From Alphaproteobacteria bacterium (GTDB taxonomy: Bacteria > Pseudomonadota > Alphaproteobacteria > Caulobacterales > Aquidulcibacteraceae): a stretch of DNA of 64,000 bases. The stretch is from NCBI GenBank assembly GCA_030430715.1, contig JAUIJZ010000001.1:1-64000 (forward strand). Direction: 5' to 3'. Positions within the stretch are counted from its first letter, which is position 1; every line of letters starts with the position of its first letter. This document shows, one piece after another, positions 1-64,000 of the stretch. The notes below the pieces were generated by a model. That model was given only the letters and a program-made list of their open reading frames with translations, was not told the origin of the DNA and ran no database searches. The translations under genes and the position numbers were made by a program.

Positions 1-175
1 GCATCCGGGAAAAACGGCCGCTCACAACGGGGCGCGTGAAGCGCGCAAAAGCGCGGTGTGGAGACGCATCGCGCACCCTAAAAAATAAAGCGCGGAGCAC
101 GCGCCCCGCTCCCATCCGGGAGACAAGACAAGCAAACCCGGATCGCCGGACAATGGCGCGCGGGTCGTTCGCGCT

Positions 176-2233
176 CTATCGACCGCGCCGCAAATCCTGC
201 TCCAGCATGATCGGCGTCGGCGTGTCGGCCAGGCGATAGCGATAGACCTGCAAATTCTCCAACACGCGCTGCACGTAATTACGCGTTTCGCCGAACGGAA
301 TGAGCTCAATCCAGTCAACCACATCCACGGAGCTTGAACGAGGATCGCCCCAATCATTGATCCAGCTGCGGGCATTGCCCGAGCCGGCATTGTACGAAGC
401 GATAGCGAGCACGTAGGAGCCGCCAAAATCGTCGACGAGATCGGCGAGGTGCGCCGCGCCCAGCGTCATATTGTATTGCGGATCGGTGGTCAGCGCCGAT
501 CGCTGATAGCTCATCCCTTCGCGGCGCGCCTGCGCTTGCGCGGTTGAAGGAATGAGCTGCATTAGTCCGCGGGCGTTAGCGCTGGAGATGGCGCCCGCAT
601 CGAACTCGCTTTCTTGCCGGATGATCGCGAACACGAACGCAGGCTCGGGCCGGTTGCTCTGGCGTACCACCGGCGGCAGTTCGAGTAGCGGATAGGCGGC
701 GTCGACAGCAACCACGTTGCGGAACAGCCCGGCCTTAGCCGTGCGTAGCGCGGTCCGGTAATAGGATTGCTCGCGCGCCAATTGCGCCAGCAATTCGTGC
801 TCCATCGGATCGTCAAGCGTGTCGTCGAGATAATAGGCGATCGATTCAAAATCACGCTGTGCGCCGACTTCTGACATCAGGCGCAGCGCGCGCACCAATT
901 CACGGCTCTCGAAACGCGAGCGAGCGGTGTCGGATACTTGGCTCGTTTCAGGCAGTGATATGACTGCGCTGCGGTCGCCGCGCGTTGCCGCGAGCTGGCC
1001 GTAATAGGTGAAATTATACTGCGCTGCTTGGGTATAGAAAAGTTCGGCTTCGGCGCGCTGGCCGAGCGCGCTAGCGGCTTCCCCCTGCCAATAAAGCCCG
1101 CGCGAGTGACTGACGGGTGACGAGACATTTTCGCTCAAATGCGCGAAGTGCTCTGCGGCGCGTTGGGGCTGGCTAAGATAGCGCAGCGACAGCCAACCCG
1201 AGAGCCACTCTGCGTCGGCGAAGGCTTCACCGGACGTAAGGCCGTGATTGGATACGAGCTGATATGCCAAGCGCGGATTGCCGGCGCGCAAGGCGCGCGG
1301 CACATAAAGGCGACGTTCTCGGAAGATGTCGTCGCGCGCCGCTTCCGGCGCCAGCGTGGCGTCGATCTCGGCGGCGAGCATCATCGCATCGACCGGTTGG
1401 TTGGTGCGCCGGCGATACTGGACGCGGTCGTACATGAAGCCGGGATTGTTCGTACGCGAGGACGGCACTGCATCCACAGCCGCCTGCATGCCGCGGCGCT
1501 GCCGCGTCTGCATGGCGATGCGCGCGACTGCTACGGCGCGGTCAGCGGAGGAAAGATTCGAATAGAGCCGCTGCGCGGCGGTCCGTTGCCCGCGCCACAA
1601 CAGGATGTCCACGCGGGCGGCGTAGTCTGCGTTGCTGAAGACAGACGAGAATTCATCGCGCGCCCGTTGCTCGGCTGTGCTGGACAGGGAATCCTCGCGC
1701 CAAGCTTGGCGCGCGATTTGGTCTGCCTCTGAACGCTGGCCGGCATCTTTAAGAGCGATGGCAAGCGCGATACGCCCATCGCCGGTAAGAGGTCCGTCAT
1801 CCTGACGCAGGAAGGTGATGCGTTCGCTCGGCGAGAGGCGGGAATCGTAAATGGCCTGCTCGGCGCGTGCGCGCATCGTTGTGCGGCCCGGCCAGTCTTG
1901 CAGGTCATTGAGCGCTTGGCGGATGTCGCTGAAATAGAGTGGCGCGTCATTGGAGGCCGCCCAGCGCCATTGCAGCATCCGGCGCACCAATGGATCGGTT
2001 GCTCTGTCGCGCAGGCTCGCTAGGCCGGTCCAATCGCCATTGGAAGCTGCGGTGAGGCCATCCCGCAGGCGCAGGCGCTCAGGCGCGGCCACCTCGGGCG
2101 GAGGCGTATAGACCACGGCTTCGACTTGGGCTGGTCCCAAGCTGCTTTGCTGCCCAATACTGGACGAAACGAGGAGGCTTGTCGCCGCGAGTGAAATCAC
2201 CGCAACGCCAAAGAGTCTGGAGCCCGCCTGCAT
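176..2233 (-). CDS. lytic murein transglycosylase (Slt70-like)
   Basis: 685-aa ORF; C-terminal 'FAIIRQESEFDAGAISSANARGLMQLIPSTA' and 'IASYNAGSGNARSW' SLT-domain motifs; helical repeat N-terminus with signal peptide. Confidence 0.92.
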   Translation of the reverse strand: MQAGSRLFGVAVISLAATSLLVSSSIGQQSSLGPAQVEAVVYTPPPEVAAPERLRLRDGLTAASNGDWTGLASLRDRATDPLVRRMLQWRWAASNDAPLYFSDIRQALNDLQDWPGRTTMRARAEQAIYDSRLSPSERITFLRQDDGPLTGDGRIALAIALKDAGQRSEADQIARQAWREDSLSSTAEQRARDEFSSVFSNADYAARVDILLWRGQRTAAQRLYSNLSSADRAVAVARIAMQTRQRRGMQAAVDAVPSSRTNNPGFMYDRVQYRRRTNQPVDAMMLAAEIDATLAPEAARDDIFRERRLYVPRALRAGNPRLAYQLVSNHGLTSGEAFADAEWLSGWLSLRYLSQPQRAAEHFAHLSENVSSPVSHSRGLYWQGEAASALGQRAEAELFYTQAAQYNFTYYGQLAATRGDRSAVISLPETSQVSDTARSRFESRELVRALRLMSEVGAQRDFESIAYYLDDTLDDPMEHELLAQLAREQSYYRTALRTAKAGLFRNVVAVDAAYPLLELPPVVRQSNRPEPAFVFAIIRQESEFDAGAISSANARGLMQLIPSTAQAQARREGMSYQRSALTTDPQYNMTLGAAHLADLVDDFGGSYVLAIASYNAGSGNARSWINDWGDPRSSSVDVVDWIELIPFGETRNYVQRVLENLQVYRYRLADTPTPIMLEQDLRRGR

Positions 2234-2361
2234 GACCTACTCCGGTTCGAATCCGCATTGACCCGCACATGGCGAAGCGGGCCGCTATTTAACCTACGCG
2301 AACACTGTGGCAGGAATCGCGCCAACGCCAGCCCGATGGGCACTGATTGGACGCCTCTGCA

Positions 2362-3234
2362 ATGTTTCACGGGTCGATTCCCGCACTCATAACGCCATTT
2401 CGCAACGGAATCGTGGACGAACGGGCGTTCCAGGCGCTCGTCGAGCGCCAGATCACGGAGGGGTCCACCGCCCTTGTCCCCTGCGGCACGACCGGTGAGG
2501 CATCAACACTTACGCTGGAAGAGCACAAACGCGTTGTGGCCCTGTGTATTGAGGCGGCGGCAGGACGGGTTCCGATTATTGCCGGGGCCGGCTCAAACGA
2601 CACAATAGCGGCTATCGAATTGGCTCAAGCGGCGAAGGATGCCGGTGCGGACGCCGCGCTGCTTGTGGCGCCTTATTACAATAAGCCAAGCCAGGACGGG
2701 CTTTTTGCGCATTACAAAGCGATCAGCGAAGCCGTCGACCTGCCGATGGTGATCTATAATGTGCCATCGCGCACCATTGTGGATATCAGCGTGGAAACCA
2801 TGGCGCGGATCTCAAAGCTGCCGAATGTCGTGGGCATTAAGGATGCGAGCGGCGATCTCGCGCGCGTGGCGCGGCACAGCGCTATGTGCGGCGACGGATT
2901 CGCGCAACTGTCGGGCAATGACGACACTGCCGTCGATTTCTGCGTTCTTGGCGGCGTTGGCTGCATTTCCGTTACCGCCAATGTTGCGCCGAAGGCGTGT
3001 GCTGAGGTGCAGGCGGCGCTTAAGCGTGGCGATGTGGCTGCGGCGCGTGCTTTGGACGCTAAGCTGTCCGGCTTGCACAAGATGCTCTTTTGTGAGCCAT
3101 CCCCTGCGCCTGTGAAATACGCCTGTTCCGTTTTGGGATTGGCCGGCGAGGATGTGCGCTTGCCGCTGATCACGTGCAGCCAGGACGCGCGTGAGAAGGT
3201 CGATGCGGCTTTGAAGCAGGCTGAGCTGATCTGA
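2362..3234 (+). CDS. dapA: 4-hydroxy-tetrahydrodipicolinate synthase
   Basis: '[10 protein letters not shown]', 'GTTGEASTL', '[17 protein letters not shown]', 'YNVPSRT', 'GIKDASGD' motifs; ATG at 2362 preferred over TTG at 2347. Confidence 0.95.
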
Positions 3235-3707
3235 TGGCGAAGAAGGCCGATCCGAACCGCAAGCTGGTCGCCGAAAACCGGCGCGCGCGATATGATTATC
3301 TGGTCGAGGAGACGTTCGAGGCGGGCATTCAGCTGCTTGGGACAGAGGTGAAATCGCTCCGTGCGGGGCGCGCTAATATTGCCGAAAGCTATGCAAGCCC
3401 GGAGCGCGGCGAATTGTGGCTCATCAATGCACACATTCCAGAATATGCGCCGGCATCACGCTTCAACCATGAGCCGCGCCGGCCGCGAAAGTTGCTGGTG
3501 CGCTCGCGGGAGTTGCGCAAGCTGATCGGCGCGGTGGAACGCGAAGGCCGCACGCTCGCGCCACTGGAACTTTATTTCAACGAGCGCGGCATCGCCAAGC
3601 TGAAGGTCGCTCTGGCCAGAGGCAAGAAGGCGCACGACAAACGCGCCGCCACTAAAGACCGGGATTGGAAACGTCAGCAGGCGCGCCTGTTGCGGGATCG
3701 CGGCTGA
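3234..3707 (+). CDS. smpB: SsrA-binding protein SmpB
   Basis: '[38 protein letters not shown]' and C-terminal [13 protein letters not shown]. Confidence 0.95.
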
Positions 3708-4534
3708 TGCGGGCGGTAAGCCTGCTTGTGGCGCTGGGCCTCGCGGCCTGTGCGCCACAGGACGGCGCGCAAAACGCAGAGCGCGACATGAATGTCTGCG
3801 CGCAGTTCGGGGCGCCGCAGCAGCGTTTGCGTGCCTGTTCAGCATTGGCCGCCAATGCCGACGCACCAATAGAGTATCGCGTTCGTGCGTTGATCGAACG
3901 CGGCGTGCTTCGTATCGAGATGGCTCAGTATGCGCGCGGCATTGCCGATCTCGGCCGCGCCTTGCGTCTCGATTCGCGCAGCACGCGGGCTTTGGTCGAG
4001 CGGGGCATGGCGCATCGGGATCGCGGCGCCTTTGAAGCCGCTGTCCGGGACTTTGACGCGGCGCTGCGCTTGGATCCGCATCTGCAGGTCGCGTTGACTG
4101 CACGCGAGCAGTCGCTCGCGGGCGCCGCCGGCGCCTTCAGTGTAGAGCTGGATCGGCTGAGCCGCGCCATCGCCGCCGCGCCCGACGATTCCATGCTGCT
4201 GAACAATCGCTGCTGGGTGCGCGCCATAAACGGGCGCGAGTTGGAACTTGCTTTGGCCGATTGCGATGAATCGCTGCGCATCGAGCCGAACAGCGCCGCC
4301 GTGCACGACAGCCGCGGGCTCGTGAACCTCAAGCTTGAACGCTATGAGGCCGCGCTGGCGGATTATGATGCGGCGATCGCGATCGATCCCGGTGTGGCGC
4401 ATTATTCGTTTGGCCGAGGCGCTGCGCTGGTGGCGTTGGGGCGTGAGGATGAAGGCCGCGCGGTTTTAGCGGAGGCGTCCGCGCAGGATGAGCTCGTCGC
4501 TGGCCTTTACGCGAGCTACGGCGTTACGCCATAG
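3707..4534 (+). CDS. TPR-repeat lipoprotein
   Basis: Lipobox 'LGLAACAP' after ATG at 3707 (TGATG overlap with smpB stop); several TPR-like repeats. Confidence 0.75.
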   Translation: MRAVSLLVALGLAACAPQDGAQNAERDMNVCAQFGAPQQRLRACSALAANADAPIEYRVRALIERGVLRIEMAQYARGIADLGRALRLDSRSTRALVERGMAHRDRGAFEAAVRDFDAALRLDPHLQVALTAREQSLAGAAGAFSVELDRLSRAIAAAPDDSMLLNNRCWVRAINGRELELALADCDESLRIEPNSAAVHDSRGLVNLKLERYEAALADYDAAIAIDPGVAHYSFGRGAALVALGREDEGRAVLAEASAQDELVAGLYASYGVTP

Positions 4535-5178
4535 GCCAATTGCTTAGCGCGCTTCATCACTGCTTCGAACATCTCTGTCGTCAGCCGCCGCGTTTGCGTG
4601 TTGTAGCGCGAGCAATGATAGGACGAGATCAGCACGCGTCCTTGCGGCAACTCCGCTTCGCAGGCGTGGGCGAATTTGGCGTGCGACGGTTTCAGATCGT
4701 GCGCGCGCAGCACGCTTTCATGTGCGATCGAGCCTAGCGCAAGAATGGCGCGGGCTTGCTTGGAGGCGGCGATGCGCGCGCGCAGAAAATCGCGGCATGT
4801 CGCGATCTCCGCCGGCGTTGGTTTGTTTTCCGGCGGCGCGCAACGTACCGCATTGGTGATCATCGCGCCCTTCAGTGTGAAGCCGTCTTTTGGGTCGGCG
4901 CGATACTCCCCTTCCGCCAGACCGAGTTTCTTTAGCGTGCCGTAGAGCAGGTCGCCGGCATAATCGCCTGTAAAAGGCCGGCCCGTGCGGTTGGCGCCCA
5001 TGCGCCCAGGCGCGAGACCGACGATGAGCAGGCGGGCTTTGGGATCGCCGAAAGAGGGCGCGGCGCCATTGAACCAATCTGGTTCAGCGCGCGCGTTCGC
5101 CTCCCGGTACGCGACCAGGCGCGGGCAGAGCGGGCAATCTTTCGGCGCTTCGGCGGGGACGTCTGTGCTGATCTTCAT
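4516..5178 (-). CDS. uracil-DNA glycosylase, type 5 (UDGb-like)
   Basis: 'CPLCPRLVAYRE' Fe-S cysteines and 'GLAPGRMGANRTGRPFTGDYAG' family-5 motif; start chosen at MKISTD. Confidence 0.85.
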   Translation of the reverse strand: MKISTDVPAEAPKDCPLCPRLVAYREANARAEPDWFNGAAPSFGDPKARLLIVGLAPGRMGANRTGRPFTGDYAGDLLYGTLKKLGLAEGEYRADPKDGFTLKGAMITNAVRCAPPENKPTPAEIATCRDFLRARIAASKQARAILALGSIAHESVLRAHDLKPSHAKFAHACEAELPQGRVLISSYHCSRYNTQTRRLTTEMFEAVMKRAKQLAYGVTP

Positions 5179-5219
5179 GGCAGTCTCCGGGTGTAGTAGA
5201 AGGCGCACGGTTTGAAAGC

Positions 5220-5777
5220 ATGCCGATGACATCGCCTAGCGCCCCGAGCGACCGAGCTTTTATTGCCCTCGGCGCCAATCTGCCTTTCGCGGGTATGACG
5301 CCTGCGGCGACCCTGGCGCGGGCAAGTGCGGCTTTGCGTGAGGCGGGGCTTGAGGCGAGGGCGTTCTCGTCGCTCTGGGAGACCCCCGCCTGGCCGCCGA
5401 GTGACCAACCCCCGTATGTGAACGCGGTGATCGAAGTGGACGCGGCAGGGCTGAAGCCGGAGCCGCTTTATGACGTGCTGCGCCGGGTCGAGACGCAGTT
5501 TGGCCGAGAGCGCCGCACGCGGTGGGACGCCCGCACGCTGGATCTCGATATCCTGGCCATCGATGGCTTCGTGGGCAGCTTTGGGGCGCTGACGCTCCCC
5601 CATCCCCGCATGCACGATCGGGCTTTCGTGTTGGCGCCCCTGGCGGAGATCGCCCCGGACTGGTCCCATCCGGTTTTGGGTAGGACGGCTGCGGAATTGC
5701 TCTTGGCATTGCCGCAGGGGCAACATTTCAGTCGTCTGGAGGCCCAATTAGCGGGGGAATCCTCTGGGCCTGACTGA
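5220..5777 (+). CDS. folK: 2-amino-4-hydroxy-6-hydroxymethyldihydropteridine pyrophosphokinase
   Basis: 'FIALGANL', 'RWDARTLDLDILAIDG', 'PHPRMHDRAFVLAPL' HPPK motifs. Confidence 0.93.
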   Translation: MPMTSPSAPSDRAFIALGANLPFAGMTPAATLARASAALREAGLEARAFSSLWETPAWPPSDQPPYVNAVIEVDAAGLKPEPLYDVLRRVETQFGRERRTRWDARTLDLDILAIDGFVGSFGALTLPHPRMHDRAFVLAPLAEIAPDWSHPVLGRTAAELLLALPQGQHFSRLEAQLAGESSGPD

Positions 5778-5863
5778 CATGCTGCGGCTCTTCGCATTGC
5801 GAAATGGGCTGGAACCGATTAGGTAGAACGCTAAATTCGCTCAACGCCCGAGAAGGATAAGCC

Positions 5864-6214
5864 TTGGCCCGCGTCACCGTCGAAGATTGCGTCGATAAGA
5901 TTCCGAACCGGTTCTCGCTGGTGCTTCTTTCCGCGCACCGCGCCCGCTCGATTTCGTCTGGCGCCGAGCCTCTGGTTGAGCGGGACCGCGATAAAGATCC
6001 GGTCGTGGCGCTGCGTGAGATCGCAGATTCCGCGATTGGCCCGGAAGAACTCCGCGATTCTTACGTGATGCTCTACCAAGACGTGCAACCGGCGGCGCAG
6101 GCCGAAGATGAGCAAGACCGCGCCGCCCTGGCCGCGCCGGTAGAGACGAGCGAAGAGGACGTCCTGCGCGCGCTCCAGCAAGAAGCCGAAGCCCAGCGCG
6201 ACGAACGGTATTAA
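5864..6214 (+). CDS. rpoZ: DNA-directed RNA polymerase subunit omega
   Basis: '[28 protein letters not shown]' omega signature; TTG start; immediately upstream of rsh. Confidence 0.95.
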
Positions 6215-6218
6215 GCCC

Positions 6219-8453
6219 ATGGCCGGCGGTGACGCTGTCGCCGCCAAAGTCCCGGCGGGCGCCGCGGCGCCTGCCGAGACTCCTGCGCGCACGCGGTTTC
6301 TCCGTCAGTTTGAACTCGTCGAGCGCATGCGCGCCTACGATCCGTCTCTTGATGAGGCGCTGATCAATCGCGCCTATGTCTATGCCACGGCAAAGCATGG
6401 CACGCAGAAGCGTCATTCAGGCGATCCCTATTTTGCGCACCCTATCGAGGTTGCGGGGATACTGACGGAATACAAGCTCGACGCCGCCACCATTGCGGCG
6501 GGGTTGTTGCACGACACGATCGAGGACACAGACGCCACACGCGAAGAGATCGAAGCCATGTTCGGCTCGCTAGTGGCTGATCTGGTGGAAGGCGTCACAA
6601 AGCTCTCACAGCTTGAGATGCAGTCGGAAGAGAACAAGCAGGCGCAAAATCTGCAGAAGTTCATTCTGGCGATGTCCAAGGACGTGCGGGTGCTGCTCGT
6701 TAAACTCGCGGACCGCCTGCATAACATGCGAACGTTGCGGCATATTCCAAAGGCTGAAAAGCGCCGCCGCATCGCGCTCGAGACCCTGGAGATTTACGGT
6801 CCTTTGGCGCGGCGCACCGGCATGGAAAAGATGGCGCGTGAACTGGAAAGTTTGGCTTTCCACGAGGCTTTTCCAGAAGCTGAGACAGCGATCAACGCGC
6901 GCCTTGAACAGCTTCGGGCTGAAAAGGGTGCGAATGTCGCCAATGTCTCACAAACAATAACCGAGTTGTTCGAGTTCGCTGGCATTGATGCGCGTGTCTA
7001 TGGGCGGGAAAAGCAAGTCTATTCGATCTGGCGCAAGTTACAGCGCAAGAGCGTCGAATTCTCAGATCTCGCGGATGTCTATGCATTTCGCGTGATCGTG
7101 CAAAAGCCGGACGATTGCTACCGTGCGCTCGGCTTGATCCATCAGACGTGGCGTTGCGTTCCCGACCAATTGGAAGATTACATCTCTAATCCAAAACCGA
7201 ATGGCTATCGCTCGATCCATACGACCGTGATCGGCCCGGGCAATGTCCGCGTTGAAATTCAGATACGCACCGAGGAGATGGACAAGCTTGCCGAAGTCGG
7301 CGTCGCTGCGCACTGGCGTTATAAGAACGAGAGCTATGGGTTCGATGAAGAGCTTGCCGCATCAGCCGGGCTTGATGCGCGTGAGGCGACGCGCGCGTTG
7401 TTGGAAATTGCCGAGCACGGCGGAGGCGCCGAAGAATTCCTCGAACACGCAAAGCTCGAAATGTATTCCGATCACGTGTTCGCCTTCACGCCGAAGGGCA
7501 CGCTGATTGCGTTGCCGCAAGGTGCGACCCCCCTCGACTTTGCTTATGCGGTGCATTCCGGCATTGGCGACCGATGCGTCGGTGTCAAAGTAAACGGCGT
7601 TGAGCAGCCCCTGCGCGCAAAGCTTCGCAATGGCGACGTGGTGGAAATCATTACCGGTGAGCGGGTTGCGCCGGTGCCGGGCTACGATTCTCTGACCAAG
7701 ACAGGCCGCGCCAAGTCAGCGCAACGGCGCCTTGAGCGCCAAGCGCGCCGTGAAGAATTTTCCCGGCTCGGCCGAGATCTCGTTGCGCATGCGCTGCATC
7801 GTTATGGTCACGAACTTGCGGAAACGGCGCTGAAGGAAGCCGCAGAGCGTTTGGGGCGCCACGATGAGGAAGAATTGTTCGTCGCGGTGGGCGAAGGGTC
7901 TCTAAAGGCTGCTGCGGTCGCGGTGGCGGCGTTTCCTGGGCTTGAGGATAAGGTTCGCAAAGACGCCGAGCGCAAGCCGATGGAGGCCGAGAAGGCCAAG
8001 TTATATGTGCGCGGCGGTGATCTTACGCCTGGTGTCGCGTTGCATTTCGCTTCTTGCTGCACGCCTATTCCTGGTGATCGCATTGTGGGCGTACACGAGG
8101 CCGGCAAGGGCGTGATGATCCACACGATTGATTGCGAGAATCTCGAGGCGTTGGAAGATGCGGGCGGCGCCTGGATCGACCTTGCTTGGACGCCTACCGC
8201 CTTGCACCGGACACTCGCGGTCGGCCGCATCCATGCAACCGTTGAGAATAAGCGCGGCGTGCTCGGCGATCTTTCGCGCATTATCGCTGAGCATGAGGGC
8301 GACATCCTCAATTTGCGCATGGCTGATCGCAGCAGCGATTTCTTCGACATGGTGTTCGACATTGAAGTTGCCGATGCGCGGCACCTCACCAACATTCTTG
8401 CGGCGATGCGCACCAGCAAAGCTGTGAAGGGCGTCGAACGCGTTCGCGGATGA
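6219..8453 (+). CDS. spoT: bifunctional (p)ppGpp synthetase/hydrolase (Rsh/SpoT)
   Basis: HD motif 'LLHDTIEDT', synthetase motif '[11 protein letters not shown]', TGS and ACT domains. Confidence 0.95.
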
Positions 8454-8475
8454 CGTCGCATCCAACAACCGATAC

Positions 8476-9069
8476 ATGGAAGCCATGAATCAAGATCAGG
8501 TGCTCGACGAATTCCGCGCCGCCGGCGCGCTGCTGGAAGGACATTTCGTCCTCTCCTCCGGGCTCCACTCGCCTGTCTTTTTCCAGAAGAACGCAGTGTT
8601 CATGGATCCGGCCCTGACCGAGCGCCTTTGCAAGGCGCTGGCGGAAAAGGCGCGCGCGGCGTTCGGGAATATCGATGCGGTCGTGTCGCCGGCGGTTGGC
8701 GCCATCATTCCCGGATACGAAACGGCGCGTCATCTTGGCGCGCGGGCGATGTTCGTTGAGCGCGAAAAGGGCGAGTTCCAATTGCGGCGCGGGTTCGAGA
8801 TCAAGCCTGGCGAGCGCGTGTTGATGGTGGAGGATGTTGTCACCACCGGGCTTTCCTCACGCGAATGTCTGGATGCAATCCGGGGGCATCCCGGCGAATT
8901 GGTCGGGGCCGCATGCCTGATCGACCGTTCAGGCGGCAAAGCAGACATCGGCGCCAAATTAGTTGCGCTCGCACAAGTGACGGCGCCTGCTTACCCGGCC
9001 GATCAATTGCCGCCAGAGCTTGCCGCGATCCCCGCAATCAAGCCGGGCAGCCGAGGCCTCGCGGCATGA
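8476..9069 (+). CDS. pyrE: orotate phosphoribosyltransferase
   Basis: '[17 protein letters not shown]', PRPP-binding '[14 protein letters not shown]'. Confidence 0.93.
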
Positions 9070-9821
9070 ACAGGCTACGGCTTGGCGTGAATATCGATCA
9101 CGTCGCCACGATCCGAAATGCGCGGGACGTCTCCTACCCAGACCCGATGCGCGCGGCGATCATCGCACTTGAAGCGGGCGCAGATGGCGTTACCGCGCAT
9201 CTGCGCGAAGACCGCCGGCACATCTCCGATACTGATATTGTACGCCTTTCCGCGATGCTTCGTGAACGCGGGCAGCCGTTGAATCTGGAAATGGCGGTCA
9301 CGTCCGAGATGCTCGACATCGCGCTCAAGCATCGTCCGCATGCGGTCTGTCTTGTTCCTGAGCGCCGTGAAGAGCGCACCACTGAAGGCGGCCTGGACGT
9401 GGCGCAGGGACACAATTGGATCGCGCCTTTTGTCACTAAGCTGCGCGACGCAGGCAGCCGCGTGTCGCTCTTTGTCGGCGCGGATCCGCATCAGATCGAA
9501 GCGGCTAGTCGCACAGGGGCTCAAGTTGTTGAGTTGCACACCGGCGCCTATTGCGATGCCGTCCGGGAAGGTGATCGCAACGCGGCGGAAACTCTACTGA
9601 TAGCCCTGGGGCAAGCGGCGGCGCAGGCCGAGCGACTGGGGCTCGAGGTCCACGCCGGCCACGGCATCGATTATGAGACTGTCGCGCCGGTTGCCGCCAT
9701 TCCACAGGTGGCTGAGCTCAATATTGGACATTTCCTGGTCGGCGAGGCGATCTTCACCGGTCTGGCGGCGGCGGTGGTGGAGATGCGCCGGCGCATGGAT
9801 GAGGCGCGGAGGGCGGCATGA
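9066..9821 (+). CDS. pdxJ: pyridoxine 5'-phosphate synthase
   Basis: '[24 protein letters not shown]' start at 9066 (the ORF track extends upstream to 8865); 'GHGIDYETV', '[14 protein letters not shown]'. Confidence 0.95.
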
Positions 9822-10243
9822 TCCTGGGCATCGGCTCCGATATCGTTCAGATTCCGCGTATCGAGCAGACACTGGAGCGTTTTGGCGAACGGTTCATCTC
9901 GCGCATCTATACTGAGATTGAGCGCAAGCGAGCCGACCGGAGGCCCAATCAGCGGGCCGACACGTACGCCAAGCGCTTTGCGGCCAAGGAGGCATGCTCC
10001 AAAGCCCTAGGTACAGGATTGAAAAAAGGGGTCTTTTGGCGCGATATGGGAGTGACCAACCTGCCTAGCGGGCAGCCCACGATGGCGTTGACAGGGGGAG
10101 CGGCAAGACGTTTGGCAGAGTTGACGCCGCCGGGGTTTCAACCGCACATCCACGTGAGCCTGACGGACGACTACCCTTTAGCTGTCGCCTTTGTCATCAT
10201 TTCGGCGGAGTTAGATCCGATGCAGGCCAGGGCGGGACGTTGA
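9818..10243 (+). CDS. acpS: holo-[acyl-carrier-protein] synthase
   Basis: '[16 protein letters not shown]', '[15 protein letters not shown]'. Confidence 0.95.
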
Positions 10244-10352
10244 GCATCGGATTTCGGGACCGATTCGGAACGGTCAAACCCTTACTGAAACCAGTTTTTG
10301 ACCGACGCGCCGCGGCCAGCAAAAAGCTGACCCGGCCACGAGCGAGAAACGC

Positions 10353-11111
10353 ATGAGCATGTCGTCAACGTCGTCCTCTAGCCCCGCCATGAGCGATTTT
10401 TGGGAAAACGTACGCACAATCCTGTACGCGCTGGCGCTAGCCATGGTGCTGCGCTTCACCATTGCCCAGCCGTTCCGTATTCCCTCCGGCTCTATGCAAC
10501 CGACATTGGAGATCGGTGATTATATTGTCGTGACCAAGTGGTCGTACGGATATGGGCGCTTCTCGTTTGCACCCCTTGAGGGATTGCTGCCGCATGGCCG
10601 ATTGTTCGCGCGCGATCCGCAACGTGGCGAGGTCGTGGTGTTCCGCCCGCCGCATGAGCCAAATCGCGATTTCATCAAGCGTGTTGTTGGGATGCCAGGC
10701 GATCGGATTCAAATGATCGACGGCGTACTGCATATCAATGGTGCGCCGGTGCAGATGGATTCGCTCGGAACGATCGACTTTGAGAACGGTGATGGCTTTG
10801 TGGAACGTATCCCTGCCTATCGCGAAACGTTGCCGGGAGGCGTGAGTCACACGATCTTCGACCGCAACCCGCGCAGCGAACTCGACAATACGCGCGAAGT
10901 GACAGTGCCTGATGGCCACTTCTTCATGATGGGCGACGACCGGGATTTCTCAGACGATAGCCGGCGTTCGGTTGGCTTCGTTCCGCGTGAGAATCTCGTC
11001 GGACCGGCGCGATTCGTTGTGGCCTCGTTCGATCACACGACAAGCCTGCTGATGCCTTGGACTCTGTTTACCGGCTTCCGCGCCGATCGATTCTTTAAAC
11101 CGGTTGAATGA
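10353..11111 (+). CDS. lepB: signal peptidase I
   Basis: 'FRIPSGSMQPTLEIGDYIVV', 'FIKRVVGMPGD', 'FMMGDDRDFSDDSR'; start may be internal. Confidence 0.93.
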   Translation: MSMSSTSSSSPAMSDFWENVRTILYALALAMVLRFTIAQPFRIPSGSMQPTLEIGDYIVVTKWSYGYGRFSFAPLEGLLPHGRLFARDPQRGEVVVFRPPHEPNRDFIKRVVGMPGDRIQMIDGVLHINGAPVQMDSLGTIDFENGDGFVERIPAYRETLPGGVSHTIFDRNPRSELDNTREVTVPDGHFFMMGDDRDFSDDSRRSVGFVPRENLVGPARFVVASFDHTTSLLMPWTLFTGFRADRFFKPVE

Positions 11112-11826
11112 TGCGATGAGCAAACCGGGCGGCGGCAAGGAGAACGCCCGGCTCGACGCGCTCGAACAGCGTATCGGCCACGTCTTCAAAAATCGTGCTT
11201 TGCTGCGCGAGGCTATGACCCATGCGAGCGCGCTTGACGGCAAGCGTGGTGGCGTCGGCTCATATGACCGCCTAGAATTTCTCGGCGATCGGGTGCTGGG
11301 CATGATCGTTGCCGAGCGCCTGTTGCATGAGCATGAGGACGATGAAGAAGGTGAACTGGCGCCGCGCTTCAATGCATTGGTGAATAAGCACGCATGCGCC
11401 CGCGCCGCCCGCGCCGCGGATTTGGGTGACGCTGTCATTCTCTCTCCTTCCGAAGAATCGAGTGGCGGGCGTGGCAAGGACGCGATCCTTGCCGATTTGT
11501 GTGAGTCCGTGATCGCGGCGCTCTATCTCGACGCTGGCATGGAGAGTGCGCGCTCTTTTATCACCAAATTTTGGGGCGATGCGTTTGACGCCATGGAAGA
11601 TGCGCCGCGCGACGCCAAAACAGCGCTGCAGGAATGGGCAGCGGCGCGAAAGTTGAATCTGAGCTACCATGTCGTGGATCAATCCGGCCCTGAGCACGCG
11701 CCAAGGTTTGTCGTGGATGCGGCCGTTGAAGGCTTTGCACCGGCGCGCGGTGAAGGCGGATCGAAGCGTGCAGCACAGCGTGCCGCGGCGGCGGCGTTCT
11801 TGAGGGAGCGCGGCATTCATGGCTGA
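11104..11826 (+). CDS. rnc: ribonuclease III
   Basis: 'YDRLEFLGDRVLGMI' RNase III motif and C-terminal dsRBD; start may be 11116. Confidence 0.93.
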   Translation: MNDAMSKPGGGKENARLDALEQRIGHVFKNRALLREAMTHASALDGKRGGVGSYDRLEFLGDRVLGMIVAERLLHEHEDDEEGELAPRFNALVNKHACARAARAADLGDAVILSPSEESSGGRGKDAILADLCESVIAALYLDAGMESARSFITKFWGDAFDAMEDAPRDAKTALQEWAAARKLNLSYHVVDQSGPEHAPRFVVDAAVEGFAPARGEGGSKRAAQRAAAAAFLRERGIHG

Positions 11827-12751
11827 GCAACGTTGTGCTGTCGTCGCCGTTCTCGGTGCGCCGAATGCTGGAAAGTCTACGCTGGTGAACGCGCTGGTCG
11901 GCGCCAAGGTCGCTGCAGTGACGCAAAAGGTGCAGACTACGCGCGCCCTTGTGCGCGGCATCGCCATGCGTGAGCCGGTGCAGCTCATTCTGATCGACAC
12001 GCCTGGCGTGTTTGCGCCCAAGCGCCGGCTCGATCGGGCTATGGTGGCTGCGGCCTGGAGTGCGCTCGAAGGCGCCGATGCGATCTTGCATGTGGTCGAT
12101 GCTGCGGCGCACGCCGACACTGAGCGCAAGAGCGGCGCGGATGCGCATGCTGTCGCGGATGCTGCGCGCATCTCCGAGAAACTCAATCAGCTCGAACTGC
12201 CGTCCATCCTTGTGCTCAACAAGGTCGATGCAATTGCGCGTCCTGCCCTGTTGGAAATGACGACTAAGCTCGTTGGTGAAGGGCTCTACACGGACGTCTT
12301 TATGCTCGCGGCGAAGAACGGCGACGGCGTCGAGGATCTCGCGCGAACGCTGAGCGAGCGGGCGCCTGAGGGGCCGTGGCTTTTTCCCGAAGACCAGACA
12401 ATGGACGCGCCGATCCGTGTGCTCGCCGCCGAGATTACGCGCGAAAAAGCTATGCTGCGTCTTCACGACGAAATCCCGTACGATCTCGTCGTCGAAACGG
12501 ATGCTTGGGAAGAACGCAAGGATGGTTCGGTGAAGATCGACCAAACTGTCTATGTGGCGCGCGATAGTCAGCGCAAAATCGCCATTGGCGCCAAGGGTGC
12601 GTCGATCAAAACAATTGGCGAGATGGCGCGCAAGGAAATGGAGTCGGTATTCGACCGCCGCGTGCACCTCTTCCTGCATGTGAAGGTTAGCGAAAATTGG
12701 AGCGAGGAGCGCGCGCTCTATCAGCGGCTCGGTCTCGATTTCGAGGCTTAG
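11819..12751 (+). CDS. era: GTPase Era
   Basis: 'VLGAPNAGKSTLVNALVGAKVA', 'DTPGVF', 'NKVD', KH domain 'IGAKGASIKTIGEMAR'. Confidence 0.95.
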   Translation: MAEQRCAVVAVLGAPNAGKSTLVNALVGAKVAAVTQKVQTTRALVRGIAMREPVQLILIDTPGVFAPKRRLDRAMVAAAWSALEGADAILHVVDAAAHADTERKSGADAHAVADAARISEKLNQLELPSILVLNKVDAIARPALLEMTTKLVGEGLYTDVFMLAAKNGDGVEDLARTLSERAPEGPWLFPEDQTMDAPIRVLAAEITREKAMLRLHDEIPYDLVVETDAWEERKDGSVKIDQTVYVARDSQRKIAIGAKGASIKTIGEMARKEMESVFDRRVHLFLHVKVSENWSEERALYQRLGLDFEA

Positions 12752-12754
12752 CGC

Positions 12755-13483
12755 ATGGAATGGGTCGATGACGCCATTGTGCTCGGCGCGCGCCCCTTCG
12801 GCGAAGGCAAGCTGGTAGCCGAGCTGTTCTCCCGCGAACACGGCCGCTTTGGCGGCGTCGTGCATGCCGGACGCAAAACGCTGCCCGTGCTGCAGGCAGG
12901 AAATGTCGTACATGCCGGCTGGAAGGCGCGGCTCTCCGAACAGCTTGGCTTTTTCAGTCCGCTCGAACTGACCGAACCGCACGCCACGCGTCTCTTGGAC
13001 GATCCGCTCGCTCTTGCTGGTCTCTCTTCCGCGATAGCGCTCGTGCGCGGCGCTGCTGCGGAGCGCCAAGCCTATCCGCAGCTCTTTGATGCGCTGACCG
13101 TCCTGATTGAGGCGATGCCGGAGGGGGAAATTTGGCCCGCTCTCTATGCGCGTTTCGAATTGGGGCTACTTGCGGCGCTGGGGTATGGCCTCGATCTCAC
13201 GCGCTGTGCGGTGACGGGCGAAACCGAGGGATTAGCCTGGGTTAGCCCGCGCACGGGGCGCGCCGCCACATATGATGCGGGCGCGCCGCACGCGGATGTG
13301 CTGCTGCGTCTGCCGCCCTTTGTCGTGAACTCGGATGCTTCTGTTGAGGAAGGCGATGTCGCCGACGCCTTTGCGCTGGCCGGGTTTTTCCTGGAGCGGC
13401 GGCTGTTTGACCATAAGGGCGAAGGGCTGCCCGAGGCGCGGCGGCGTCTGATTGAACGGCTCGGCTTTGCTGGACGGCTTTAG
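12755..13483 (+). CDS. recO: DNA repair protein RecO
   Basis: 'DDAIVLGARPFGEGKLVAELFSREHGRFGGVVHAG'; canonical position after era. Confidence 0.92.
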   Translation: MEWVDDAIVLGARPFGEGKLVAELFSREHGRFGGVVHAGRKTLPVLQAGNVVHAGWKARLSEQLGFFSPLELTEPHATRLLDDPLALAGLSSAIALVRGAAAERQAYPQLFDALTVLIEAMPEGEIWPALYARFELGLLAALGYGLDLTRCAVTGETEGLAWVSPRTGRAATYDAGAPHADVLLRLPPFVVNSDASVEEGDVADAFALAGFFLERRLFDHKGEGLPEARRRLIERLGFAGRL

Positions 13484-13653
13484 GCGATATTGGCCAGCGC
13501 GCCGGGCGGGCGGATGAGGGCAGCCGCGCCGACCGTGGCCCCATTGGCCCTGGCCCATGCTTCAATCTGCGCCTTTTCAGTCGCGTCCTTATAGGATGCG
13601 TAGCTGAGCCGGCCATCGGAAGTCCGTATCGGCAGGAGGGCGGTCGTTTGCAT
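13480..13653 (-). CDS. hypothetical 57-aa protein
   Basis: ATG at 13651-13653 rev strand; MQTTALLPIRTSDGRLSYASYKDATEKAQIEAWARANGATVGAAALIRPPGALANIA; fills the gap between recO and parC, convergent with recO. Confidence 0.45.
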   Translation of the reverse strand: MQTTALLPIRTSDGRLSYASYKDATEKAQIEAWARANGATVGAAALIRPPGALANIA

Positions 13654-13807
13654 ATGCCTACTTTGCAGATGCGACCTGAACCGCGCCTTAAGCTTTGTCA
13701 CCTTCATCCACAGGTTCCCGCTGCGGTGAGTAGGGGTGAATTTCATACGAATCTCGCGCATGCCGTAATCACGGATTACTGCCGCAGATCGTTTCGGAGA
13801 GCCAAGA

Positions 13808-16048
13808 ATGGCTGACGACATTACGCGCACGCCAGAAGAGGGCGGGCGCATCGTGGAAGAGCCAATCGGCGAGGCGCTGTCCAAGCGCTATCTCGCCTAT
13901 GCACTCTCCACCATAACGAGCCGGGCGCTGCCGGATGTGCGCGACGGCTTGAAGCCTGTACACCGGCGCGTGCTGTACGCCATGCGGCGGCTCAACCTCA
14001 CAGCCGACGCCGCGTTCCGGAAGAGCGCCAAGGTGGTCGGCGACGTGATGGGCGATTACCACCCGCACGGCGACCAAGCGATCTATGACGCGATGGTGCG
14101 CCTCGCGCAGGACTTCAACTCGCGCTACCCGCTCATCGATGGACAGGGCAATTTCGGGAATATTGACGGCGATAGCGCCGCCGCCATGCGCTACACGGAA
14201 AGTCGGCTTACCAAGGCCGCCGAGGCGCTGCTTGAAGGCATAGACGAAGACGCCGTCGATTTCCGGCCAAGCTATGATGGCTCCAAGGAAGAACCGATGG
14301 TTCTGCCTGCAGCTTTCCCCAATCTTCTGGCCAATGGCGCATCGGGCATTGCGGTCGGCATGGCCACCAATGTGCCCCCGCATAATGCCGCCGAGCTGAT
14401 CGATGCGTGCCTACATCTGATCGATAACACCAAGGCGACCACCGAGGATTTGCTTAAGATCATTCCAGGTCCCGATTTTCCAACCGGCGGCATTGTGGTC
14501 GAGCCGCCGGAGAATATTCTCGACGCCTACGAAACAGGCCGTGGCGGTTTCCGTGTCCGCGCACGTTGGCATACCGAGGATCTGGGCCGAGGCATGTGGC
14601 GCGTCGTCGTCACAGAGGTGCCTTACCTCGTACAAAAATCGAAGCTCATCGAGCAACTCGCTGGTCTAATCGAGGCGAAGAAAACGCCGCTTCTGGGTGA
14701 TGTGCGCGATGAAAGCGCCGAGGATATTCGCCTCGTTCTGGAACCGAAGGCGCGGACGGTCGAACCCGAAGTGCTGATGGAGAGCCTCTTCAAGCTTTCG
14801 GCGCTTGAAACGCGCATTTCGCTCAACATGAACGTGCTCGACGCCGATGGCGCACCGCGCGTGATGAGCTTGAAGGATGTGCTGCGCGCGTTCCTCGACC
14901 ATCGCCGCGATGTATTACAGCGCCGCACCGAATTTCGTCTCAAGAAGATCGCCGCGCGGCTCGATGTCTTGGCCGGCCTGCTGATTGTTTATCTCAATCT
15001 GGATGAAGTCATCCGTATCATCCGCAATGAGGATGAGCCGAAGGCCAAGCTAATCCAGCGCTTTAAGCTGAACGAAGTTCAGGCCGAAGCCATCCTCAAC
15101 ACGCGCCTGCGCCAACTGCGCAAGCTCGAGGAAATGGAAATCCGCCGGGAGGACGCTGCGCTTCGTGAAGAACAAGCGGATCTGCAGGGGCTGTTGGCCG
15201 ATACGCGTAAGCAATGGCGTCGCATCTCCGGAGAGTTAAAGGAAACGCGCAAGGCGTTTGGTCCCGGCACATCCTGGGGCAAACGGCGCAGTGAGCTTGG
15301 AACTGCGAGTGAGGTGCCGACGGAAATCGACGTCGAAGCTTTCATCGTGCGCGAGCCGGTTACGGTCATTCTCTCCGAAAAGGGTTGGATCCGCGCGCTC
15401 AAAGGGCACGGCGATCTTTCGAACTTACAGTTCAAGGAAGGCGATCACGCTCAACACATCGTACGTTGCGAAACGACCGACAAACTTTTGCTTTTTGCAT
15501 CCGATGGCCGCGCCTTCACGCTCGATGTGCACAAGCTGCCGGGCGGACGCGGGCATGGCGAACCGATCCGGCTCTCAATCGAACTCGGCGACATCGACGA
15601 AGTGGTGGCGCTGTTCCGCTATGAGGACGGCGCCAAACGATTTGTCGCCAGCCATGAAGGCTATGGCTTCGTTGTCGCCGAGAGCGAGATGCTGGCATCC
15701 AAACGCTCGGGCAAGCAAATCCTCAATGGCCGCGCCATGCAGGCGGCGAAGGTCGAGGGTGATCAGGTCGCGGTGATTGGCGAGCGCAAAAAGCTGCTCA
15801 TCTTCCCGCTCACCGAATTGCCGGAGATGACGCGTGGCAAGGGCGTGAAGCTGCAGAGCTATCACGATCGCGGCCTGGCGGACGTGAAGGTGTTCGCCAA
15901 GGATGAGGGCCTCACCTGGGAAGATTCCGCGGGCCGCGTCAGAGCCGTTCCGGAGTGGAAGGACTTCCGTGGCAAGCGCGGTTCGGCCGGCAAGGTCGCG
16001 CCCAAGGGCTTCTCGCGTTCAGGACGTTTCTCGGACGTGATCGGCTGA
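13808..16048 (+). CDS. parC: DNA topoisomerase IV subunit A
   Basis: '[28 protein letters not shown]', 'AMRYTESRL' catalytic Tyr region. Confidence 0.96.
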
Positions 16049-16175
16049 TCGGCGCTGCCGCAACGCGCAAAATCGTGCCGCGACCGGCGTCACACGTCCG
16101 ATTCATCTGTTTTCCGCGCTGCTTTCCTATATGTAACGGCGTGACTCGCAATCGATTGAGGGCGGAGGAGAACGC

Positions 16176-16751
16176 ATGAGCGTCGGACTTATCCTGCTGA
16201 TCGTCGCCGTGGTTTTGGCGGTTCTGCTGATCGGCATTTACAATCGCCTGGTCGCGTTGCGGCAAAACTGCAATCAGGCTTTCGCTGACATCGACGTGCA
16301 GCTGAAGCAGCGGCACGATCTGATCCCGAACCTGGTCGAGACCGTCAAAGGCTATGCTGCTCACGAAAAGGGCACGCTTGAAGCGGTGATCCAGGCGCGC
16401 AACGCTGCGGTGAACGCTGAGAAGACAGGCGATCCCAAGGCGATGGGACAGGCTGAAGGCGTGCTAGGCGCAGCGCTCGGCCGGCTGATCGCACTGTCGG
16501 AAGCCTATCCGGACCTAAAGGCCAATACGAACTTCCAGCAGCTGCAAGCCGAGCTCTCGGACATTGAGAACAAGCTCGCAGCGGCGCGCCGCTTCTTCAA
16601 CAACGCAGTCGGCGAATACAATACGGCGCGTGAGCAATTCCCCGCAGTGCTTGTCGCAGGTCCGTTCGGTTTCGGGCCGCGTGAGTTCTTCGATGTTGGC
16701 GAGGACAATCGTGCGACGCTTGAGCAGGCGCCGCAGGTTAAGTTCAACTAA
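16176..16751 (+). CDS. lemA: LemA family protein
   Basis: 'YNRLVALRQNCNQAFADIDVQLKQRHDLIPNLVETVKGYAAHEKGTLEAVIQAR'. Confidence 0.94.
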   Translation: MSVGLILLIVAVVLAVLLIGIYNRLVALRQNCNQAFADIDVQLKQRHDLIPNLVETVKGYAAHEKGTLEAVIQARNAAVNAEKTGDPKAMGQAEGVLGAALGRLIALSEAYPDLKANTNFQQLQAELSDIENKLAAARRFFNNAVGEYNTAREQFPAVLVAGPFGFGPREFFDVGEDNRATLEQAPQVKFN

Positions 16752-16763
16752 GGCGAACGCGAC

Positions 16764-17810
16764 GTGGGCGCCTACGGCCTGCAGACGCACATTTGGAACA
16801 ATAACTGGAAGTCCGTGCTGCTCATGCTCGGGTTTCCAGTTTTGTTGCTGCTGCTTACGTACGCTTTGTTTTTGCTGTTTGCAGGCATGGTCGGTGCGAG
16901 CATAGGGCCAGACGTTGTGCTCGGGCCATTTCTGTGGGCCGCCGATGCGCTTTCGCGGTCATGGCCTTTCGCTATCGCCGGCGCTCTTCTTTGGTTTGGC
17001 ATCGCCTATGCGTTTTATCAGACCATCATTGACGTTGCGACGGGGGCAAGAGCGATAGCGCGTTCGCAAGAGCCGAAGCTTTATAATCTGCTGGAAAATC
17101 TTTGCATCTCTCGCGGCATTTCGATGCCCGCGTTGCGCATCATTGAAACTGAAGGGCTCAACGCGTTCGCCACCGGGCTACACAAAGGCCAATACTCGAT
17201 AACGGTGACGCGTGGTCTGATGGAAACGCTCAATGATGAAGAGTTGGAAGCTGTGCTAGCGCACGAGCTGACGCATATCCGCAACCACGATGTACGCCTC
17301 CTTGTGATCGCTGTAGTTTTCGTTGGCATATTCTCGTTTGTTGGCGAGATGGCGTTCCGTGGATTACGTTTCGGGAGGGGGAGCGGGAGTTCGCGGCGCA
17401 CCTCTTCTTCAAGCCGGAATTCCGGCGGCGCCGCGATCATCGCGGTTGTCGCAGCACTCGCTATGATCGCTGTCGCTTACGGGCTAGCCATTGTGATCCG
17501 TTTCGCGCTGTCGCGCCGTCGCGAGTATCTGGCGGATGCCGGAGCAGTGGAGCTTACAAAAAATCCCGACGCTATGATTTCCGCACTGCAGAAGATTTCA
17601 GGCAATTCCGTGATTAAAGCTCCGGCGGAAGTGCGCGAGATGTTCATCGAGAACCCGCACGCGGATTTTGCCAGTCTGTTCGCCACCCATCCGCCGATCG
17701 AAAAGCGCATTGAGGCGCTCGCGCAATATGCGGGCGGGCGGATACTGGAGCCGGCCGTGCCTCCAGCGCGAGCGCCGTCATCAGGGCGCGCGAAAGGGCC
17801 GTGGGGCTAG
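16764..17810 (+). CDS. M48 family metallopeptidase (HtpX-like)
   Basis: Zn motif 'HELTHIRNHD', transmembrane segments, follows lemA. Confidence 0.9.
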   Translation: MGAYGLQTHIWNNNWKSVLLMLGFPVLLLLLTYALFLLFAGMVGASIGPDVVLGPFLWAADALSRSWPFAIAGALLWFGIAYAFYQTIIDVATGARAIARSQEPKLYNLLENLCISRGISMPALRIIETEGLNAFATGLHKGQYSITVTRGLMETLNDEELEAVLAHELTHIRNHDVRLLVIAVVFVGIFSFVGEMAFRGLRFGRGSGSSRRTSSSSRNSGGAAIIAVVAALAMIAVAYGLAIVIRFALSRRREYLADAGAVELTKNPDAMISALQKISGNSVIKAPAEVREMFIENPHADFASLFATHPPIEKRIEALAQYAGGRILEPAVPPARAPSSGRAKGPWG

Positions 17811-18727
17811 AGCCCGTGATCCGTCGGAAGCGGCGGGGCTTCTCGCAAGAGCGTTAAAGCGATGCGCCGGTTACCGGGCAGCGTAGGGTCGTCGTTGAAA
17901 AGCGGTTCGCTGTCGGCCCGGCCTGCAACCTCATAGATGCGGTCCGGCGGGATGCCTTGTCCCATCAAAATGCGGCGCGCTTCATTGGCGCGTGCGGCGG
18001 AAAGTTCAAAATTGGAATTATAGCGTCCGCCAGGTGGGCTGCCGTCCGTATGGCCTGAAATGGTGAGGCGGTTCGGCAATTGCGAGATCACGCTTGAAAC
18101 TGCGGTCAGCAGCCGTCGCGCGCGTTCGTTTGGCGCTGCCTCGCCTGGGCTGAACATGGAACGGCCTTCCTGATCCACGATTTGGATGCGAAGTCCCTCG
18201 GGGGTCTGCTCCATGATGACATTGCGTGAAAGCTCGGCGACGTCAGGCATGTCGTGCATGGCTTGGCGGATGGCGACTTCAGCGCGAGCAAACTCCGCGT
18301 TTTCTCGTAAGCTTCGTGCGCGGCTGAGGCTATCTTCGTTCGGAACCTGCTGGCCGCCGGATTCTTCGGTTTGCGATTGAGATTGGCTCTCGTCCGACGC
18401 ATTAGATGTATATTGCGGTTCTGATGCTTGGGCGACCGGCGCCGAGTGGCCATGGCGTACGCCTTCTTCGGCAAAGCTAGTGCCCTCAAGCAAACCGCCA
18501 GCTCCAGAAGAGACGCGGCTCACGCTGGCCGGCGCAAAGAACTCGGCGATGCCGCGGCGTTGCTCGGGGCTTGTGGTGTTGATGAGCCACATGAGCAGGA
18601 AGAACGCCATCATGGCCGTAACGAAGTCGGCATAGGCTACCTTCCAGGCGCCGCCGTGGTGGCCGCCGCCACCGCCCTTCTTGACCTTCTTGATTACGAT
18701 AGGGCGTTGATTGGTCGCAGCGCTCAT
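17807..18727 (-). CDS. motB: flagellar motor protein MotB (OmpA/MotB domain)
   Basis: 'GGAWKVAYADFVTAMMAFFLLMWLI' MotB TM with catalytic Asp; C-terminal OmpA-like 'ISGHTDGSP...LSAARANEARRIL'. Confidence 0.92.
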   Translation of the reverse strand: MSAATNQRPIVIKKVKKGGGGGHHGGAWKVAYADFVTAMMAFFLLMWLINTTSPEQRRGIAEFFAPASVSRVSSGAGGLLEGTSFAEEGVRHGHSAPVAQASEPQYTSNASDESQSQSQTEESGGQQVPNEDSLSRARSLRENAEFARAEVAIRQAMHDMPDVAELSRNVIMEQTPEGLRIQIVDQEGRSMFSPGEAAPNERARRLLTAVSSVISQLPNRLTISGHTDGSPPGGRYNSNFELSAARANEARRILMGQGIPPDRIYEVAGRADSEPLFNDDPTLPGNRRIALTLLREAPPLPTDHGL

Positions 18728-18866
18728 ATTCCGTCCATACCGGCGACGAATTGGGAACGTCGCAGAACAGAGTTAAGATCGCGTTGGTGACGAAAGCCGG
18801 GGCGGCTGGCTGCTGTGATACATTGTAGTGATGCGGGAGGGGGCCCCGCGAGCTACGCGGGGAGCG

Positions 18867-19742
18867 ATGCATATGGCGAAAACCGCTTTTATAGGGCTTG
18901 GCGTAATGGGAGCGCCTATGGCGGGTCATTTGGCGCGGGCCGGCCATGATGTCGCGGTGTACAATCGCTCAGAGGACAAGTCGCGCGATTGGGCGCAAAA
19001 GCATCGTGGCCGCACGTACACTTCCATCGCCAATGCCGTGGAAGGCGCCGACATCGTTTTTTCTTGCGTCGGGGCGGATCGTGACGTGCGCGAAGTATTT
19101 GACGCAGCAGCTCCCGCCATGCGTCAGGGCGCGATTTTCGTCGATCACACAACGGCTTCGGCAATTTTGGCGCGTGAGCTCGCTGAGAAAGCGGAAGCGG
19201 CAGATCTTGGCTTCCTCGACGCGCCTGTTTCCGGTGGGCAGGCAGGCGCTGAGGCCGGCAGACTGACGGTCATGGCCGGCGGTGCGCCTGGCGTGTTCGC
19301 TGAAGCCGAGCCGATCATGAGCGCCTACGCCGCCAGCATGACTTTGATAGGCCCGTCTGGCGCAGGGCAGCTGGCGAAGATGGTTAATCAAATATGTATC
19401 GCGGGCGTTCTGCAGGGGCTTGCGGAAGGGCTGCACTTCGCTGCGCGCAGCGAACTCGACATTGAAAAGGTGATCACGGCGATTTCGAAGGGCGCGGCCC
19501 AGAGTTGGCAAATGGAAAATCGCTGGCGCACGATGACCGAAGGGCGGTTTGATTTTGGCTTTGCCGTGGATTGGATGCGCAAGGACCTTGGCCTGGCGCT
19601 TGATGAGGCGCAGCGCAACGGCGCCGATCTCGACTTGGTTAAAATGATTGATGCCTACTACGCAGACGTGCAGGCGATGGGGGGCAAACGCTGGGATACG
19701 TCCAGTTTGATTGCGCGTCTGGAGCGCTCCGGACGCGCCTAG
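18867..19742 (+). CDS. NAD(P)-dependent oxidoreductase, 3-hydroxyisobutyrate dehydrogenase family
   Basis: 'AFIGLGVMGAPMAGHLARAGHDV', 'FLDAPVSGGQAGAEAGRLTVMAGG'; start at M(H)MAKTAF. Confidence 0.88.
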   Translation: MHMAKTAFIGLGVMGAPMAGHLARAGHDVAVYNRSEDKSRDWAQKHRGRTYTSIANAVEGADIVFSCVGADRDVREVFDAAAPAMRQGAIFVDHTTASAILARELAEKAEAADLGFLDAPVSGGQAGAEAGRLTVMAGGAPGVFAEAEPIMSAYAASMTLIGPSGAGQLAKMVNQICIAGVLQGLAEGLHFAARSELDIEKVITAISKGAAQSWQMENRWRTMTEGRFDFGFAVDWMRKDLGLALDEAQRNGADLDLVKMIDAYYADVQAMGGKRWDTSSLIARLERSGRA

Positions 19743-19814
19743 CTCACATCGGCGATGTGAAAGTAATTTTAAGCTTGCTTCGATAAGGTCCCGCTCTCGC
19801 ACTGGGAGCATGCG

Positions 19815-20660
19815 ATGAACGCGAAGGATTGGACGGTCTGTCTGATCGAGCCCAACAGGTTCGAAGCGAAGATCATTCTTGACCTGCTGCAAAATGCTGG
19901 CGTTGACAAGGTGCGCGTCATTGAGGACGCGGCTGAAGCTTTAGAGTTGCTCGAGCTGTACAACGCAAACATTGTCTTGACCGCGTTCGACCTGGGCGGA
20001 GGGCAAGACGCTGCCGCATGGACAAAAACGTTTCGACGCAATCGCAAGCTAGCAAATCGCAAGGCTTCAATTTTTGTTACGTCAGGCGCGTTCTCTCGGG
20101 CGATGGCTGAGCAGTGCCGACATGCCGGTTGCAACGCTCTGATCGGCAAGCCGATTTCTGGGAAGGTTCTTCTCGCGACGATCAATAAGGTTCTGACCAA
20201 TCCGCGGCCGTTTATCGATGCGGAGGGCTATGTCGGCCCGTGTCGCCGCGCAGGCATTGTGACTGCTGGCGCGCCGAAAAGCCGTCGCAAGGCCGATGCG
20301 GAAAAGAAATCTGCGCCGGCAGCAACGCTGCAAAGCATTGTCGAAGCGTTGACGCTGGCTGCGGTGCAGGCTTGCGCCGACCCCAAGAAGGTCGATGCTT
20401 GTGAATCTGCGCTAAAGCCGTTGCAGGCCTATGCCGTCAATGCTGGGGATGCGCCTCTGATGCGCGCATGCGCCGCTCTCTCGCTGCTGCTATCGAACAA
20501 AAACATTCGGGCGGAAGCCGCGCGCGAAGCGCTTGAGGCTTGCGTCAACGGCATGGTGCAAATGACCTCGATGGGGTCAGATCAAGGCGATGCGCGGGAT
20601 GCCATCGCAGAATCCGTTCGCCAAGCCGTTGGCCGCGCTGCAGTGCGCCGAGCTGCTTAG
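19815..20660 (+). CDS. response-regulator-like protein with degenerate receiver domain
   Basis: Receiver-fold sequence with KP motif 'LIGKPIS' and trailing 'FIDAEGYVGPCRR', but phosphoacceptor region reads NIVLTAFDLGG. Confidence 0.75.
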   Translation: MNAKDWTVCLIEPNRFEAKIILDLLQNAGVDKVRVIEDAAEALELLELYNANIVLTAFDLGGGQDAAAWTKTFRRNRKLANRKASIFVTSGAFSRAMAEQCRHAGCNALIGKPISGKVLLATINKVLTNPRPFIDAEGYVGPCRRAGIVTAGAPKSRRKADAEKKSAPAATLQSIVEALTLAAVQACADPKKVDACESALKPLQAYAVNAGDAPLMRACAALSLLLSNKNIRAEAAREALEACVNGMVQMTSMGSDQGDARDAIAESVRQAVGRAAVRRAA

Positions 20661-20705
20661 GAGCGAACTTGCAACTTTGCTTGAGGCGTAAGCTGCAAGG
20701 CCGCC

Positions 20706-21908
20706 ATGAATCTGGCGCGGAATAGCGCCGGAGCAATTGTAGGGATTATCTATTCGCCATGCGGGGATCGCGCCTGGCGCCGAGGGCGTGCAGTGGCGAA
20801 CAAGCGTGTTGCCTATATTGAGACGTTGCGCGGTATCGCGTGCATATTGATCGTCTCGTGGCATGTGGTTGGTCTGGACCAAACGGACGGCCTGCGGCTG
20901 CCGATAGATCATCCGCTGCATGAATTCGGCTTTTTTCTGTTGCCGCTTCGGATGCCGCTGTTCGCATTTCTCTCGGGATTTGTGTTCAGCGCCGCTGTCT
21001 CAAATTGGGGGGATGTCGGATCCAAATTTTCGGCCAAGGCGCGCCGATTGCTATTGCCGCTCTTGTTCGCGGGTGGCCTGCACTACGTGATACGCGCGGT
21101 CGCCTATGGTGAGCCGCTGAGCGGCATCTGGCACGTCTATTTCGACTCCTATGCTCATTTTTGGTACCTGCATGCGTCATTCATACTGATGACGACCTTG
21201 CTCGTTGCGACGTATTTTTCTGGTGGACGCGAGAAGGTTGCCGCAACTCTATGTCTCGCGGCGTTCTCGTATTTTTACCTGCTTGAATGGCATCTGCAGC
21301 CTATCAATTGGTTTGCTATCACCAAGGCAGCCTATATCGGCGCGTTCTTCTACCTTGGGCAAGTCTTCAGAACGCACCAGGCGGAGCGATGGCTCGTGCA
21401 CGAAGAGACACGCCGCCGCTATACGATTGCGGCGCTGTTTGTACTTGTCGTCGTGCTTTATTATTTCCGCCAGACCGGCTCCTATGAAGAGCGGACGAGC
21501 GCTGAGCAGACATGGCAGAGTCTCGTGTTGTCCGCTGCGCTTGTAACGCTCTTGTTCACGGTCCGATGGGAGAACAAGTGGCTGGCGGCGATAGGCCCGT
21601 ACTCTTACGCCATCTTTCTCTTTCATGTGATTTTCACCGCGAGCATCCGCATGCTGGAGGTGCGCCTGTTTCCTGGCGAGTCGCCTTATCTCATGTGGGG
21701 CGTCGGTCTTGTTTTGGGTATAGCGGGCCCAATCCTAGTTCAGATGTGTTTGGACCGCGGTCCGGCTTCTCTTCGGACAATGTTCCTCGGCGTGCGTTAC
21801 GCAGCGCGAGAAAAGGAACCGATTAGGCAGTCGCTAGTGAGTGGGTGTCGAGCATGGCTTAGGAATGTCCGTGCAGTAGCTGGACGGCGCGCGGCGCAAA
21901 ATAGGTGA
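20706..21908 (+). CDS. acyltransferase family 3 membrane protein (OafA-like)
   Basis: 'RVAYIETLRGIACILIVSWHVV' acyltransferase-3 start, about 10 hydrophobic segments; GTG near 20793 is a possible true start. Confidence 0.8.
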   Translation: MNLARNSAGAIVGIIYSPCGDRAWRRGRAVANKRVAYIETLRGIACILIVSWHVVGLDQTDGLRLPIDHPLHEFGFFLLPLRMPLFAFLSGFVFSAAVSNWGDVGSKFSAKARRLLLPLLFAGGLHYVIRAVAYGEPLSGIWHVYFDSYAHFWYLHASFILMTTLLVATYFSGGREKVAATLCLAAFSYFYLLEWHLQPINWFAITKAAYIGAFFYLGQVFRTHQAERWLVHEETRRRYTIAALFVLVVVLYYFRQTGSYEERTSAEQTWQSLVLSAALVTLLFTVRWENKWLAAIGPYSYAIFLFHVIFTASIRMLEVRLFPGESPYLMWGVGLVLGIAGPILVQMCLDRGPASLRTMFLGVRYAAREKEPIRQSLVSGCRAWLRNVRAVAGRRAAQNR

Positions 21909-22878
21909 TAATTCCATCGGCGCCAGCGCGTTTGAATGCGAGCAGCGACTCCATCACGGCGCGCTCTTCGTCGAGCCAGCCATTGGCGCCTGCGGCTTTC
22001 AGCATCGCGTATTCGCCCGAAACCTGAAAAGCATAGGTTGGAACTGCGAAGGCGTCTTTTACGCGGCGCACGATGTCGAGATAGGGCAGGCCAGGCTTCA
22101 CCATCACCATGTCGGCGCCCTCGGCGATGTCCAGGGCGACTTCGCGCAGCGATTCATCGGTGTTGGCGGAATCCATCTGATAGGTGCGCTTGTCACCGGG
22201 ATTAGCGTGCGCGCCGGAGCCAAGTTTGCCTGAGCCGATCGCCTCGCGATACGGGCCGTAGAAGGCGGAAGCGTATTTCGCCGCATAGGACATGATGAGG
22301 GTGTCCTGATGGCCTTCGCGCTCCAGAGCAGTGCGAATAGCGCCGATGCGCCCGTCCATCATGTCGGACGGCGCGACGATGTCGGCGCCGGCTTTGACTT
22401 GAATCAGGGCCTGTTCAGTTAGCACCGCTATGGTTTCGTCGTTCAGGATGCGACCATTGCCGAGCAGCCCGTCATGACCGTGATCCGTGAACGGATCGAG
22501 CGCGACGTCGACCATCAGGCCGACATTGGGCGCTGCGTCTTTCATGGCGCGCACGGCTGTACAGACGAGGCCGTTTGGATTGAGCGCTTCATTGCCGGCC
22601 GCATCTTTCTTGGCGGGGTCGATGTGCGGAAAAAGGGCGATGGCCGGAATGCCCAGATCCTGCGCGCGCTTTGCTGCTTTCGCGGCCGCGCGTACGGAAA
22701 GACGAGGCGCCTCCGGCATGGCTGCCACTGGGATTTCATCTTCCACGCCATCATGCACGACGAGCGCCCAGATAAGGTCATCGGAACTCAGTTGATGTTC
22801 GCGAGTCATGCGCCGGACCCAATCGGATTGACGCAGGCGGCGCGGACGTGCGGCGGGATAGTGAGCTGGGTTGTTCAT
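21859..22878 (-). CDS. hemB: delta-aminolevulinic acid dehydratase (porphobilinogen synthase)
   Basis: 'RPRRLRQSDWVRRMTREHQLS', 'DVALDPFTDHGHDGLL', 'MSYAAKYASAFYGPYREA', 'MVKPGLPYLDI'. Confidence 0.95.
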   Translation of the reverse strand: MNNPAHYPAARPRRLRQSDWVRRMTREHQLSSDDLIWALVVHDGVEDEIPVAAMPEAPRLSVRAAAKAAKRAQDLGIPAIALFPHIDPAKKDAAGNEALNPNGLVCTAVRAMKDAAPNVGLMVDVALDPFTDHGHDGLLGNGRILNDETIAVLTEQALIQVKAGADIVAPSDMMDGRIGAIRTALEREGHQDTLIMSYAAKYASAFYGPYREAIGSGKLGSGAHANPGDKRTYQMDSANTDESLREVALDIAEGADMVMVKPGLPYLDIVRRVKDAFAVPTYAFQVSGEYAMLKAAGANGWLDEERAVMESLLAFKRAGADGIITYFAPRAVQLLHGHS

Positions 22879-22992
22879 GCGACTCGTTCGCAAATTCCTG
22901 CGACAAATTTTGCTGACAGCGGTCAATTACCGTGCCGCACTGAATTATTATATACTGACTACGCCCGCCATGGGGCGTGTTAAGGGAACGCC

Positions 22993-24216
22993 GTGAGAGA
23001 CGCCGACAAAGAAGTGTTCGAGAGCGCTGTGGCGTCGATCCGCGACGAAGGTCGTTATCGCGTATTCGCCGATATCATGCGCGAGCGTGGCCGCTTTCCC
23101 CATGCGCGCTTGCGGCTTGAAGATGGCGTGTATCGCGACATCGTCGTCTGGTGCTCCAACGATTATCTGGGGCAGGGGCAAAGCCCCGAAGTTCTCGACG
23201 CGGCTCATGCGGCGCTTGATGAAGTGGGCGCCGGCGCCGGCGGCACGCGCAACATTTCAGGCACCACGAGCTATCACGTCGATCTGGAGCAGGAACTCGC
23301 CCAGCTGCATGGCAAGGAATCGGCGCTGCTGTTTACCTCAGGCTATGTGTCGAATGACGCGACGCTGTCGACGCTTGCAAAGCTGTTTCCCGATCTTTGG
23401 ATTTTCTCTGACGCGCAGAACCACGCTTCAATGATCGAAGGCATCAAGCGCGCCAAGTGCGAGAAGCGCATCTTCCGCCATAACGATGTTCAGCACTTGG
23501 AAGCGTTGATCAATGAAGCGCCTGCTCATGCGCCCAAGCTGATCGCGTTCGAGAGTGTTTATTCAATGGATGGCGATACCGCGCCGATCGAGCAGATTTG
23601 CGACCTGGCTGAAGCTTACGGAGCGATGACATATCTGGATGAAGTCCATGGCGTGGGCCTTTACGGGCCGACCGGCGCCGGCGTCGCTGAGCGCGATGGG
23701 GTGATGCACCGGGTCGATTTCATTGAGGGCACGCTGGCCAAGGCGTTTGGCACGATGGGTGGCTATGTCACCGGTCCAGCCGCGGCGATGGATGCCATTC
23801 GCTCAACCGCTTCGGGCTTCATTTTCACCACGTCGCTGGCGCCATCGATCGCGGCTGCTGCGTTGGAAAGCGTGCGGATGGTGCGAGAATGCCCGCACCT
23901 GCGCGACCGTTTGCAAGAACGCACCGAACGCTTGAAGGCGCTACTCGCCGAGGCAGGCATTCCTGTCATGTCGGAATCGACTACGCATATCGTGCCGGTG
24001 CTGGTGGGCGATGCGGCGCGTTGTAAAAAGATTTCCGACATTCTGCTCTATGAGCACGGCATCTATGTGCAGCCGATCAATTATCCCACCGTGCCTGTGG
24101 GCACAGAACGCTTGCGCATCACGCCAAGCCCGTTCCACGATGACGAATTGATGGATCGGCTCGTGGAAGTGATGAAAGCGGTCTGGGCCAAGTGCCCGGT
24201 TCATCTGACGGCATAA
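22993..24216 (+). CDS. hemA: 5-aminolevulinate synthase
   Basis: '[19 protein letters not shown]', '[13 protein letters not shown]', '[20 protein letters not shown]', '[14 protein letters not shown]' PLP lysine. Confidence 0.96.
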
Positions 24217-24220
24217 TCCT

Positions 24221-24442
24221 GTGAGCCGGCCGGATCAGCCAGGCGAAGTCATTTTCGAGATCACGCGCATTGGCGACGTCCAACGCATTGCTGCAATTCA
24301 TGTCGAGAGCGGCGTGGAGGTAGTAGTGCAGGCGCCGGCTGGGGCTGCGTTGGCGGATGTACGAGCGCTCGCACTAAGAAAACTTGAGCGGGCGTTGCGT
24401 GCTGCTCCGTCGCCGCCGCTGCGTCCCGGCAAGCTGGTTTAG
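24221..24442 (+). CDS. small conserved protein (73 aa), DUF6898-like
   Basis: GTG start 24221; 'GEVIFEITRIGDVQRIAAIHVESGVEVVVQAPAGAALADVRALALRKLERAL'; family assignment from memory. Confidence 0.55.
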   Translation: MSRPDQPGEVIFEITRIGDVQRIAAIHVESGVEVVVQAPAGAALADVRALALRKLERALRAAPSPPLRPGKLV

Positions 24443-24870
24443 TCTTTCCGGCGGACGCCTTTGCCAAGTCCGATGCGCTTGGCGAACTCAGAGCGCCGCG
24501 CGGCATAGGCGGGCGCCACCATGGGATAATCGGCCGGAAGCCCCCAGCGTTTGCGATATTCGTCAGGCGAGAGGCTGTAAGTGGAGCGCAAATAGCGCTT
24601 AAGCATTTTCAGCTTCTTGCCGTCCTCAAGGCACACCAAGTAATCGTTGTGGATAGATTTATTGATCGGGACGGCAGGTTTCGGCTTTTCAGCAAACTTG
24701 TCTCCAGCGCCGTCAGACAAAACCGCAATGGTTTGGTGAACGCTGCGAATGAGTTCGGTTAACTCATCGCTGGATACTTTGTTGTTCCTAACGAAAGACG
24801 CAACAATATTGGTCGTCATGCGCAATGCTGCGCCGTTTGGGTGACCTTCTTGCTCATCTTCATCGTGCAT
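24439..24870 (-). CDS. MucR family transcriptional regulator
   Basis: 'YLVCLEDGKKLKMLKRYLRSTYSLSPDEYRKRWGLPADYPMVAPAYAARRSEFAKRIGLG' Ros/MucR signature. Confidence 0.92.
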   Translation of the reverse strand: MHDEDEQEGHPNGAALRMTTNIVASFVRNNKVSSDELTELIRSVHQTIAVLSDGAGDKFAEKPKPAVPINKSIHNDYLVCLEDGKKLKMLKRYLRSTYSLSPDEYRKRWGLPADYPMVAPAYAARRSEFAKRIGLGKGVRRKD

Positions 24871-25087
24871 TACAAAGCTGATTTCTAACTTTATACAGCG
24901 TTTAAGCCAACTTAGTTAGCCCATTACCGGCAGAATTTGCAACTATTACTATCCATTCAGGTCCTATTTGTTGCAGTTACATAGTTAAGGGTAAGATTGC
25001 GAATGAGTCGCGTGACCCTTTGCTTGCCGCATAGGCGCGAAGTGTGATTTACGCTCCATCCGCTTCTTTGGATCTCAAGAGGGTATC

Positions 25088-26386
25088 ATGACCCAGGCAG
25101 CCGGACGTGCAGGTGAGCGCGACCGCTTTTTCGAAGCTCCCCTTGCGCGAGCGGATTCCGATATCGCTGATGCGGTCGCGGCTGAGTTGCGCCGGCAACA
25201 ACGGCAGGTGGAGCTTATAGCCTCGGAAAACATCGTGTCACGCGCCGTGCTTGAGGCGCAGGGATCGGTGCTTACGAACAAGTATGCCGAAGGCTATCCC
25301 GGCCGCCGCTACTATGGCGGTTGTGAATATGTCGACGAGGTCGAGCGGCTCGCGCTCGAGCGCGCTAAGCGCCTCTTCGATTGCAAATACGCGAACGTGC
25401 AGCCGCACTCCGGCGCCAATGCGAACCAGGCAGTGTTTTTCGCGCTACTGCAGCCCGGCGACACTTTCCTCGGCATGGACCTCGCCTGTGGCGGACACCT
25501 GACGCACGGCCACCCGATGAATTATTCGGGCAAATGGTTCAAACCGGTCGCCTATGGCGTGCGTCAAGACGATCATCTCATTGACATGGACGAGGTGGCG
25601 GAGATTGCGCGCCGCGAAAAGCCGAAGCTGATCGTAGCCGGCGCATCGGCCTATTCGCGCGTGATCGACTTCAAGCGCTTCCGCGAAATCGCTGATGAAG
25701 TTGGCGCTTATCTCATGGTGGATATGGCGCACTATGCTGGCTTGATCGCGGCGGGCGTATATCCCTCGCCATTGCCGCATGCCCATGTGGTCACGACGAC
25801 AACTCACAAAACGTTGCGTGGGCCACGTGGCGGCATGATCCTTTCGAATGATGAGGATCTCGGCAAAAAAATAAATTCATCGGTGTTTCCCGGCCTGCAG
25901 GGCGGCCCGCTGATGCATGTGATCGCCGCCAAAGCGGTCAGCTTCGGTGAAGCGCTGCAACCTGAGTTCAAGCTCTACGCTCAGCGCATGCTGGAAAATT
26001 CGCGCGCCCTGGCGGGCAGGCTCGTCGAGAACGGCCTGGCGGTTGTCTCTGGCGACACGGACAGCCACCTCATGCTGGTTGACCTGCGGCCCAAGCGCGT
26101 AACCGGAAAAGTTGCCGAGCAAACCCTCGAACGCGCGCTGATCACCTGCAACAAAAACGGGATTCCATTCGATCCGGAAAAGGCGATGGTGACGTCGGGT
26201 ATCCGCTTGGGCTCCCCCGCGTGCACGACACGCGGCTTCGGCCCGGCCGAATTCCGGCTTATCGCGGACCTGATCTGCGAAGTGTTGGACGCTCAGGCGG
26301 GCTCAAATGGCGACACTTCCGCTGTCGAAGCGGCTGTGGCTGCGAAGGTTGAGCAACTCACGGCGCGTTTTCCCATCTATTCTTAG
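25088..26386 (+). CDS. glyA: serine hydroxymethyltransferase
   Basis: '[36 protein letters not shown]', '[14 protein letters not shown]'. Confidence 0.97.
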
Positions 26387-26426
26387 GTGCGTCGCGAGGT
26401 GATTCGGGCGGCGCGGAGTTTCGTTC

Positions 26427-26894
26427 ATGCGCTGCCCTTTCTGCCAAAACGAAGACACCCAAGTTAAGGACAGCCGTCCGACCGAGGACGGCGCAGCGAT
26501 CCGCCGCCGACGCCAGTGTGACAAGTGCGGCTCACGTTTCACAACCTTTGAACGCGTGCAATTGCGTGAGTTGGTAGTGCTCAAGCGTTCGGGCAGGCGC
26601 GTGCCGTTCGATCGCGACAAGCTTGCGCGCTCCCTTTCGATCGCGTTGCGCAAACGTCCAATCGAGCAGGATCAGATTGAGCAAATGATTTCCGGCATCG
26701 TCCGCAAGCTGGAGAGCCAGGGTGAAAGCGAAGTGCCATCCGAAACCATAGGTGAGATGGTGATGGACGCGCTTGGGCATCTCGATCCGGTTGGCTACGT
26801 CCGCTACGCCTCCGTATATCGCGATTTCCGCGAAACCAGCGATTTTGCCGACTTCATCGAAGAAGCCGGCAAGGTCAAAGGTGGAAAAAAGTAG
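26427..26894 (+). CDS. nrdR: transcriptional repressor NrdR
   Basis: '[45 protein letters not shown]'. Confidence 0.97.
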
Positions 26895-26958
26895 CCTCGT
26901 TTTGCGTTTAGGGCGTTCCGGCTAGACCGCGTTGCCGTGTGAGCGCGATAATGCCTCT

Positions 26959-27621
26959 ATGAGCCGTCCTTTCGTCATTCTGAAGCTTGCTACGTCGCTC
27001 GACGGGCGGATTGCGACGGCGTCGGGTGAAAGCCGCTGGATCACAAGTGCGGCGGCGCGCGCGGAAGTGCAGCGCATGCGGGCCGAAGCGGATGCTGTGA
27101 TGATCGGCGCTGGTACGGCGCGTGCGGATGACCCCGAATTGCTGGCGCGGACCGATCCGGCTCCGCGACGCCAACCGTTGCGCGTGGTGCTGGATACTGA
27201 GCTTGGCTTACAGGCGAAAGGCAGGCTGTTTGCCAGTTTGGAGGCTGGGCCAGTGCTGGTGGTGGGCGGCGAAGGCGCGGCGGAAGACAGCCGTGTCCGC
27301 TTGGAGGCTGCGGGAGCGCGTGTGAAATTGGCGCGGCGCGGAGCCGGCGGCGTCGATATCGCATCCGCTTTGGCTGTGCTGGAGGGCGAAGGCGTCACGC
27401 GCGTTCTGGTCGAAGGCGGCGGAATGCTCGCGGCAAGCCTAATTCAGGCGAGCGCGGTGGACCGCATCGAATGGTTCCGGGCGCCGCTCGCACTGGGCGC
27501 CGAGGGGCGGGCCGGCATTGGCGCTCTGGCGCTGGCACGGCTTGGCGATGCGCCAGCCTTTAAGCGCGTTGCAGTGCGTGAGCTTGGCCCCGATCTATGG
27601 GAAAGCTACGAGCGCGCCTGA
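26959..27621 (+). CDS. RibD C-terminal-type reductase (riboflavin pathway), deaminase domain absent
   Basis: 'FVILKLATSLDGRIATASGESRWITS', 'GAGTARADDPELLAR', 'VLVEGGGMLAASL'; only about 220 aa; no CDA motif upstream. Confidence 0.85.
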   Translation: MSRPFVILKLATSLDGRIATASGESRWITSAAARAEVQRMRAEADAVMIGAGTARADDPELLARTDPAPRRQPLRVVLDTELGLQAKGRLFASLEAGPVLVVGGEGAAEDSRVRLEAAGARVKLARRGAGGVDIASALAVLEGEGVTRVLVEGGGMLAASLIQASAVDRIEWFRAPLALGAEGRAGIGALALARLGDAPAFKRVAVRELGPDLWESYERA

Positions 27622-27631
27622 CGGAGTGCGG

Positions 27632-28243
27632 ATGTTTACTGGAATTATCACGGCATTGGGTGAGGTGACGGCTGTCGAGGCGCAGCCAGGTTTGACGCGT
27701 CTGACCGTCGCCAGCCCTTACGCGGCGGAGGGCGTCGATATTGGCGCGAGCATCGCCCACGACGGGTGTTGTCTCACCGTGGTCGAGAAAGCGCAGTGCG
27801 GCGCGGGCATGAGCCATGTCGTAGAGGCAGCCGCTGAAACGCTAGCGTTGACGACAATCGGCGCGCTGAAAGCGGGCGGCCAGGTGAATCTTGAGCGCTC
27901 GCTTCGTCTGGGCGACGAACTGGGCGGGCACATGGTGCAGGGCCATGTTGATGGTCTTGGTGATGTGCTGTCGGTGCGTCAGGAGGGCGAGGGATGGCGG
28001 ATCAAGATCCGGCCGCCCAAAAGCATCGCGTCGCTGATCGCGCCCAAGGGGTCGATTGCGGTGAGCGGCGTGTCGCTGACGGTTAATGAAGTCGATGAAG
28101 AAGGCTTCGGGGTGCTGATCATTCCGCACACCTGGTCAGTAACAACTTTGTCTCAGTTGAAGGCGGGGGATAAAGTGAACCTTGAGGCCGATATGATGGC
28201 GCGCTATGCGGCGCGCCTTCTTGCGGCGCGGAGTGGAAACTGA
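27632..28243 (+). CDS. ribE: riboflavin synthase
   Basis: 'MFTGIITALGEV', 'SIAHDGCCLTV', 'VNLERSLRLGDELGGHMVQGHVDG', 'GVSLTVNEV'; start 27632 (ORF track extends upstream). Confidence 0.95.
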   Translation: MFTGIITALGEVTAVEAQPGLTRLTVASPYAAEGVDIGASIAHDGCCLTVVEKAQCGAGMSHVVEAAAETLALTTIGALKAGGQVNLERSLRLGDELGGHMVQGHVDGLGDVLSVRQEGEGWRIKIRPPKSIASLIAPKGSIAVSGVSLTVNEVDEEGFGVLIIPHTWSVTTLSQLKAGDKVNLEADMMARYAARLLAARSGN

Positions 28244-29358
28244 TGGCGACCTTATCGCCTGTGAACGAACTGAAACGCGCGATCTCGCCTACCGAAGAGA
28301 TCATTGAAGAAGCGCGCGAAGGGCGCATGTTCATTCTCGTGGACGCCGAGGATCGCGAGAATGAGGGTGATCTCATTGTCCCCGCGCAATTTGCTACGCC
28401 CGCGGCTGTCAACTTCATGGCCAAGCATGGGCGCGGACTGATCTGTCTGGCGCTGACGTCTGAGCGCACGCAGCAGCTTGGTCTGACGCCGATGACGTCG
28501 CGCAACCAGACACGCATGGGCACGGCCTTCACCGTTTCGATCGAGGCGCGTGAAGGAGTATCCACAGGCATTTCTGCGGCGGACCGCGCACACACGATCG
28601 CTGTCGCTATCGATGCAAGTAAGAGCGCCGAGGATATCGTTTCGCCAGGGCACGTGTTTCCCTTGATGGCGCGCGATGGCGGCGTTCTTGTCCGCGCCGG
28701 ACACACCGAAGCGAGCATCGACATCGCGCGCAAAGCAGGCCTCAATCCCTCGGCGGTGATCTGTGAGATCATGAACGACGATGGCACGATGGCGCGACTG
28801 CCCGAGCTGATCTCGTTCGCGCAATTTCACAACCTCAAGATTGGCGCGATCGACGATCTGATTTGTTACCGGCGCGCGCATGAGCGTTACATTGAGCAAT
28901 TGATGGCCGGCCCGTTCAGCGCGCGCGAGGGGTTTCGAGCTGTTCTATTCCGCAACAAAATAGATGGCGTGGAGCATGTCGCGCTTGTGAAGGGCGACAT
29001 CTCGGCGGATACGCCAACGCTAGTGCGCGTGCATCGCATCGACATCGCCGCTGATCTGTTGGGTGGCTTGGGGCGAGTGACGCTCATCAACAAGGCGCTG
29101 GTGGAGATTGAAGCTGAAGGCCGCGGCGTACTGATTTTGCTGCGAGATTTGGTGCCCGACGCTATTTCCCGGCGCTTGCGTGAAGACGCTGGCGACCACG
29201 TTGAGCATGATGAAATGCGTTTGATTGGCGTCGGTTCGCAAATTCTGCGTGAATTGGGCGTGGGGCGCATGATTGTTCTCGCCAACACGCCTCAGCGCCT
29301 CGTGGGTCTTGAAGGCTACGGGCTTTCGATTGACGGCTGGCGTGGATTCAAGTCGTGA
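28243..29358 (+). CDS. ribB: 3,4-dihydroxy-2-butanone-4-phosphate synthase fused to degenerate GTP cyclohydrolase II-like domain (RibBX-type)
   Basis: Intact RibB motifs 'DAEDRENEGDLI', 'RMGTAFTVSIEA', 'RAGHTEASIDIARKAG'; C-terminal half lacks GCHII Cys triad. Confidence 0.9.
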   Translation: MATLSPVNELKRAISPTEEIIEEAREGRMFILVDAEDRENEGDLIVPAQFATPAAVNFMAKHGRGLICLALTSERTQQLGLTPMTSRNQTRMGTAFTVSIEAREGVSTGISAADRAHTIAVAIDASKSAEDIVSPGHVFPLMARDGGVLVRAGHTEASIDIARKAGLNPSAVICEIMNDDGTMARLPELISFAQFHNLKIGAIDDLICYRRAHERYIEQLMAGPFSAREGFRAVLFRNKIDGVEHVALVKGDISADTPTLVRVHRIDIAADLLGGLGRVTLINKALVEIEAEGRGVLILLRDLVPDAISRRLREDAGDHVEHDEMRLIGVGSQILRELGVGRMIVLANTPQRLVGLEGYGLSIDGWRGFKS

Positions 29359-29825
29359 AGGATTCTGATCGTTTTCCGGTCGCGAACGTCGCAGGCGCGC
29401 GCGTGCTGCTGGTGATATCGCCGTACTATTGCAGCATCGCCGATCATTTGCAGCGCGGCGCCGAGGCAGCTGCGGAGAAAGCCGGCGCTGTGCTGGACCG
29501 CGTGTTCGTGCCGGGCGCTTTCGAGCTGCCCGCCGCCATCGCGCAAGCGGCGAAGACTGGCGCCTATGACGGCTATGTCGCGCTGGGCTGCGTCATTCGC
29601 GGCGAGACCAGCCACTATGATTATGTGTGCGGCGAGAGCGCGCGCGCATTGATGGATTTAAGCGTGAAAGATGGTCTGGCCATCGGCTACGGGATTTTGA
29701 CGGTGGACACCAAGGAACAGGCTGAAGCGCGCGCGGATACAGCGCGCGGTGATAAAGGCGGCGACGCTACGACCGCATGCCTTGCCATGATCGCGCTGCA
29801 ACGCCGTTGGGCGGCGCAGCAATGA
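29355..29825 (+). CDS. ribH: 6,7-dimethyl-8-ribityllumazine synthase
   Basis: 'VPGAFELPAAI', 'LGCVIRGETSHYDYVCGESARALMDLS'. Confidence 0.95.
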   Translation: MKDSDRFPVANVAGARVLLVISPYYCSIADHLQRGAEAAAEKAGAVLDRVFVPGAFELPAAIAQAAKTGAYDGYVALGCVIRGETSHYDYVCGESARALMDLSVKDGLAIGYGILTVDTKEQAEARADTARGDKGGDATTACLAMIALQRRWAAQQ

Positions 29826-30283
29826 AGTCGGCCGATATTGAAGCGCGCCGTGTCGCGCGGCTGGGGGCGGTGCAGGCGCTCTATCAGATGGAAGTGTCCG
29901 GCGCCTCGACTGAAGACGTAATCGCCGCGTTCGATACCGGACGGCTGCCGCGCGAGTCGGAAGACATTCTTATCACCGACGCCGAGGGCGACATGGAGCT
30001 GTTCCGCACGCTGGTCGAAAAGGCGGTGGACCGCCAAGCGACACTCGATCGCGCCATTGCGCGCCATCTGAGCAAGGGCTGGCGGCTTGAGCGCATTGAC
30101 GCGGTCGCGCGCGCGATTTTGCGCGCCGGCGCTGCGGAACTGGAACAGCGCCCTGATATTCCAGTTGCTGTGGTGATCGATGAATATGTTGAGGTCGCCA
30201 AACGCTTTTTCGAGGGCCCCGAGCCAGGCTTCGTCAACGCTACGCTTGACGCTTGCGCCAAGGATCTGCGCAGCTCGGTTTGA
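29822..30283 (+). CDS. nusB: transcription antitermination factor NusB
   Basis: 'RVARLGAVQALYQME', 'AVVIDEYVEVAKRFFEGPEPGFVNATLDA'; ATG at 29822. Confidence 0.94.
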   Translation: MKSADIEARRVARLGAVQALYQMEVSGASTEDVIAAFDTGRLPRESEDILITDAEGDMELFRTLVEKAVDRQATLDRAIARHLSKGWRLERIDAVARAILRAGAAELEQRPDIPVAVVIDEYVEVAKRFFEGPEPGFVNATLDACAKDLRSSV

Positions 30284-30336
30284 AGATGTTTGCGCTCGGC
30301 GTTGGCGATTGCGCCAGCGAGATGTAGGCAGTCCAG

Positions 30337-31410
30337 ATGAGCGCTGACGAATTCGATGTGATCCGCGATCTGTTCGCTCCGCTGGCCACTTTGACGGCGG
30401 CGCGTGATCTCAAAGACGATGTGGCGGTGCTTGAGGATTCAGGCGCGCTTGTAGTCACCACCGACGCAGTGGTCGAAGGCGTGCACTTTCTGAGCCTGGA
30501 TCCGATCGCTGCGGTGGCCATGAAAGCTGTGCGTGTGAATGTCTCAGACATCATCGCCAAGGGCGCGCGACCGCGCGCGGCGCTGTTGACGCTAATTTGG
30601 CCTGAGACACGCGATGCCGCAGACATCGCCTTATTTGCCGACGCTGTTCGTGGCGAGTTTGAGTATTTCGGCATCTCGATGCTGGGCGGCGATACAACAT
30701 CGACACCGGGCCCACTCACAATATCGATCACATTGTTCGGTGAGCCCTTAGGGGCGCGCACCCCGGCGCGCGCCGATGCGCAGGTGGGGGACGATGTCTG
30801 GCTCGCAGGCGGCGAGATCGGTTCTGCGTGGCTTGGGCTGCAATTACGCTCCGGCGCGATGAAGCTCGATGAATTGCGGCGTGGTCGCGATGAAGCGGCG
30901 TCGCGCGCCGAGTCCGAAGCTATTGCGCCGCAAATGCCGGATTATTTGTCTTTGCCGGGTGAGCCGTTTGACGCCGAGGCTGGCTGGCTGATGTCGGCAT
31001 ATCTCGCGCCGTTGCTGCGCACGGACCTTGCCGAGATTATCGCGCAATTCGCTCGCGCTTCCATGGATGTGTCAGATGGTCTTGTCGCCGACGCCACGAA
31101 ATTAGCGGCTGCGTCTGACGTGGCGCTTCGTATCGAGGCGAACGCTATTCCGTTCGCGGCGCCCGCCGCGCGATGGGTGCAGACGGGCGGCGATTTCCGA
31201 AAGCTGATCACGGGCGGCGACGATTATGCAGTGCTGTTCACTGCCGCGCCGGATCAGCGCGCGGCGCTGGGGCAGATCGAGCAGGACCGCCGATTTGGAC
31301 TTGCACGCATAGGCGTGGTCGAAGTCGGCGAGGGGGTCTCTGTTATCGACCGCGCCGGTGTTCCGGTGCCGCTGGATATAGGCGGTTATGCGCACCGGCT
31401 CGGGCGGTAA
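30337..31410 (+). CDS. thiL: thiamine-monophosphate kinase
   Basis: 'DEFDVIRDLFAPL', 'DDVAVLEDSGALVVTTDAVVEGVHF', 'ASMDVSDGLVADA', 'TGGDDYAVLFT'. Confidence 0.94.
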   Translation: MSADEFDVIRDLFAPLATLTAARDLKDDVAVLEDSGALVVTTDAVVEGVHFLSLDPIAAVAMKAVRVNVSDIIAKGARPRAALLTLIWPETRDAADIALFADAVRGEFEYFGISMLGGDTTSTPGPLTISITLFGEPLGARTPARADAQVGDDVWLAGGEIGSAWLGLQLRSGAMKLDELRRGRDEAASRAESEAIAPQMPDYLSLPGEPFDAEAGWLMSAYLAPLLRTDLAEIIAQFARASMDVSDGLVADATKLAAASDVALRIEANAIPFAAPAARWVQTGGDFRKLITGGDDYAVLFTAAPDQRAALGQIEQDRRFGLARIGVVEVGEGVSVIDRAGVPVPLDIGGYAHRLGR

Positions 31411-31447
31411 CGCGGCGCTAACTAAAGTCGCGGACCATCAGGGCATT

Positions 31448-31927
31448 GTGAAACGTCAAAAATTTGCACGCGCCATGGCGGCTGCTCTTGTCGCCTCCAC
31501 GCTTCTGGCAGGCTTGGCCGCCAGCAATCGCGCCGATGCTGCTGGCGGCGGCGGCCATAGCGCACCGTCCAAAGGTGGGGACGAGGAAGGCGCGGAATTA
31601 TCCTCGCGCAGCATGGACGCACCCTATTTGGCGGTGCCTGTTGTCCGAGATGGCGTCCTGGTGAACTATCTCTTTGTCTCCATCCGGGTCGAGATTTCGA
31701 ACTCTGTGGATTTGTGGCGCACGCGGGAGCATGCCCATTTTCTGCGGGATGCGCTCGTTCGGGCCAGCCACAACAATGATTTGGCCGATGCAAGGGACAT
31801 CAATGTCCTTAATGAAAGTAGGGCTATTGCCGTCTATCGGGCGGCGGCGGCAGATGCTCTGGGCGAGCGTTCGATAGGGGGGCTGAGCATCGTCGCCTCC
31901 TATTCAAGCCTGGGATCGGGCATCTGA
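31448..31927 (+). CDS. conserved exported protein of unknown function
   Basis: GTG at 31448 followed by basic n-region and hydrophobic 'AMAAALVASTLLAGLAASNRADA' signal peptide; ordinary coding composition. Confidence 0.6.
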   Translation: MKRQKFARAMAAALVASTLLAGLAASNRADAAGGGGHSAPSKGGDEEGAELSSRSMDAPYLAVPVVRDGVLVNYLFVSIRVEISNSVDLWRTREHAHFLRDALVRASHNNDLADARDINVLNESRAIAVYRAAAADALGERSIGGLSIVASYSSLGSGI

Positions 31928-32090
31928 TTTTCAAAACTGCGGCCAGCTATCCATTGCGGATTATGGCGAATTTTGGCAGTAGAGCGCCCGACCTCTGGGG
32001 GAAGCGTCGCCGCTGACGGACTGTCGCGGGGCGGCCAACCCATTTCCCCAACCGGCGCCGGGGGTCCTCCCCACGCCCAGGACAGGTAGT

Positions 32091-34256
32091 ATGAGCGAAG
32101 AATTGATCCTTTGGCTGGTCGTAGCCAGCGGCGTTATCGCCGCACTCTATGGCTGGCTTGAAACCCAAGCCATCACAAAGGCGTCCGCTGGAACGGACCG
32201 CATGCAAGAAATCGCCGCTGCCATTCAGGAAGGCGCCCGCGCCTATCTGAAGCGGCAATACACGACCATTGCGTGGGTCGGTGTCGGCGTCGTTGTGGTG
32301 CTCGCCATTCTTTTCCGCAATTGGGAGCTCCCGGTGGGCTTCCTTATTGGCGCCGTTCTCTCTGGCGCGGCCGGCTTCATCGGCATGAACGTGTCTGTGC
32401 AAGCGAACGTCCGCACGGCCGAAGCGTCGCGTCACTCGCTCGCAGGCGGTTTGAAGATGGCGTTCAAGGCTGGCGCCGTAACGGGCATGCTCGTCGCGGG
32501 CGGTGCGCTGTTTGGCGTTGCGGCTTATTATTTGATCCTGACCCAGTTCGTTGGCCTTGAGCCGACCAGCCGCACCGTTGTCGACTCGCTCGTCGCACTC
32601 GGCTTCGGCGCTTCGCTGATCTCGATCTTTGCCCGTCTCGGCGGCGGTATCTTCACCAAGGGCGCCGACGTGGGCGGCGACATGGTGGGCAAGGTGGAAG
32701 CCGGCATTCCCGAGGATGATCCGCGTAACCCTGCCACCATCGCCGACAATGTTGGCGACAATGTCGGCGATTGCGCAGGTATGGCTGCGGACTTGTTCGA
32801 AACCTATGCGGTGACCGCGGTTGCGACCATCGTGCTGGCGTCGATACTGTTCCGCGAAGCGGCAGAAGTTTCGACCATCATGCTGCTGCCGCTCGCGATT
32901 GGCGGTATCGCCATCATCGCGTCGATCATCGGCACCTATTTCGTAAAAATGGGCCCGTCCAACAACATCATGGGCGCGCTTTATAAGGGCTTGATCGCTG
33001 CTGGCATTCTGTCGGCTGCTGGTCTTGCCGCCGCGATCGATCAAACGACGGGCTGGGCGTCGATCGCGCCAAGTCTTGGCGCAACTTCGCCGCTCGCGGG
33101 CATCACCGGCCAGGATCTGTTCATTTGCGGTCTGATCGGCTTGCTCGTAACGGGCGCGATTGTTTGGATCACGGAATATTATACGGGCACGAACTTCCGT
33201 CCGGTGCGTTCGGTGGCTCAGGCTTCGGTTTCTGGCCACGGCACCAACGTGATCCAAGGTCTCGCGGTTTCGATGGAATCGACCGCGCTGCCGGCGCTGA
33301 CGATCGTGGCCGGCATCGTGGCGTGCTACACGCTCGCGGGCCTGTTCGGCATTGCCATCGCCGTCACCACCATGTTGTCCGTTGCGGGCATCATTGTTGC
33401 GCTCGACGCCTTTGGCCCAGTGACTGACAATGCTGGCGGCATCGCTGAAATGTCAGAATTGCCGCCGGAAGTGCGTAAGACGACTGATGCGCTTGATGCC
33501 GTTGGCAACACGACCAAGGCCGTGACCAAAGGCTATGCGATCGGCTCGGCCGGTCTTGGCGCGCTGGTATTGTTCGCCGCCTATACTGAAGACCTGAAAT
33601 ACTATGCCGCCAACGCAAGCGAATATCGCTTCTTCGACGGCGTGGTGCCAGACTTCAGCCTGAGCAACCCATACGTGATCGTCGGTTTGTTCGTCGGCGG
33701 CTTGCTGCCATATCTGTTCGGCGGTTGGTCGATGACGGCAGTGGGACGCGCGGCTGAGGCGGTTGTCGCCGAAGTGCGTCGTCAGTTCCGCGAAATCCCT
33801 GGCATCATGGAGCGCACGGGCAAGCCGGACTACGGCAAGGCCGTCGACATTCTGACGCAAGCCGCGATCAAGGAAATGATCGTTCCGTCGTTGCTGCCAG
33901 TGCTCGCGCCGATTGCTCTTTTCTTGGTGGTTTGGGCGATTGCCGGTGTTTCGATGGCGCTGGCCTCGCTGGGCGCGCTGCTTGTCGGCGTGATCGTGAC
34001 AGGTCTGTTCGTCGCCATCTCGATGACCTCGGGCGGTGGTGCTTGGGACAACGCCAAGAAGAGCTTTGAGGACGGCTTCACCGACAAGGATGGCGCGGTC
34101 CACAAGAAGGGCTCTGAAGCACACAAGGCTTCGGTCACGGGCGATACGGTTGGCGATCCCTACAAGGATACGTCGGGTCCGGCTGTGAACCCGATGATCA
34201 AGATCACCAACATCGTTGCGTTGTTGCTGCTGGCGGTTCTGGCCCACTGGAACTAA
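32091..34256 (+). CDS. hppA: membrane-bound proton-translocating pyrophosphatase, K+-independent type
   Basis: '[54 protein letters not shown]', '[21 protein letters not shown]'. Confidence 0.97.
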
Positions 34257-34274
34257 GCGCAGCAAAAAAGAAGA

Positions 34275-34307
34275 ACGCCCCGGCAGCGATGCCGGGGCGT
34301 TTTTTTG
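34275..34307 (+). terminator. Rho-independent terminator after hppA
   Basis: Perfect 10-bp inverted repeat ACGCCCCGGC-agcgat-GCCGGGGCGT followed by TTTTTTT. Confidence 0.93.
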
Positions 34308-34367
34308 TGGCTATGTGGCCGGAGACATCTTCCGAAGCAGTCTGCGTGCAGCGCCGCTGCATGGCGA

Positions 34368-34850
34368 TCAGTTGCGGCGTGGTCCTTCTTCCAACTCGTC
34401 GGTACGAATGGGAGGCGTGCTGCCGACATTGCCGAGCAATTGCTCTAGCAGGCCAAGCTCGCGGCCTCGTGTCGGCGTTACGTTGCCATTGTATGCGATG
34501 ACGCGACCGCGATCGAGGCCGAAGCGCTCAACCTCGGACACAACATCGCCGTCAAAGCGGACAACCATCACTGAGCGCTGTGTGGTGCGCGGATGATAGA
34601 AAGCCAAGCGTTCTTGAACGGCGCTGATGTAGTACCAAGTGGTCTGATCGAAGATCGCCGTAGTCGAGGGGCTGCCATAGCGCTGTTGTATGGTGTCGCG
34701 GGTGTCGACCCCGACTTGGGGTTCGGCGATCGGCTGGCCGCCTTGTGTCGCTGAGGTAGAATAACCGTTATAGGTCGTGACCGGTGAGCAAGCAGACATG
34801 GCGGCGAACGCCAGAGCGGCTGCGGATAGGCACAGGAAACCGCGATTCAT
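34368..34850 (-). CDS. bamE: outer membrane protein assembly factor BamE (SmpA/OmlA domain)
   Basis: Lipobox 'FAAMSACSP'; 'DTRDTIQQRYGSPSTTAIFDQTTWYYIS'; start at 34848-34850. Confidence 0.88.
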   Translation of the reverse strand: MNRGFLCLSAAALAFAAMSACSPVTTYNGYSTSATQGGQPIAEPQVGVDTRDTIQQRYGSPSTTAIFDQTTWYYISAVQERLAFYHPRTTQRSVMVVRFDGDVVSEVERFGLDRGRVIAYNGNVTPTRGRELGLLEQLLGNVGSTPPIRTDELEEGPRRN

Positions 34851-34940
34851 TTTCCACCTCGGGGGCGTATGGCCCAATTTTCTGAAGGTCACGGGTAAGG
34901 CGGCGCGGGCTGTGGAGCAAGGGGGGAGCACAGGACAGGA

Positions 34941-35465
34941 ATGACGTTTTGGCCTTTCATACGGAGTTCAGCCAAGGCGGACGCAGCGAATCTGTTGAAT
35001 GTCGTGATTGCCGCTAGCCGACAGCCGTCCCTGTATGGGGAAGGCAGGGCGCCGGATACGCTTGAGGGCCGTTTCGAACTGATGACGTTGCACGGCGCGC
35101 TGGCGCTCATCCGCCTCCGCGCAGAGCCGGGCACACGCAGGCTCGCTCAGATTTTCGCGGACAGGTTGTTCCGGCATTTCGATTCCGGTCTGCGCGAGGC
35201 GGGTGTGGGCGATCTTAGCGTGCCGAAACGCATGCGGCGACTGGCTGGCGCCTTCTATGGCCGTCTGGCAGCTTATTCCAATGCGTTGGAAAGTCAGGAT
35301 CATACCGCCCTCGAACAAGCGGTGCGGCGGAATCTGTTGAATGACAATGCTGCGGCTGACGCAGCGGGGCTGGCGGTTTATGCGCTCGATCTGTCGGGTC
35401 GCTTGGCCAAAGCATCTGTGGAAGACGTCGTCGTTCCGGCGACATGGGGGCTGCTATCAGACTGA
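34941..35465 (+). CDS. ubiquinol-cytochrome c chaperone family protein (CBP3-like)
   Basis: 'ANLLNVVIAASRQPSLYGEGRAPDTLEGRFELMTLHGALALIRLR'; usual neighbour of bamE. Confidence 0.88.
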   Translation: MTFWPFIRSSAKADAANLLNVVIAASRQPSLYGEGRAPDTLEGRFELMTLHGALALIRLRAEPGTRRLAQIFADRLFRHFDSGLREAGVGDLSVPKRMRRLAGAFYGRLAAYSNALESQDHTALEQAVRRNLLNDNAAADAAGLAVYALDLSGRLAKASVEDVVVPATWGLLSD

Positions 35466-35528
35466 ATCAAGTTTGGCTTTCTGGAGCGTGGCCATTATGG
35501 TCCCGTTTTGTGCGATCTGGACGCGGAA

Positions 35529-36578
35529 ATGGCCGGCGATCTCGTTCTTTCAATTGACGGGATGGGAGGCGATGCCGCCCCAGACATCGTCGTAGAAGGC
35601 GTGGCTCTAGCTGCGCGCGCGAATGGCGGTGTTCGCTATTTGCTGCATGGCGATGCCGACCGCCTTAATCAACTTCTTGAGCAGCACGAAGCGGCCAAGG
35701 CCGTTTGTGAGGTCGTTCCTGCCGAAAAGACCATCGGCATGGATGTGAAAGCGAGCCAGGCGTTGCGGCAAGGCCGTGGCTCGAGCCTGTGGAATGCTGT
35801 TGCCGCTGTCGAGAACGGTCAGGCCAACGCCGTGGTGTCGGCGGGAAATACCGGCGCATACATGGCGATCGCCATGTTCCGCTTGCGGACGATGGAAGGC
35901 GTGCACCGACCCGCGCTGGCGACTCGTTGGCCAACGATGAAGGGCGGATACACCGTCATGCTCGACGTTGGCGCCAACGTTGAAGCAGATGCCGAACAAC
36001 TCGTGGAGTTCGCCATTATGGGCGAGGCATTCCAGCGCGCCGTGTCCGGTGAGGAGCGGCCAACAGTCGCGCTTCTCAATGTCGGAGCGGAAGACCAGAA
36101 GGGCCATGAGGAAATTCGCGCTGCGGCGCGTCTTATTCGTGAGGCGCGGCTCGACTTGGAGTTTCGAGGCTTTGTCGAAGGTGACGATATTTCCAAGGGC
36201 ACGGTGGACGTGGTCGTGACCGACGGATTTACCGGCAATATCGCGCTCAAGACGGGCGAAGGGACGGCGCGCCTCGTGGCGCAATTGCTACGCGAATCCC
36301 TCTCAAGCGGCGTGATGGCCACGGTGGGCGCTGCGATCGCATATCCAGCCTTGCGCAAGCTGAAGACGCGGATGGACCCGGGCACGTTCAATGGCGCGCT
36401 TTTCCTGGGCCTCAATGGTCTCGTGGTTAAAAGTCATGGCGGTGCCAATGCGAGCGGGTTCGCCGCGGCGATAGGCGTGGCCGAAAAAATGGCGCGCAGT
36501 CATTATCGGGAAGAGATCGCGCGTAATCTATCGCGCCTTGCGCGCGCGCCCGCTGCGGCGGCCGGAGAGGCTAGCTGA
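35529..36578 (+). CDS. plsX: phosphate acyltransferase PlsX
   Basis: '[20 protein letters not shown]', '[12 protein letters not shown]', '[18 protein letters not shown]'. Confidence 0.95.
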
Positions 36579-37537
36579 TGCGGAGTGTTATTCTGGGCGT
36601 AGGCGCGCATCTGCCCGAGCGGGTGGTGACGAACGCCGAACTTTCGCAGCGTGTAGACACCAGTGATGAATGGATCGTTGAGCGGACCGGCATCCGCCAG
36701 CGTCATATCGCTGCTGAAGACGAGCTCACATCTCACCTTGCCATCGCGGCATCGCGTAAGGCGCTTGAGGCAGCTGGACGTGAGGCCAAGGACATAGACC
36801 TCATTATTGTCGCCACCACGACGCCGGACCTAACGTTCCCTGCGACGGCGGCGCGCGTTCAGGCAGCCCTCGGCGTGCATCAGGGTGCGGCGTTCGATGT
36901 ACAGGCTGTTTGCTCAGGCTTCGTGTTTGCTTTGGCGACGGCGGACAATTTTCTCATGCGCGGTCAGGCCAAGGCGGCTCTGGTGATCGGTGCGGAGACA
37001 TTCTCGCGGCTGCTTGATTGGGAAGATCGCGGCACCTGCGTTCTGTTCGGCGACGGCGCCGGCGCAGTGGTTTTGGAGGCCCAGCCTGATGAAACAGAGC
37101 GCGGCGTCATTTCCACCTTCATTCGTACCGATGGGCGCATGCATGACCTCCTCTATGTGGATGGCGGCCCCTCGCAGACCAATTCTGTCGGCAAGGTGCG
37201 CATGGTGGGCAACGCTGTCTTCCGTCAGGCTGTCGAGCATATCTCTGGCGCAATGCTGGAAGCGTGTGCGCGCGCTGGCGTGACTATCGACACTGTTGAT
37301 TGGTTTGTGCCGCATCAGGCCAATCAACGTATTTTGGACGGCGTCGCCCGTAAGCTGGGCATTCCGGCCGAGAAAGTCGTGATCACGGTTGGTTCGCACG
37401 GCAATACTTCGGCGGCGTCGGTGCCGCTGGCGCTCGACGCGGCGGTGAGGGATGGGCGGATTAAAAAGGGTCAGCTTGTCCTGATCGAGGCGCTAGGGGG
37501 CGGTTTGACCTGGGGCGCCGCGCTTTTCCGTATGTGA
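36578..37537 (+). CDS. fabH: beta-ketoacyl-ACP synthase III
   Basis: '[19 protein letters not shown]', '[14 protein letters not shown]', '[17 protein letters not shown]', '[12 protein letters not shown]'. Confidence 0.96.
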
Positions 37538-37623
37538 ATTGCCTGACAAGATTTGACCTAAGCCTCGGGTCCGCTTAGCTTTTCCCGAGTTCGAGCGGAT
37601 AATTAATGCGGCGGAGGGGGCCC

Positions 37624-37938
37624 GTGGCAGGCAAGACCGTGACACGTGCTGATCTGGTGGAGGCGCTCGCGCGCCGCGCAAGCATGCAGCGCGCAGACGC
37701 TAATCGTTTGCTGACGCGCATGCTCGACATGATGCAGGACGCGTTGGTCGAGGGTGAGACGGTGAAGCTCTCACGCTTCGGCAATTTCAATGTGCGCGCC
37801 AAACGTCAGCGTATCGGGCGCAATCCTAAAACCGGCGAAGAGGTGCCGATTACGCCGCGCCGCGTTGTCACGTTCCGGCCGTCGCAAATGCTGCGCGAGT
37901 TCGTGGAAAAGGGCGGGCGCGGCCGCGCCAAAAGCTAG
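37624..37938 (+). CDS. ihfA: integration host factor subunit alpha
   Basis: 'KTVTRADLVEALARRASMQRADANRLLTRMLDMMQDALVEGETVKLSRFGNFNVRAKRQRIGRNPKTGEEVPI'; GTG 37624 likely start. Confidence 0.95.
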   Translation: MAGKTVTRADLVEALARRASMQRADANRLLTRMLDMMQDALVEGETVKLSRFGNFNVRAKRQRIGRNPKTGEEVPITPRRVVTFRPSQMLREFVEKGGRGRAKS

Positions 37939-39146
37939 AGTCGCTGCGCGATCACGACTCTGTTCGTGTTCGTGCCTTTGGCATTATTGGCCACGCCCCA
38001 ACAATTGGCCGTCTTCGTAAATGTCTGCGCATTGATCAGCACGCCTAGGGGCTGAAACGGCAGTGGGCTAATCGCTTCCATAACCAGCGTTTCCAGCGCC
38101 AGCTTGCCTCCTCGAACTTCGCCGACCTCAAACGCTACATGGCCGCCGGGGCGCACGATGCGCGCGAGTTCATGAAAAACTTCTCGTACAAAAGAGACCC
38201 AATCGGATTCCTTACGGTGGATGGCGATCGGCACATTATCCGTTTCGAGTTCGGCGAACCAACCACGCAGCCAATTGTCGCCAGCATAGTCAACGACGTC
38301 GAGGAACGGAGGAGATGTGACGATAAGATCAACGGTTGCGGCGCCAATCTCAGGCGTGTTGGTCGCAGGGCGTGTCAGAAACATAGTTTGCGCTTGCGGC
38401 GCAGGCCCGTGACGAAGGAGTGATTTGGACTTCTTCAGAATTATTGCCGCCGTGCTGCGCCGAGGTGGCGTTTGCCCACGTTTTGCATTGATCTTTCGCT
38501 GTGCATCAATCGAAACGGCTTGATTTGGCGGCAGCGAGTAAACCGACAAGAAGCCGGGCGAATGCCCGCTCAAGCGGTTGATCGCAACCATACGAATCCA
38601 ATCGTCAACAGCATCGAAAACGCCGGCGTCTGCGCGCTGGCGTAGCCAGGAGCGCAACGCGCAAATCTCGCGCAGCGTATCCGGATGATAAAAGACGAGC
38701 AGATCCTCGTTCTCGATCTCACCGCTTTGCCAGGGCGCTTCGCTGAGGCGTTGCTCTATAGCGGCGAGCGGTGGCGCGGCGGCGCGTGGGCGCGCGAGCA
38801 TTGCGCTCAGCGGGTTGATGTCCGCGCCGGAAGCGCGCCGGTTCATCAATACGGCTTGTAGCGGCGTCGTTCCCCGCCCCATGAAGGGGTCATGTACAAG
38901 GTCTCCGGGGACGGTGAGACGCTCTATGAAAAAGGCTGGCAATTGCGGTTTAAAGCATGCCCGATAACTTACTTCATGGAGTGCATGCGCTTGGCGTTGC
39001 CGGGCGGTCCAAAACTCATTGAAATAGAATGGCAAGCCTCCGCGTTCCTCGACGCGCGTAGCGGCGCCATTGAAGCGGAACGCTCGCAATTGGGCGTCGA
39101 TGGCGCCCAGAACAGGCGCGGCCGTGGAGGGTGCGCCGACTCGCAT
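37935..39146 (-). CDS. solitary DNA methyltransferase (N4/N6-type, motif I then motif IV order)
   Basis: SAM motif 'DPFMGRGTTPLQAVLMNRRASGADINP' followed by catalytic 'VDLIVTSPPFLDVVDYAGDNWLR'; start at 39144-39146 preferred (track ORF begins 39314). Confidence 0.8.
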   Translation of the reverse strand: MRVGAPSTAAPVLGAIDAQLRAFRFNGAATRVEERGGLPFYFNEFWTARQRQAHALHEVSYRACFKPQLPAFFIERLTVPGDLVHDPFMGRGTTPLQAVLMNRRASGADINPLSAMLARPRAAAPPLAAIEQRLSEAPWQSGEIENEDLLVFYHPDTLREICALRSWLRQRADAGVFDAVDDWIRMVAINRLSGHSPGFLSVYSLPPNQAVSIDAQRKINAKRGQTPPRRSTAAIILKKSKSLLRHGPAPQAQTMFLTRPATNTPEIGAATVDLIVTSPPFLDVVDYAGDNWLRGWFAELETDNVPIAIHRKESDWVSFVREVFHELARIVRPGGHVAFEVGEVRGGKLALETLVMEAISPLPFQPLGVLINAQTFTKTANCWGVANNAKGTNTNRVVIAQRL

Positions 39147-39247
39147 TGGTTCTAGGTTAGGGGCTTGCGCCGATGGCGCCCATGGCCAAGCCAGCTGCCA
39201 CGGCGCAAGTTGTTGCAATATCGCAGGGACAATGGAGCAGTAGATCA

Positions 39248-39676
39248 ATGGCGCGACTAAACCGGGCCCGTTTGATGGAAGGGGTGTTCCCACATCGTTT
39301 CGAGATAGGGACACGGTTCGGCGATACCGACGTCCAGGGACATATCAACAATGTCGCCATGGCAGCGATCTTTCAGGAAGGCCGTGTGTGTTTCTCGCGC
39401 GCGGTCGGATTGATGAAGATGCTTCAAGGCCGCTCGATTGTCGTTGCGTCGATGACAATCGATTATGTGGGTGAAATGCATCACCCCGATCCCATTGAGC
39501 TGTCGGTGGGCGTGCTGGATATCGGCCGCACCTCGTATCGGCTAGCGCAAGTCGCGCGTCAGAACGGACAAGTTGGCGCGCTTGCTGAATTTGTATTGGT
39601 CGCCCGCGATGGCGGAGCGCCCACGCCGTTAGACGATGCTTGGCGGGAAAAGCTGGAGGCGCTTAGAATTCGCTAG
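39248..39676 (+). CDS. acyl-CoA thioesterase (hotdog fold, 4HBT)
   Basis: 'RFEIGTRFGDTDVQGHINNVAMAAIFQEGRVCFSR' thioesterase motif. Confidence 0.85.
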   Translation: MARLNRARLMEGVFPHRFEIGTRFGDTDVQGHINNVAMAAIFQEGRVCFSRAVGLMKMLQGRSIVVASMTIDYVGEMHHPDPIELSVGVLDIGRTSYRLAQVARQNGQVGALAEFVLVARDGGAPTPLDDAWREKLEALRIR

Positions 39677-39874
39677 CGCCACATCGTCGGCTCAACCTCT
39701 TGTAAAAAATGAAGGGTGTTGCGCGGATTATTTCGCAAAACAAGGAGGGGGCCTGAATGCGCTGCGAGAGTGTGGAGATGACCGGATAACGGTTGTCTCG
39801 TGGCCTGCAGCTTTCCCACTGATGAGTGCCCTCTGCTGCGTTTCTCCAGCGCCAGAACGAAGCAAAAAATGGGT

Positions 39875-39898
39875 TTGCACGACTTTTTGCACGACTTT
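39875..39898. repeat. tandem direct repeat, 2 x 12 bp (ttgcacgacttt)
   Basis: ttgcacgacttt ttgcacgacttt read directly at 39875-39886 and 39887-39898. Confidence 0.95.
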
Positions 39899-39940
39899 TG
39901 TCTGCGGTATAATCTGACCGGCGCTGAGTCGTTGAAAAAT

Positions 39941-40018
39941 TGGTCGGAGCGAGAGGATTCGAACCTCCGACCCCCAGTCCCCCAGACTGGTGCGCTAACC
40001 GGGCTGCGCCACGCTCCG
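39941..40018 (-). tRNA. tRNA-Pro(GGG)
   Basis: CGGAGCG...CGCTCCG acceptor stem, anticodon stem CCAGT-CTGGGGG-ACTGG, GGTTCGAATCC T-loop, encoded CCA. Confidence 0.96.
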
Positions 40019-40098
40019 AGCCGTTCCCCGCGCCGGTTTCGCGAGGGAGGCTCATTTAGCCTCCTCGACGCTTCGCTGCAATGCACGTTGGCGCGGCC

Positions 40099-40305
40099 TT
40101 ATGCGCCGCCGCCGTTCATCCATCCCATGAGCGGTTTGAGGGGCGCCACCCAGGCCACACCTGCAACGACGAAATAAACGGGCGAGGCCCAGCTGGGTAG
40201 GATTGGCAACAAGACGCCGCCGAGCGTCGCGGCTACGGCGACATAAAGGGCCAAATAAGCCAGCAAGGCGAAACAGCCGACCGCCTTGCGTGTCCGTGTC
40301 TGCAT
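40099..40305 (-). CDS. DUF2842 family small membrane protein
   Basis: 68 aa with two TM segments 'LLAYLALYVAVAATLGGVLLP' and 'PVYFVVAGVAWVAPLKPLMGWM'; family from memory. Confidence 0.7.
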   Translation of the reverse strand: MQTRTRKAVGCFALLAYLALYVAVAATLGGVLLPILPSWASPVYFVVAGVAWVAPLKPLMGWMNGGGA

Positions 40306-40392
40306 GAGTGCCTAAACCCCCGGCGCGGCGGCGCGCCGCGTTTGTTTCATGTTTCCCCGGCTCTATGGATGCGCCAGAAAGGGACCGCAAGC

Positions 40393-41418
40393 ATGAGTGC
40401 TGAAGACACATGGCCGCCGCGCGCGCCTTGGGTGGGCCGCTGGCTGCTTGTCATTTGCTTGCTTGTGTTCGCGATGATCATGGTCGGCGGTGCGACACGG
40501 CTGACCGATAGCGGGCTCTCCATTACGGAATGGAATTTAGAAAAAGGGCTCACCCCGCCGCTGACTGAGCAGCGCTGGCAGGAAGAATTCGCCCTCTATC
40601 AGCGTACCACCGAGTACCAGGAACAGAATTACGGCATGACGATCGCCGAGTTCCAACACATCTATTGGTGGGAATGGGGGCATCGGTTTCTCGGCAAGGT
40701 GTTGGGCGTCGCTTTTGCCGTCCCGTTCTTCTTTTTCCTATTTACGGGCAGGCTTCGTGGCCGCTTTCGATTGACGTTTCTGCTGTTCTTTCTGGGCGGA
40801 TTGCAGGGCTTTATCGGCTGGTGGATGGTCACGAGCGGGCTTTTTTCCGGGCTCGATGTGAGCCCTGTTCGTCTCGCGATTCATTTAGCCCTGGCCTTCA
40901 CAATTTTAGCTTTGGCCTTGTGGGTGGCGCTGGGAGCGTTCGCTTGGCCGCAGCTGCCGTCACGACTTGGCGCGCCGCGTTGGGCGCCTGCCACTTTGAT
41001 GGCCGTGCTCTTCGTGCAAATCATTTTGGGGGCGCTGCTTGCTGGCAGCGATGGCGGTGCGGCTTACGCTGACTGGCCGACCATCGGCCACGAATGGGTT
41101 CCGGCGAGCGCATTCAGCCTCGAGCCTGTCACGCGTAACTTTATCGAAGAACACGCTACTCAGCACTTGCTCCATCGTACGCTGGGTTATGTGGTCGGTC
41201 TTGGCGCGATGACGCTTGGCGCTGTGGCGGCATGGCGAGGGCAGGGCGCCGCGCGTTGGGCCGGCGCTAGTCTGGGCGCGCTGGCGGCGCTTCAGGTCAT
41301 TCTTGGTATTGCCACTGTCGTTCACGCGTCGCCGCTTTCACTGAGCCTCGTGCATCAGGCCGGCGCGGCCTTGCTCTGGGCGTTGTCGCTCATAGCGTTG
41401 CGTTCGGGGTGGCGGTAG
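40393..41418 (+). CDS. ctaA: heme A synthase (COX15/CtaA)
   Basis: 'GGATRLTDSGLSITEWN', 'HRFLGKVLG', 'HRTLGYVVG', 'VHQAGAALLWAL'. Confidence 0.93.
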   Translation: MSAEDTWPPRAPWVGRWLLVICLLVFAMIMVGGATRLTDSGLSITEWNLEKGLTPPLTEQRWQEEFALYQRTTEYQEQNYGMTIAEFQHIYWWEWGHRFLGKVLGVAFAVPFFFFLFTGRLRGRFRLTFLLFFLGGLQGFIGWWMVTSGLFSGLDVSPVRLAIHLALAFTILALALWVALGAFAWPQLPSRLGAPRWAPATLMAVLFVQIILGALLAGSDGGAAYADWPTIGHEWVPASAFSLEPVTRNFIEEHATQHLLHRTLGYVVGLGAMTLGAVAAWRGQGAARWAGASLGALAALQVILGIATVVHASPLSLSLVHQAGAALLWALSLIALRSGWR

Positions 41419-41526
41419 CATATTGCATCAACTCTAATGGTCTAATTTCATTCAGATAATCGCGACCTCTTGACGTCAATTTAGCGTTCCACTACACGCG
41501 CGCCTTCTTTTGAGCAGGACATTCCC

Positions 41527-42003
41527 ATGCGCACCCTCTCGACGCGCGCGGCCAAGGCCTCGGAAATCACCAACGGTTGGATCGTTGTGGATGCTGAAGG
41601 CGTCGTGGTCGGCCGTCTGGCATCCTTCATCGCGCGCCGTTTGCGCGGCAAGCACCGGGCCGATTTCACGCCGAACGTGGATACTGGCGACCATGTCGTC
41701 GTGATCAACGCCGAGAAAGTGGCGTTCACGGGCAAGAAGCTTCAGAACAAAGTGTATTACCGGCACACCGGCCATCCGGGCGGCATCAAAGAGCGGGTCG
41801 CTGGCAAAGTGCTCGCGGGCAAGCACCCGGAGCGCGTGCTGGAAAAGGCTGTCGAGCGCATGATGCCGAAGGAAAGCCCGCTTGCGCGCAAGCAATTGGG
41901 CAAGCTGCGCGTCTATGCCGGAACCGAGCATCCGCATGCGGCGCAAAACCCTGTCACGATCGACTTCAAATCCCAGAACCGCAAGAATTCGAGGATCGGC
42001 TAA
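41527..42003 (+). CDS. rplM: 50S ribosomal protein L13
   Basis: '[54 protein letters not shown]'. Confidence 0.97.
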
Positions 42004-42005
42004 TC

Positions 42006-42521
42006 ATGAGCGACCAAGGCCAAGGCTTCGAATCCCTGGGTGAACTGACCGGCGTCGAAAGCACGCCGCAGAACGAAGCGCCGCTGCGCGAGAAGAAGGT
42101 CGATAGTCTCGGCCGCGCTTACGCCACCGGCAAACGCAAGAACGCCATCGCGCGCGTTTGGGTCAAACCCGGCAAGGGCGAGATCACCATCAACGGCAAA
42201 ACCGCCGACGCCTATTTCGCGCGTCCGGTGCTGCGCATGATGATCCGTCAGCCTTTCGTCATCACCAGCCGCGGCGGCGCCAACGAGCAGGGCGAATTCG
42301 TCGGCGAATATGACGTCTATTGCACCGTGACGGGCTCGGGCCTTTCGGGGCAGGCCGGCGCCGTGCGTCACGGCATCGCCACCGCGCTTGCCGATTTCGA
42401 ACCGCCGCTGCGTTCGACGCTGAAGCATGCCGGCTTCCTCACCCGCGACAGCCGCGTGGTTGAGCGAAAGAAGTATGGCAAGAAGAAAGCCCGCCGCAGC
42501 TTCCAGTTCTCGAAGCGCTAA
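42006..42521 (+). CDS. rpsI: 30S ribosomal protein S9
   Basis: '[27 protein letters not shown]', C-terminal '[25 protein letters not shown]'. Confidence 0.97.
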
Positions 42522-42543
42522 TCCGCTTCCTCATCTGGGTTCT

Positions 42544-42583
42544 ACGGGCGCTTTCTTCGCGGGAAGCGCCCGTTTTGTTTTTC
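42544..42583 (+). terminator. Rho-independent terminator after rplM-rpsI
   Basis: ACGGGCGCTT...AAGCGCCCGT 10-bp stem (42544-42553/42564-42573) then TTTTGTTTTTC. Confidence 0.85.
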
Positions 42584-42593
42584 GGAGGCGCGT

Positions 42594-43571
42594 ATGGCGC
42601 ACACGGTTTTCATCGATGGCGAAGCGGGCACGACAGGCCTGCAAATCCGCGAGCGCCTGGCCAAGCGGCGCGACATCGAGCTTGTCTCGATCGATCCGGC
42701 CAAGCGCAAAAATGCGGACGAGCGCAAGAAGCTGCTGAATGGCGTCGATCTTGTCGTGCTGTGCCTGCCGGACGATGCCGCAAAGGAAGCGGTGGCGTTG
42801 ATTGAGAACGACGCAGTGAAGGTGATCGATGCGAGCACGGCGCATCGCGTCGCGCCGGGCTGGGTCTATGGTTTCCCGGAACACGCACCGGGCCAACGCG
42901 AGGCGGTAGCCAATGCCAAACGCGTCTCGAATCCCGGCTGTTATTCGACCGGGGCGATCGCTTTACTGGCGCCGCTCACGCGCGTGGGCCTGATCGCAAA
43001 AGACGCGCCAATCACGATCAATGCGATCTCTGGCTATTCAGGCGGCGGGAAGGCGCTGATTGCCGAGTTCGAAACGCCCGTGCCGGGAAGGTCGGCAGAC
43101 GCTTATCGCTCATACGGGCTGCCGCTTGCGCATAAGCACGTGCCGGAAATCCAGGCGCGTTGTGGGCTGACGCATGCGCCTTTGTTTGCGCCGGCTGTTG
43201 GGCGCTATGCGCAGGGCATGATCGTGGAAATTCCGCTTCAGCTTTGGGCGCTTGCTGGCATGCCGAAAGCTGAATCTCTGCATGAAGCGCTCACGGCGGC
43301 TTATGCAGGTCAGCGTTTCGTCAAAGTCGCCGACAGTGAAACCACAGCGCGGCTGCAAAAAGCGCGGGCGGGCGCGGGCGGCTACGTTGCCGAACTCGAT
43401 CCCGAAGCGCTCAATGGCACGAACGCGATGCAGCTCTTCGTGTTCGGCAATGCGGAGCGACAGCAGGCGCGGCTCGTGGCGCTGCTCGACAATCTTGGCA
43501 AAGGCGCCTCCGGCGCTGCCGTGCAGAACCTCAATCTGATGCTGGGACTCGAAGAGGCGTCCGGGCTTTAG
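42594..43571 (+). CDS. argC: N-acetyl-gamma-glutamyl-phosphate reductase
   Basis: 'FIDGEAGTTGLQIRERL', 'VSNPGCYSTGAIALLAPL', 'SGYSGGGKALI' (type-2 ArgC). Confidence 0.94.
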   Translation: MAHTVFIDGEAGTTGLQIRERLAKRRDIELVSIDPAKRKNADERKKLLNGVDLVVLCLPDDAAKEAVALIENDAVKVIDASTAHRVAPGWVYGFPEHAPGQREAVANAKRVSNPGCYSTGAIALLAPLTRVGLIAKDAPITINAISGYSGGGKALIAEFETPVPGRSADAYRSYGLPLAHKHVPEIQARCGLTHAPLFAPAVGRYAQGMIVEIPLQLWALAGMPKAESLHEALTAAYAGQRFVKVADSETTARLQKARAGAGGYVAELDPEALNGTNAMQLFVFGNAERQQARLVALLDNLGKGASGAAVQNLNLMLGLEEASGL

Positions 43572-44098
43572 TCTAGCGGCTTCAAACGCAAGGCGCCGAG
43601 AAAGTCGCGTTTGCCGACCGGCACGCCATTGTGCCGTAAGATGGCGTACGCCATCGAGGCGTGGAAATAGAAGTTAGACAGCGAGAATGATTGTAGGAAC
43701 CCTTCGGCCGTGAAAACCATGCGCCGTTCGCCGAATTGAAAAACGACATCGTCGCCGATCCGGCTGTTGATCTCTTTTGAGGTGAAGCTTTCGAGTTGCG
43801 CCCGCGCGGAAGCATTCTGCGCCTTAAGTCCGACGAACGTTTCGGCTGGCGCACTTGGGTCCGGAGTGAATACGCCTGTTTTGACAACGGAATCGAGCGC
43901 GCGGATCGAGTGCGATACGGTGGCGTTCATTTGCTGATTGAACGGCCACATGTCGTCGTAGAGTCGTGCCTGCAGGAGCGTCTCTGGTGGGATGCCGCTT
44001 TGCGCACAGTGAGTTTCGGCCTTTTCGAGCATTTTTCCCATAGCGCTTAGCACTTGCCGATAGAGCGGAATGGTTGCGTCGTGGAGGTCAAAAGCCAT
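43568..44098 (-). CDS. DUF1993 family protein
   Basis: 'YRQVLSAMGKMLEKAETHCAQSGIPPETLLQARLYDDMWPFNQQ', 'SLSNFYFHASMAYAILRHNGVPVGKRDFLG'. Confidence 0.82.
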   Translation of the reverse strand: MAFDLHDATIPLYRQVLSAMGKMLEKAETHCAQSGIPPETLLQARLYDDMWPFNQQMNATVSHSIRALDSVVKTGVFTPDPSAPAETFVGLKAQNASARAQLESFTSKEINSRIGDDVVFQFGERRMVFTAEGFLQSFSLSNFYFHASMAYAILRHNGVPVGKRDFLGALRLKPLD

Positions 44099-44101
44099 TG
44101 G

Positions 44102-45199
44102 TCATTCCTTTGTGCGGGCCCTGTAGGAGGGCAGGCTTTCATCAAGGAAAGCACTATTCTGTTCACGCAAAGCGGCTGCGTCTTCATCGTATAAAAATGG
44201 CAAAAACGCATAGCGTTTGCCGCTAGTAACGGGCAGCGCTTCGTGCAGTAGCGAGCATGAGAAGATAACGGCCCCGCCGGTCGGTGCGCGGTAGCTGTGT
44301 GAGCCAAATTCGGGGAAGCGCAAATCCCCGCCTTCGTAATCTTCGGCATTTAAGTTGATTGTGATCGCGAAACGCCGATGTGCGGTGCCTTTCGTGGTGT
44401 TGTCTCGGTGGGGTTTGAAAAACCCGCCGCTGCCGGCTTCATAGCAAGCGACGATGTAGCGCTCCATGCGAGTCATTTTCACTGTGAAGGCTTTTTCAAG
44501 CTGGGGCAGCAAGCGCCAATAGATCCGCTGCATTGCCGCGCGGCGTAGTGTTTCATCGGTTAACATGACGTCGGCGCGCCGCTTGAAGCCATCGTCTAGC
44601 GCGACGTAGGTTTTTCCTTCTTCATTTTCGCGCGTTGTACCAGACGGCTGACCGCCGGCTTTTTCGTAAGCATCAATCAAAGTTAGGCAGAAAGCCGGTT
44701 CGAAAACGCGCGGAACAAGTAGAACTGGCGCGTGTATCGCAGTGCCAGCATGCATATCTGGCGGCACAGCGCTGGTCAGCGTCGCCATAGCCTCTTCATG
44801 CCGCTCCAGCGGCCACATGGACAGCACACGCAGCATGGGATCGAACAAGATGCAGCGATCGGCCATCCCATCTGGGTGGTTGGCTAGCCCCCACGCGTCG
44901 TAAGCGCGGCGCGTGCTATCGTAGAATATCAACCGTGTCTGCGCGGCCGCTTGCACTGTGGCGTCGGCTTTAGCCTTCTCATCGCAGCATAGTGCGCAGG
45001 CGAGCCTATCGCGCTCCTCGAGCTTTAACATGGCAAGCGCCTTTAGCGCTGCCTGCGCATCTGTTCGGGTAACATCCGTGATGACCAGCACAAGCAAGTA
45101 TTGGCCGCCGAGCGAAGATGTGGCGAAACTCGGATTCCGGTTCGAGTCCAGCTTCAAATGCGGCGGCGTTTCGCCGAAATTGAGCGGGCGAACGTTCAT
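44102..45199 (-). CDS. redoxin-like domain fused to 2OG-Fe(II) oxygenase (prolyl-4-hydroxylase type)
   Basis: N-terminal 'GETPPHLKLDSNRNPSFATSSLGGQYLLVLVI' AhpC/TSA-like; C-terminal 'FFKPHRDNTTKGTAHRRFAITINLN...GGDLRFPEFG...LLHEALPVTSGKRYAFLPF' HxD...H...R. Confidence 0.82.
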   Translation of the reverse strand: MNVRPLNFGETPPHLKLDSNRNPSFATSSLGGQYLLVLVITDVTRTDAQAALKALAMLKLEERDRLACALCCDEKAKADATVQAAAQTRLIFYDSTRRAYDAWGLANHPDGMADRCILFDPMLRVLSMWPLERHEEAMATLTSAVPPDMHAGTAIHAPVLLVPRVFEPAFCLTLIDAYEKAGGQPSGTTRENEEGKTYVALDDGFKRRADVMLTDETLRRAAMQRIYWRLLPQLEKAFTVKMTRMERYIVACYEAGSGGFFKPHRDNTTKGTAHRRFAITINLNAEDYEGGDLRFPEFGSHSYRAPTGGAVIFSCSLLHEALPVTSGKRYAFLPFLYDEDAAALREQNSAFLDESLPSYRARTKE

Positions 45200-47166
45200 T
45201 CGCTGTCCGAGCGAACGCGCACATATTCGCCTGGTGCATCCGCGAGCGCGGCTAAGGCGCCGGCGCCTGGCTCGCGGGGCGTGACGTCAGGACCGCAGCG
45301 TTGCAGTAGCCATTGATTCCAATAGGGCCACCAAGATCCTGGCGTTTCTTCTGCGAAAGCGAACCAATCTTCCAGCGCGCCTTTTAGATTCTGGTTGGCC
45401 CAGTATTGATATTTTTTTGCGTCAGGATGATTGATCACGCCGGCAATGTGGCCCGAGCCTGCTACGATAAATTCGACTGGGCCGCCGAAGGATAAGGCGC
45501 TGCGATAAGCGCTCGCCGCCGGCGCTATATGGTCTTCTTTAGCGCTCTGAACGAAGATGGGAATGGTAATGTCCTGGGGTGAGATCGTTTCACCCAGCAG
45601 GGTCAGTCTCCCTTCTGCAAATGCATTGTCGCGATAGAAATTACGCAGATAATACAAGTGCAGCGTCTTCGGCATGCGCGTCTGATCCGCGTTCCAGTAA
45701 AGCAGATCGAACGGCGGTGGATGCTTGCCCATGTAGTAATTGTCGACAACGTAATTCCAAACCAAATCGTTGGAGCGCAGGGCATTGAACGTGTCGGCCA
45801 TGCTCTGCGCATCAAGCACGCCGCCATGCGCGTCCATCTTGCCTTCGAGGTATTTGAGGCCTGCATTATCGGAGAACACCAACAAATCGCCGGCAAGTTT
45901 GAAGTCGACCTGCGAGGCGAAGAAGGTCGCGCTCTGAATGCGCTCGTCGCCATGCTTGGACATGTGAGCGAGGGCAGCGGCTAGAAGTGTGCCGCCGATG
46001 CAGTAGCCAACCGCATTGACGTGATCCACACCAGCGGCGGCGGTCGCCGCTTCGGTCGCGGCATAAATGCCATCTCGTACATAATCCTCGAAGGTCGCCT
46101 GCGCGAGGTGGGGATCCGGATTGACCCATGAAACCAAGAAAACAGTGTGCCCTTGCCCAACCAGCCATTTGATCATCGAGTTCTTGGCTTGAAGATCGAG
46201 GATGTAGAACTTGTTGATCCATGGCGGGAAGATCAACAGGGGCGTCTCGTGCACCGTTTCGGTGGACGGGCTGTATTGCAGCAGCTCAATGATGCGATTG
46301 CGGAATACGACCTTGCCGGGGGTCGTGGCGATATTTTCGCCAAGCTTGAACGCGTTGAGGTCGGTTTGTCTGATCGCCAACGCGCCATGGCCGCGCTTCA
46401 TATCTTCTGCGAGATTGTCGATGCCTTTGACGAGGCTCTCGCCATGCGTGCGCAGTAATTCGCGTAGCGCTGCCGGGTTTGTCATGAGGAAGTTTGAAGG
46501 AGAGGCGGCGTCAACTGCCTGCTTGATGAAGAAAGCGGCTTTGCGCTTGGCGGCATCGTCTACGCCTTCTGTGCGTGAGACCAGATCAATGATGAACTCT
46601 GCCGTCGCCAGATAAGTCTCACGCAGCATCGAGAAGGCGGGATTGGAGCGCCATTCCGGATCCCGAAAACGCTTGTCTCGGCTGGGGCCTTCGTCCGGGG
46701 TTTGGCCCGTTAGCAGGTAAGCTGTGTGCCGCTCCCAGATTTCGGCATATCGAGCCCATAGCGTGGCATGTGCTTCACGCAGCGTCTCCGGTTGCTGAGC
46801 CAAGTGGCTCCAGACGTCATTGAGAGCGCCTTGAACTTCGAAGGGGTCGGCCTGCCAGCTTGCTGCCTCGCGGGACTGGTCCAGGAAGGCTGTAGAGAAA
46901 ACCTGATTGGCGCGGGTCATCGCTTGAGTGAGGTTCGAGGATAGGGCCGCAAGGCTTTCTGCGGTCTGTTCCATCGCTAGGGCGGTTAGCGTGGCGCTAT
47001 CATCCTGCGGCTTGGCGCCTAGGTGGGGGGAGGCTGCGGCAGGTTTCTCTTGGGGCGCCTTGGGCGCGGCCGCTTTTGCGGCGGCCTTTTTACGGCTGCG
47101 ACGTCGTTTGGGGGCTGCGGCTGGCGAGGCAGTCTTTGCGGCGCCCGTGCGGTCAGTTTCGGTCAT
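45196..47166 (-). CDS. phaC: class I poly(R)-hydroxyalkanoic acid synthase
   Basis: Lipase-like box 'VGYCIGGTLLAAAL', 'PPWINKFYILDL', 'PGSWWPYWNQWL'; Ala/Lys-rich N-terminus. Confidence 0.95.
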   Translation of the reverse strand: MTETDRTGAAKTASPAAAPKRRRSRKKAAAKAAAPKAPQEKPAAASPHLGAKPQDDSATLTALAMEQTAESLAALSSNLTQAMTRANQVFSTAFLDQSREAASWQADPFEVQGALNDVWSHLAQQPETLREAHATLWARYAEIWERHTAYLLTGQTPDEGPSRDKRFRDPEWRSNPAFSMLRETYLATAEFIIDLVSRTEGVDDAAKRKAAFFIKQAVDAASPSNFLMTNPAALRELLRTHGESLVKGIDNLAEDMKRGHGALAIRQTDLNAFKLGENIATTPGKVVFRNRIIELLQYSPSTETVHETPLLIFPPWINKFYILDLQAKNSMIKWLVGQGHTVFLVSWVNPDPHLAQATFEDYVRDGIYAATEAATAAAGVDHVNAVGYCIGGTLLAAALAHMSKHGDERIQSATFFASQVDFKLAGDLLVFSDNAGLKYLEGKMDAHGGVLDAQSMADTFNALRSNDLVWNYVVDNYYMGKHPPPFDLLYWNADQTRMPKTLHLYYLRNFYRDNAFAEGRLTLLGETISPQDITIPIFVQSAKEDHIAPAASAYRSALSFGGPVEFIVAGSGHIAGVINHPDAKKYQYWANQNLKGALEDWFAFAEETPGSWWPYWNQWLLQRCGPDVTPREPGAGALAALADAPGEYVRVRSDSE

Positions 47167-47268
47167 GAATCCGGCTCCCTTGGCTGATTGTTAAGGGCGT
47201 TGGCGTGGTGACGCAAAGGCGTGCTTTAGTATAGGAAGGGCGGACGGGGCGGAATCGGACCGGAAATT

Positions 47269-47604
47269 ATGAGCAAGCGTGGGAAAGTCATTCTGGCGGC
47301 CGGACTTTGGGCGCCATTTGCGCTCGCTGGTTGCGTGAGCGGTCCCGATAACGCGCCACAATGGTACGAGCAGCGCGTGGCCGAGCGCGGCGGCGGCTAT
47401 CCCAGCCTTCACGACGTGCCGCGTACTTCCATCGCCAATACAGACGCCGGTCATTGGGGGGCGCTGGAAGCGGAGCTTCTCGCAGCAGGCGAAGAGGTTC
47501 GGGCGAGCCCGCGCGCGCAACCCTCTACAGGCCCGACCCCGGAAGAATTTATCGCGGAAGCCCGCGAAGATCTTGAGCAAGCTCGCGCTGCGCACGAACC
47601 ATAA
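47269..47604 (+). CDS. small lipoprotein of unknown function
   Basis: Signal peptide with lipobox 'FALAGC'; 111 aa. Confidence 0.65.
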   Translation: MSKRGKVILAAGLWAPFALAGCVSGPDNAPQWYEQRVAERGGGYPSLHDVPRTSIANTDAGHWGALEAELLAAGEEVRASPRAQPSTGPTPEEFIAEAREDLEQARAAHEP

Positions 47605-47639
47605 GCGTTCACACCTATCAGGCTCTAATAGACCACAAG

Positions 47640-48842
47640 ATGCAGTCCGACTTTTACAAAATCCGTCGTCTTCCGCCTTACGTCTTCGGTGAGGTGAACA
47701 AAGTGAAGGCGCGGCTACGCGCCAAGGGCGTCGACATCATTGATTTTGGTATGGGCAATCCGGATTTGCCTGTGCCTGAGCATATCGTCGAGAAATTATG
47801 TGAGACGGCGCGTAAGCCGCGCACCAACCGCTATTCAGCTTCGAAGGGCATACCGGGCATACGCAGAGCCATCGCAGGCTATTACGACCGGCGTTTCGGT
47901 GTGAAGCTCAATCCCGATACGCAGGTGGTTGCGACGTTAGGTTCCAAGGAAGGCTTTGCCAACCTGGCGCAGGCCATCACAGCTCCTGGCGACGTCATCA
48001 TCACCCCGAACCCGTCTTACCCAATTCACGCGTTCGGCTTCATCATGGCTGGCGGCGTGATCCGGCACATTGAGGCGCATTCCCCGGAACAATATCTGTC
48101 GGGGATCGGGCGAGCCGTGCGCCATTCGGTGCCGCCGCCGATTGCAATGGTGCTGTGCTATCCCGCCAATCCGACCGCGCAAGTCGTTGATCTCGATTTC
48201 TATAAGGACGCGATAGCCTTCGCGAAGAAGCACGAAATGTTCGTGCTTTCCGACATGGCCTATTCCGAGATCTATTTTGACGACGTGCCGCCGCCTTCGG
48301 CTTTGCAAGTGCCGGGGGCTACGGATGTATGCGTCGAGGTGAACACTCTATCCAAGACGTATTCGATGGCGGGGTTTCGCGTTGGGTTCGCGCTTGGCAA
48401 TGAGCGGCTGATCTCGGCGCTGGAGCGCGTCAAATCGTATCTCGATTACGGCGCCTATACGCCAATCCAAGTCGCAGCCGCGGCTGCGCTGAATGGCCCG
48501 CAAGATTGCGTTGAGGAAATCCGTCAGACTTACAAGGCGCGCCGCGACGTGCTCGTGGAATCGTTCGCGAAAGCTGGCTGGAACATCCCTTCGCCGCGGG
48601 CTTCGATGTTTGCGTGGGCGCCGTTGCCGGAGCGTTTCGCGCACCTGGGTTCGGTTGAGTTTGCGAAGCGCCTGATGGAAGGCGCGGAGATCGCCGTCGC
48701 GCCCGGCGCCGGGTTCGGCGAATATGGCGACGGCTACATCCGCATCGGCCTCGTCGAAAATGAACAACGCATTCGTCAGGCCGCGCGCAATCTGAAGCGT
48801 TTCTTGAATTCAAACGCGGCTGCTGCCGAAGCGGCGGAGTAA
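47640..48842 (+). CDS. PLP-dependent aminotransferase (AlaC/LL-DAP aminotransferase-like)
   Basis: 'DIIDFGMGNPDLPVPEHI', 'PNPSYPIHAFGFIMAGG', 'SKTYSMAGFRVGFALGN'. Confidence 0.9.
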   Translation: MQSDFYKIRRLPPYVFGEVNKVKARLRAKGVDIIDFGMGNPDLPVPEHIVEKLCETARKPRTNRYSASKGIPGIRRAIAGYYDRRFGVKLNPDTQVVATLGSKEGFANLAQAITAPGDVIITPNPSYPIHAFGFIMAGGVIRHIEAHSPEQYLSGIGRAVRHSVPPPIAMVLCYPANPTAQVVDLDFYKDAIAFAKKHEMFVLSDMAYSEIYFDDVPPPSALQVPGATDVCVEVNTLSKTYSMAGFRVGFALGNERLISALERVKSYLDYGAYTPIQVAAAAALNGPQDCVEEIRQTYKARRDVLVESFAKAGWNIPSPRASMFAWAPLPERFAHLGSVEFAKRLMEGAEIAVAPGAGFGEYGDGYIRIGLVENEQRIRQAARNLKRFLNSNAAAAEAAE

Positions 48843-48845
48843 GAG

Positions 48846-50153
48846 ATGACCTCCAAGCTTCGTGTTGGCGTGGCCGGCCTCGGCACGGTTGGCGGCGGCT
48901 TGCTCAAGCTGTTTGCCGATCCGAATTCGCGCGTGAATGAAAAGATGGTGCTGACATCGGTGTCGGCCAGAAATCGCACCCGCGCTCGCGGTATCGATAT
49001 CTCCGCATATCGCTGGTTCGACGATCCCGTCGAAATGGCGGAGGACGCCGACATTGACGTGCTGGTCGAACTCATTGGCGGCTCGGATGGCCCGGCCAAA
49101 CGTGCAACGGAAGCTGCCTTACAGCGGGGCGCTCATGTGGTCAGCGCCAACAAAGCGCTCGTCGCTATTCATGGGCGTGCGCTTGCGGAACTGGCTGAAT
49201 CGACAGGCGCGAAGATTCTGTTCGAGGCTGCGGTCGGTGGCGGTGTGCCGATGGTCAAGGCGTTGCGGGAGAGCCTTTCCGGCTGCACTGCGCACGCTAT
49301 TGCCGGCATTCTAAACGGCACCTGCAACTATATTCTCACTGAAATGGAAGCTGGGGGGCGCAGCTTCGAAGACGTTCTGAGCGAAGCGCAGCGGCTTGGC
49401 TATGCTGAAGCCGATCCGACCATGGATGTCGGTGGGTTCGACGCGGCGCATAAGCTGGCTTTGTTGTCCGCGATTGCTTTCGGCGCGCGCCCGGATTTCG
49501 AGCATGTGCGGGTCGAGGGCATTGAGCAGGTTACGCTGACCGACATCCGCATGGCCGGAAAGCTTGGCTACCGCATAAAACTGATCGCTAAGGGGGAAAG
49601 CGCGGACGGCGGCGTCGCGATGCATGTCGCGCCGGCGCTGCTGGGTTTCGACCATCCCCTAGCCAATGTGTCCGGATCTCTGAATGCGCTCGTCGCCGAT
49701 GCCGAGCCCTCTGGGCAGCTTACCTTTATTGGTCACGGTGCAGGAGAAGGGCCGACAGCGTCGGCGGTGGCGGCGGATCTCATTGATCTCGCGGACGGGC
49801 GCGCCGGTTTCGCCTTTGGGCGCCCGTTCAAGCAATTGGCGGAGGCGCAGCGCGCCGCGCCAGCTGAACGCGGCCGTTATTACATGCGCCTGATGGCCGA
49901 AGATCGTCCCGGCGTCGTCGCCGCGGTTTCCGACCGGCTCGCTCACGAAGACATCTCAATCGAAAGCTTTTTGCAAATGCCGGTGCATGATGGGCCGGTG
50001 GTGCCGATCGTGCTGACGACGCAAATTTGTTCGCGTGCGGCGCTTGAGGCTGCGGCGGGAGCGATTGAAAGCGCTGGTGTTGTCGCGGAACCGCCACGTC
50101 TCATGCCTATTGAAGAATCCGGAGCGCGAACGCGGCCTTGGAGTCAGCGATGA
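48846..50153 (+). CDS. hom: homoserine dehydrogenase
   Basis: 'GVAGLGTVGGGLLKLF', 'VVSANKALVA', 'ILNGTCNYILTEM', C-terminal ACT domain. Confidence 0.96.
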   Translation: MTSKLRVGVAGLGTVGGGLLKLFADPNSRVNEKMVLTSVSARNRTRARGIDISAYRWFDDPVEMAEDADIDVLVELIGGSDGPAKRATEAALQRGAHVVSANKALVAIHGRALAELAESTGAKILFEAAVGGGVPMVKALRESLSGCTAHAIAGILNGTCNYILTEMEAGGRSFEDVLSEAQRLGYAEADPTMDVGGFDAAHKLALLSAIAFGARPDFEHVRVEGIEQVTLTDIRMAGKLGYRIKLIAKGESADGGVAMHVAPALLGFDHPLANVSGSLNALVADAEPSGQLTFIGHGAGEGPTASAVAADLIDLADGRAGFAFGRPFKQLAEAQRAAPAERGRYYMRLMAEDRPGVVAAVSDRLAHEDISIESFLQMPVHDGPVVPIVLTTQICSRAALEAAAGAIESAGVVAEPPRLMPIEESGARTRPWSQR

Positions 50154-51097
50154 GCATTTTGAGCGACGAATTGGCTTTTGCCGCTGCCCGCGCGCCTATT
50201 CAGGCCGCTATAGCGGCGGCGACTCTGGTTGGTCGCGGTGACGAACGCGCAGCCGATCAAGCTGCGGTCGATGCGATGCGTAAAGCGCTCAACGCTATGG
50301 CGATCAAAGGGCGGATCGTGATTGGCGAAGGCGAGCGTGACGATGCGCCGATGTTATACATTGGCGAGAAAGTTGGAACGGGACAGGGCCCCGAACTCGA
50401 TATCGCTCTGGATCCGCTGGAAGGAACTACGCTCACTGCGAAGGCTATGGCGAATGCGCTTTCCGTGATGGCGTTGGCCCCGCGGGGTTCGATGCTTCAC
50501 GCGCCAGATACCTACATGGAAAAGCTGGCGATCGGTCCCGGTTTTGAAGAGGGAATTATCGACCTCGACAAGCCAGTCGAACAAAATGTGCGGGCGCTTG
50601 CACGCGCTAAGGGCGTGAAGAATGAAGAGATCGGCGTGTGTGTGCTGGATCGTCCACGCCATGCCGAGACAATCGCTGCGCTCCGCACCGTGGGCGCGCG
50701 CGTGCATTTGATTTCGGACGGCGACATTGCCGGCGTTATCAATTGCACAAAGCCGAAAACGGGCATCGATATGTATGTCGGCTCTGGCGGCGCGCCGGAG
50801 GGGGTTCTTGCGGCCGCGGCATTGAAATGCGTCGGCGGGCAGTTCCAGGGCCGCCTATTGTTCCGCAACGATCAGGAGCGCGCCCGCGCTGATCGCGCTG
50901 GCATTACTGATTTCAAGCGCCTCTACATGCTCGATGAATTGGTCGGCGAGGATGCAATCTTTATAGCGACGGGCGTGACGCCAGGATCGTTGCTTGGCGG
51001 TGTCAAGCATAAGGGTGGGCAAGTCCGCACTCACACGCTGGTGATGAATTCTGCTACGCGGACGACGTCCGAGCTGCGCACGGAACAGCTGGCCTGA
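50150..51097 (+). CDS. glpX: class II fructose-1,6-bisphosphatase
   Basis: 'GRIVIGEGERDDAPMLYIGEKVGTGQGPELDIALDPLEGTTLTAKAMANALSVMAL'. Confidence 0.96.
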   Translation: MSILSDELAFAAARAPIQAAIAAATLVGRGDERAADQAAVDAMRKALNAMAIKGRIVIGEGERDDAPMLYIGEKVGTGQGPELDIALDPLEGTTLTAKAMANALSVMALAPRGSMLHAPDTYMEKLAIGPGFEEGIIDLDKPVEQNVRALARAKGVKNEEIGVCVLDRPRHAETIAALRTVGARVHLISDGDIAGVINCTKPKTGIDMYVGSGGAPEGVLAAAALKCVGGQFQGRLLFRNDQERARADRAGITDFKRLYMLDELVGEDAIFIATGVTPGSLLGGVKHKGGQVRTHTLVMNSATRTTSELRTEQLA

Positions 51098-51132
51098 GCC
51101 CAAGGCGGCCTCGAATCGGATAAGTAGGGGGG

Positions 51133-52950
51133 ATGAGTTCCCTCGCGGTGAAAACATCCGATCCGCAGCGCGCGTTCATGGGCGTGGAGCGTTCACTCAC
51201 AGGAAGGCGCTGGCGCACGCGTGACGCGGATCTTGCAGCCGTTGAAGCTTATCGCCGGAAATTCAACCTGCCTGAAATCGCCGCCCGCCTGATGGCGGCG
51301 CGCGGCATTCCGTTGGATACTGCGGATACGTTTCTTGAGCCGACACTGAAAGCGCTGTTCCCCAACCCGTCGACTTTTGTCGATATGGACGAAGCAGCGC
51401 GAGTCATTGAGGACGCAATTGTCTCCGGTCGTTCATGCGCCGTGCTGGCGGATTACGATGTCGATGGCGGTTCGTCCGGCGCCCAATTGGTGCGCTATTT
51501 TCGGGCGCGTGGCCGTGAACTGAAAATCTATGTGCCGGATCGGATGAAGGAGGGCTACGGCCCTTCAGCATTGGCGTTTGAGCGCTTGAAGGCGGACGGC
51601 GTTGAACTTGTCATCACCGTCGATTGCGGCGCGGCGGCGGAAGGACCCTTGAATGCGGCAGCCGAACTCGGCGTCGATGTGATTGTACTTGATCATCACT
51701 TGATGAGCGGGCCGCCACCGAAGGCACGCGCGGTGGTCAATCCCAACCGGATAGATTGTCCATCAGGGCAAGGGGCGCTTACCGCCGCTGGCGTTGTTCT
51801 TGTAACGCTTGCCGCTGTGAACCGCGAAGCGCGTAAGCGCGGCTCGATTGGCGCCAACAATCTGCCTGATCCGATCCAAATGCTGGATTTGGCCGCCATC
51901 GGCACGGTTTGCGATGTGGCGCCGCTGACTGGCTTTAACCGGGCCATCGTCGCTCAGGGCCTGAAAATCCTGAGCAATGGCAAGAATATCGGTATGGCGG
52001 CGCTTGCTGAAGCGGCGGGCCGTCCGGCCATCGCAAAGGGCGGCGCGGCGAGCGTGTACGATTTTGGCTTCGTGCTAGGGCCGCGCATCAACGCCGGCGG
52101 ACGCGTTGGTGATGCTTCGCTCGCGACCAGGCTGCTTTCGACTGAGGATGAAGCTGAGGCGCGCGAATTGGCCGAGACGCTGGAGGCCCTGAACCAAGAG
52201 CGGCGCCAGCGTGAGGCTGAAATGCTGGCCGAGGCCGAGACAGCGGCGCTAGCGGAAGCCGAGCAACGCAATGTTGTCATCGTGGGGTCGCACCGTTGGC
52301 ATCCGGGCGTGATTGGCATTGCGGCGGGGCGTCTCAAGGATCGGGTGCTGAAGCCTACCATTGTGCTCGGCGGTACAAGCGAGCACGAGCCTGCCAAAGG
52401 ATCGGGGCGCTCCACGCCGGGCGTCAATCTCGGCGCGGCGGTGGCAAGGGCTAAGTCAGAGGGGCTGCTCATCAATGGCGGCGGGCACGCCGCGGCGGCC
52501 GGCCTCACCGTGGAATGGGACAAGGTCGAGGCGCTGAAGGATTTCTTATCAGATGCGCTGGCGGGCGAACTGGCCGCCTCCGAGGGGGAGGCGCGCGCGC
52601 TGTCTATTGATGCGGCTGGCGCCATTGGGGCCATGGATCTAGGTCTGCTGGACGCCTTGGCGAGGATTGGGCCGTACGGGCAGGGGCATCCGGAGCCGAT
52701 TTTCGTGTTGCCGGAGGTTCGGGTCAGTTTCGCCAAGTTGGTGAAGGAGGAGCATGTTCGCTTCACCCTCGAGGATGCCCGTGGCGCGCGTATCGGCGGA
52801 ATCGCCTTCCGCGCCATGAAAAGCCCGCTGGGCGAGGCGCTCATGCGCCGCGAGGGCGTGTGGCACGCCGCGGTTCGCGTGAAGCGCAATGAGTGGAACG
52901 GGAACGTCCGCACAGAGGTGGAGATTGTCGATCTGGCGCAAGCGGACTGA
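51133..52950 (+). CDS. recJ: single-stranded-DNA-specific exonuclease RecJ
   Basis: 'VLADYDVDGGSSGAQLVRYFRARG', 'VIVLDHHLMSG', 'INGGGHAAAAGLTV'. Confidence 0.94.
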   Translation: MSSLAVKTSDPQRAFMGVERSLTGRRWRTRDADLAAVEAYRRKFNLPEIAARLMAARGIPLDTADTFLEPTLKALFPNPSTFVDMDEAARVIEDAIVSGRSCAVLADYDVDGGSSGAQLVRYFRARGRELKIYVPDRMKEGYGPSALAFERLKADGVELVITVDCGAAAEGPLNAAAELGVDVIVLDHHLMSGPPPKARAVVNPNRIDCPSGQGALTAAGVVLVTLAAVNREARKRGSIGANNLPDPIQMLDLAAIGTVCDVAPLTGFNRAIVAQGLKILSNGKNIGMAALAEAAGRPAIAKGGAASVYDFGFVLGPRINAGGRVGDASLATRLLSTEDEAEARELAETLEALNQERRQREAEMLAEAETAALAEAEQRNVVIVGSHRWHPGVIGIAAGRLKDRVLKPTIVLGGTSEHEPAKGSGRSTPGVNLGAAVARAKSEGLLINGGGHAAAAGLTVEWDKVEALKDFLSDALAGELAASEGEARALSIDAAGAIGAMDLGLLDALARIGPYGQGHPEPIFVLPEVRVSFAKLVKEEHVRFTLEDARGARIGGIAFRAMKSPLGEALMRREGVWHAAVRVKRNEWNGNVRTEVEIVDLAQAD

Positions 52951-53029
52951 GCCAATAGGCGCATGACGCTTGCAAGCTTGGGCGGGCGCCTCTATATCGC
53001 GGGCCTTCCCGCGAACCGCGCGGTTCCGT

Positions 53030-53104
53030 GGGCCCTTCGTCTATCGGTTAGGACGTCAGGTTTTCAACCTGAAAAGAGGGGTTCGACTCCCCTAGGGCCT
53101 GCCA
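53030..53104 (+). tRNA. tRNA-Glu(TTC)
   Basis: Anticodon stem/loop TCAGG-TTTTCAA-CCTGA, T-arm AGGGG-TTCGACT-CCCCT, acceptor GGGCCCT/AGGGCCT, encoded GCCA. Confidence 0.95.
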
Positions 53105-53163
53105 CTTTTCCGGCCTGATCCGCGGCGATGCTCTGGCTCGCACGCGTATGGAGAAGCTGGCTT

Positions 53164-53649
53164 ATGTCTTTTCTGCGAGCGCTTTGTTTTGGCGTGGTGC
53201 TGGCGTTTGGCGTTTCAGCATGTGCACGGCCGAATTTGGCCACGTCTGCAGGCCACACGCAGCGCCTTCCGGTCGAGACGCTAAGCGTTGAGACAGCTTC
53301 TGGCCCACAGACCTTTGAGGTCGAGATTGCTGACAATGACGAAGAGCGCGGCCGGGGGCTCATGTTCCGCCGGGAAATGGCGCGTGATCACGGCATGCTG
53401 TTCGATTTCGATCCGCCGCGGGAGGTGAGCTTTTGGATGCGAAACACGCACCTCTCGCTCGACATCATCTTTATCGCGCCAGATGGCCGCATATTGAATA
53501 TTGCCGAAAACACGACGCCCTATTCGGACGAGCCAATTCCAGGGCTTGGGGTGGCGCGCGGCGTGCTTGAAATCAATGCCGGCCTGTCTCGTCAGCTTGG
53601 CATTGCGGCTGGGGATCGGGTGCGACACCGCATCTTCGAAAGTCAGTGA
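53164..53649 (+). CDS. DUF192 family lipoprotein/exported protein
   Basis: Signal 'FLRALCFGVVLAFGVSACA' and DUF192 motif 'ERGRGLMFRREMARDHGMLFDFDPPREVSFWMRNTHLSLDIIFI'. Confidence 0.88.
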   Translation: MSFLRALCFGVVLAFGVSACARPNLATSAGHTQRLPVETLSVETASGPQTFEVEIADNDEERGRGLMFRREMARDHGMLFDFDPPREVSFWMRNTHLSLDIIFIAPDGRILNIAENTTPYSDEPIPGLGVARGVLEINAGLSRQLGIAAGDRVRHRIFESQ

Positions 53650-53692
53650 GGCGTTGCCGCGCGCGCCCGCGCATGGCAACAGGTGCGCAAGT

Positions 53693-53769
53693 CGGGGTGT
53701 AGCTCAGCCTGGTAGAGCATTAGCTTTGGGAGCTAAGGGTCGCGAGTTCGAATCCCGCCGCCCCGACCA
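53693..53769 (+). tRNA. tRNA-Pro(TGG)
   Basis: CGGGGTG TA GCTCAGCCTGGTAGAGC; anticodon arm TTAGC-TTTGGGA-GCTAA; GAGTTCGAATCCC; encoded CCA. Confidence 0.96.
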
Positions 53770-53800
53770 TTCGCCCTTTGGGCATAGATGAGCTGACCTG

Positions 53801-55351
53801 ATGACGGCACTGCACCGTGTCCAATTGGCTGTTCGCCAAGCGCGAACCACCGACATCGAACCGATCGTGGCGCTAGGGAAACGGGCTTACCCCGATATGG
53901 CGCCCTACACGGCCGGCCATATTCAAGGACAGCTTTCCGCGTTTCCCGACGGCCAATTCGTGGCCGTGGCCGGCGATGAGGTGGTCGGCTATGCGGCGAC
54001 ATTCCGCATCGACGAAGCGAGCGCGCTTCGACCGCACACTTGGGCGGAAATTACTGGCGGCGGTTATGCGTCGCGTCACGATCCATCCGGCGACTGGCTT
54101 TACGGCATGGAGGTATGCGTTGACCCAGAATGGCGCGGCAAGCGGGTGGGGCGGCGGCTCTATGAGGCGCGCCAGCAATTAGCCGAGCGGCTTGATCTGA
54201 AAGGCGTCGTCTTTGGAGGCCGCTTGCCTGGCTTGTCGACGCGGCGCGGCCGCCAATACGACTCGCCGAGTGCTTATCTCGATGATGTGGTGGCGCGAAA
54301 AATCCGCGACCGCGTGGCGACCTTCCAAATCGACAACGGCTTTGAGCCGATCGGCGTGTTGGAAAACTACATTCCAAGCGACAAGGAGAGCCTCGGTTAC
54401 GCCGCGCAAATGGTGTGGCGCAATCCGTACTATGAGCCCAAGCCTACTTCGGCCAATGCGCAGCGCCCGAAGGATTGGGTGCGCGTCGCCTCGGTGCAGT
54501 TCCAGCAGCGTGCTGTGAAAAGCTTTGAGGAATTCATCAGCAACGTCGAATATTTCGTAGATATTGCTGCCGATTATAAAGCTGATTTCGTCGTCTTCCC
54601 CGAGCTGTTCACGCTCACATTGCTGGCGTTTGAGACACGCAAGCTGGGCCCTGTGGAAGCGCTTGAAGCGCTCACGCGTTATACGAAGCCCTTCGTCGAT
54701 GCGATGCGCGAAATGGCGGTGAGCTATAATGTCAACATCATTGGCGGTTCACATCCGACGCGCATGCCGGACGGCGACATTCACAACGTAGCCTACATTT
54801 TCTTGCGCGACGGCTCGGTGCATGCGCAGGAGAAAATTCACGCGACGCCAAACGAACGTAGCTGGTGGAATATTCAGGGCGGAGATGAGGTTCGCTCTAT
54901 CGAGACCGATTGCGGACCGATTGGCGTCTTGATTTGTTACGATTCAGAATTCCCGGAACTCGGCCGAAAACTCGCCGATGAGGGCGCGCGCATTCTATTC
55001 GTGCCGTTCTGTACCGATACGCGGCAGGGCTATTTGCGCGTGCGTTATTGCTCTCAAGCCCGGGCGATTGAGAACCAATGCTATGTCGTAATGGCGGGGA
55101 ATGTCGGCAATCTGCCCAATGTCGAAAACATGGACGTGCAATACGCACAATCCTGCATCATCACTCCGTGTGATTTCCCGTTCGCGCGCGACGGTATTGC
55201 GGCGGAAGCTACGGAAAATGTCGAGACCGTGATCTTTGCCGATCTCGACTTTTCCGATTTGGCTTGGGCGCGCGCACAAGGAACTGTGCGAAATTTACGC
55301 GACCGCCGTTTCGACCTTTATCGAACGTCCTGGAAGAACGACGGCCGCTAG
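53801..55351 (+). CDS. bifunctional GNAT N-acetyltransferase / carbon-nitrogen hydrolase (nitrilase superfamily)
   Basis: N-terminal GNAT 'MEVCVDPEWRGKRVGRRLYEARQQL'; C-terminal nitrilase 'VFPELFTL', 'EKIHATPNERSWW', 'GVLICYDSEFPE'. Confidence 0.92.
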   Translation: MTALHRVQLAVRQARTTDIEPIVALGKRAYPDMAPYTAGHIQGQLSAFPDGQFVAVAGDEVVGYAATFRIDEASALRPHTWAEITGGGYASRHDPSGDWLYGMEVCVDPEWRGKRVGRRLYEARQQLAERLDLKGVVFGGRLPGLSTRRGRQYDSPSAYLDDVVARKIRDRVATFQIDNGFEPIGVLENYIPSDKESLGYAAQMVWRNPYYEPKPTSANAQRPKDWVRVASVQFQQRAVKSFEEFISNVEYFVDIAADYKADFVVFPELFTLTLLAFETRKLGPVEALEALTRYTKPFVDAMREMAVSYNVNIIGGSHPTRMPDGDIHNVAYIFLRDGSVHAQEKIHATPNERSWWNIQGGDEVRSIETDCGPIGVLICYDSEFPELGRKLADEGARILFVPFCTDTRQGYLRVRYCSQARAIENQCYVVMAGNVGNLPNVENMDVQYAQSCIITPCDFPFARDGIAAEATENVETVIFADLDFSDLAWARAQGTVRNLRDRRFDLYRTSWKNDGR

Positions 55352-55354
55352 GCC

Positions 55355-55555
55355 TCAGTGCCGGGCCGGCTTTTTGCCCTTCTGCTCGGCTTTGCGAAGC
55401 GCTTCGCCTTCATTGCCTTCAAGCGCATCAGCGGCGTCTTCAGCCATGTCCTCGATCTGATCGCCCTCACGCGCGAGGAAGTCATTGGTGCGCTTATTGT
55501 AGTCACGTGTGGCCGTGTAGCTGCCTTCGCCTTCGATCTTGGATTTGTCGGTCAT
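55355..55555 (-). CDS. small hydrophilic protein (66 aa), putative general stress protein
   Basis: MTDKSKIEGEGSYTATRDYNKRTNDFLAREGDQIEDMAEDAADALEGNEGEALRKAEQKGKKPARH; RBS AAGGAG upstream; EcfG-like promoter upstream. Confidence 0.75.
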   Translation of the reverse strand: MTDKSKIEGEGSYTATRDYNKRTNDFLAREGDQIEDMAEDAADALEGNEGEALRKAEQKGKKPARH

Positions 55556-55582
55556 GAAACACTCCTTGAAACGTGGAGTGCA

Positions 55583-55608
55583 AACGCGAGCGCGCCGGGC
55601 GGCGTTCC
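55583..55608 (-). promoter_or_regulatory. putative EcfG (general stress sigma factor) promoter
   Basis: Minus strand GGAAC-GCCGCCCGGCGCGCTCG(17)-CGTT, 27 nt (55556-55582) between the -10 element and the ATG. Confidence 0.75.
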
Positions 55609-55611
55609 CTC

Positions 55612-56100
55612 TCAGTCTGCTTTGCCGAATGGCTTCGTCGGTTCGCCGAGCTCGTAATATTCGGCGCCGGATTCGGTCTGCATGTGCAGATAGCGTTTGC
55701 CGAGATCGGGATAGGATACCACATCGATCGGACGGTCCTCGCCGCCCATCAGATACACGCATTCCTCAGTGAAAATGTTGCGCATGATGTGAGACGCGGC
55801 TGGCGTAGCAAAGCCCATGAAATCCCCCGGGCCGACCACATTCTTCACGCCGTCAATCTCGGCCTCGGCGCGCCCGGAGATCACATAAATCCATTCCTCT
55901 TCCAGCATGTGGGCGTGGTTGGCGAAGCTGTCCTTTCCCGGCGGCAAGCGAACGAGACTGACATGGGCGCGGTTCATGCCGGCAAGGCGTGACAGGGGCG
56001 CTGCGCGAAACAATGAATTGGCGTTGAGCGCTTGGGTGAATGGGCGCGCTGTTGGAGCAATCTCTGCAGCGCGCCAGAGCGGCTTTTTCGGCGCGGTCAT
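55612..56100 (-). CDS. cupin domain-containing protein
   Basis: 'VSLVRLPPGKDSFANHAHMLEEEWIYVISGRAEAEIDGVKNVVGPGDFMGF'. Confidence 0.85.
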   Translation of the reverse strand: MTAPKKPLWRAAEIAPTARPFTQALNANSLFRAAPLSRLAGMNRAHVSLVRLPPGKDSFANHAHMLEEEWIYVISGRAEAEIDGVKNVVGPGDFMGFATPAASHIMRNIFTEECVYLMGGEDRPIDVVSYPDLGKRYLHMQTESGAEYYELGEPTKPFGKAD

Positions 56101-56139
56101 AGATGCTCCATTGTCCGATGTGCTGAAGAAATTGCGCGC

Positions 56140-56883
56140 CTAGAACTGCACCGGTTCGTAAGGTCGCCACGCACCGCCCAAAAGAAGCTCAAGTGGTTGA
56201 AACTCAGCCTTGTAGGCCATCTTTTCGGAACCGGGGATCCAATAGCCGAGATAGACGTGTTCGAAGCCCGCCGCGCGCGCCTGTTGGATATGATCGAGAA
56301 TTGTGTAGGCGCCGAGGCTGCGCTTGGGTTGAGCTGGCTCGAAGAATGAGTAGACGAGGCTCAACCCGTCGCCGAGCACATCGACCAACGCGGCAGCTGC
56401 GAGTTCACCGCGATCCGGGCCGGACGTATAGCGATACTCTACGATGTGAGTGTGGACGGCGGTTTCCTCGACCATGGAGGCGTAATCGCCGAAACTCATG
56501 TCTGTCATGCCGCCATCGGCATGGCGCGAATGGAGGTAGCGTCGCAGCAACCAGAATTGCTCCTCGGTTGCTTCTGACGGCCGCAAGCTACGTGCAAGAT
56601 CGGCGTTTCGGCTCATGATTTTTCGCCAACGCCGTGTAAACGCGAAATTGTTCACAGGCACACGGGCCGAGACGCAGGCGCCGCAGCCTTCGCAGGACGG
56701 GCGGTAGGCAATATTTTGCGAGCGCCGAAAGCCGGCATTGGTGAGCACATCATGGAGAGGGCCGGCATCGGGGCCATCCAAGGCCGTAAAGACCTTTCGC
56801 TCACGCCGTCCCGGTAAGTACGGGCATGGCGAGGGCGCTGTAAGGAAGAACCGGAGGTTCTTGGTAGGAAAGGGCTTTGTCAC
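56140..56883 (-). CDS. bpt: aspartate/glutamate leucyltransferase (arginyl-tRNA--protein transferase family)
   Basis: 'CPYLPGRRERKVFTAL', 'FRRSQNIAYRPSCEGCGACVSARVPV', 'LGAYTILDHIQQARAAGFEHVYLGYWIPGSEKMAYKAEF'. Confidence 0.92.
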   Translation of the reverse strand: MTKPFPTKNLRFFLTAPSPCPYLPGRRERKVFTALDGPDAGPLHDVLTNAGFRRSQNIAYRPSCEGCGACVSARVPVNNFAFTRRWRKIMSRNADLARSLRPSEATEEQFWLLRRYLHSRHADGGMTDMSFGDYASMVEETAVHTHIVEYRYTSGPDRGELAAAALVDVLGDGLSLVYSFFEPAQPKRSLGAYTILDHIQQARAAGFEHVYLGYWIPGSEKMAYKAEFQPLELLLGGAWRPYEPVQF

Positions 56884-57112
56884 TCTACGCCCATTGGCGG
56901 CTGAACTCTTCTTGCCGTCAAGACAGTGTCAGCATTCGGCGTGCTTGTGTTTAACAAAGCCTTGCTGTTGGCGGCTCGAGGCTGGTCCGGGGCTAAATTT
57001 GTGGTCAGAACCCAATTATTTCTCCGCACAGACGAAAATGCTGCTAAGTTCATAGAAATATGCCGTTCGGATAGGGGGAGCTGTTCGGCCGAAAACAGAG
57101 GGAGAGCGCCAA

Positions 57113-57337
57113 ATGGTGCAACCTGTGACGGCCATCCTATCGCGCACTAGCGAGCTCGCGAACGCGGCGCGCTGCTACACTCATGATACCAATGAAGCAC
57201 GCTTGCTGGTGGGCATGGTGGTTTCGCGCGCGTTCGATGCCTTTCCAGATGAAGAGGCCGATGACGTGATTGATCGCGAGATGCGTGCCGATCTCGACCG
57301 TATGATCAATCAGCTTCGGCGCGCTGCGCGCGCCTGA
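57113..57337 (+). CDS. hypothetical small protein (74 aa)
   Basis: MVQPVTAILSRTSELANAARCYTHDTNEARLLVGMVVSRAFDAFPDEEADDVIDREMRADLDRMINQLRRAARA; start preceded by gagggagagcg. Confidence 0.6.
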   Translation: MVQPVTAILSRTSELANAARCYTHDTNEARLLVGMVVSRAFDAFPDEEADDVIDREMRADLDRMINQLRRAARA

Positions 57338-57802
57338 TTAAAGGCGCTCTTCTCGCTCTAATGGGTCAGGAAGCGCTGCGCCCTCAGGCACAAACGCTAG
57401 TGAAACCGAATTGATGCAATAGCGCAGCCCAGTTGGTTTGGGGCCGTCTGGGAAGACGTGCCCCTGATGGCTGTCACAACGGGCGCAACGCGTTTCGATA
57501 CGGCGCATGCCGTAGGAATTATCCTCGACGCCGATCACATGCTTTGGATCGATAGGCTGGTAGAAGCTTGGCCAGCCTGTCCCGCTCTCGAATTTGGTTT
57601 CTTGCCGGAACAGCGGCAGTCCACAGAGGCGGCAGCAATACACGCCAGCTTGCTTTTGATTGAGCAAGCCGCCGCAGAATGGCGCCTCCGTGCCATGGTG
57701 CAGCAGCACCTCCTTCTCTTCGGCGCTCAGTCCTGCCTCCAATTGGACGCGCTGGTCTGCGTTGGGCGGCGTGAGATCGAATCCGGATTGTGATTGGGTC
57801 AT
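57338..57802 (-). CDS. msrB: peptide-methionine (R)-S-oxide reductase
   Basis: 'CRLCGLPLF', 'FESGTGWPSFYQPI', 'CARCDSHQGHVFPDGP', 'RYCINSVSLAFVP'. Confidence 0.95.
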   Translation of the reverse strand: MTQSQSGFDLTPPNADQRVQLEAGLSAEEKEVLLHHGTEAPFCGGLLNQKQAGVYCCRLCGLPLFRQETKFESGTGWPSFYQPIDPKHVIGVEDNSYGMRRIETRCARCDSHQGHVFPDGPKPTGLRYCINSVSLAFVPEGAALPDPLEREERL

Positions 57803-57851
57803 AAGACTTATTTGGGCGTTCTAGACGGGTTCGTCGAGCGGCAGCGGCCTG

Positions 57852-58265
57852 TTACACGACGGTTTCCCGGGCACCATAGAGTTCGGCTAGGCGGGCGAGG
57901 AGGCCCTCTGCGCCCGCGGCGATCTGCTTGTCTGTGAAGCGAGCCGCACGAAGCTGACGAGCGGCATCGGCCAGGCCTTTGGGGGCGATGTCGAGTTTGC
58001 GGCGGTGCTTTTTAGCGAGATGCTCGACAAGCAGCTCGGCTTTCTCCGACGCTGGCGCGAGCACCGGCTTGAGCGTTGTTTGTAGCTGTTGGGTCAACAC
58101 ATCGCCGCGCCGCCGCTTTGCGCGCTTCTTCGCTGGCGCCAGAACATTGAGCAGGGCGCGATCGTCATGCGTGCGAACAAGCGCAAAGAGCGCCTTCAGC
58201 TCAGCGCGAGAAACTTTTCTTACGGCCTTGCGGAGAGCCTTCTCTTGATTGGGAGATAATTTCAT
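57852..58265 (-). CDS. small highly basic helical protein, second gene of TIR-ParA cassette
   Basis: 137 aa, 'KKRAKRRRG' basic stretch; ATG overlaps the TGA of the upstream ParA-like gene (58262-58265). Confidence 0.75.
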   Translation of the reverse strand: MKLSPNQEKALRKAVRKVSRAELKALFALVRTHDDRALLNVLAPAKKRAKRRRGDVLTQQLQTTLKPVLAPASEKAELLVEHLAKKHRRKLDIAPKGLADAARQLRAARFTDKQIAAGAEGLLARLAELYGARETVV

Positions 58266-59530
58266 TCCGACGCTCTCCGCAAAATGCCTGCGGCTGCGCG
58301 TGCAAGCGATTCCTTTGCGGGGCGTCCGCCTACGCGCATCATGGCGGTGATGTTGATTGGATTGGCGGCAAGCCGGTCGGTCGGCGGTGATCTCAGCACG
58401 GCGGAATATGGCACTTCGTCTGGCAAAAGCGCTGCTCCAAAAAAGGGAGCGCTGCTGATTTCTTCGCGCGTAAGCGCGTCGGCGTTGCCGGTTTCCGATG
58501 AGCGCGTTCTGTCGTTCACGCCGTTAAGCAGCACTGAGAATTCGCTTGGGCGCAAGGGCCTTCCCCTCACTTCGCGCACGACATGCTCAAGCATATTCAG
58601 ACCGGTGAGCGAGTATTTTTCTGGCCGCACCGGGGCGATGATATGGTCGGCCGTGGTGATGGCCAGGCGGGTCAGGAAGGTGGCGCAAGGGTTGGAATCG
58701 ATCACCACGATCTCCGAACGCGCCCGAAGCGCCGCGATCAGAGCGCGAAAGCGGGTAAAAGCCTCGGCCTTGTCACGATCCGAGCGTGTATCAAGCGTAT
58801 ACTCAAACAGGCGTTCGTCGCCTGCAATCAAATCGAAGTTCGGCATTTTCCCAGCGCGCTTGGCCCGATTTAGCGGCACGGAGATCGCCTCGAACTCTCC
58901 GCGTGGGAGGCTTGCATCTCCGCGCGATGTCAAAACGCCATAGAGGGTGTGGTTGCTGTCGCGGAGCCGGTGTCGCTCTGCGGGAGCAAGGAAGTATTGC
59001 GTGAGATTGTGCTGGGGATCGAGGTCGATGAAGCTGACGGAGCGCTTGTCTGCCAAGTGCGCTGCAGCAAAGAGATTCGCCGCTAACACGGTCTTGCCGA
59101 CGCCGCCCTTGATATTGAGCATGGCTATGACGCGGCCTTGGCCATTCGCCATACGCGCGGCTTCGGCGATTTGGCCGAGCTGCTCCGGATTGAGACCATT
59201 GCTCAAATCTATGGCGCGCGACAGGTCTAGCGTGGCTTCGATCCAGGACCCCGCGGTCAGGTCTCCCAGTTTGGCGGTCACGATGGGGCGGCCATTGTTC
59301 AGCGCCGCCGCGATCTCGCGCGGCAGTGTCGTACTTGCGTCTGCGGCGGCGGAGGCAAGGCAGATGACGACGCTCGCATTGCCAATCGTTTGGCTCAACG
59401 CTGCATCGCTATCGCTTGTGTCTCCGCCACTGCGGATGACGCTCCAGCTATTGCGCTCGAGTTCCGCTGCAATCTGACTTGCCACAAGCTCGTCGGCTCG
59501 CTCGAACGCGAGATACGCTTCGCTGGCCAT
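58262..59530 (-). CDS. TIR-like domain fused to ParA/MinD-family ATPase
   Basis: Residues 1-115 TIR-like ('AYLAFERAD...IGNASVVICLAS...LPREIAAALNNGRPIVTAKL'); residues 130-422 ParA ('NIKGGVGKTVLAANL', 'FIDLDPQHNLTQYF', 'IVVIDSNP'). Confidence 0.78.
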   Translation of the reverse strand: MASEAYLAFERADELVASQIAAELERNSWSVIRSGGDTSDSDAALSQTIGNASVVICLASAAADASTTLPREIAAALNNGRPIVTAKLGDLTAGSWIEATLDLSRAIDLSNGLNPEQLGQIAEAARMANGQGRVIAMLNIKGGVGKTVLAANLFAAAHLADKRSVSFIDLDPQHNLTQYFLAPAERHRLRDSNHTLYGVLTSRGDASLPRGEFEAISVPLNRAKRAGKMPNFDLIAGDERLFEYTLDTRSDRDKAEAFTRFRALIAALRARSEIVVIDSNPCATFLTRLAITTADHIIAPVRPEKYSLTGLNMLEHVVREVRGRPLRPSEFSVLLNGVNDRTRSSETGNADALTREEISSAPFFGAALLPDEVPYSAVLRSPPTDRLAANPINITAMMRVGGRPAKESLARAAAGILRRASE

Positions 59531-59662
59531 AATGTGTTCGCCCCTGATCAGAGGGGAACCTAGTAGTGTGTATTAACCCTTGGCAATGCTCAGGCTCGCC
59601 TAAGGGGTGCGGAGCGTGGCGTGCCTAGGAACGAGACCGCAGCATAACGCTTTTGTGTCAGT

Positions 59663-60961
59663 GTGATGCCGGATCCTGTTCTTCTCGACCTGTTTCAGCG
59701 CCTGGGGCTTGCCGTGGGCATCGGCTTCCTCGTCGGGGTCGAGCGCGAGTGGAAGCACCGCGACGCGCCTGAAGGCAGCCGCGCCGCCGGCCTGCGCACG
59801 CACGCCATCATCGGCCTGTTCGGCGGCATCAGCGGCACGCTGCTTCCCGAAGTTGGCCCGCTCGGATTTTCAGCTCTGGCGATTGCGTTCGCGGCGGCGC
59901 TGATCGCGTTCAAGATCCGCGAGAGCCTCGTCGATCAGGACATTTCTGTCACCGGCACCATCGCGGCGCTGCTCGTTTTCGCGCTGGGCGCCTATGCGGT
60001 GGTCGGCAACGTCACCATCGCCGCCGCGGCCGGCGTCGCCCTGGCTGGCTTCCTTGCGTTCAAGGAGGCGCTGCACGACTGGGTCGACAAGTTGACATGG
60101 AAGGAGCTGCGCTCGGCGCTGCTCATCCTTGCGGCCACCGCGATTGCGCTGCCGCTGCTGCCGGACCGCACCGTCGATCCGTGGGATGCGATCAATCCGC
60201 GCGAACTCTGGCTGCTGACGATCCTCGTCGCTGCGGCGTCTTTTGCGGGCTACGTGGCGGTGCGCGTGCTGGGCAGCGATGTCGGCGTGCTGGCGGGCGC
60301 AGCTGCGGGCTCGCTTGTGTCTTCGACGGTCGTCACCGCCGAACTCGGCCGCCGCGTGCGCAAGGACGAAACCCACGCCACCGTCGGCGCGTCAGCCGCG
60401 TCGCTCGCCGCCGCCATCAGCGTCGGGCGGGTATTCGCTCTTTTGGCGGTGACGGCGACGCCGGTGCTTCCGCTGGCCGGTCCGGCCCTCATCGGCGCGG
60501 TGGTCACATTCCTCGCCGCGGCGCTCGTGATGCGCTGGCTCGACCGCGAAGAGACCAAAGCCGAGAGCGCCCAGGCGGTGCAGAGCCCGCTCTATCTCTC
60601 CTCGGTGGCGAAGTTCGCTCTGTTCCTGGGCGCCGTGATCGTTGTCGGCCGCATCGTGTCGGAGACCTTCGGCCAAGCCGGTCTGTTGCCATTCGCGGCC
60701 ACCGCCGGGCTGGCCGATGTGGACGCCGTCACCTTGGCGGCGGGCAGCCTCGTGCGCACCGGCCTCGACCCGTCGCCAGCCGCCAATGCGGTGCTGGTGG
60801 CGGTGGTGATGAACACGCTGGCCAAGGGTGGGATCGCCTTCGCCACCGGCGGAGTGCGCTATGCCGGGCTGTATTTTGCCGCCGCCGGTGCAGCTTTAGC
60901 GGTCGGTGCGGCGGTTTGGTTCCTTGCGACGCCGCTTCTGGCGCCCATGTTCGGCCCGTAA
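59663..60961 (+). CDS. MgtC/SapB and DUF4010 family membrane protein
   Basis: 'LGLAVGIGFLVGVEREWKHRDAPEGSRAAGLRTHAIIGLFGGISG'; multiple TM helices. Confidence 0.88.
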   Translation: MMPDPVLLDLFQRLGLAVGIGFLVGVEREWKHRDAPEGSRAAGLRTHAIIGLFGGISGTLLPEVGPLGFSALAIAFAAALIAFKIRESLVDQDISVTGTIAALLVFALGAYAVVGNVTIAAAAGVALAGFLAFKEALHDWVDKLTWKELRSALLILAATAIALPLLPDRTVDPWDAINPRELWLLTILVAAASFAGYVAVRVLGSDVGVLAGAAAGSLVSSTVVTAELGRRVRKDETHATVGASAASLAAAISVGRVFALLAVTATPVLPLAGPALIGAVVTFLAAALVMRWLDREETKAESAQAVQSPLYLSSVAKFALFLGAVIVVGRIVSETFGQAGLLPFAATAGLADVDAVTLAAGSLVRTGLDPSPAANAVLVAVVMNTLAKGGIAFATGGVRYAGLYFAAAGAALAVGAAVWFLATPLLAPMFGP

Positions 60962-61000
60962 GGCTCGCTTGCGCCTCATGTTTTCGGCTATGTAGTTCCC

Positions 61001-62380
61001 ATGCGTGAAAAATGGACCCCAGCCGCCTGGCGCGCCAAGCCCGCCAAGCACATCCCTGAAGACTATCCCGATCCGGCGGCGCTGGAGCGGGTAGAGCAGA
61101 CTCTGCGCACCTATCCGCCGCTCGTTTTTGCAGGTGAGGCGCGCAGCCTGAAAGCGCGGCTTGGCGAAGTCTCCGCCGGCAAGGCTTTCCTGCTCCAGGG
61201 CGGCGATTGCGCCGAGAGCTTCAAGGAATTCCACCCGGACAATATCCGCGACACCTTCCGCACGCTGATGGCGATGGCGGTGGTGCTGACCTTCGCCGGC
61301 TCGAAGCCGGTGGTGAAGGTGGGGCGCATTGCCGGCCAGTTCGGCAAGCCGCGTTCGTCGCCGGTCGAAACCAAGGATGGCGTAACGCTGCCGTCCTATC
61401 GCGGCGACAATATCAACGCGATGGAGTTCACGGCCGAAGCGCGCGTGCCCGATCCGGAGCGTTTGCTGAAGGCGTATTCGCAATCGGCGTCGACGCTCAA
61501 CCTGATCCGCGCTTTCGCCAATGGCGGCTATGCCGATCTGCACAATGTGCACCGTTGGATGACCGGCTTCGTCGAAGGCAGCCCGCAAGGGAAGCGCTAT
61601 CGCGAGATCGCCGACCGTATTTCCGAAGCCATCGACTTCATGGAAGCGTGCGGCATCACGCCGGACAGCGTCCCGCAAATGAAGCAGGTGGACGTCTATA
61701 CCAGCCATGAAGCGTTGCTGCTTGGCTATGAGGAGGCGCTGACGCGCGTCGATTCCACCAGCGGCGATTGGTACGACACCAGCGCGCATATGCTCTGGAT
61801 CGGCGACCGCACGCGCCAGCCCGATGGCGCGCACATCGAGTTCGCGCGCGGCGTGAAGAATCCGATCGGCATGAAGTGCGGCCCGACGCTTGAGCCGGAC
61901 GAATTGATCAAGCTGATCGACATTCTGAACCCCGACAACGAGCCGGGCCGTCTGACGCTGATCGCGCGCTTCGGTTCGGACAAGGTCGAGGCTGGATTGC
62001 CGAAACTTGCGCGCGCCGTCGTGAAAGAGGGCCGCAATGTCGTGTGGTCCTGCGACCCCATGCACGGCAATACGCTATCGACCGCCACCGGCTACAAGAC
62101 GCGGCCATTCGACCGCATCCTCGGCGAGGTGCGCTCCTTCATGGAGATCCTTCCCGCTGAAGGCGCATATCCGGGCGGCGTGCACGTCGAAATGACCGGC
62201 CAGCAAGTGACGGAATGCCTTGGCGGCGCGCAGGCGCTGACGGAGGAGGATTTGTCCTCGCGTTATCACACGCATTGCGATCCGCGACTGAACGGTGCGC
62301 AGGCGCTCGATCTGGCATTCCTGATCGCCGAGCATCTGCGCGGCGTCCGCACCAACGGCAAGAAGGCGAAGGCGGGGTGA
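61001..62380 (+). CDS. class II 3-deoxy-7-phosphoheptulonate synthase
   Basis: '[15 protein letters not shown]', '[16 protein letters not shown]', '[10 protein letters not shown]', '[10 protein letters not shown]'. Confidence 0.95.
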
Positions 62381-62961
62381 AGCCACTCCGCTGGGCCGCC
62401 GCGCTTTTGTTGGCAACACTAATGGGCGCATGCGTTTTCGGGTCTGAGCGGCCCTTGTTCGCAGACGATGAAGCGGCGTTTCCTTTCCCGGACGGCTACG
62501 TCGCGGCTTTGGTGGAGGTCAGCGTCTCAAGCGGAGCGTCCGAAGATGCGGAAAGCATCATCTATCGTCGTGTTGGGCGCCGCTATGAAATCGCGGAGGC
62601 GAACCCGAGCAGCACGGATGAGCCTTTGGGCGCGATGTTCGTAGCCATCTCGGATACGCCCGAGGAGGACTACGTCATTCAGATGACTCAGTTCGAGCCC
62701 GACGAGGAAAGCACGATCTACGCGTTCATGTGGCGGACCGATGGAGGGTATCGCATTCTCTCCGCGCCGCAGGCCGTGGGAGAGGCGGGCGAAGCGGCGA
62801 TCGCCACGCACTGCCATTCCGAAAACGCGTCTTTTGGCGAATGTCACTTCGCGACACGCGAAGACGTAATGAATTTCTACCGGGAGGCCGTGCACCCTTT
62901 CGCGGTGAGTGGTGAGACGCCCACGCACTATGTCGATCAATCGCCGAGTTCTGCGCCATGA
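62377..62961 (+). CDS. lipoprotein of unknown function
   Basis: GTG at 62377 overlapping the previous stop (GTGA); signal '[19 protein letters not shown]' lipobox. Confidence 0.65.
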
Positions 62962-63899
62962 GCTTGCGTATCGCCGTCCAAATGGACCCCATCGAGAAGA
63001 TGGTGGTCAATCACGACACGTCCTTGATGCTGATGGTCGAAGCGCAAGCGCGCGGCCATGAGGTCTGGTGGTTCACGCCGAACGATCTCTTCTACGAACT
63101 CGGCCTGGTCAAAGCGAACGCCAAGCGCGTCTCGGTGAGCTTGGACGAGAAGCGCCATTACGAGACGCACGAAGCGGCGGTGCGCGCCGTTGACGATTTC
63201 GATGTCGTCCTGGTTCGCCAGGATCCGCCCTTCGACATGGCCTACATCTCCAACACCTATCTGTTGGAGCTGACCAAAGCGCTGGTGATCAATCCGCCGC
63301 GCGGCATCCGGAATATCTCCGAGAAGACAGCGATCCTCCAATTTCCGGACATCATTCCGAATACGTGGGTCGGCCGCGATCTCGACGCGCTGGAAGCGTT
63401 CGCACGGCGCTACGATCAGGTCGTTTTGAAGATCCTCTTCATGATGGGCGGTTCGGGCGTCATCAAACTCTCCGCCTCCGATCCCGATTTTCGCGTCAAG
63501 GCGACGGCGTTTCTCGACGAGGCGCAACGCGAGCCGGTTCTGGCGCAGGAATTCCTGCCCGCCGTTTCAGGCGGCGATAAGCGTGTCTTCGTTTTAAACG
63601 GCGAACCGTTCGCCGCAATCAAACGCATGCCGAAGGCTGGCGACTTCCGCGCCAACCTCGCCGTTGGCGGCGAGGCGGTGGTTGGCGAACTCGACGATGA
63701 CGATCGCCGCATCGCCGCCGCTGTCGCGCCGCTCCTGAAGCGCGAGGGCATTTTGTTCGCGGGCCTCGACGTGATCGCCGGCAAGCTCATCGAGATCAAC
63801 GTGACCTCGCCGACGCTTGCGCAGGAGTTGAAGCGCATGTCCGGCGAGGATTTGCCTAAGGCGTTCTGGGAGCAGGTCGAGCGTTCGCTCGGCCCATAG
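62958..63899 (+). CDS. gshB: glutathione synthase
   Basis: 'IAVQMDPIEKMVVNHDTSLMLMVEAQARGHEV', 'VLVRQDPPFDMAYI', 'FAGLDVIAGKLIEINVTSPT'. Confidence 0.95.
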   Translation: MSLRIAVQMDPIEKMVVNHDTSLMLMVEAQARGHEVWWFTPNDLFYELGLVKANAKRVSVSLDEKRHYETHEAAVRAVDDFDVVLVRQDPPFDMAYISNTYLLELTKALVINPPRGIRNISEKTAILQFPDIIPNTWVGRDLDALEAFARRYDQVVLKILFMMGGSGVIKLSASDPDFRVKATAFLDEAQREPVLAQEFLPAVSGGDKRVFVLNGEPFAAIKRMPKAGDFRANLAVGGEAVVGELDDDDRRIAAAVAPLLKREGILFAGLDVIAGKLIEINVTSPTLAQELKRMSGEDLPKAFWEQVERSLGP

Positions 63900-63908
63900 G
63901 CGTGCGTG

Positions 63909-64000
63909 TTAGCCGTGCCCCTGGCGCGCGAGCTTGAGGAATTCTTCCCGCGTGCGCGGGTCGTCGCGGATCACGCCCATGAGGCGCGACGTCACCAGAT
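63909..64000 (-). CDS. folE: GTP cyclohydrolase I, C-terminal fragment (continues beyond window)
   Basis: Minus strand reads ...LVTSRLMGVIRDDPRTREEFLKLARQGHG*, matching the FolE C-terminus pattern. Confidence 0.7.
   Translation of the reverse strand, partial: LVTSRLMGVIRDDPRTREEFLKLARQGHG

Follow-up and report, generated by a model that had tools for sequence, protein, structure and literature searches.

The common reading of bacterial TIR domains is as effectors of defence or as factors for subverting a host, and the locus described here raises the question of what such a domain does when it is built into a ParA-type ATPase. In the window, that is, the whole 64,000-nucleotide stretch of DNA from a member of the Caulobacterales that was analysed, one open reading frame joins the two domains. 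The original prediction took this gene to stand alone, as a candidate defence or partition-like system in which TIR activity is gated by the ParA cycle. The relevant features are as follows.

57338..57802, minus strand: msrB-like gene, from a reading of the translation; conserved downstream flank, outside the module.
57852..58265, minus strand: partner gene, 137 aa, overlapping the stop codon of the TIR-ParA gene (ATGA) on the same strand.
58262..59530, minus strand: TIR-ParA fusion gene, 422 aa, ATG start, from the open reading frame and its translation, Pfam and AlphaFold2.
58265..59140, minus strand: ParA/Soj-type ATPase domain, residues 131-422, from the AAA_31 match, invariant motifs and Foldseek.
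59156..59530, minus strand: TIR domain, residues 1-125, from Pfam TIR_2, a profile search against the PDB and conservation of E72.
59315-59317, minus strand: codon of E72, the counterpart of the SARM1 catalytic Glu in the alignment.
61001..62380, plus strand: DAHP synthase gene, as read from its translation; a divergent flank that is conserved across three families, outside the module.

The TIR domain extends over residues ~3-125 and is followed by a complete ParA-type ATPase (131-422) with the deviant Walker A motif KGGVGKT at 141-147, the A' motif DLDPQHN and the Walker B motif VVID. In Pfam, the ATPase of the window protein matched AAA_31 at residues 133-323 (E=3e-24) and CbiA (2e-11), and the N-terminus matched TIR_2 at residues 7-112 (E=6e-6; 27.2 bits, slightly below the 28-bit cut-off) and ThsB_TIR (7.5e-4). 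Because a single borderline TIR_2 match could mislead, the N-terminus was examined through its family. TIR_2 was found in all 40 full-length homologues, with a best E value of 3.9e-20, and ThsB_TIR in 29 of the 40. A profile of residues 1-127 of 16 homologues, searched against PDB sequences, gave 97 matches at E<=1, the best 60 of which were all TIR proteins, including Cat1 (2.9e-9) and SARM1 (8e-8); among the matches listed there was no receiver domain, so that the TIR assignment stands against the alternative of a pseudo-receiver. In the same search, E72, the Glu of the 'REIAAAL' motif that had been predicted to occupy the catalytic position, aligned with the Glu of SARM1 'HKEIVTAL'. The AlphaFold2 model consists of two confidently predicted domains (pLDDT 86, pTM 0.87), with alternating strands and helices of a TIR-like kind in the N-terminal half, and the top PDB folds matched by the model in Foldseek are ParA/Soj (E=1.7e-12), in agreement with the predicted architecture of a TIR-like domain ahead of a full ParA ATPase.

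By profile, the domain shares the TIR fold with the TIR NADases (SARM1, AbTIR, Cat1 and the TIR-APAZ protein of SPARTA), as well as, in the genus Terricaulis, a Glu at the catalytic position. Unlike these enzymes, the window TIR has a degenerate box 1 (AYLAF in place of VFISY) and, four positions ahead of E72, a Thr where Trp is usual, and the family to which it belongs is coupled to a ParA ATPase and has lost the Glu in large part. The genome that contains the window is rich in TIR domains, with 13 TIR_2 matches, 9 of them above the cut-off (contigs C57, C78, C82, C84, C91, C109, C132, C133 and C157); on C91, two TIR genes lie ~1 kb apart.

Contrary to the original prediction, the gene does not sit alone: the two overlapping genes form an operon. 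The partner protein is basic (net charge +17), and its AlphaFold2 model is all-helical (pLDDT 83); it has no significant match in Pfam, NCBIfam or PADLOC, no PDB relative by sequence and no fold match in Foldseek. In every Terricaulis copy in which that side is readable, the partner adjoins TIR-ParA, at 48-67% identity, and an orthologue is found beside most of the copies in f1, the family to which the window belongs. A related overlapping gene is located 3' of distant, non-syntenic TIR-ParA copies, and the profile of the Terricaulis partners aligns with that of the non-syntenic ones over almost the full length (probability 96.5%, E=7.5e-10; a single comparison between shallow profiles). The N-terminus carries a positive charge in most partners. 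Not every member of the family has a partner, given that none was detected anywhere in the 8 genomes searched that carry the syntenic copies of a second family, f2. Two further small genes were observed. One is a second, solitary partner-like gene (L074:1095-1493, minus strand), ~4.4 kb from a TIR-ParA/partner pair and on the opposite strand. The other is a 149-aa gene that overlaps, on its downstream side, a ParA-only gene of 290 aa in another alphaproteobacterial family (L071:1498-2806), which is possibly a TIR-less relative with a partner of its own.

TIR-ParA is a fixed chromosomal gene in the Caulobacterales, with a near-core inheritance unlike that of the usual defence genes. It is present in 23 of the 30 Terricaulis genomes (including one copy with a frameshift and another truncated at the end of a contig), and at nearly all Terricaulis loci with visible flanks it is located between the msrB-like gene on one side and the MgtC-like and DAHP-synthase genes on the other; one locus (L044) lacks a recognised MgtC-like gene. 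The divergent arrangement with DAHP synthase recurs in other f1 genera and in f2, probably the Caulobacteraceae, where the neighbours of TIR-ParA are gor on one side and DAHP synthase on the other. The same two genes flank it in one genome of a third family, f4 (G338, locus L073), and a partner-like gene accompanies it there. Within the f2 genus g15, the gene is present in 41 of 42 genomes and in all 37 good ones. In genomes that lack it, the flanks are intact: in f2, gor adjoins DAHP synthase; at four Terricaulis loci without the module (L117, L118, L119 and L121), an Ion_trans_2 channel-type gene occupies the place between MgtC and msrB. No TIR-ParA fusion was found outside the Caulobacterales in samples of 399 genomes from the phylum and 385 from the class, searched with a profile built from Caulobacterales sequences, which independent TIR-ParA fusions could escape.

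The two halves of the protein are conserved to different extents. The Walker A residues K141 and K146 and the A' residue D171 are invariant in all 63 aligned homologues. Position 72 is Glu in 21/21 Terricaulis copies, so that the Glu anticipated in the original prediction is invariant in this genus, and also in the 7/7 copies that belong to neither the f1 nor the f2 core (non-syntenic or f4, with a readable N-terminus). It is kept in one of the six copies from the f1 sister genera and in none of the 27 f2 syntenic copies, which have Asp (19) or Gln (8) instead; the sole f2 Glu belongs to L074, a copy located away from DAHP synthase and accompanied by a partner gene. The f2 syntenic copies thus lack both the Glu and the partner gene, and the f1 sister genera are mostly without the Glu and mostly with the partner, so the correlation between Glu and partner is partial. 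Mean identity within Terricaulis is 87% for the ParA core and 61% for the faster-evolving TIR domain. In close Terricaulis pairs, dN/dS is 0.04-0.31 for TIR and 0-0.11 for ParA, rough values because dS is high in most pairs, which nevertheless point to purifying selection on both domains. Since the f2 syntenic copies have kept the ATPase and lost the Glu, a TIR NADase strictly gated by ParA, as originally proposed, cannot be the function of the whole family, although NAD chemistry may have been retained in Terricaulis, where the Glu is kept. With the ATPase invariant and the Glu not, assembly is the likelier function to be common to the family, catalysis being optional.

In the presence of ATP, ParA/MinD ATPases form dimers on the nucleoid or a membrane, from which a cognate partner, their link to cargo, releases them; such partners vary widely and in many cases act by way of an N-terminus with a positive charge (PMC10241942). 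TIR domains, in turn, work by self-association (surveyed in PMC7075850), and the combination of this property with the ParA/MinD ATP cycle suggests an assembly switched by ATP. We consider that there is an even chance that the module is a ParA-type spatial switch with a spatial or signalling function in housekeeping; the TIR domain would provide an ATP-switched assembly or address and the basic helical protein would be the partner. In this two-gene chromosomal module, ATP would cause the ATPase to dimerise on a matrix, probably the nucleoid; dimerisation would pair two TIR domains and thereby nucleate a TIR assembly; and the basic partner would dock on the dimer, bridge it to a cargo or target, and trigger ATP hydrolysis and release. 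In Terricaulis, which retains the Glu, a secondary NAD activity may survive under the control of this cycle. The cycle is drawn from the ParA/MinD family, and the cargo, the matrix, the contact with the partner and any enzymatic output are inferred. Similarly to TIR-ParA, the ParA/Soj and McdA-type positioning ATPases have the deviant Walker A, A' and B motifs and a small basic partner encoded next to them, and Soj (1wcv), ParA (8ray) and McdA (6non) are among the fold matches of the model; TIR-ParA differs from them in its N-terminal TIR domain and in a partner that represents a new family without ParB features.

The spatial switch is favoured by the overlapping partner, the fixed position at DAHP synthase in three families, the invariant ATPase and the clade-limited E72. 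The f2 syntenic copies without a partner, the invariance of E72 in Terricaulis and at least one non-syntenic copy in a defence-like island (L063; see below) speak against it. Here, a TIR domain is built into a positioning-type ATPase with core-gene-like inheritance over parts of a bacterial order. Because the Glu and the partner are each present in some natural lineages and absent from others, it can be tested directly whether the TIR is an enzyme or a kind of glue, and whether TIR assembly can be controlled by ParA cycling. In the open-access literature, we found no description of a TIR-ParA protein and no paper on TIR domains in Caulobacterales. Both halves are of known kinds, but the combination, the partner family and the core-gene behaviour appear to be undescribed there.

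The invariance of E72 in Terricaulis also points to possible TIR chemistry in this genus, against a pure assembly role. The module could be a housekeeping TIR enzyme unrelated to defence, whose ParA cycle, tuned by the partner, would cluster the TIR domains and toggle local NAD cleavage or signal production in Terricaulis, the sister lineages having dropped the chemistry and kept the positioning machine. We regard this as unlikely.

An unlikely explanation is the one closest to the original prediction, anti-phage defence by an ATPase-gated TIR NADase, in which the partner would sense infection and the ParA cycle would cluster the TIR domains, with consumption of NAD or production of a signal nucleotide. 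Such a function is supported by E72, which is invariant in Terricaulis and among the copies that belong to neither the f1 nor the f2 core, by the abundance of TIR_2 matches in the genome of the window and by the surroundings of two non-syntenic copies. One of these, L063, belongs to an island (L063:3498-9405) that consists of a TIR protein with a match to a topoisomerase C-terminal repeat, AbiTii, TIR-ParA with its partner, and a phage-type integrase; at L049, TIR-ParA is followed by genes of no assigned function and, a few genes off, by one resembling a pPIWI-associating nuclease. With AbiTii and an integrase beside TIR-ParA, L063 suggests that a defence-like, conflict-type branch may exist, and the island is a candidate defence-type version of the module. 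By context, the window copy lies outside any such branch. Its fixed synteny and near-core inheritance are atypical of defence genes, the whole Caulobacterales branch without a partner, like most of the sister genera, has lost the Glu and kept the ATPase, and TIR-ParA has no PADLOC match (the best, at E=0.04, covers part of the ATPase); none was obtained for the six neighbours tested either, so that a defence island at the window locus was rejected and the defence reading of this gene is not upheld. Thoeris ThsB resembles TIR-ParA in the weak ThsB_TIR match, but TIR-ParA is fused to an ATPase and lacks a PADLOC match to Thoeris, and there is no ThsA among its neighbours in the window (the partner, msrB-like, MgtC-like and DAHP-synthase genes). 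A viral or phage origin was likewise rejected: viral contigs contained no TIR-ParA fusion, and their matches are essentially limited to the ATPase part. The search for plasmid homologues gave no record with 80% coverage of the TIR-ParA query, and the matches listed start at residue 113 or later.

Two other non-syntenic copies, L054 and L059, share a position adjoining a gene that we read as dxs, with no obvious defence context; like L063 and L049, they keep the Glu and the partner. L054 also has a further degenerate TIR protein (1330-2409, minus strand; TIR_2 1.2e-4), a few genes from the TIR-ParA/partner pair and near flagellar-type genes. It could be proposed that an ancestral conflict module of TIR-ParA and partner was captured at the DAHP-synthase locus and became a housekeeping regulator, with loss of catalysis in some lineages and additionally of the partner in f2. 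The non-syntenic copies have a TIR box 1 closer to the canonical form, which fits this scenario, as does the f4 copy, which in the tree of the ATPase part is sister to the f2 clade (support 98) and has both the Glu and a partner-like gene, of which f2 has neither. In the same tree, however, the well-supported f1 and f2 core clades are not sisters, and the long branches leave the root and the placement of the non-syntenic copies unsure, so that the tree cannot fix the direction of change; we consider the scenario unlikely.

It is highly improbable that the gene is a leftover partition ParA of a plasmid or chromosome with a ParB-like partner, as the nearest folds and sequences (Soj/ParA) and the basic partner might suggest, because the partner matches neither ParB nor any known fold and contig C92 of this genome encodes a separate parA-parB pair, with the two genes next to each other; the chromosomal partition role, rightly doubted in the original prediction, was rejected. 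Equally remote is the reading as a TadZ/CpaE-like localisation factor, with an N-terminal flavodoxin-like (receiver) domain ahead of a ParA/MinD ATPase. The architecture is the same in outline, and the model matches 3fkq, which we take to be the two-domain structure of a TadZ-type protein, over 402 columns (E=1e-9), but with a TM-score of 0.36 and 11% sequence identity. TadZ/CpaE has a receiver-like domain, whereas the listed matches of the N-terminal profile are all TIR, and no Tad pilus genes were found among the TIR-ParA neighbours examined; this identity of the N-terminus was rejected and membership of TadZ/CpaE is disfavoured, with the analogy remaining. Elsewhere in the window, a 516-aa open reading frame (53801-55351, plus strand) reads, from its translation only, as a fusion of a GNAT acetyltransferase and a nitrilase-type hydrolase.
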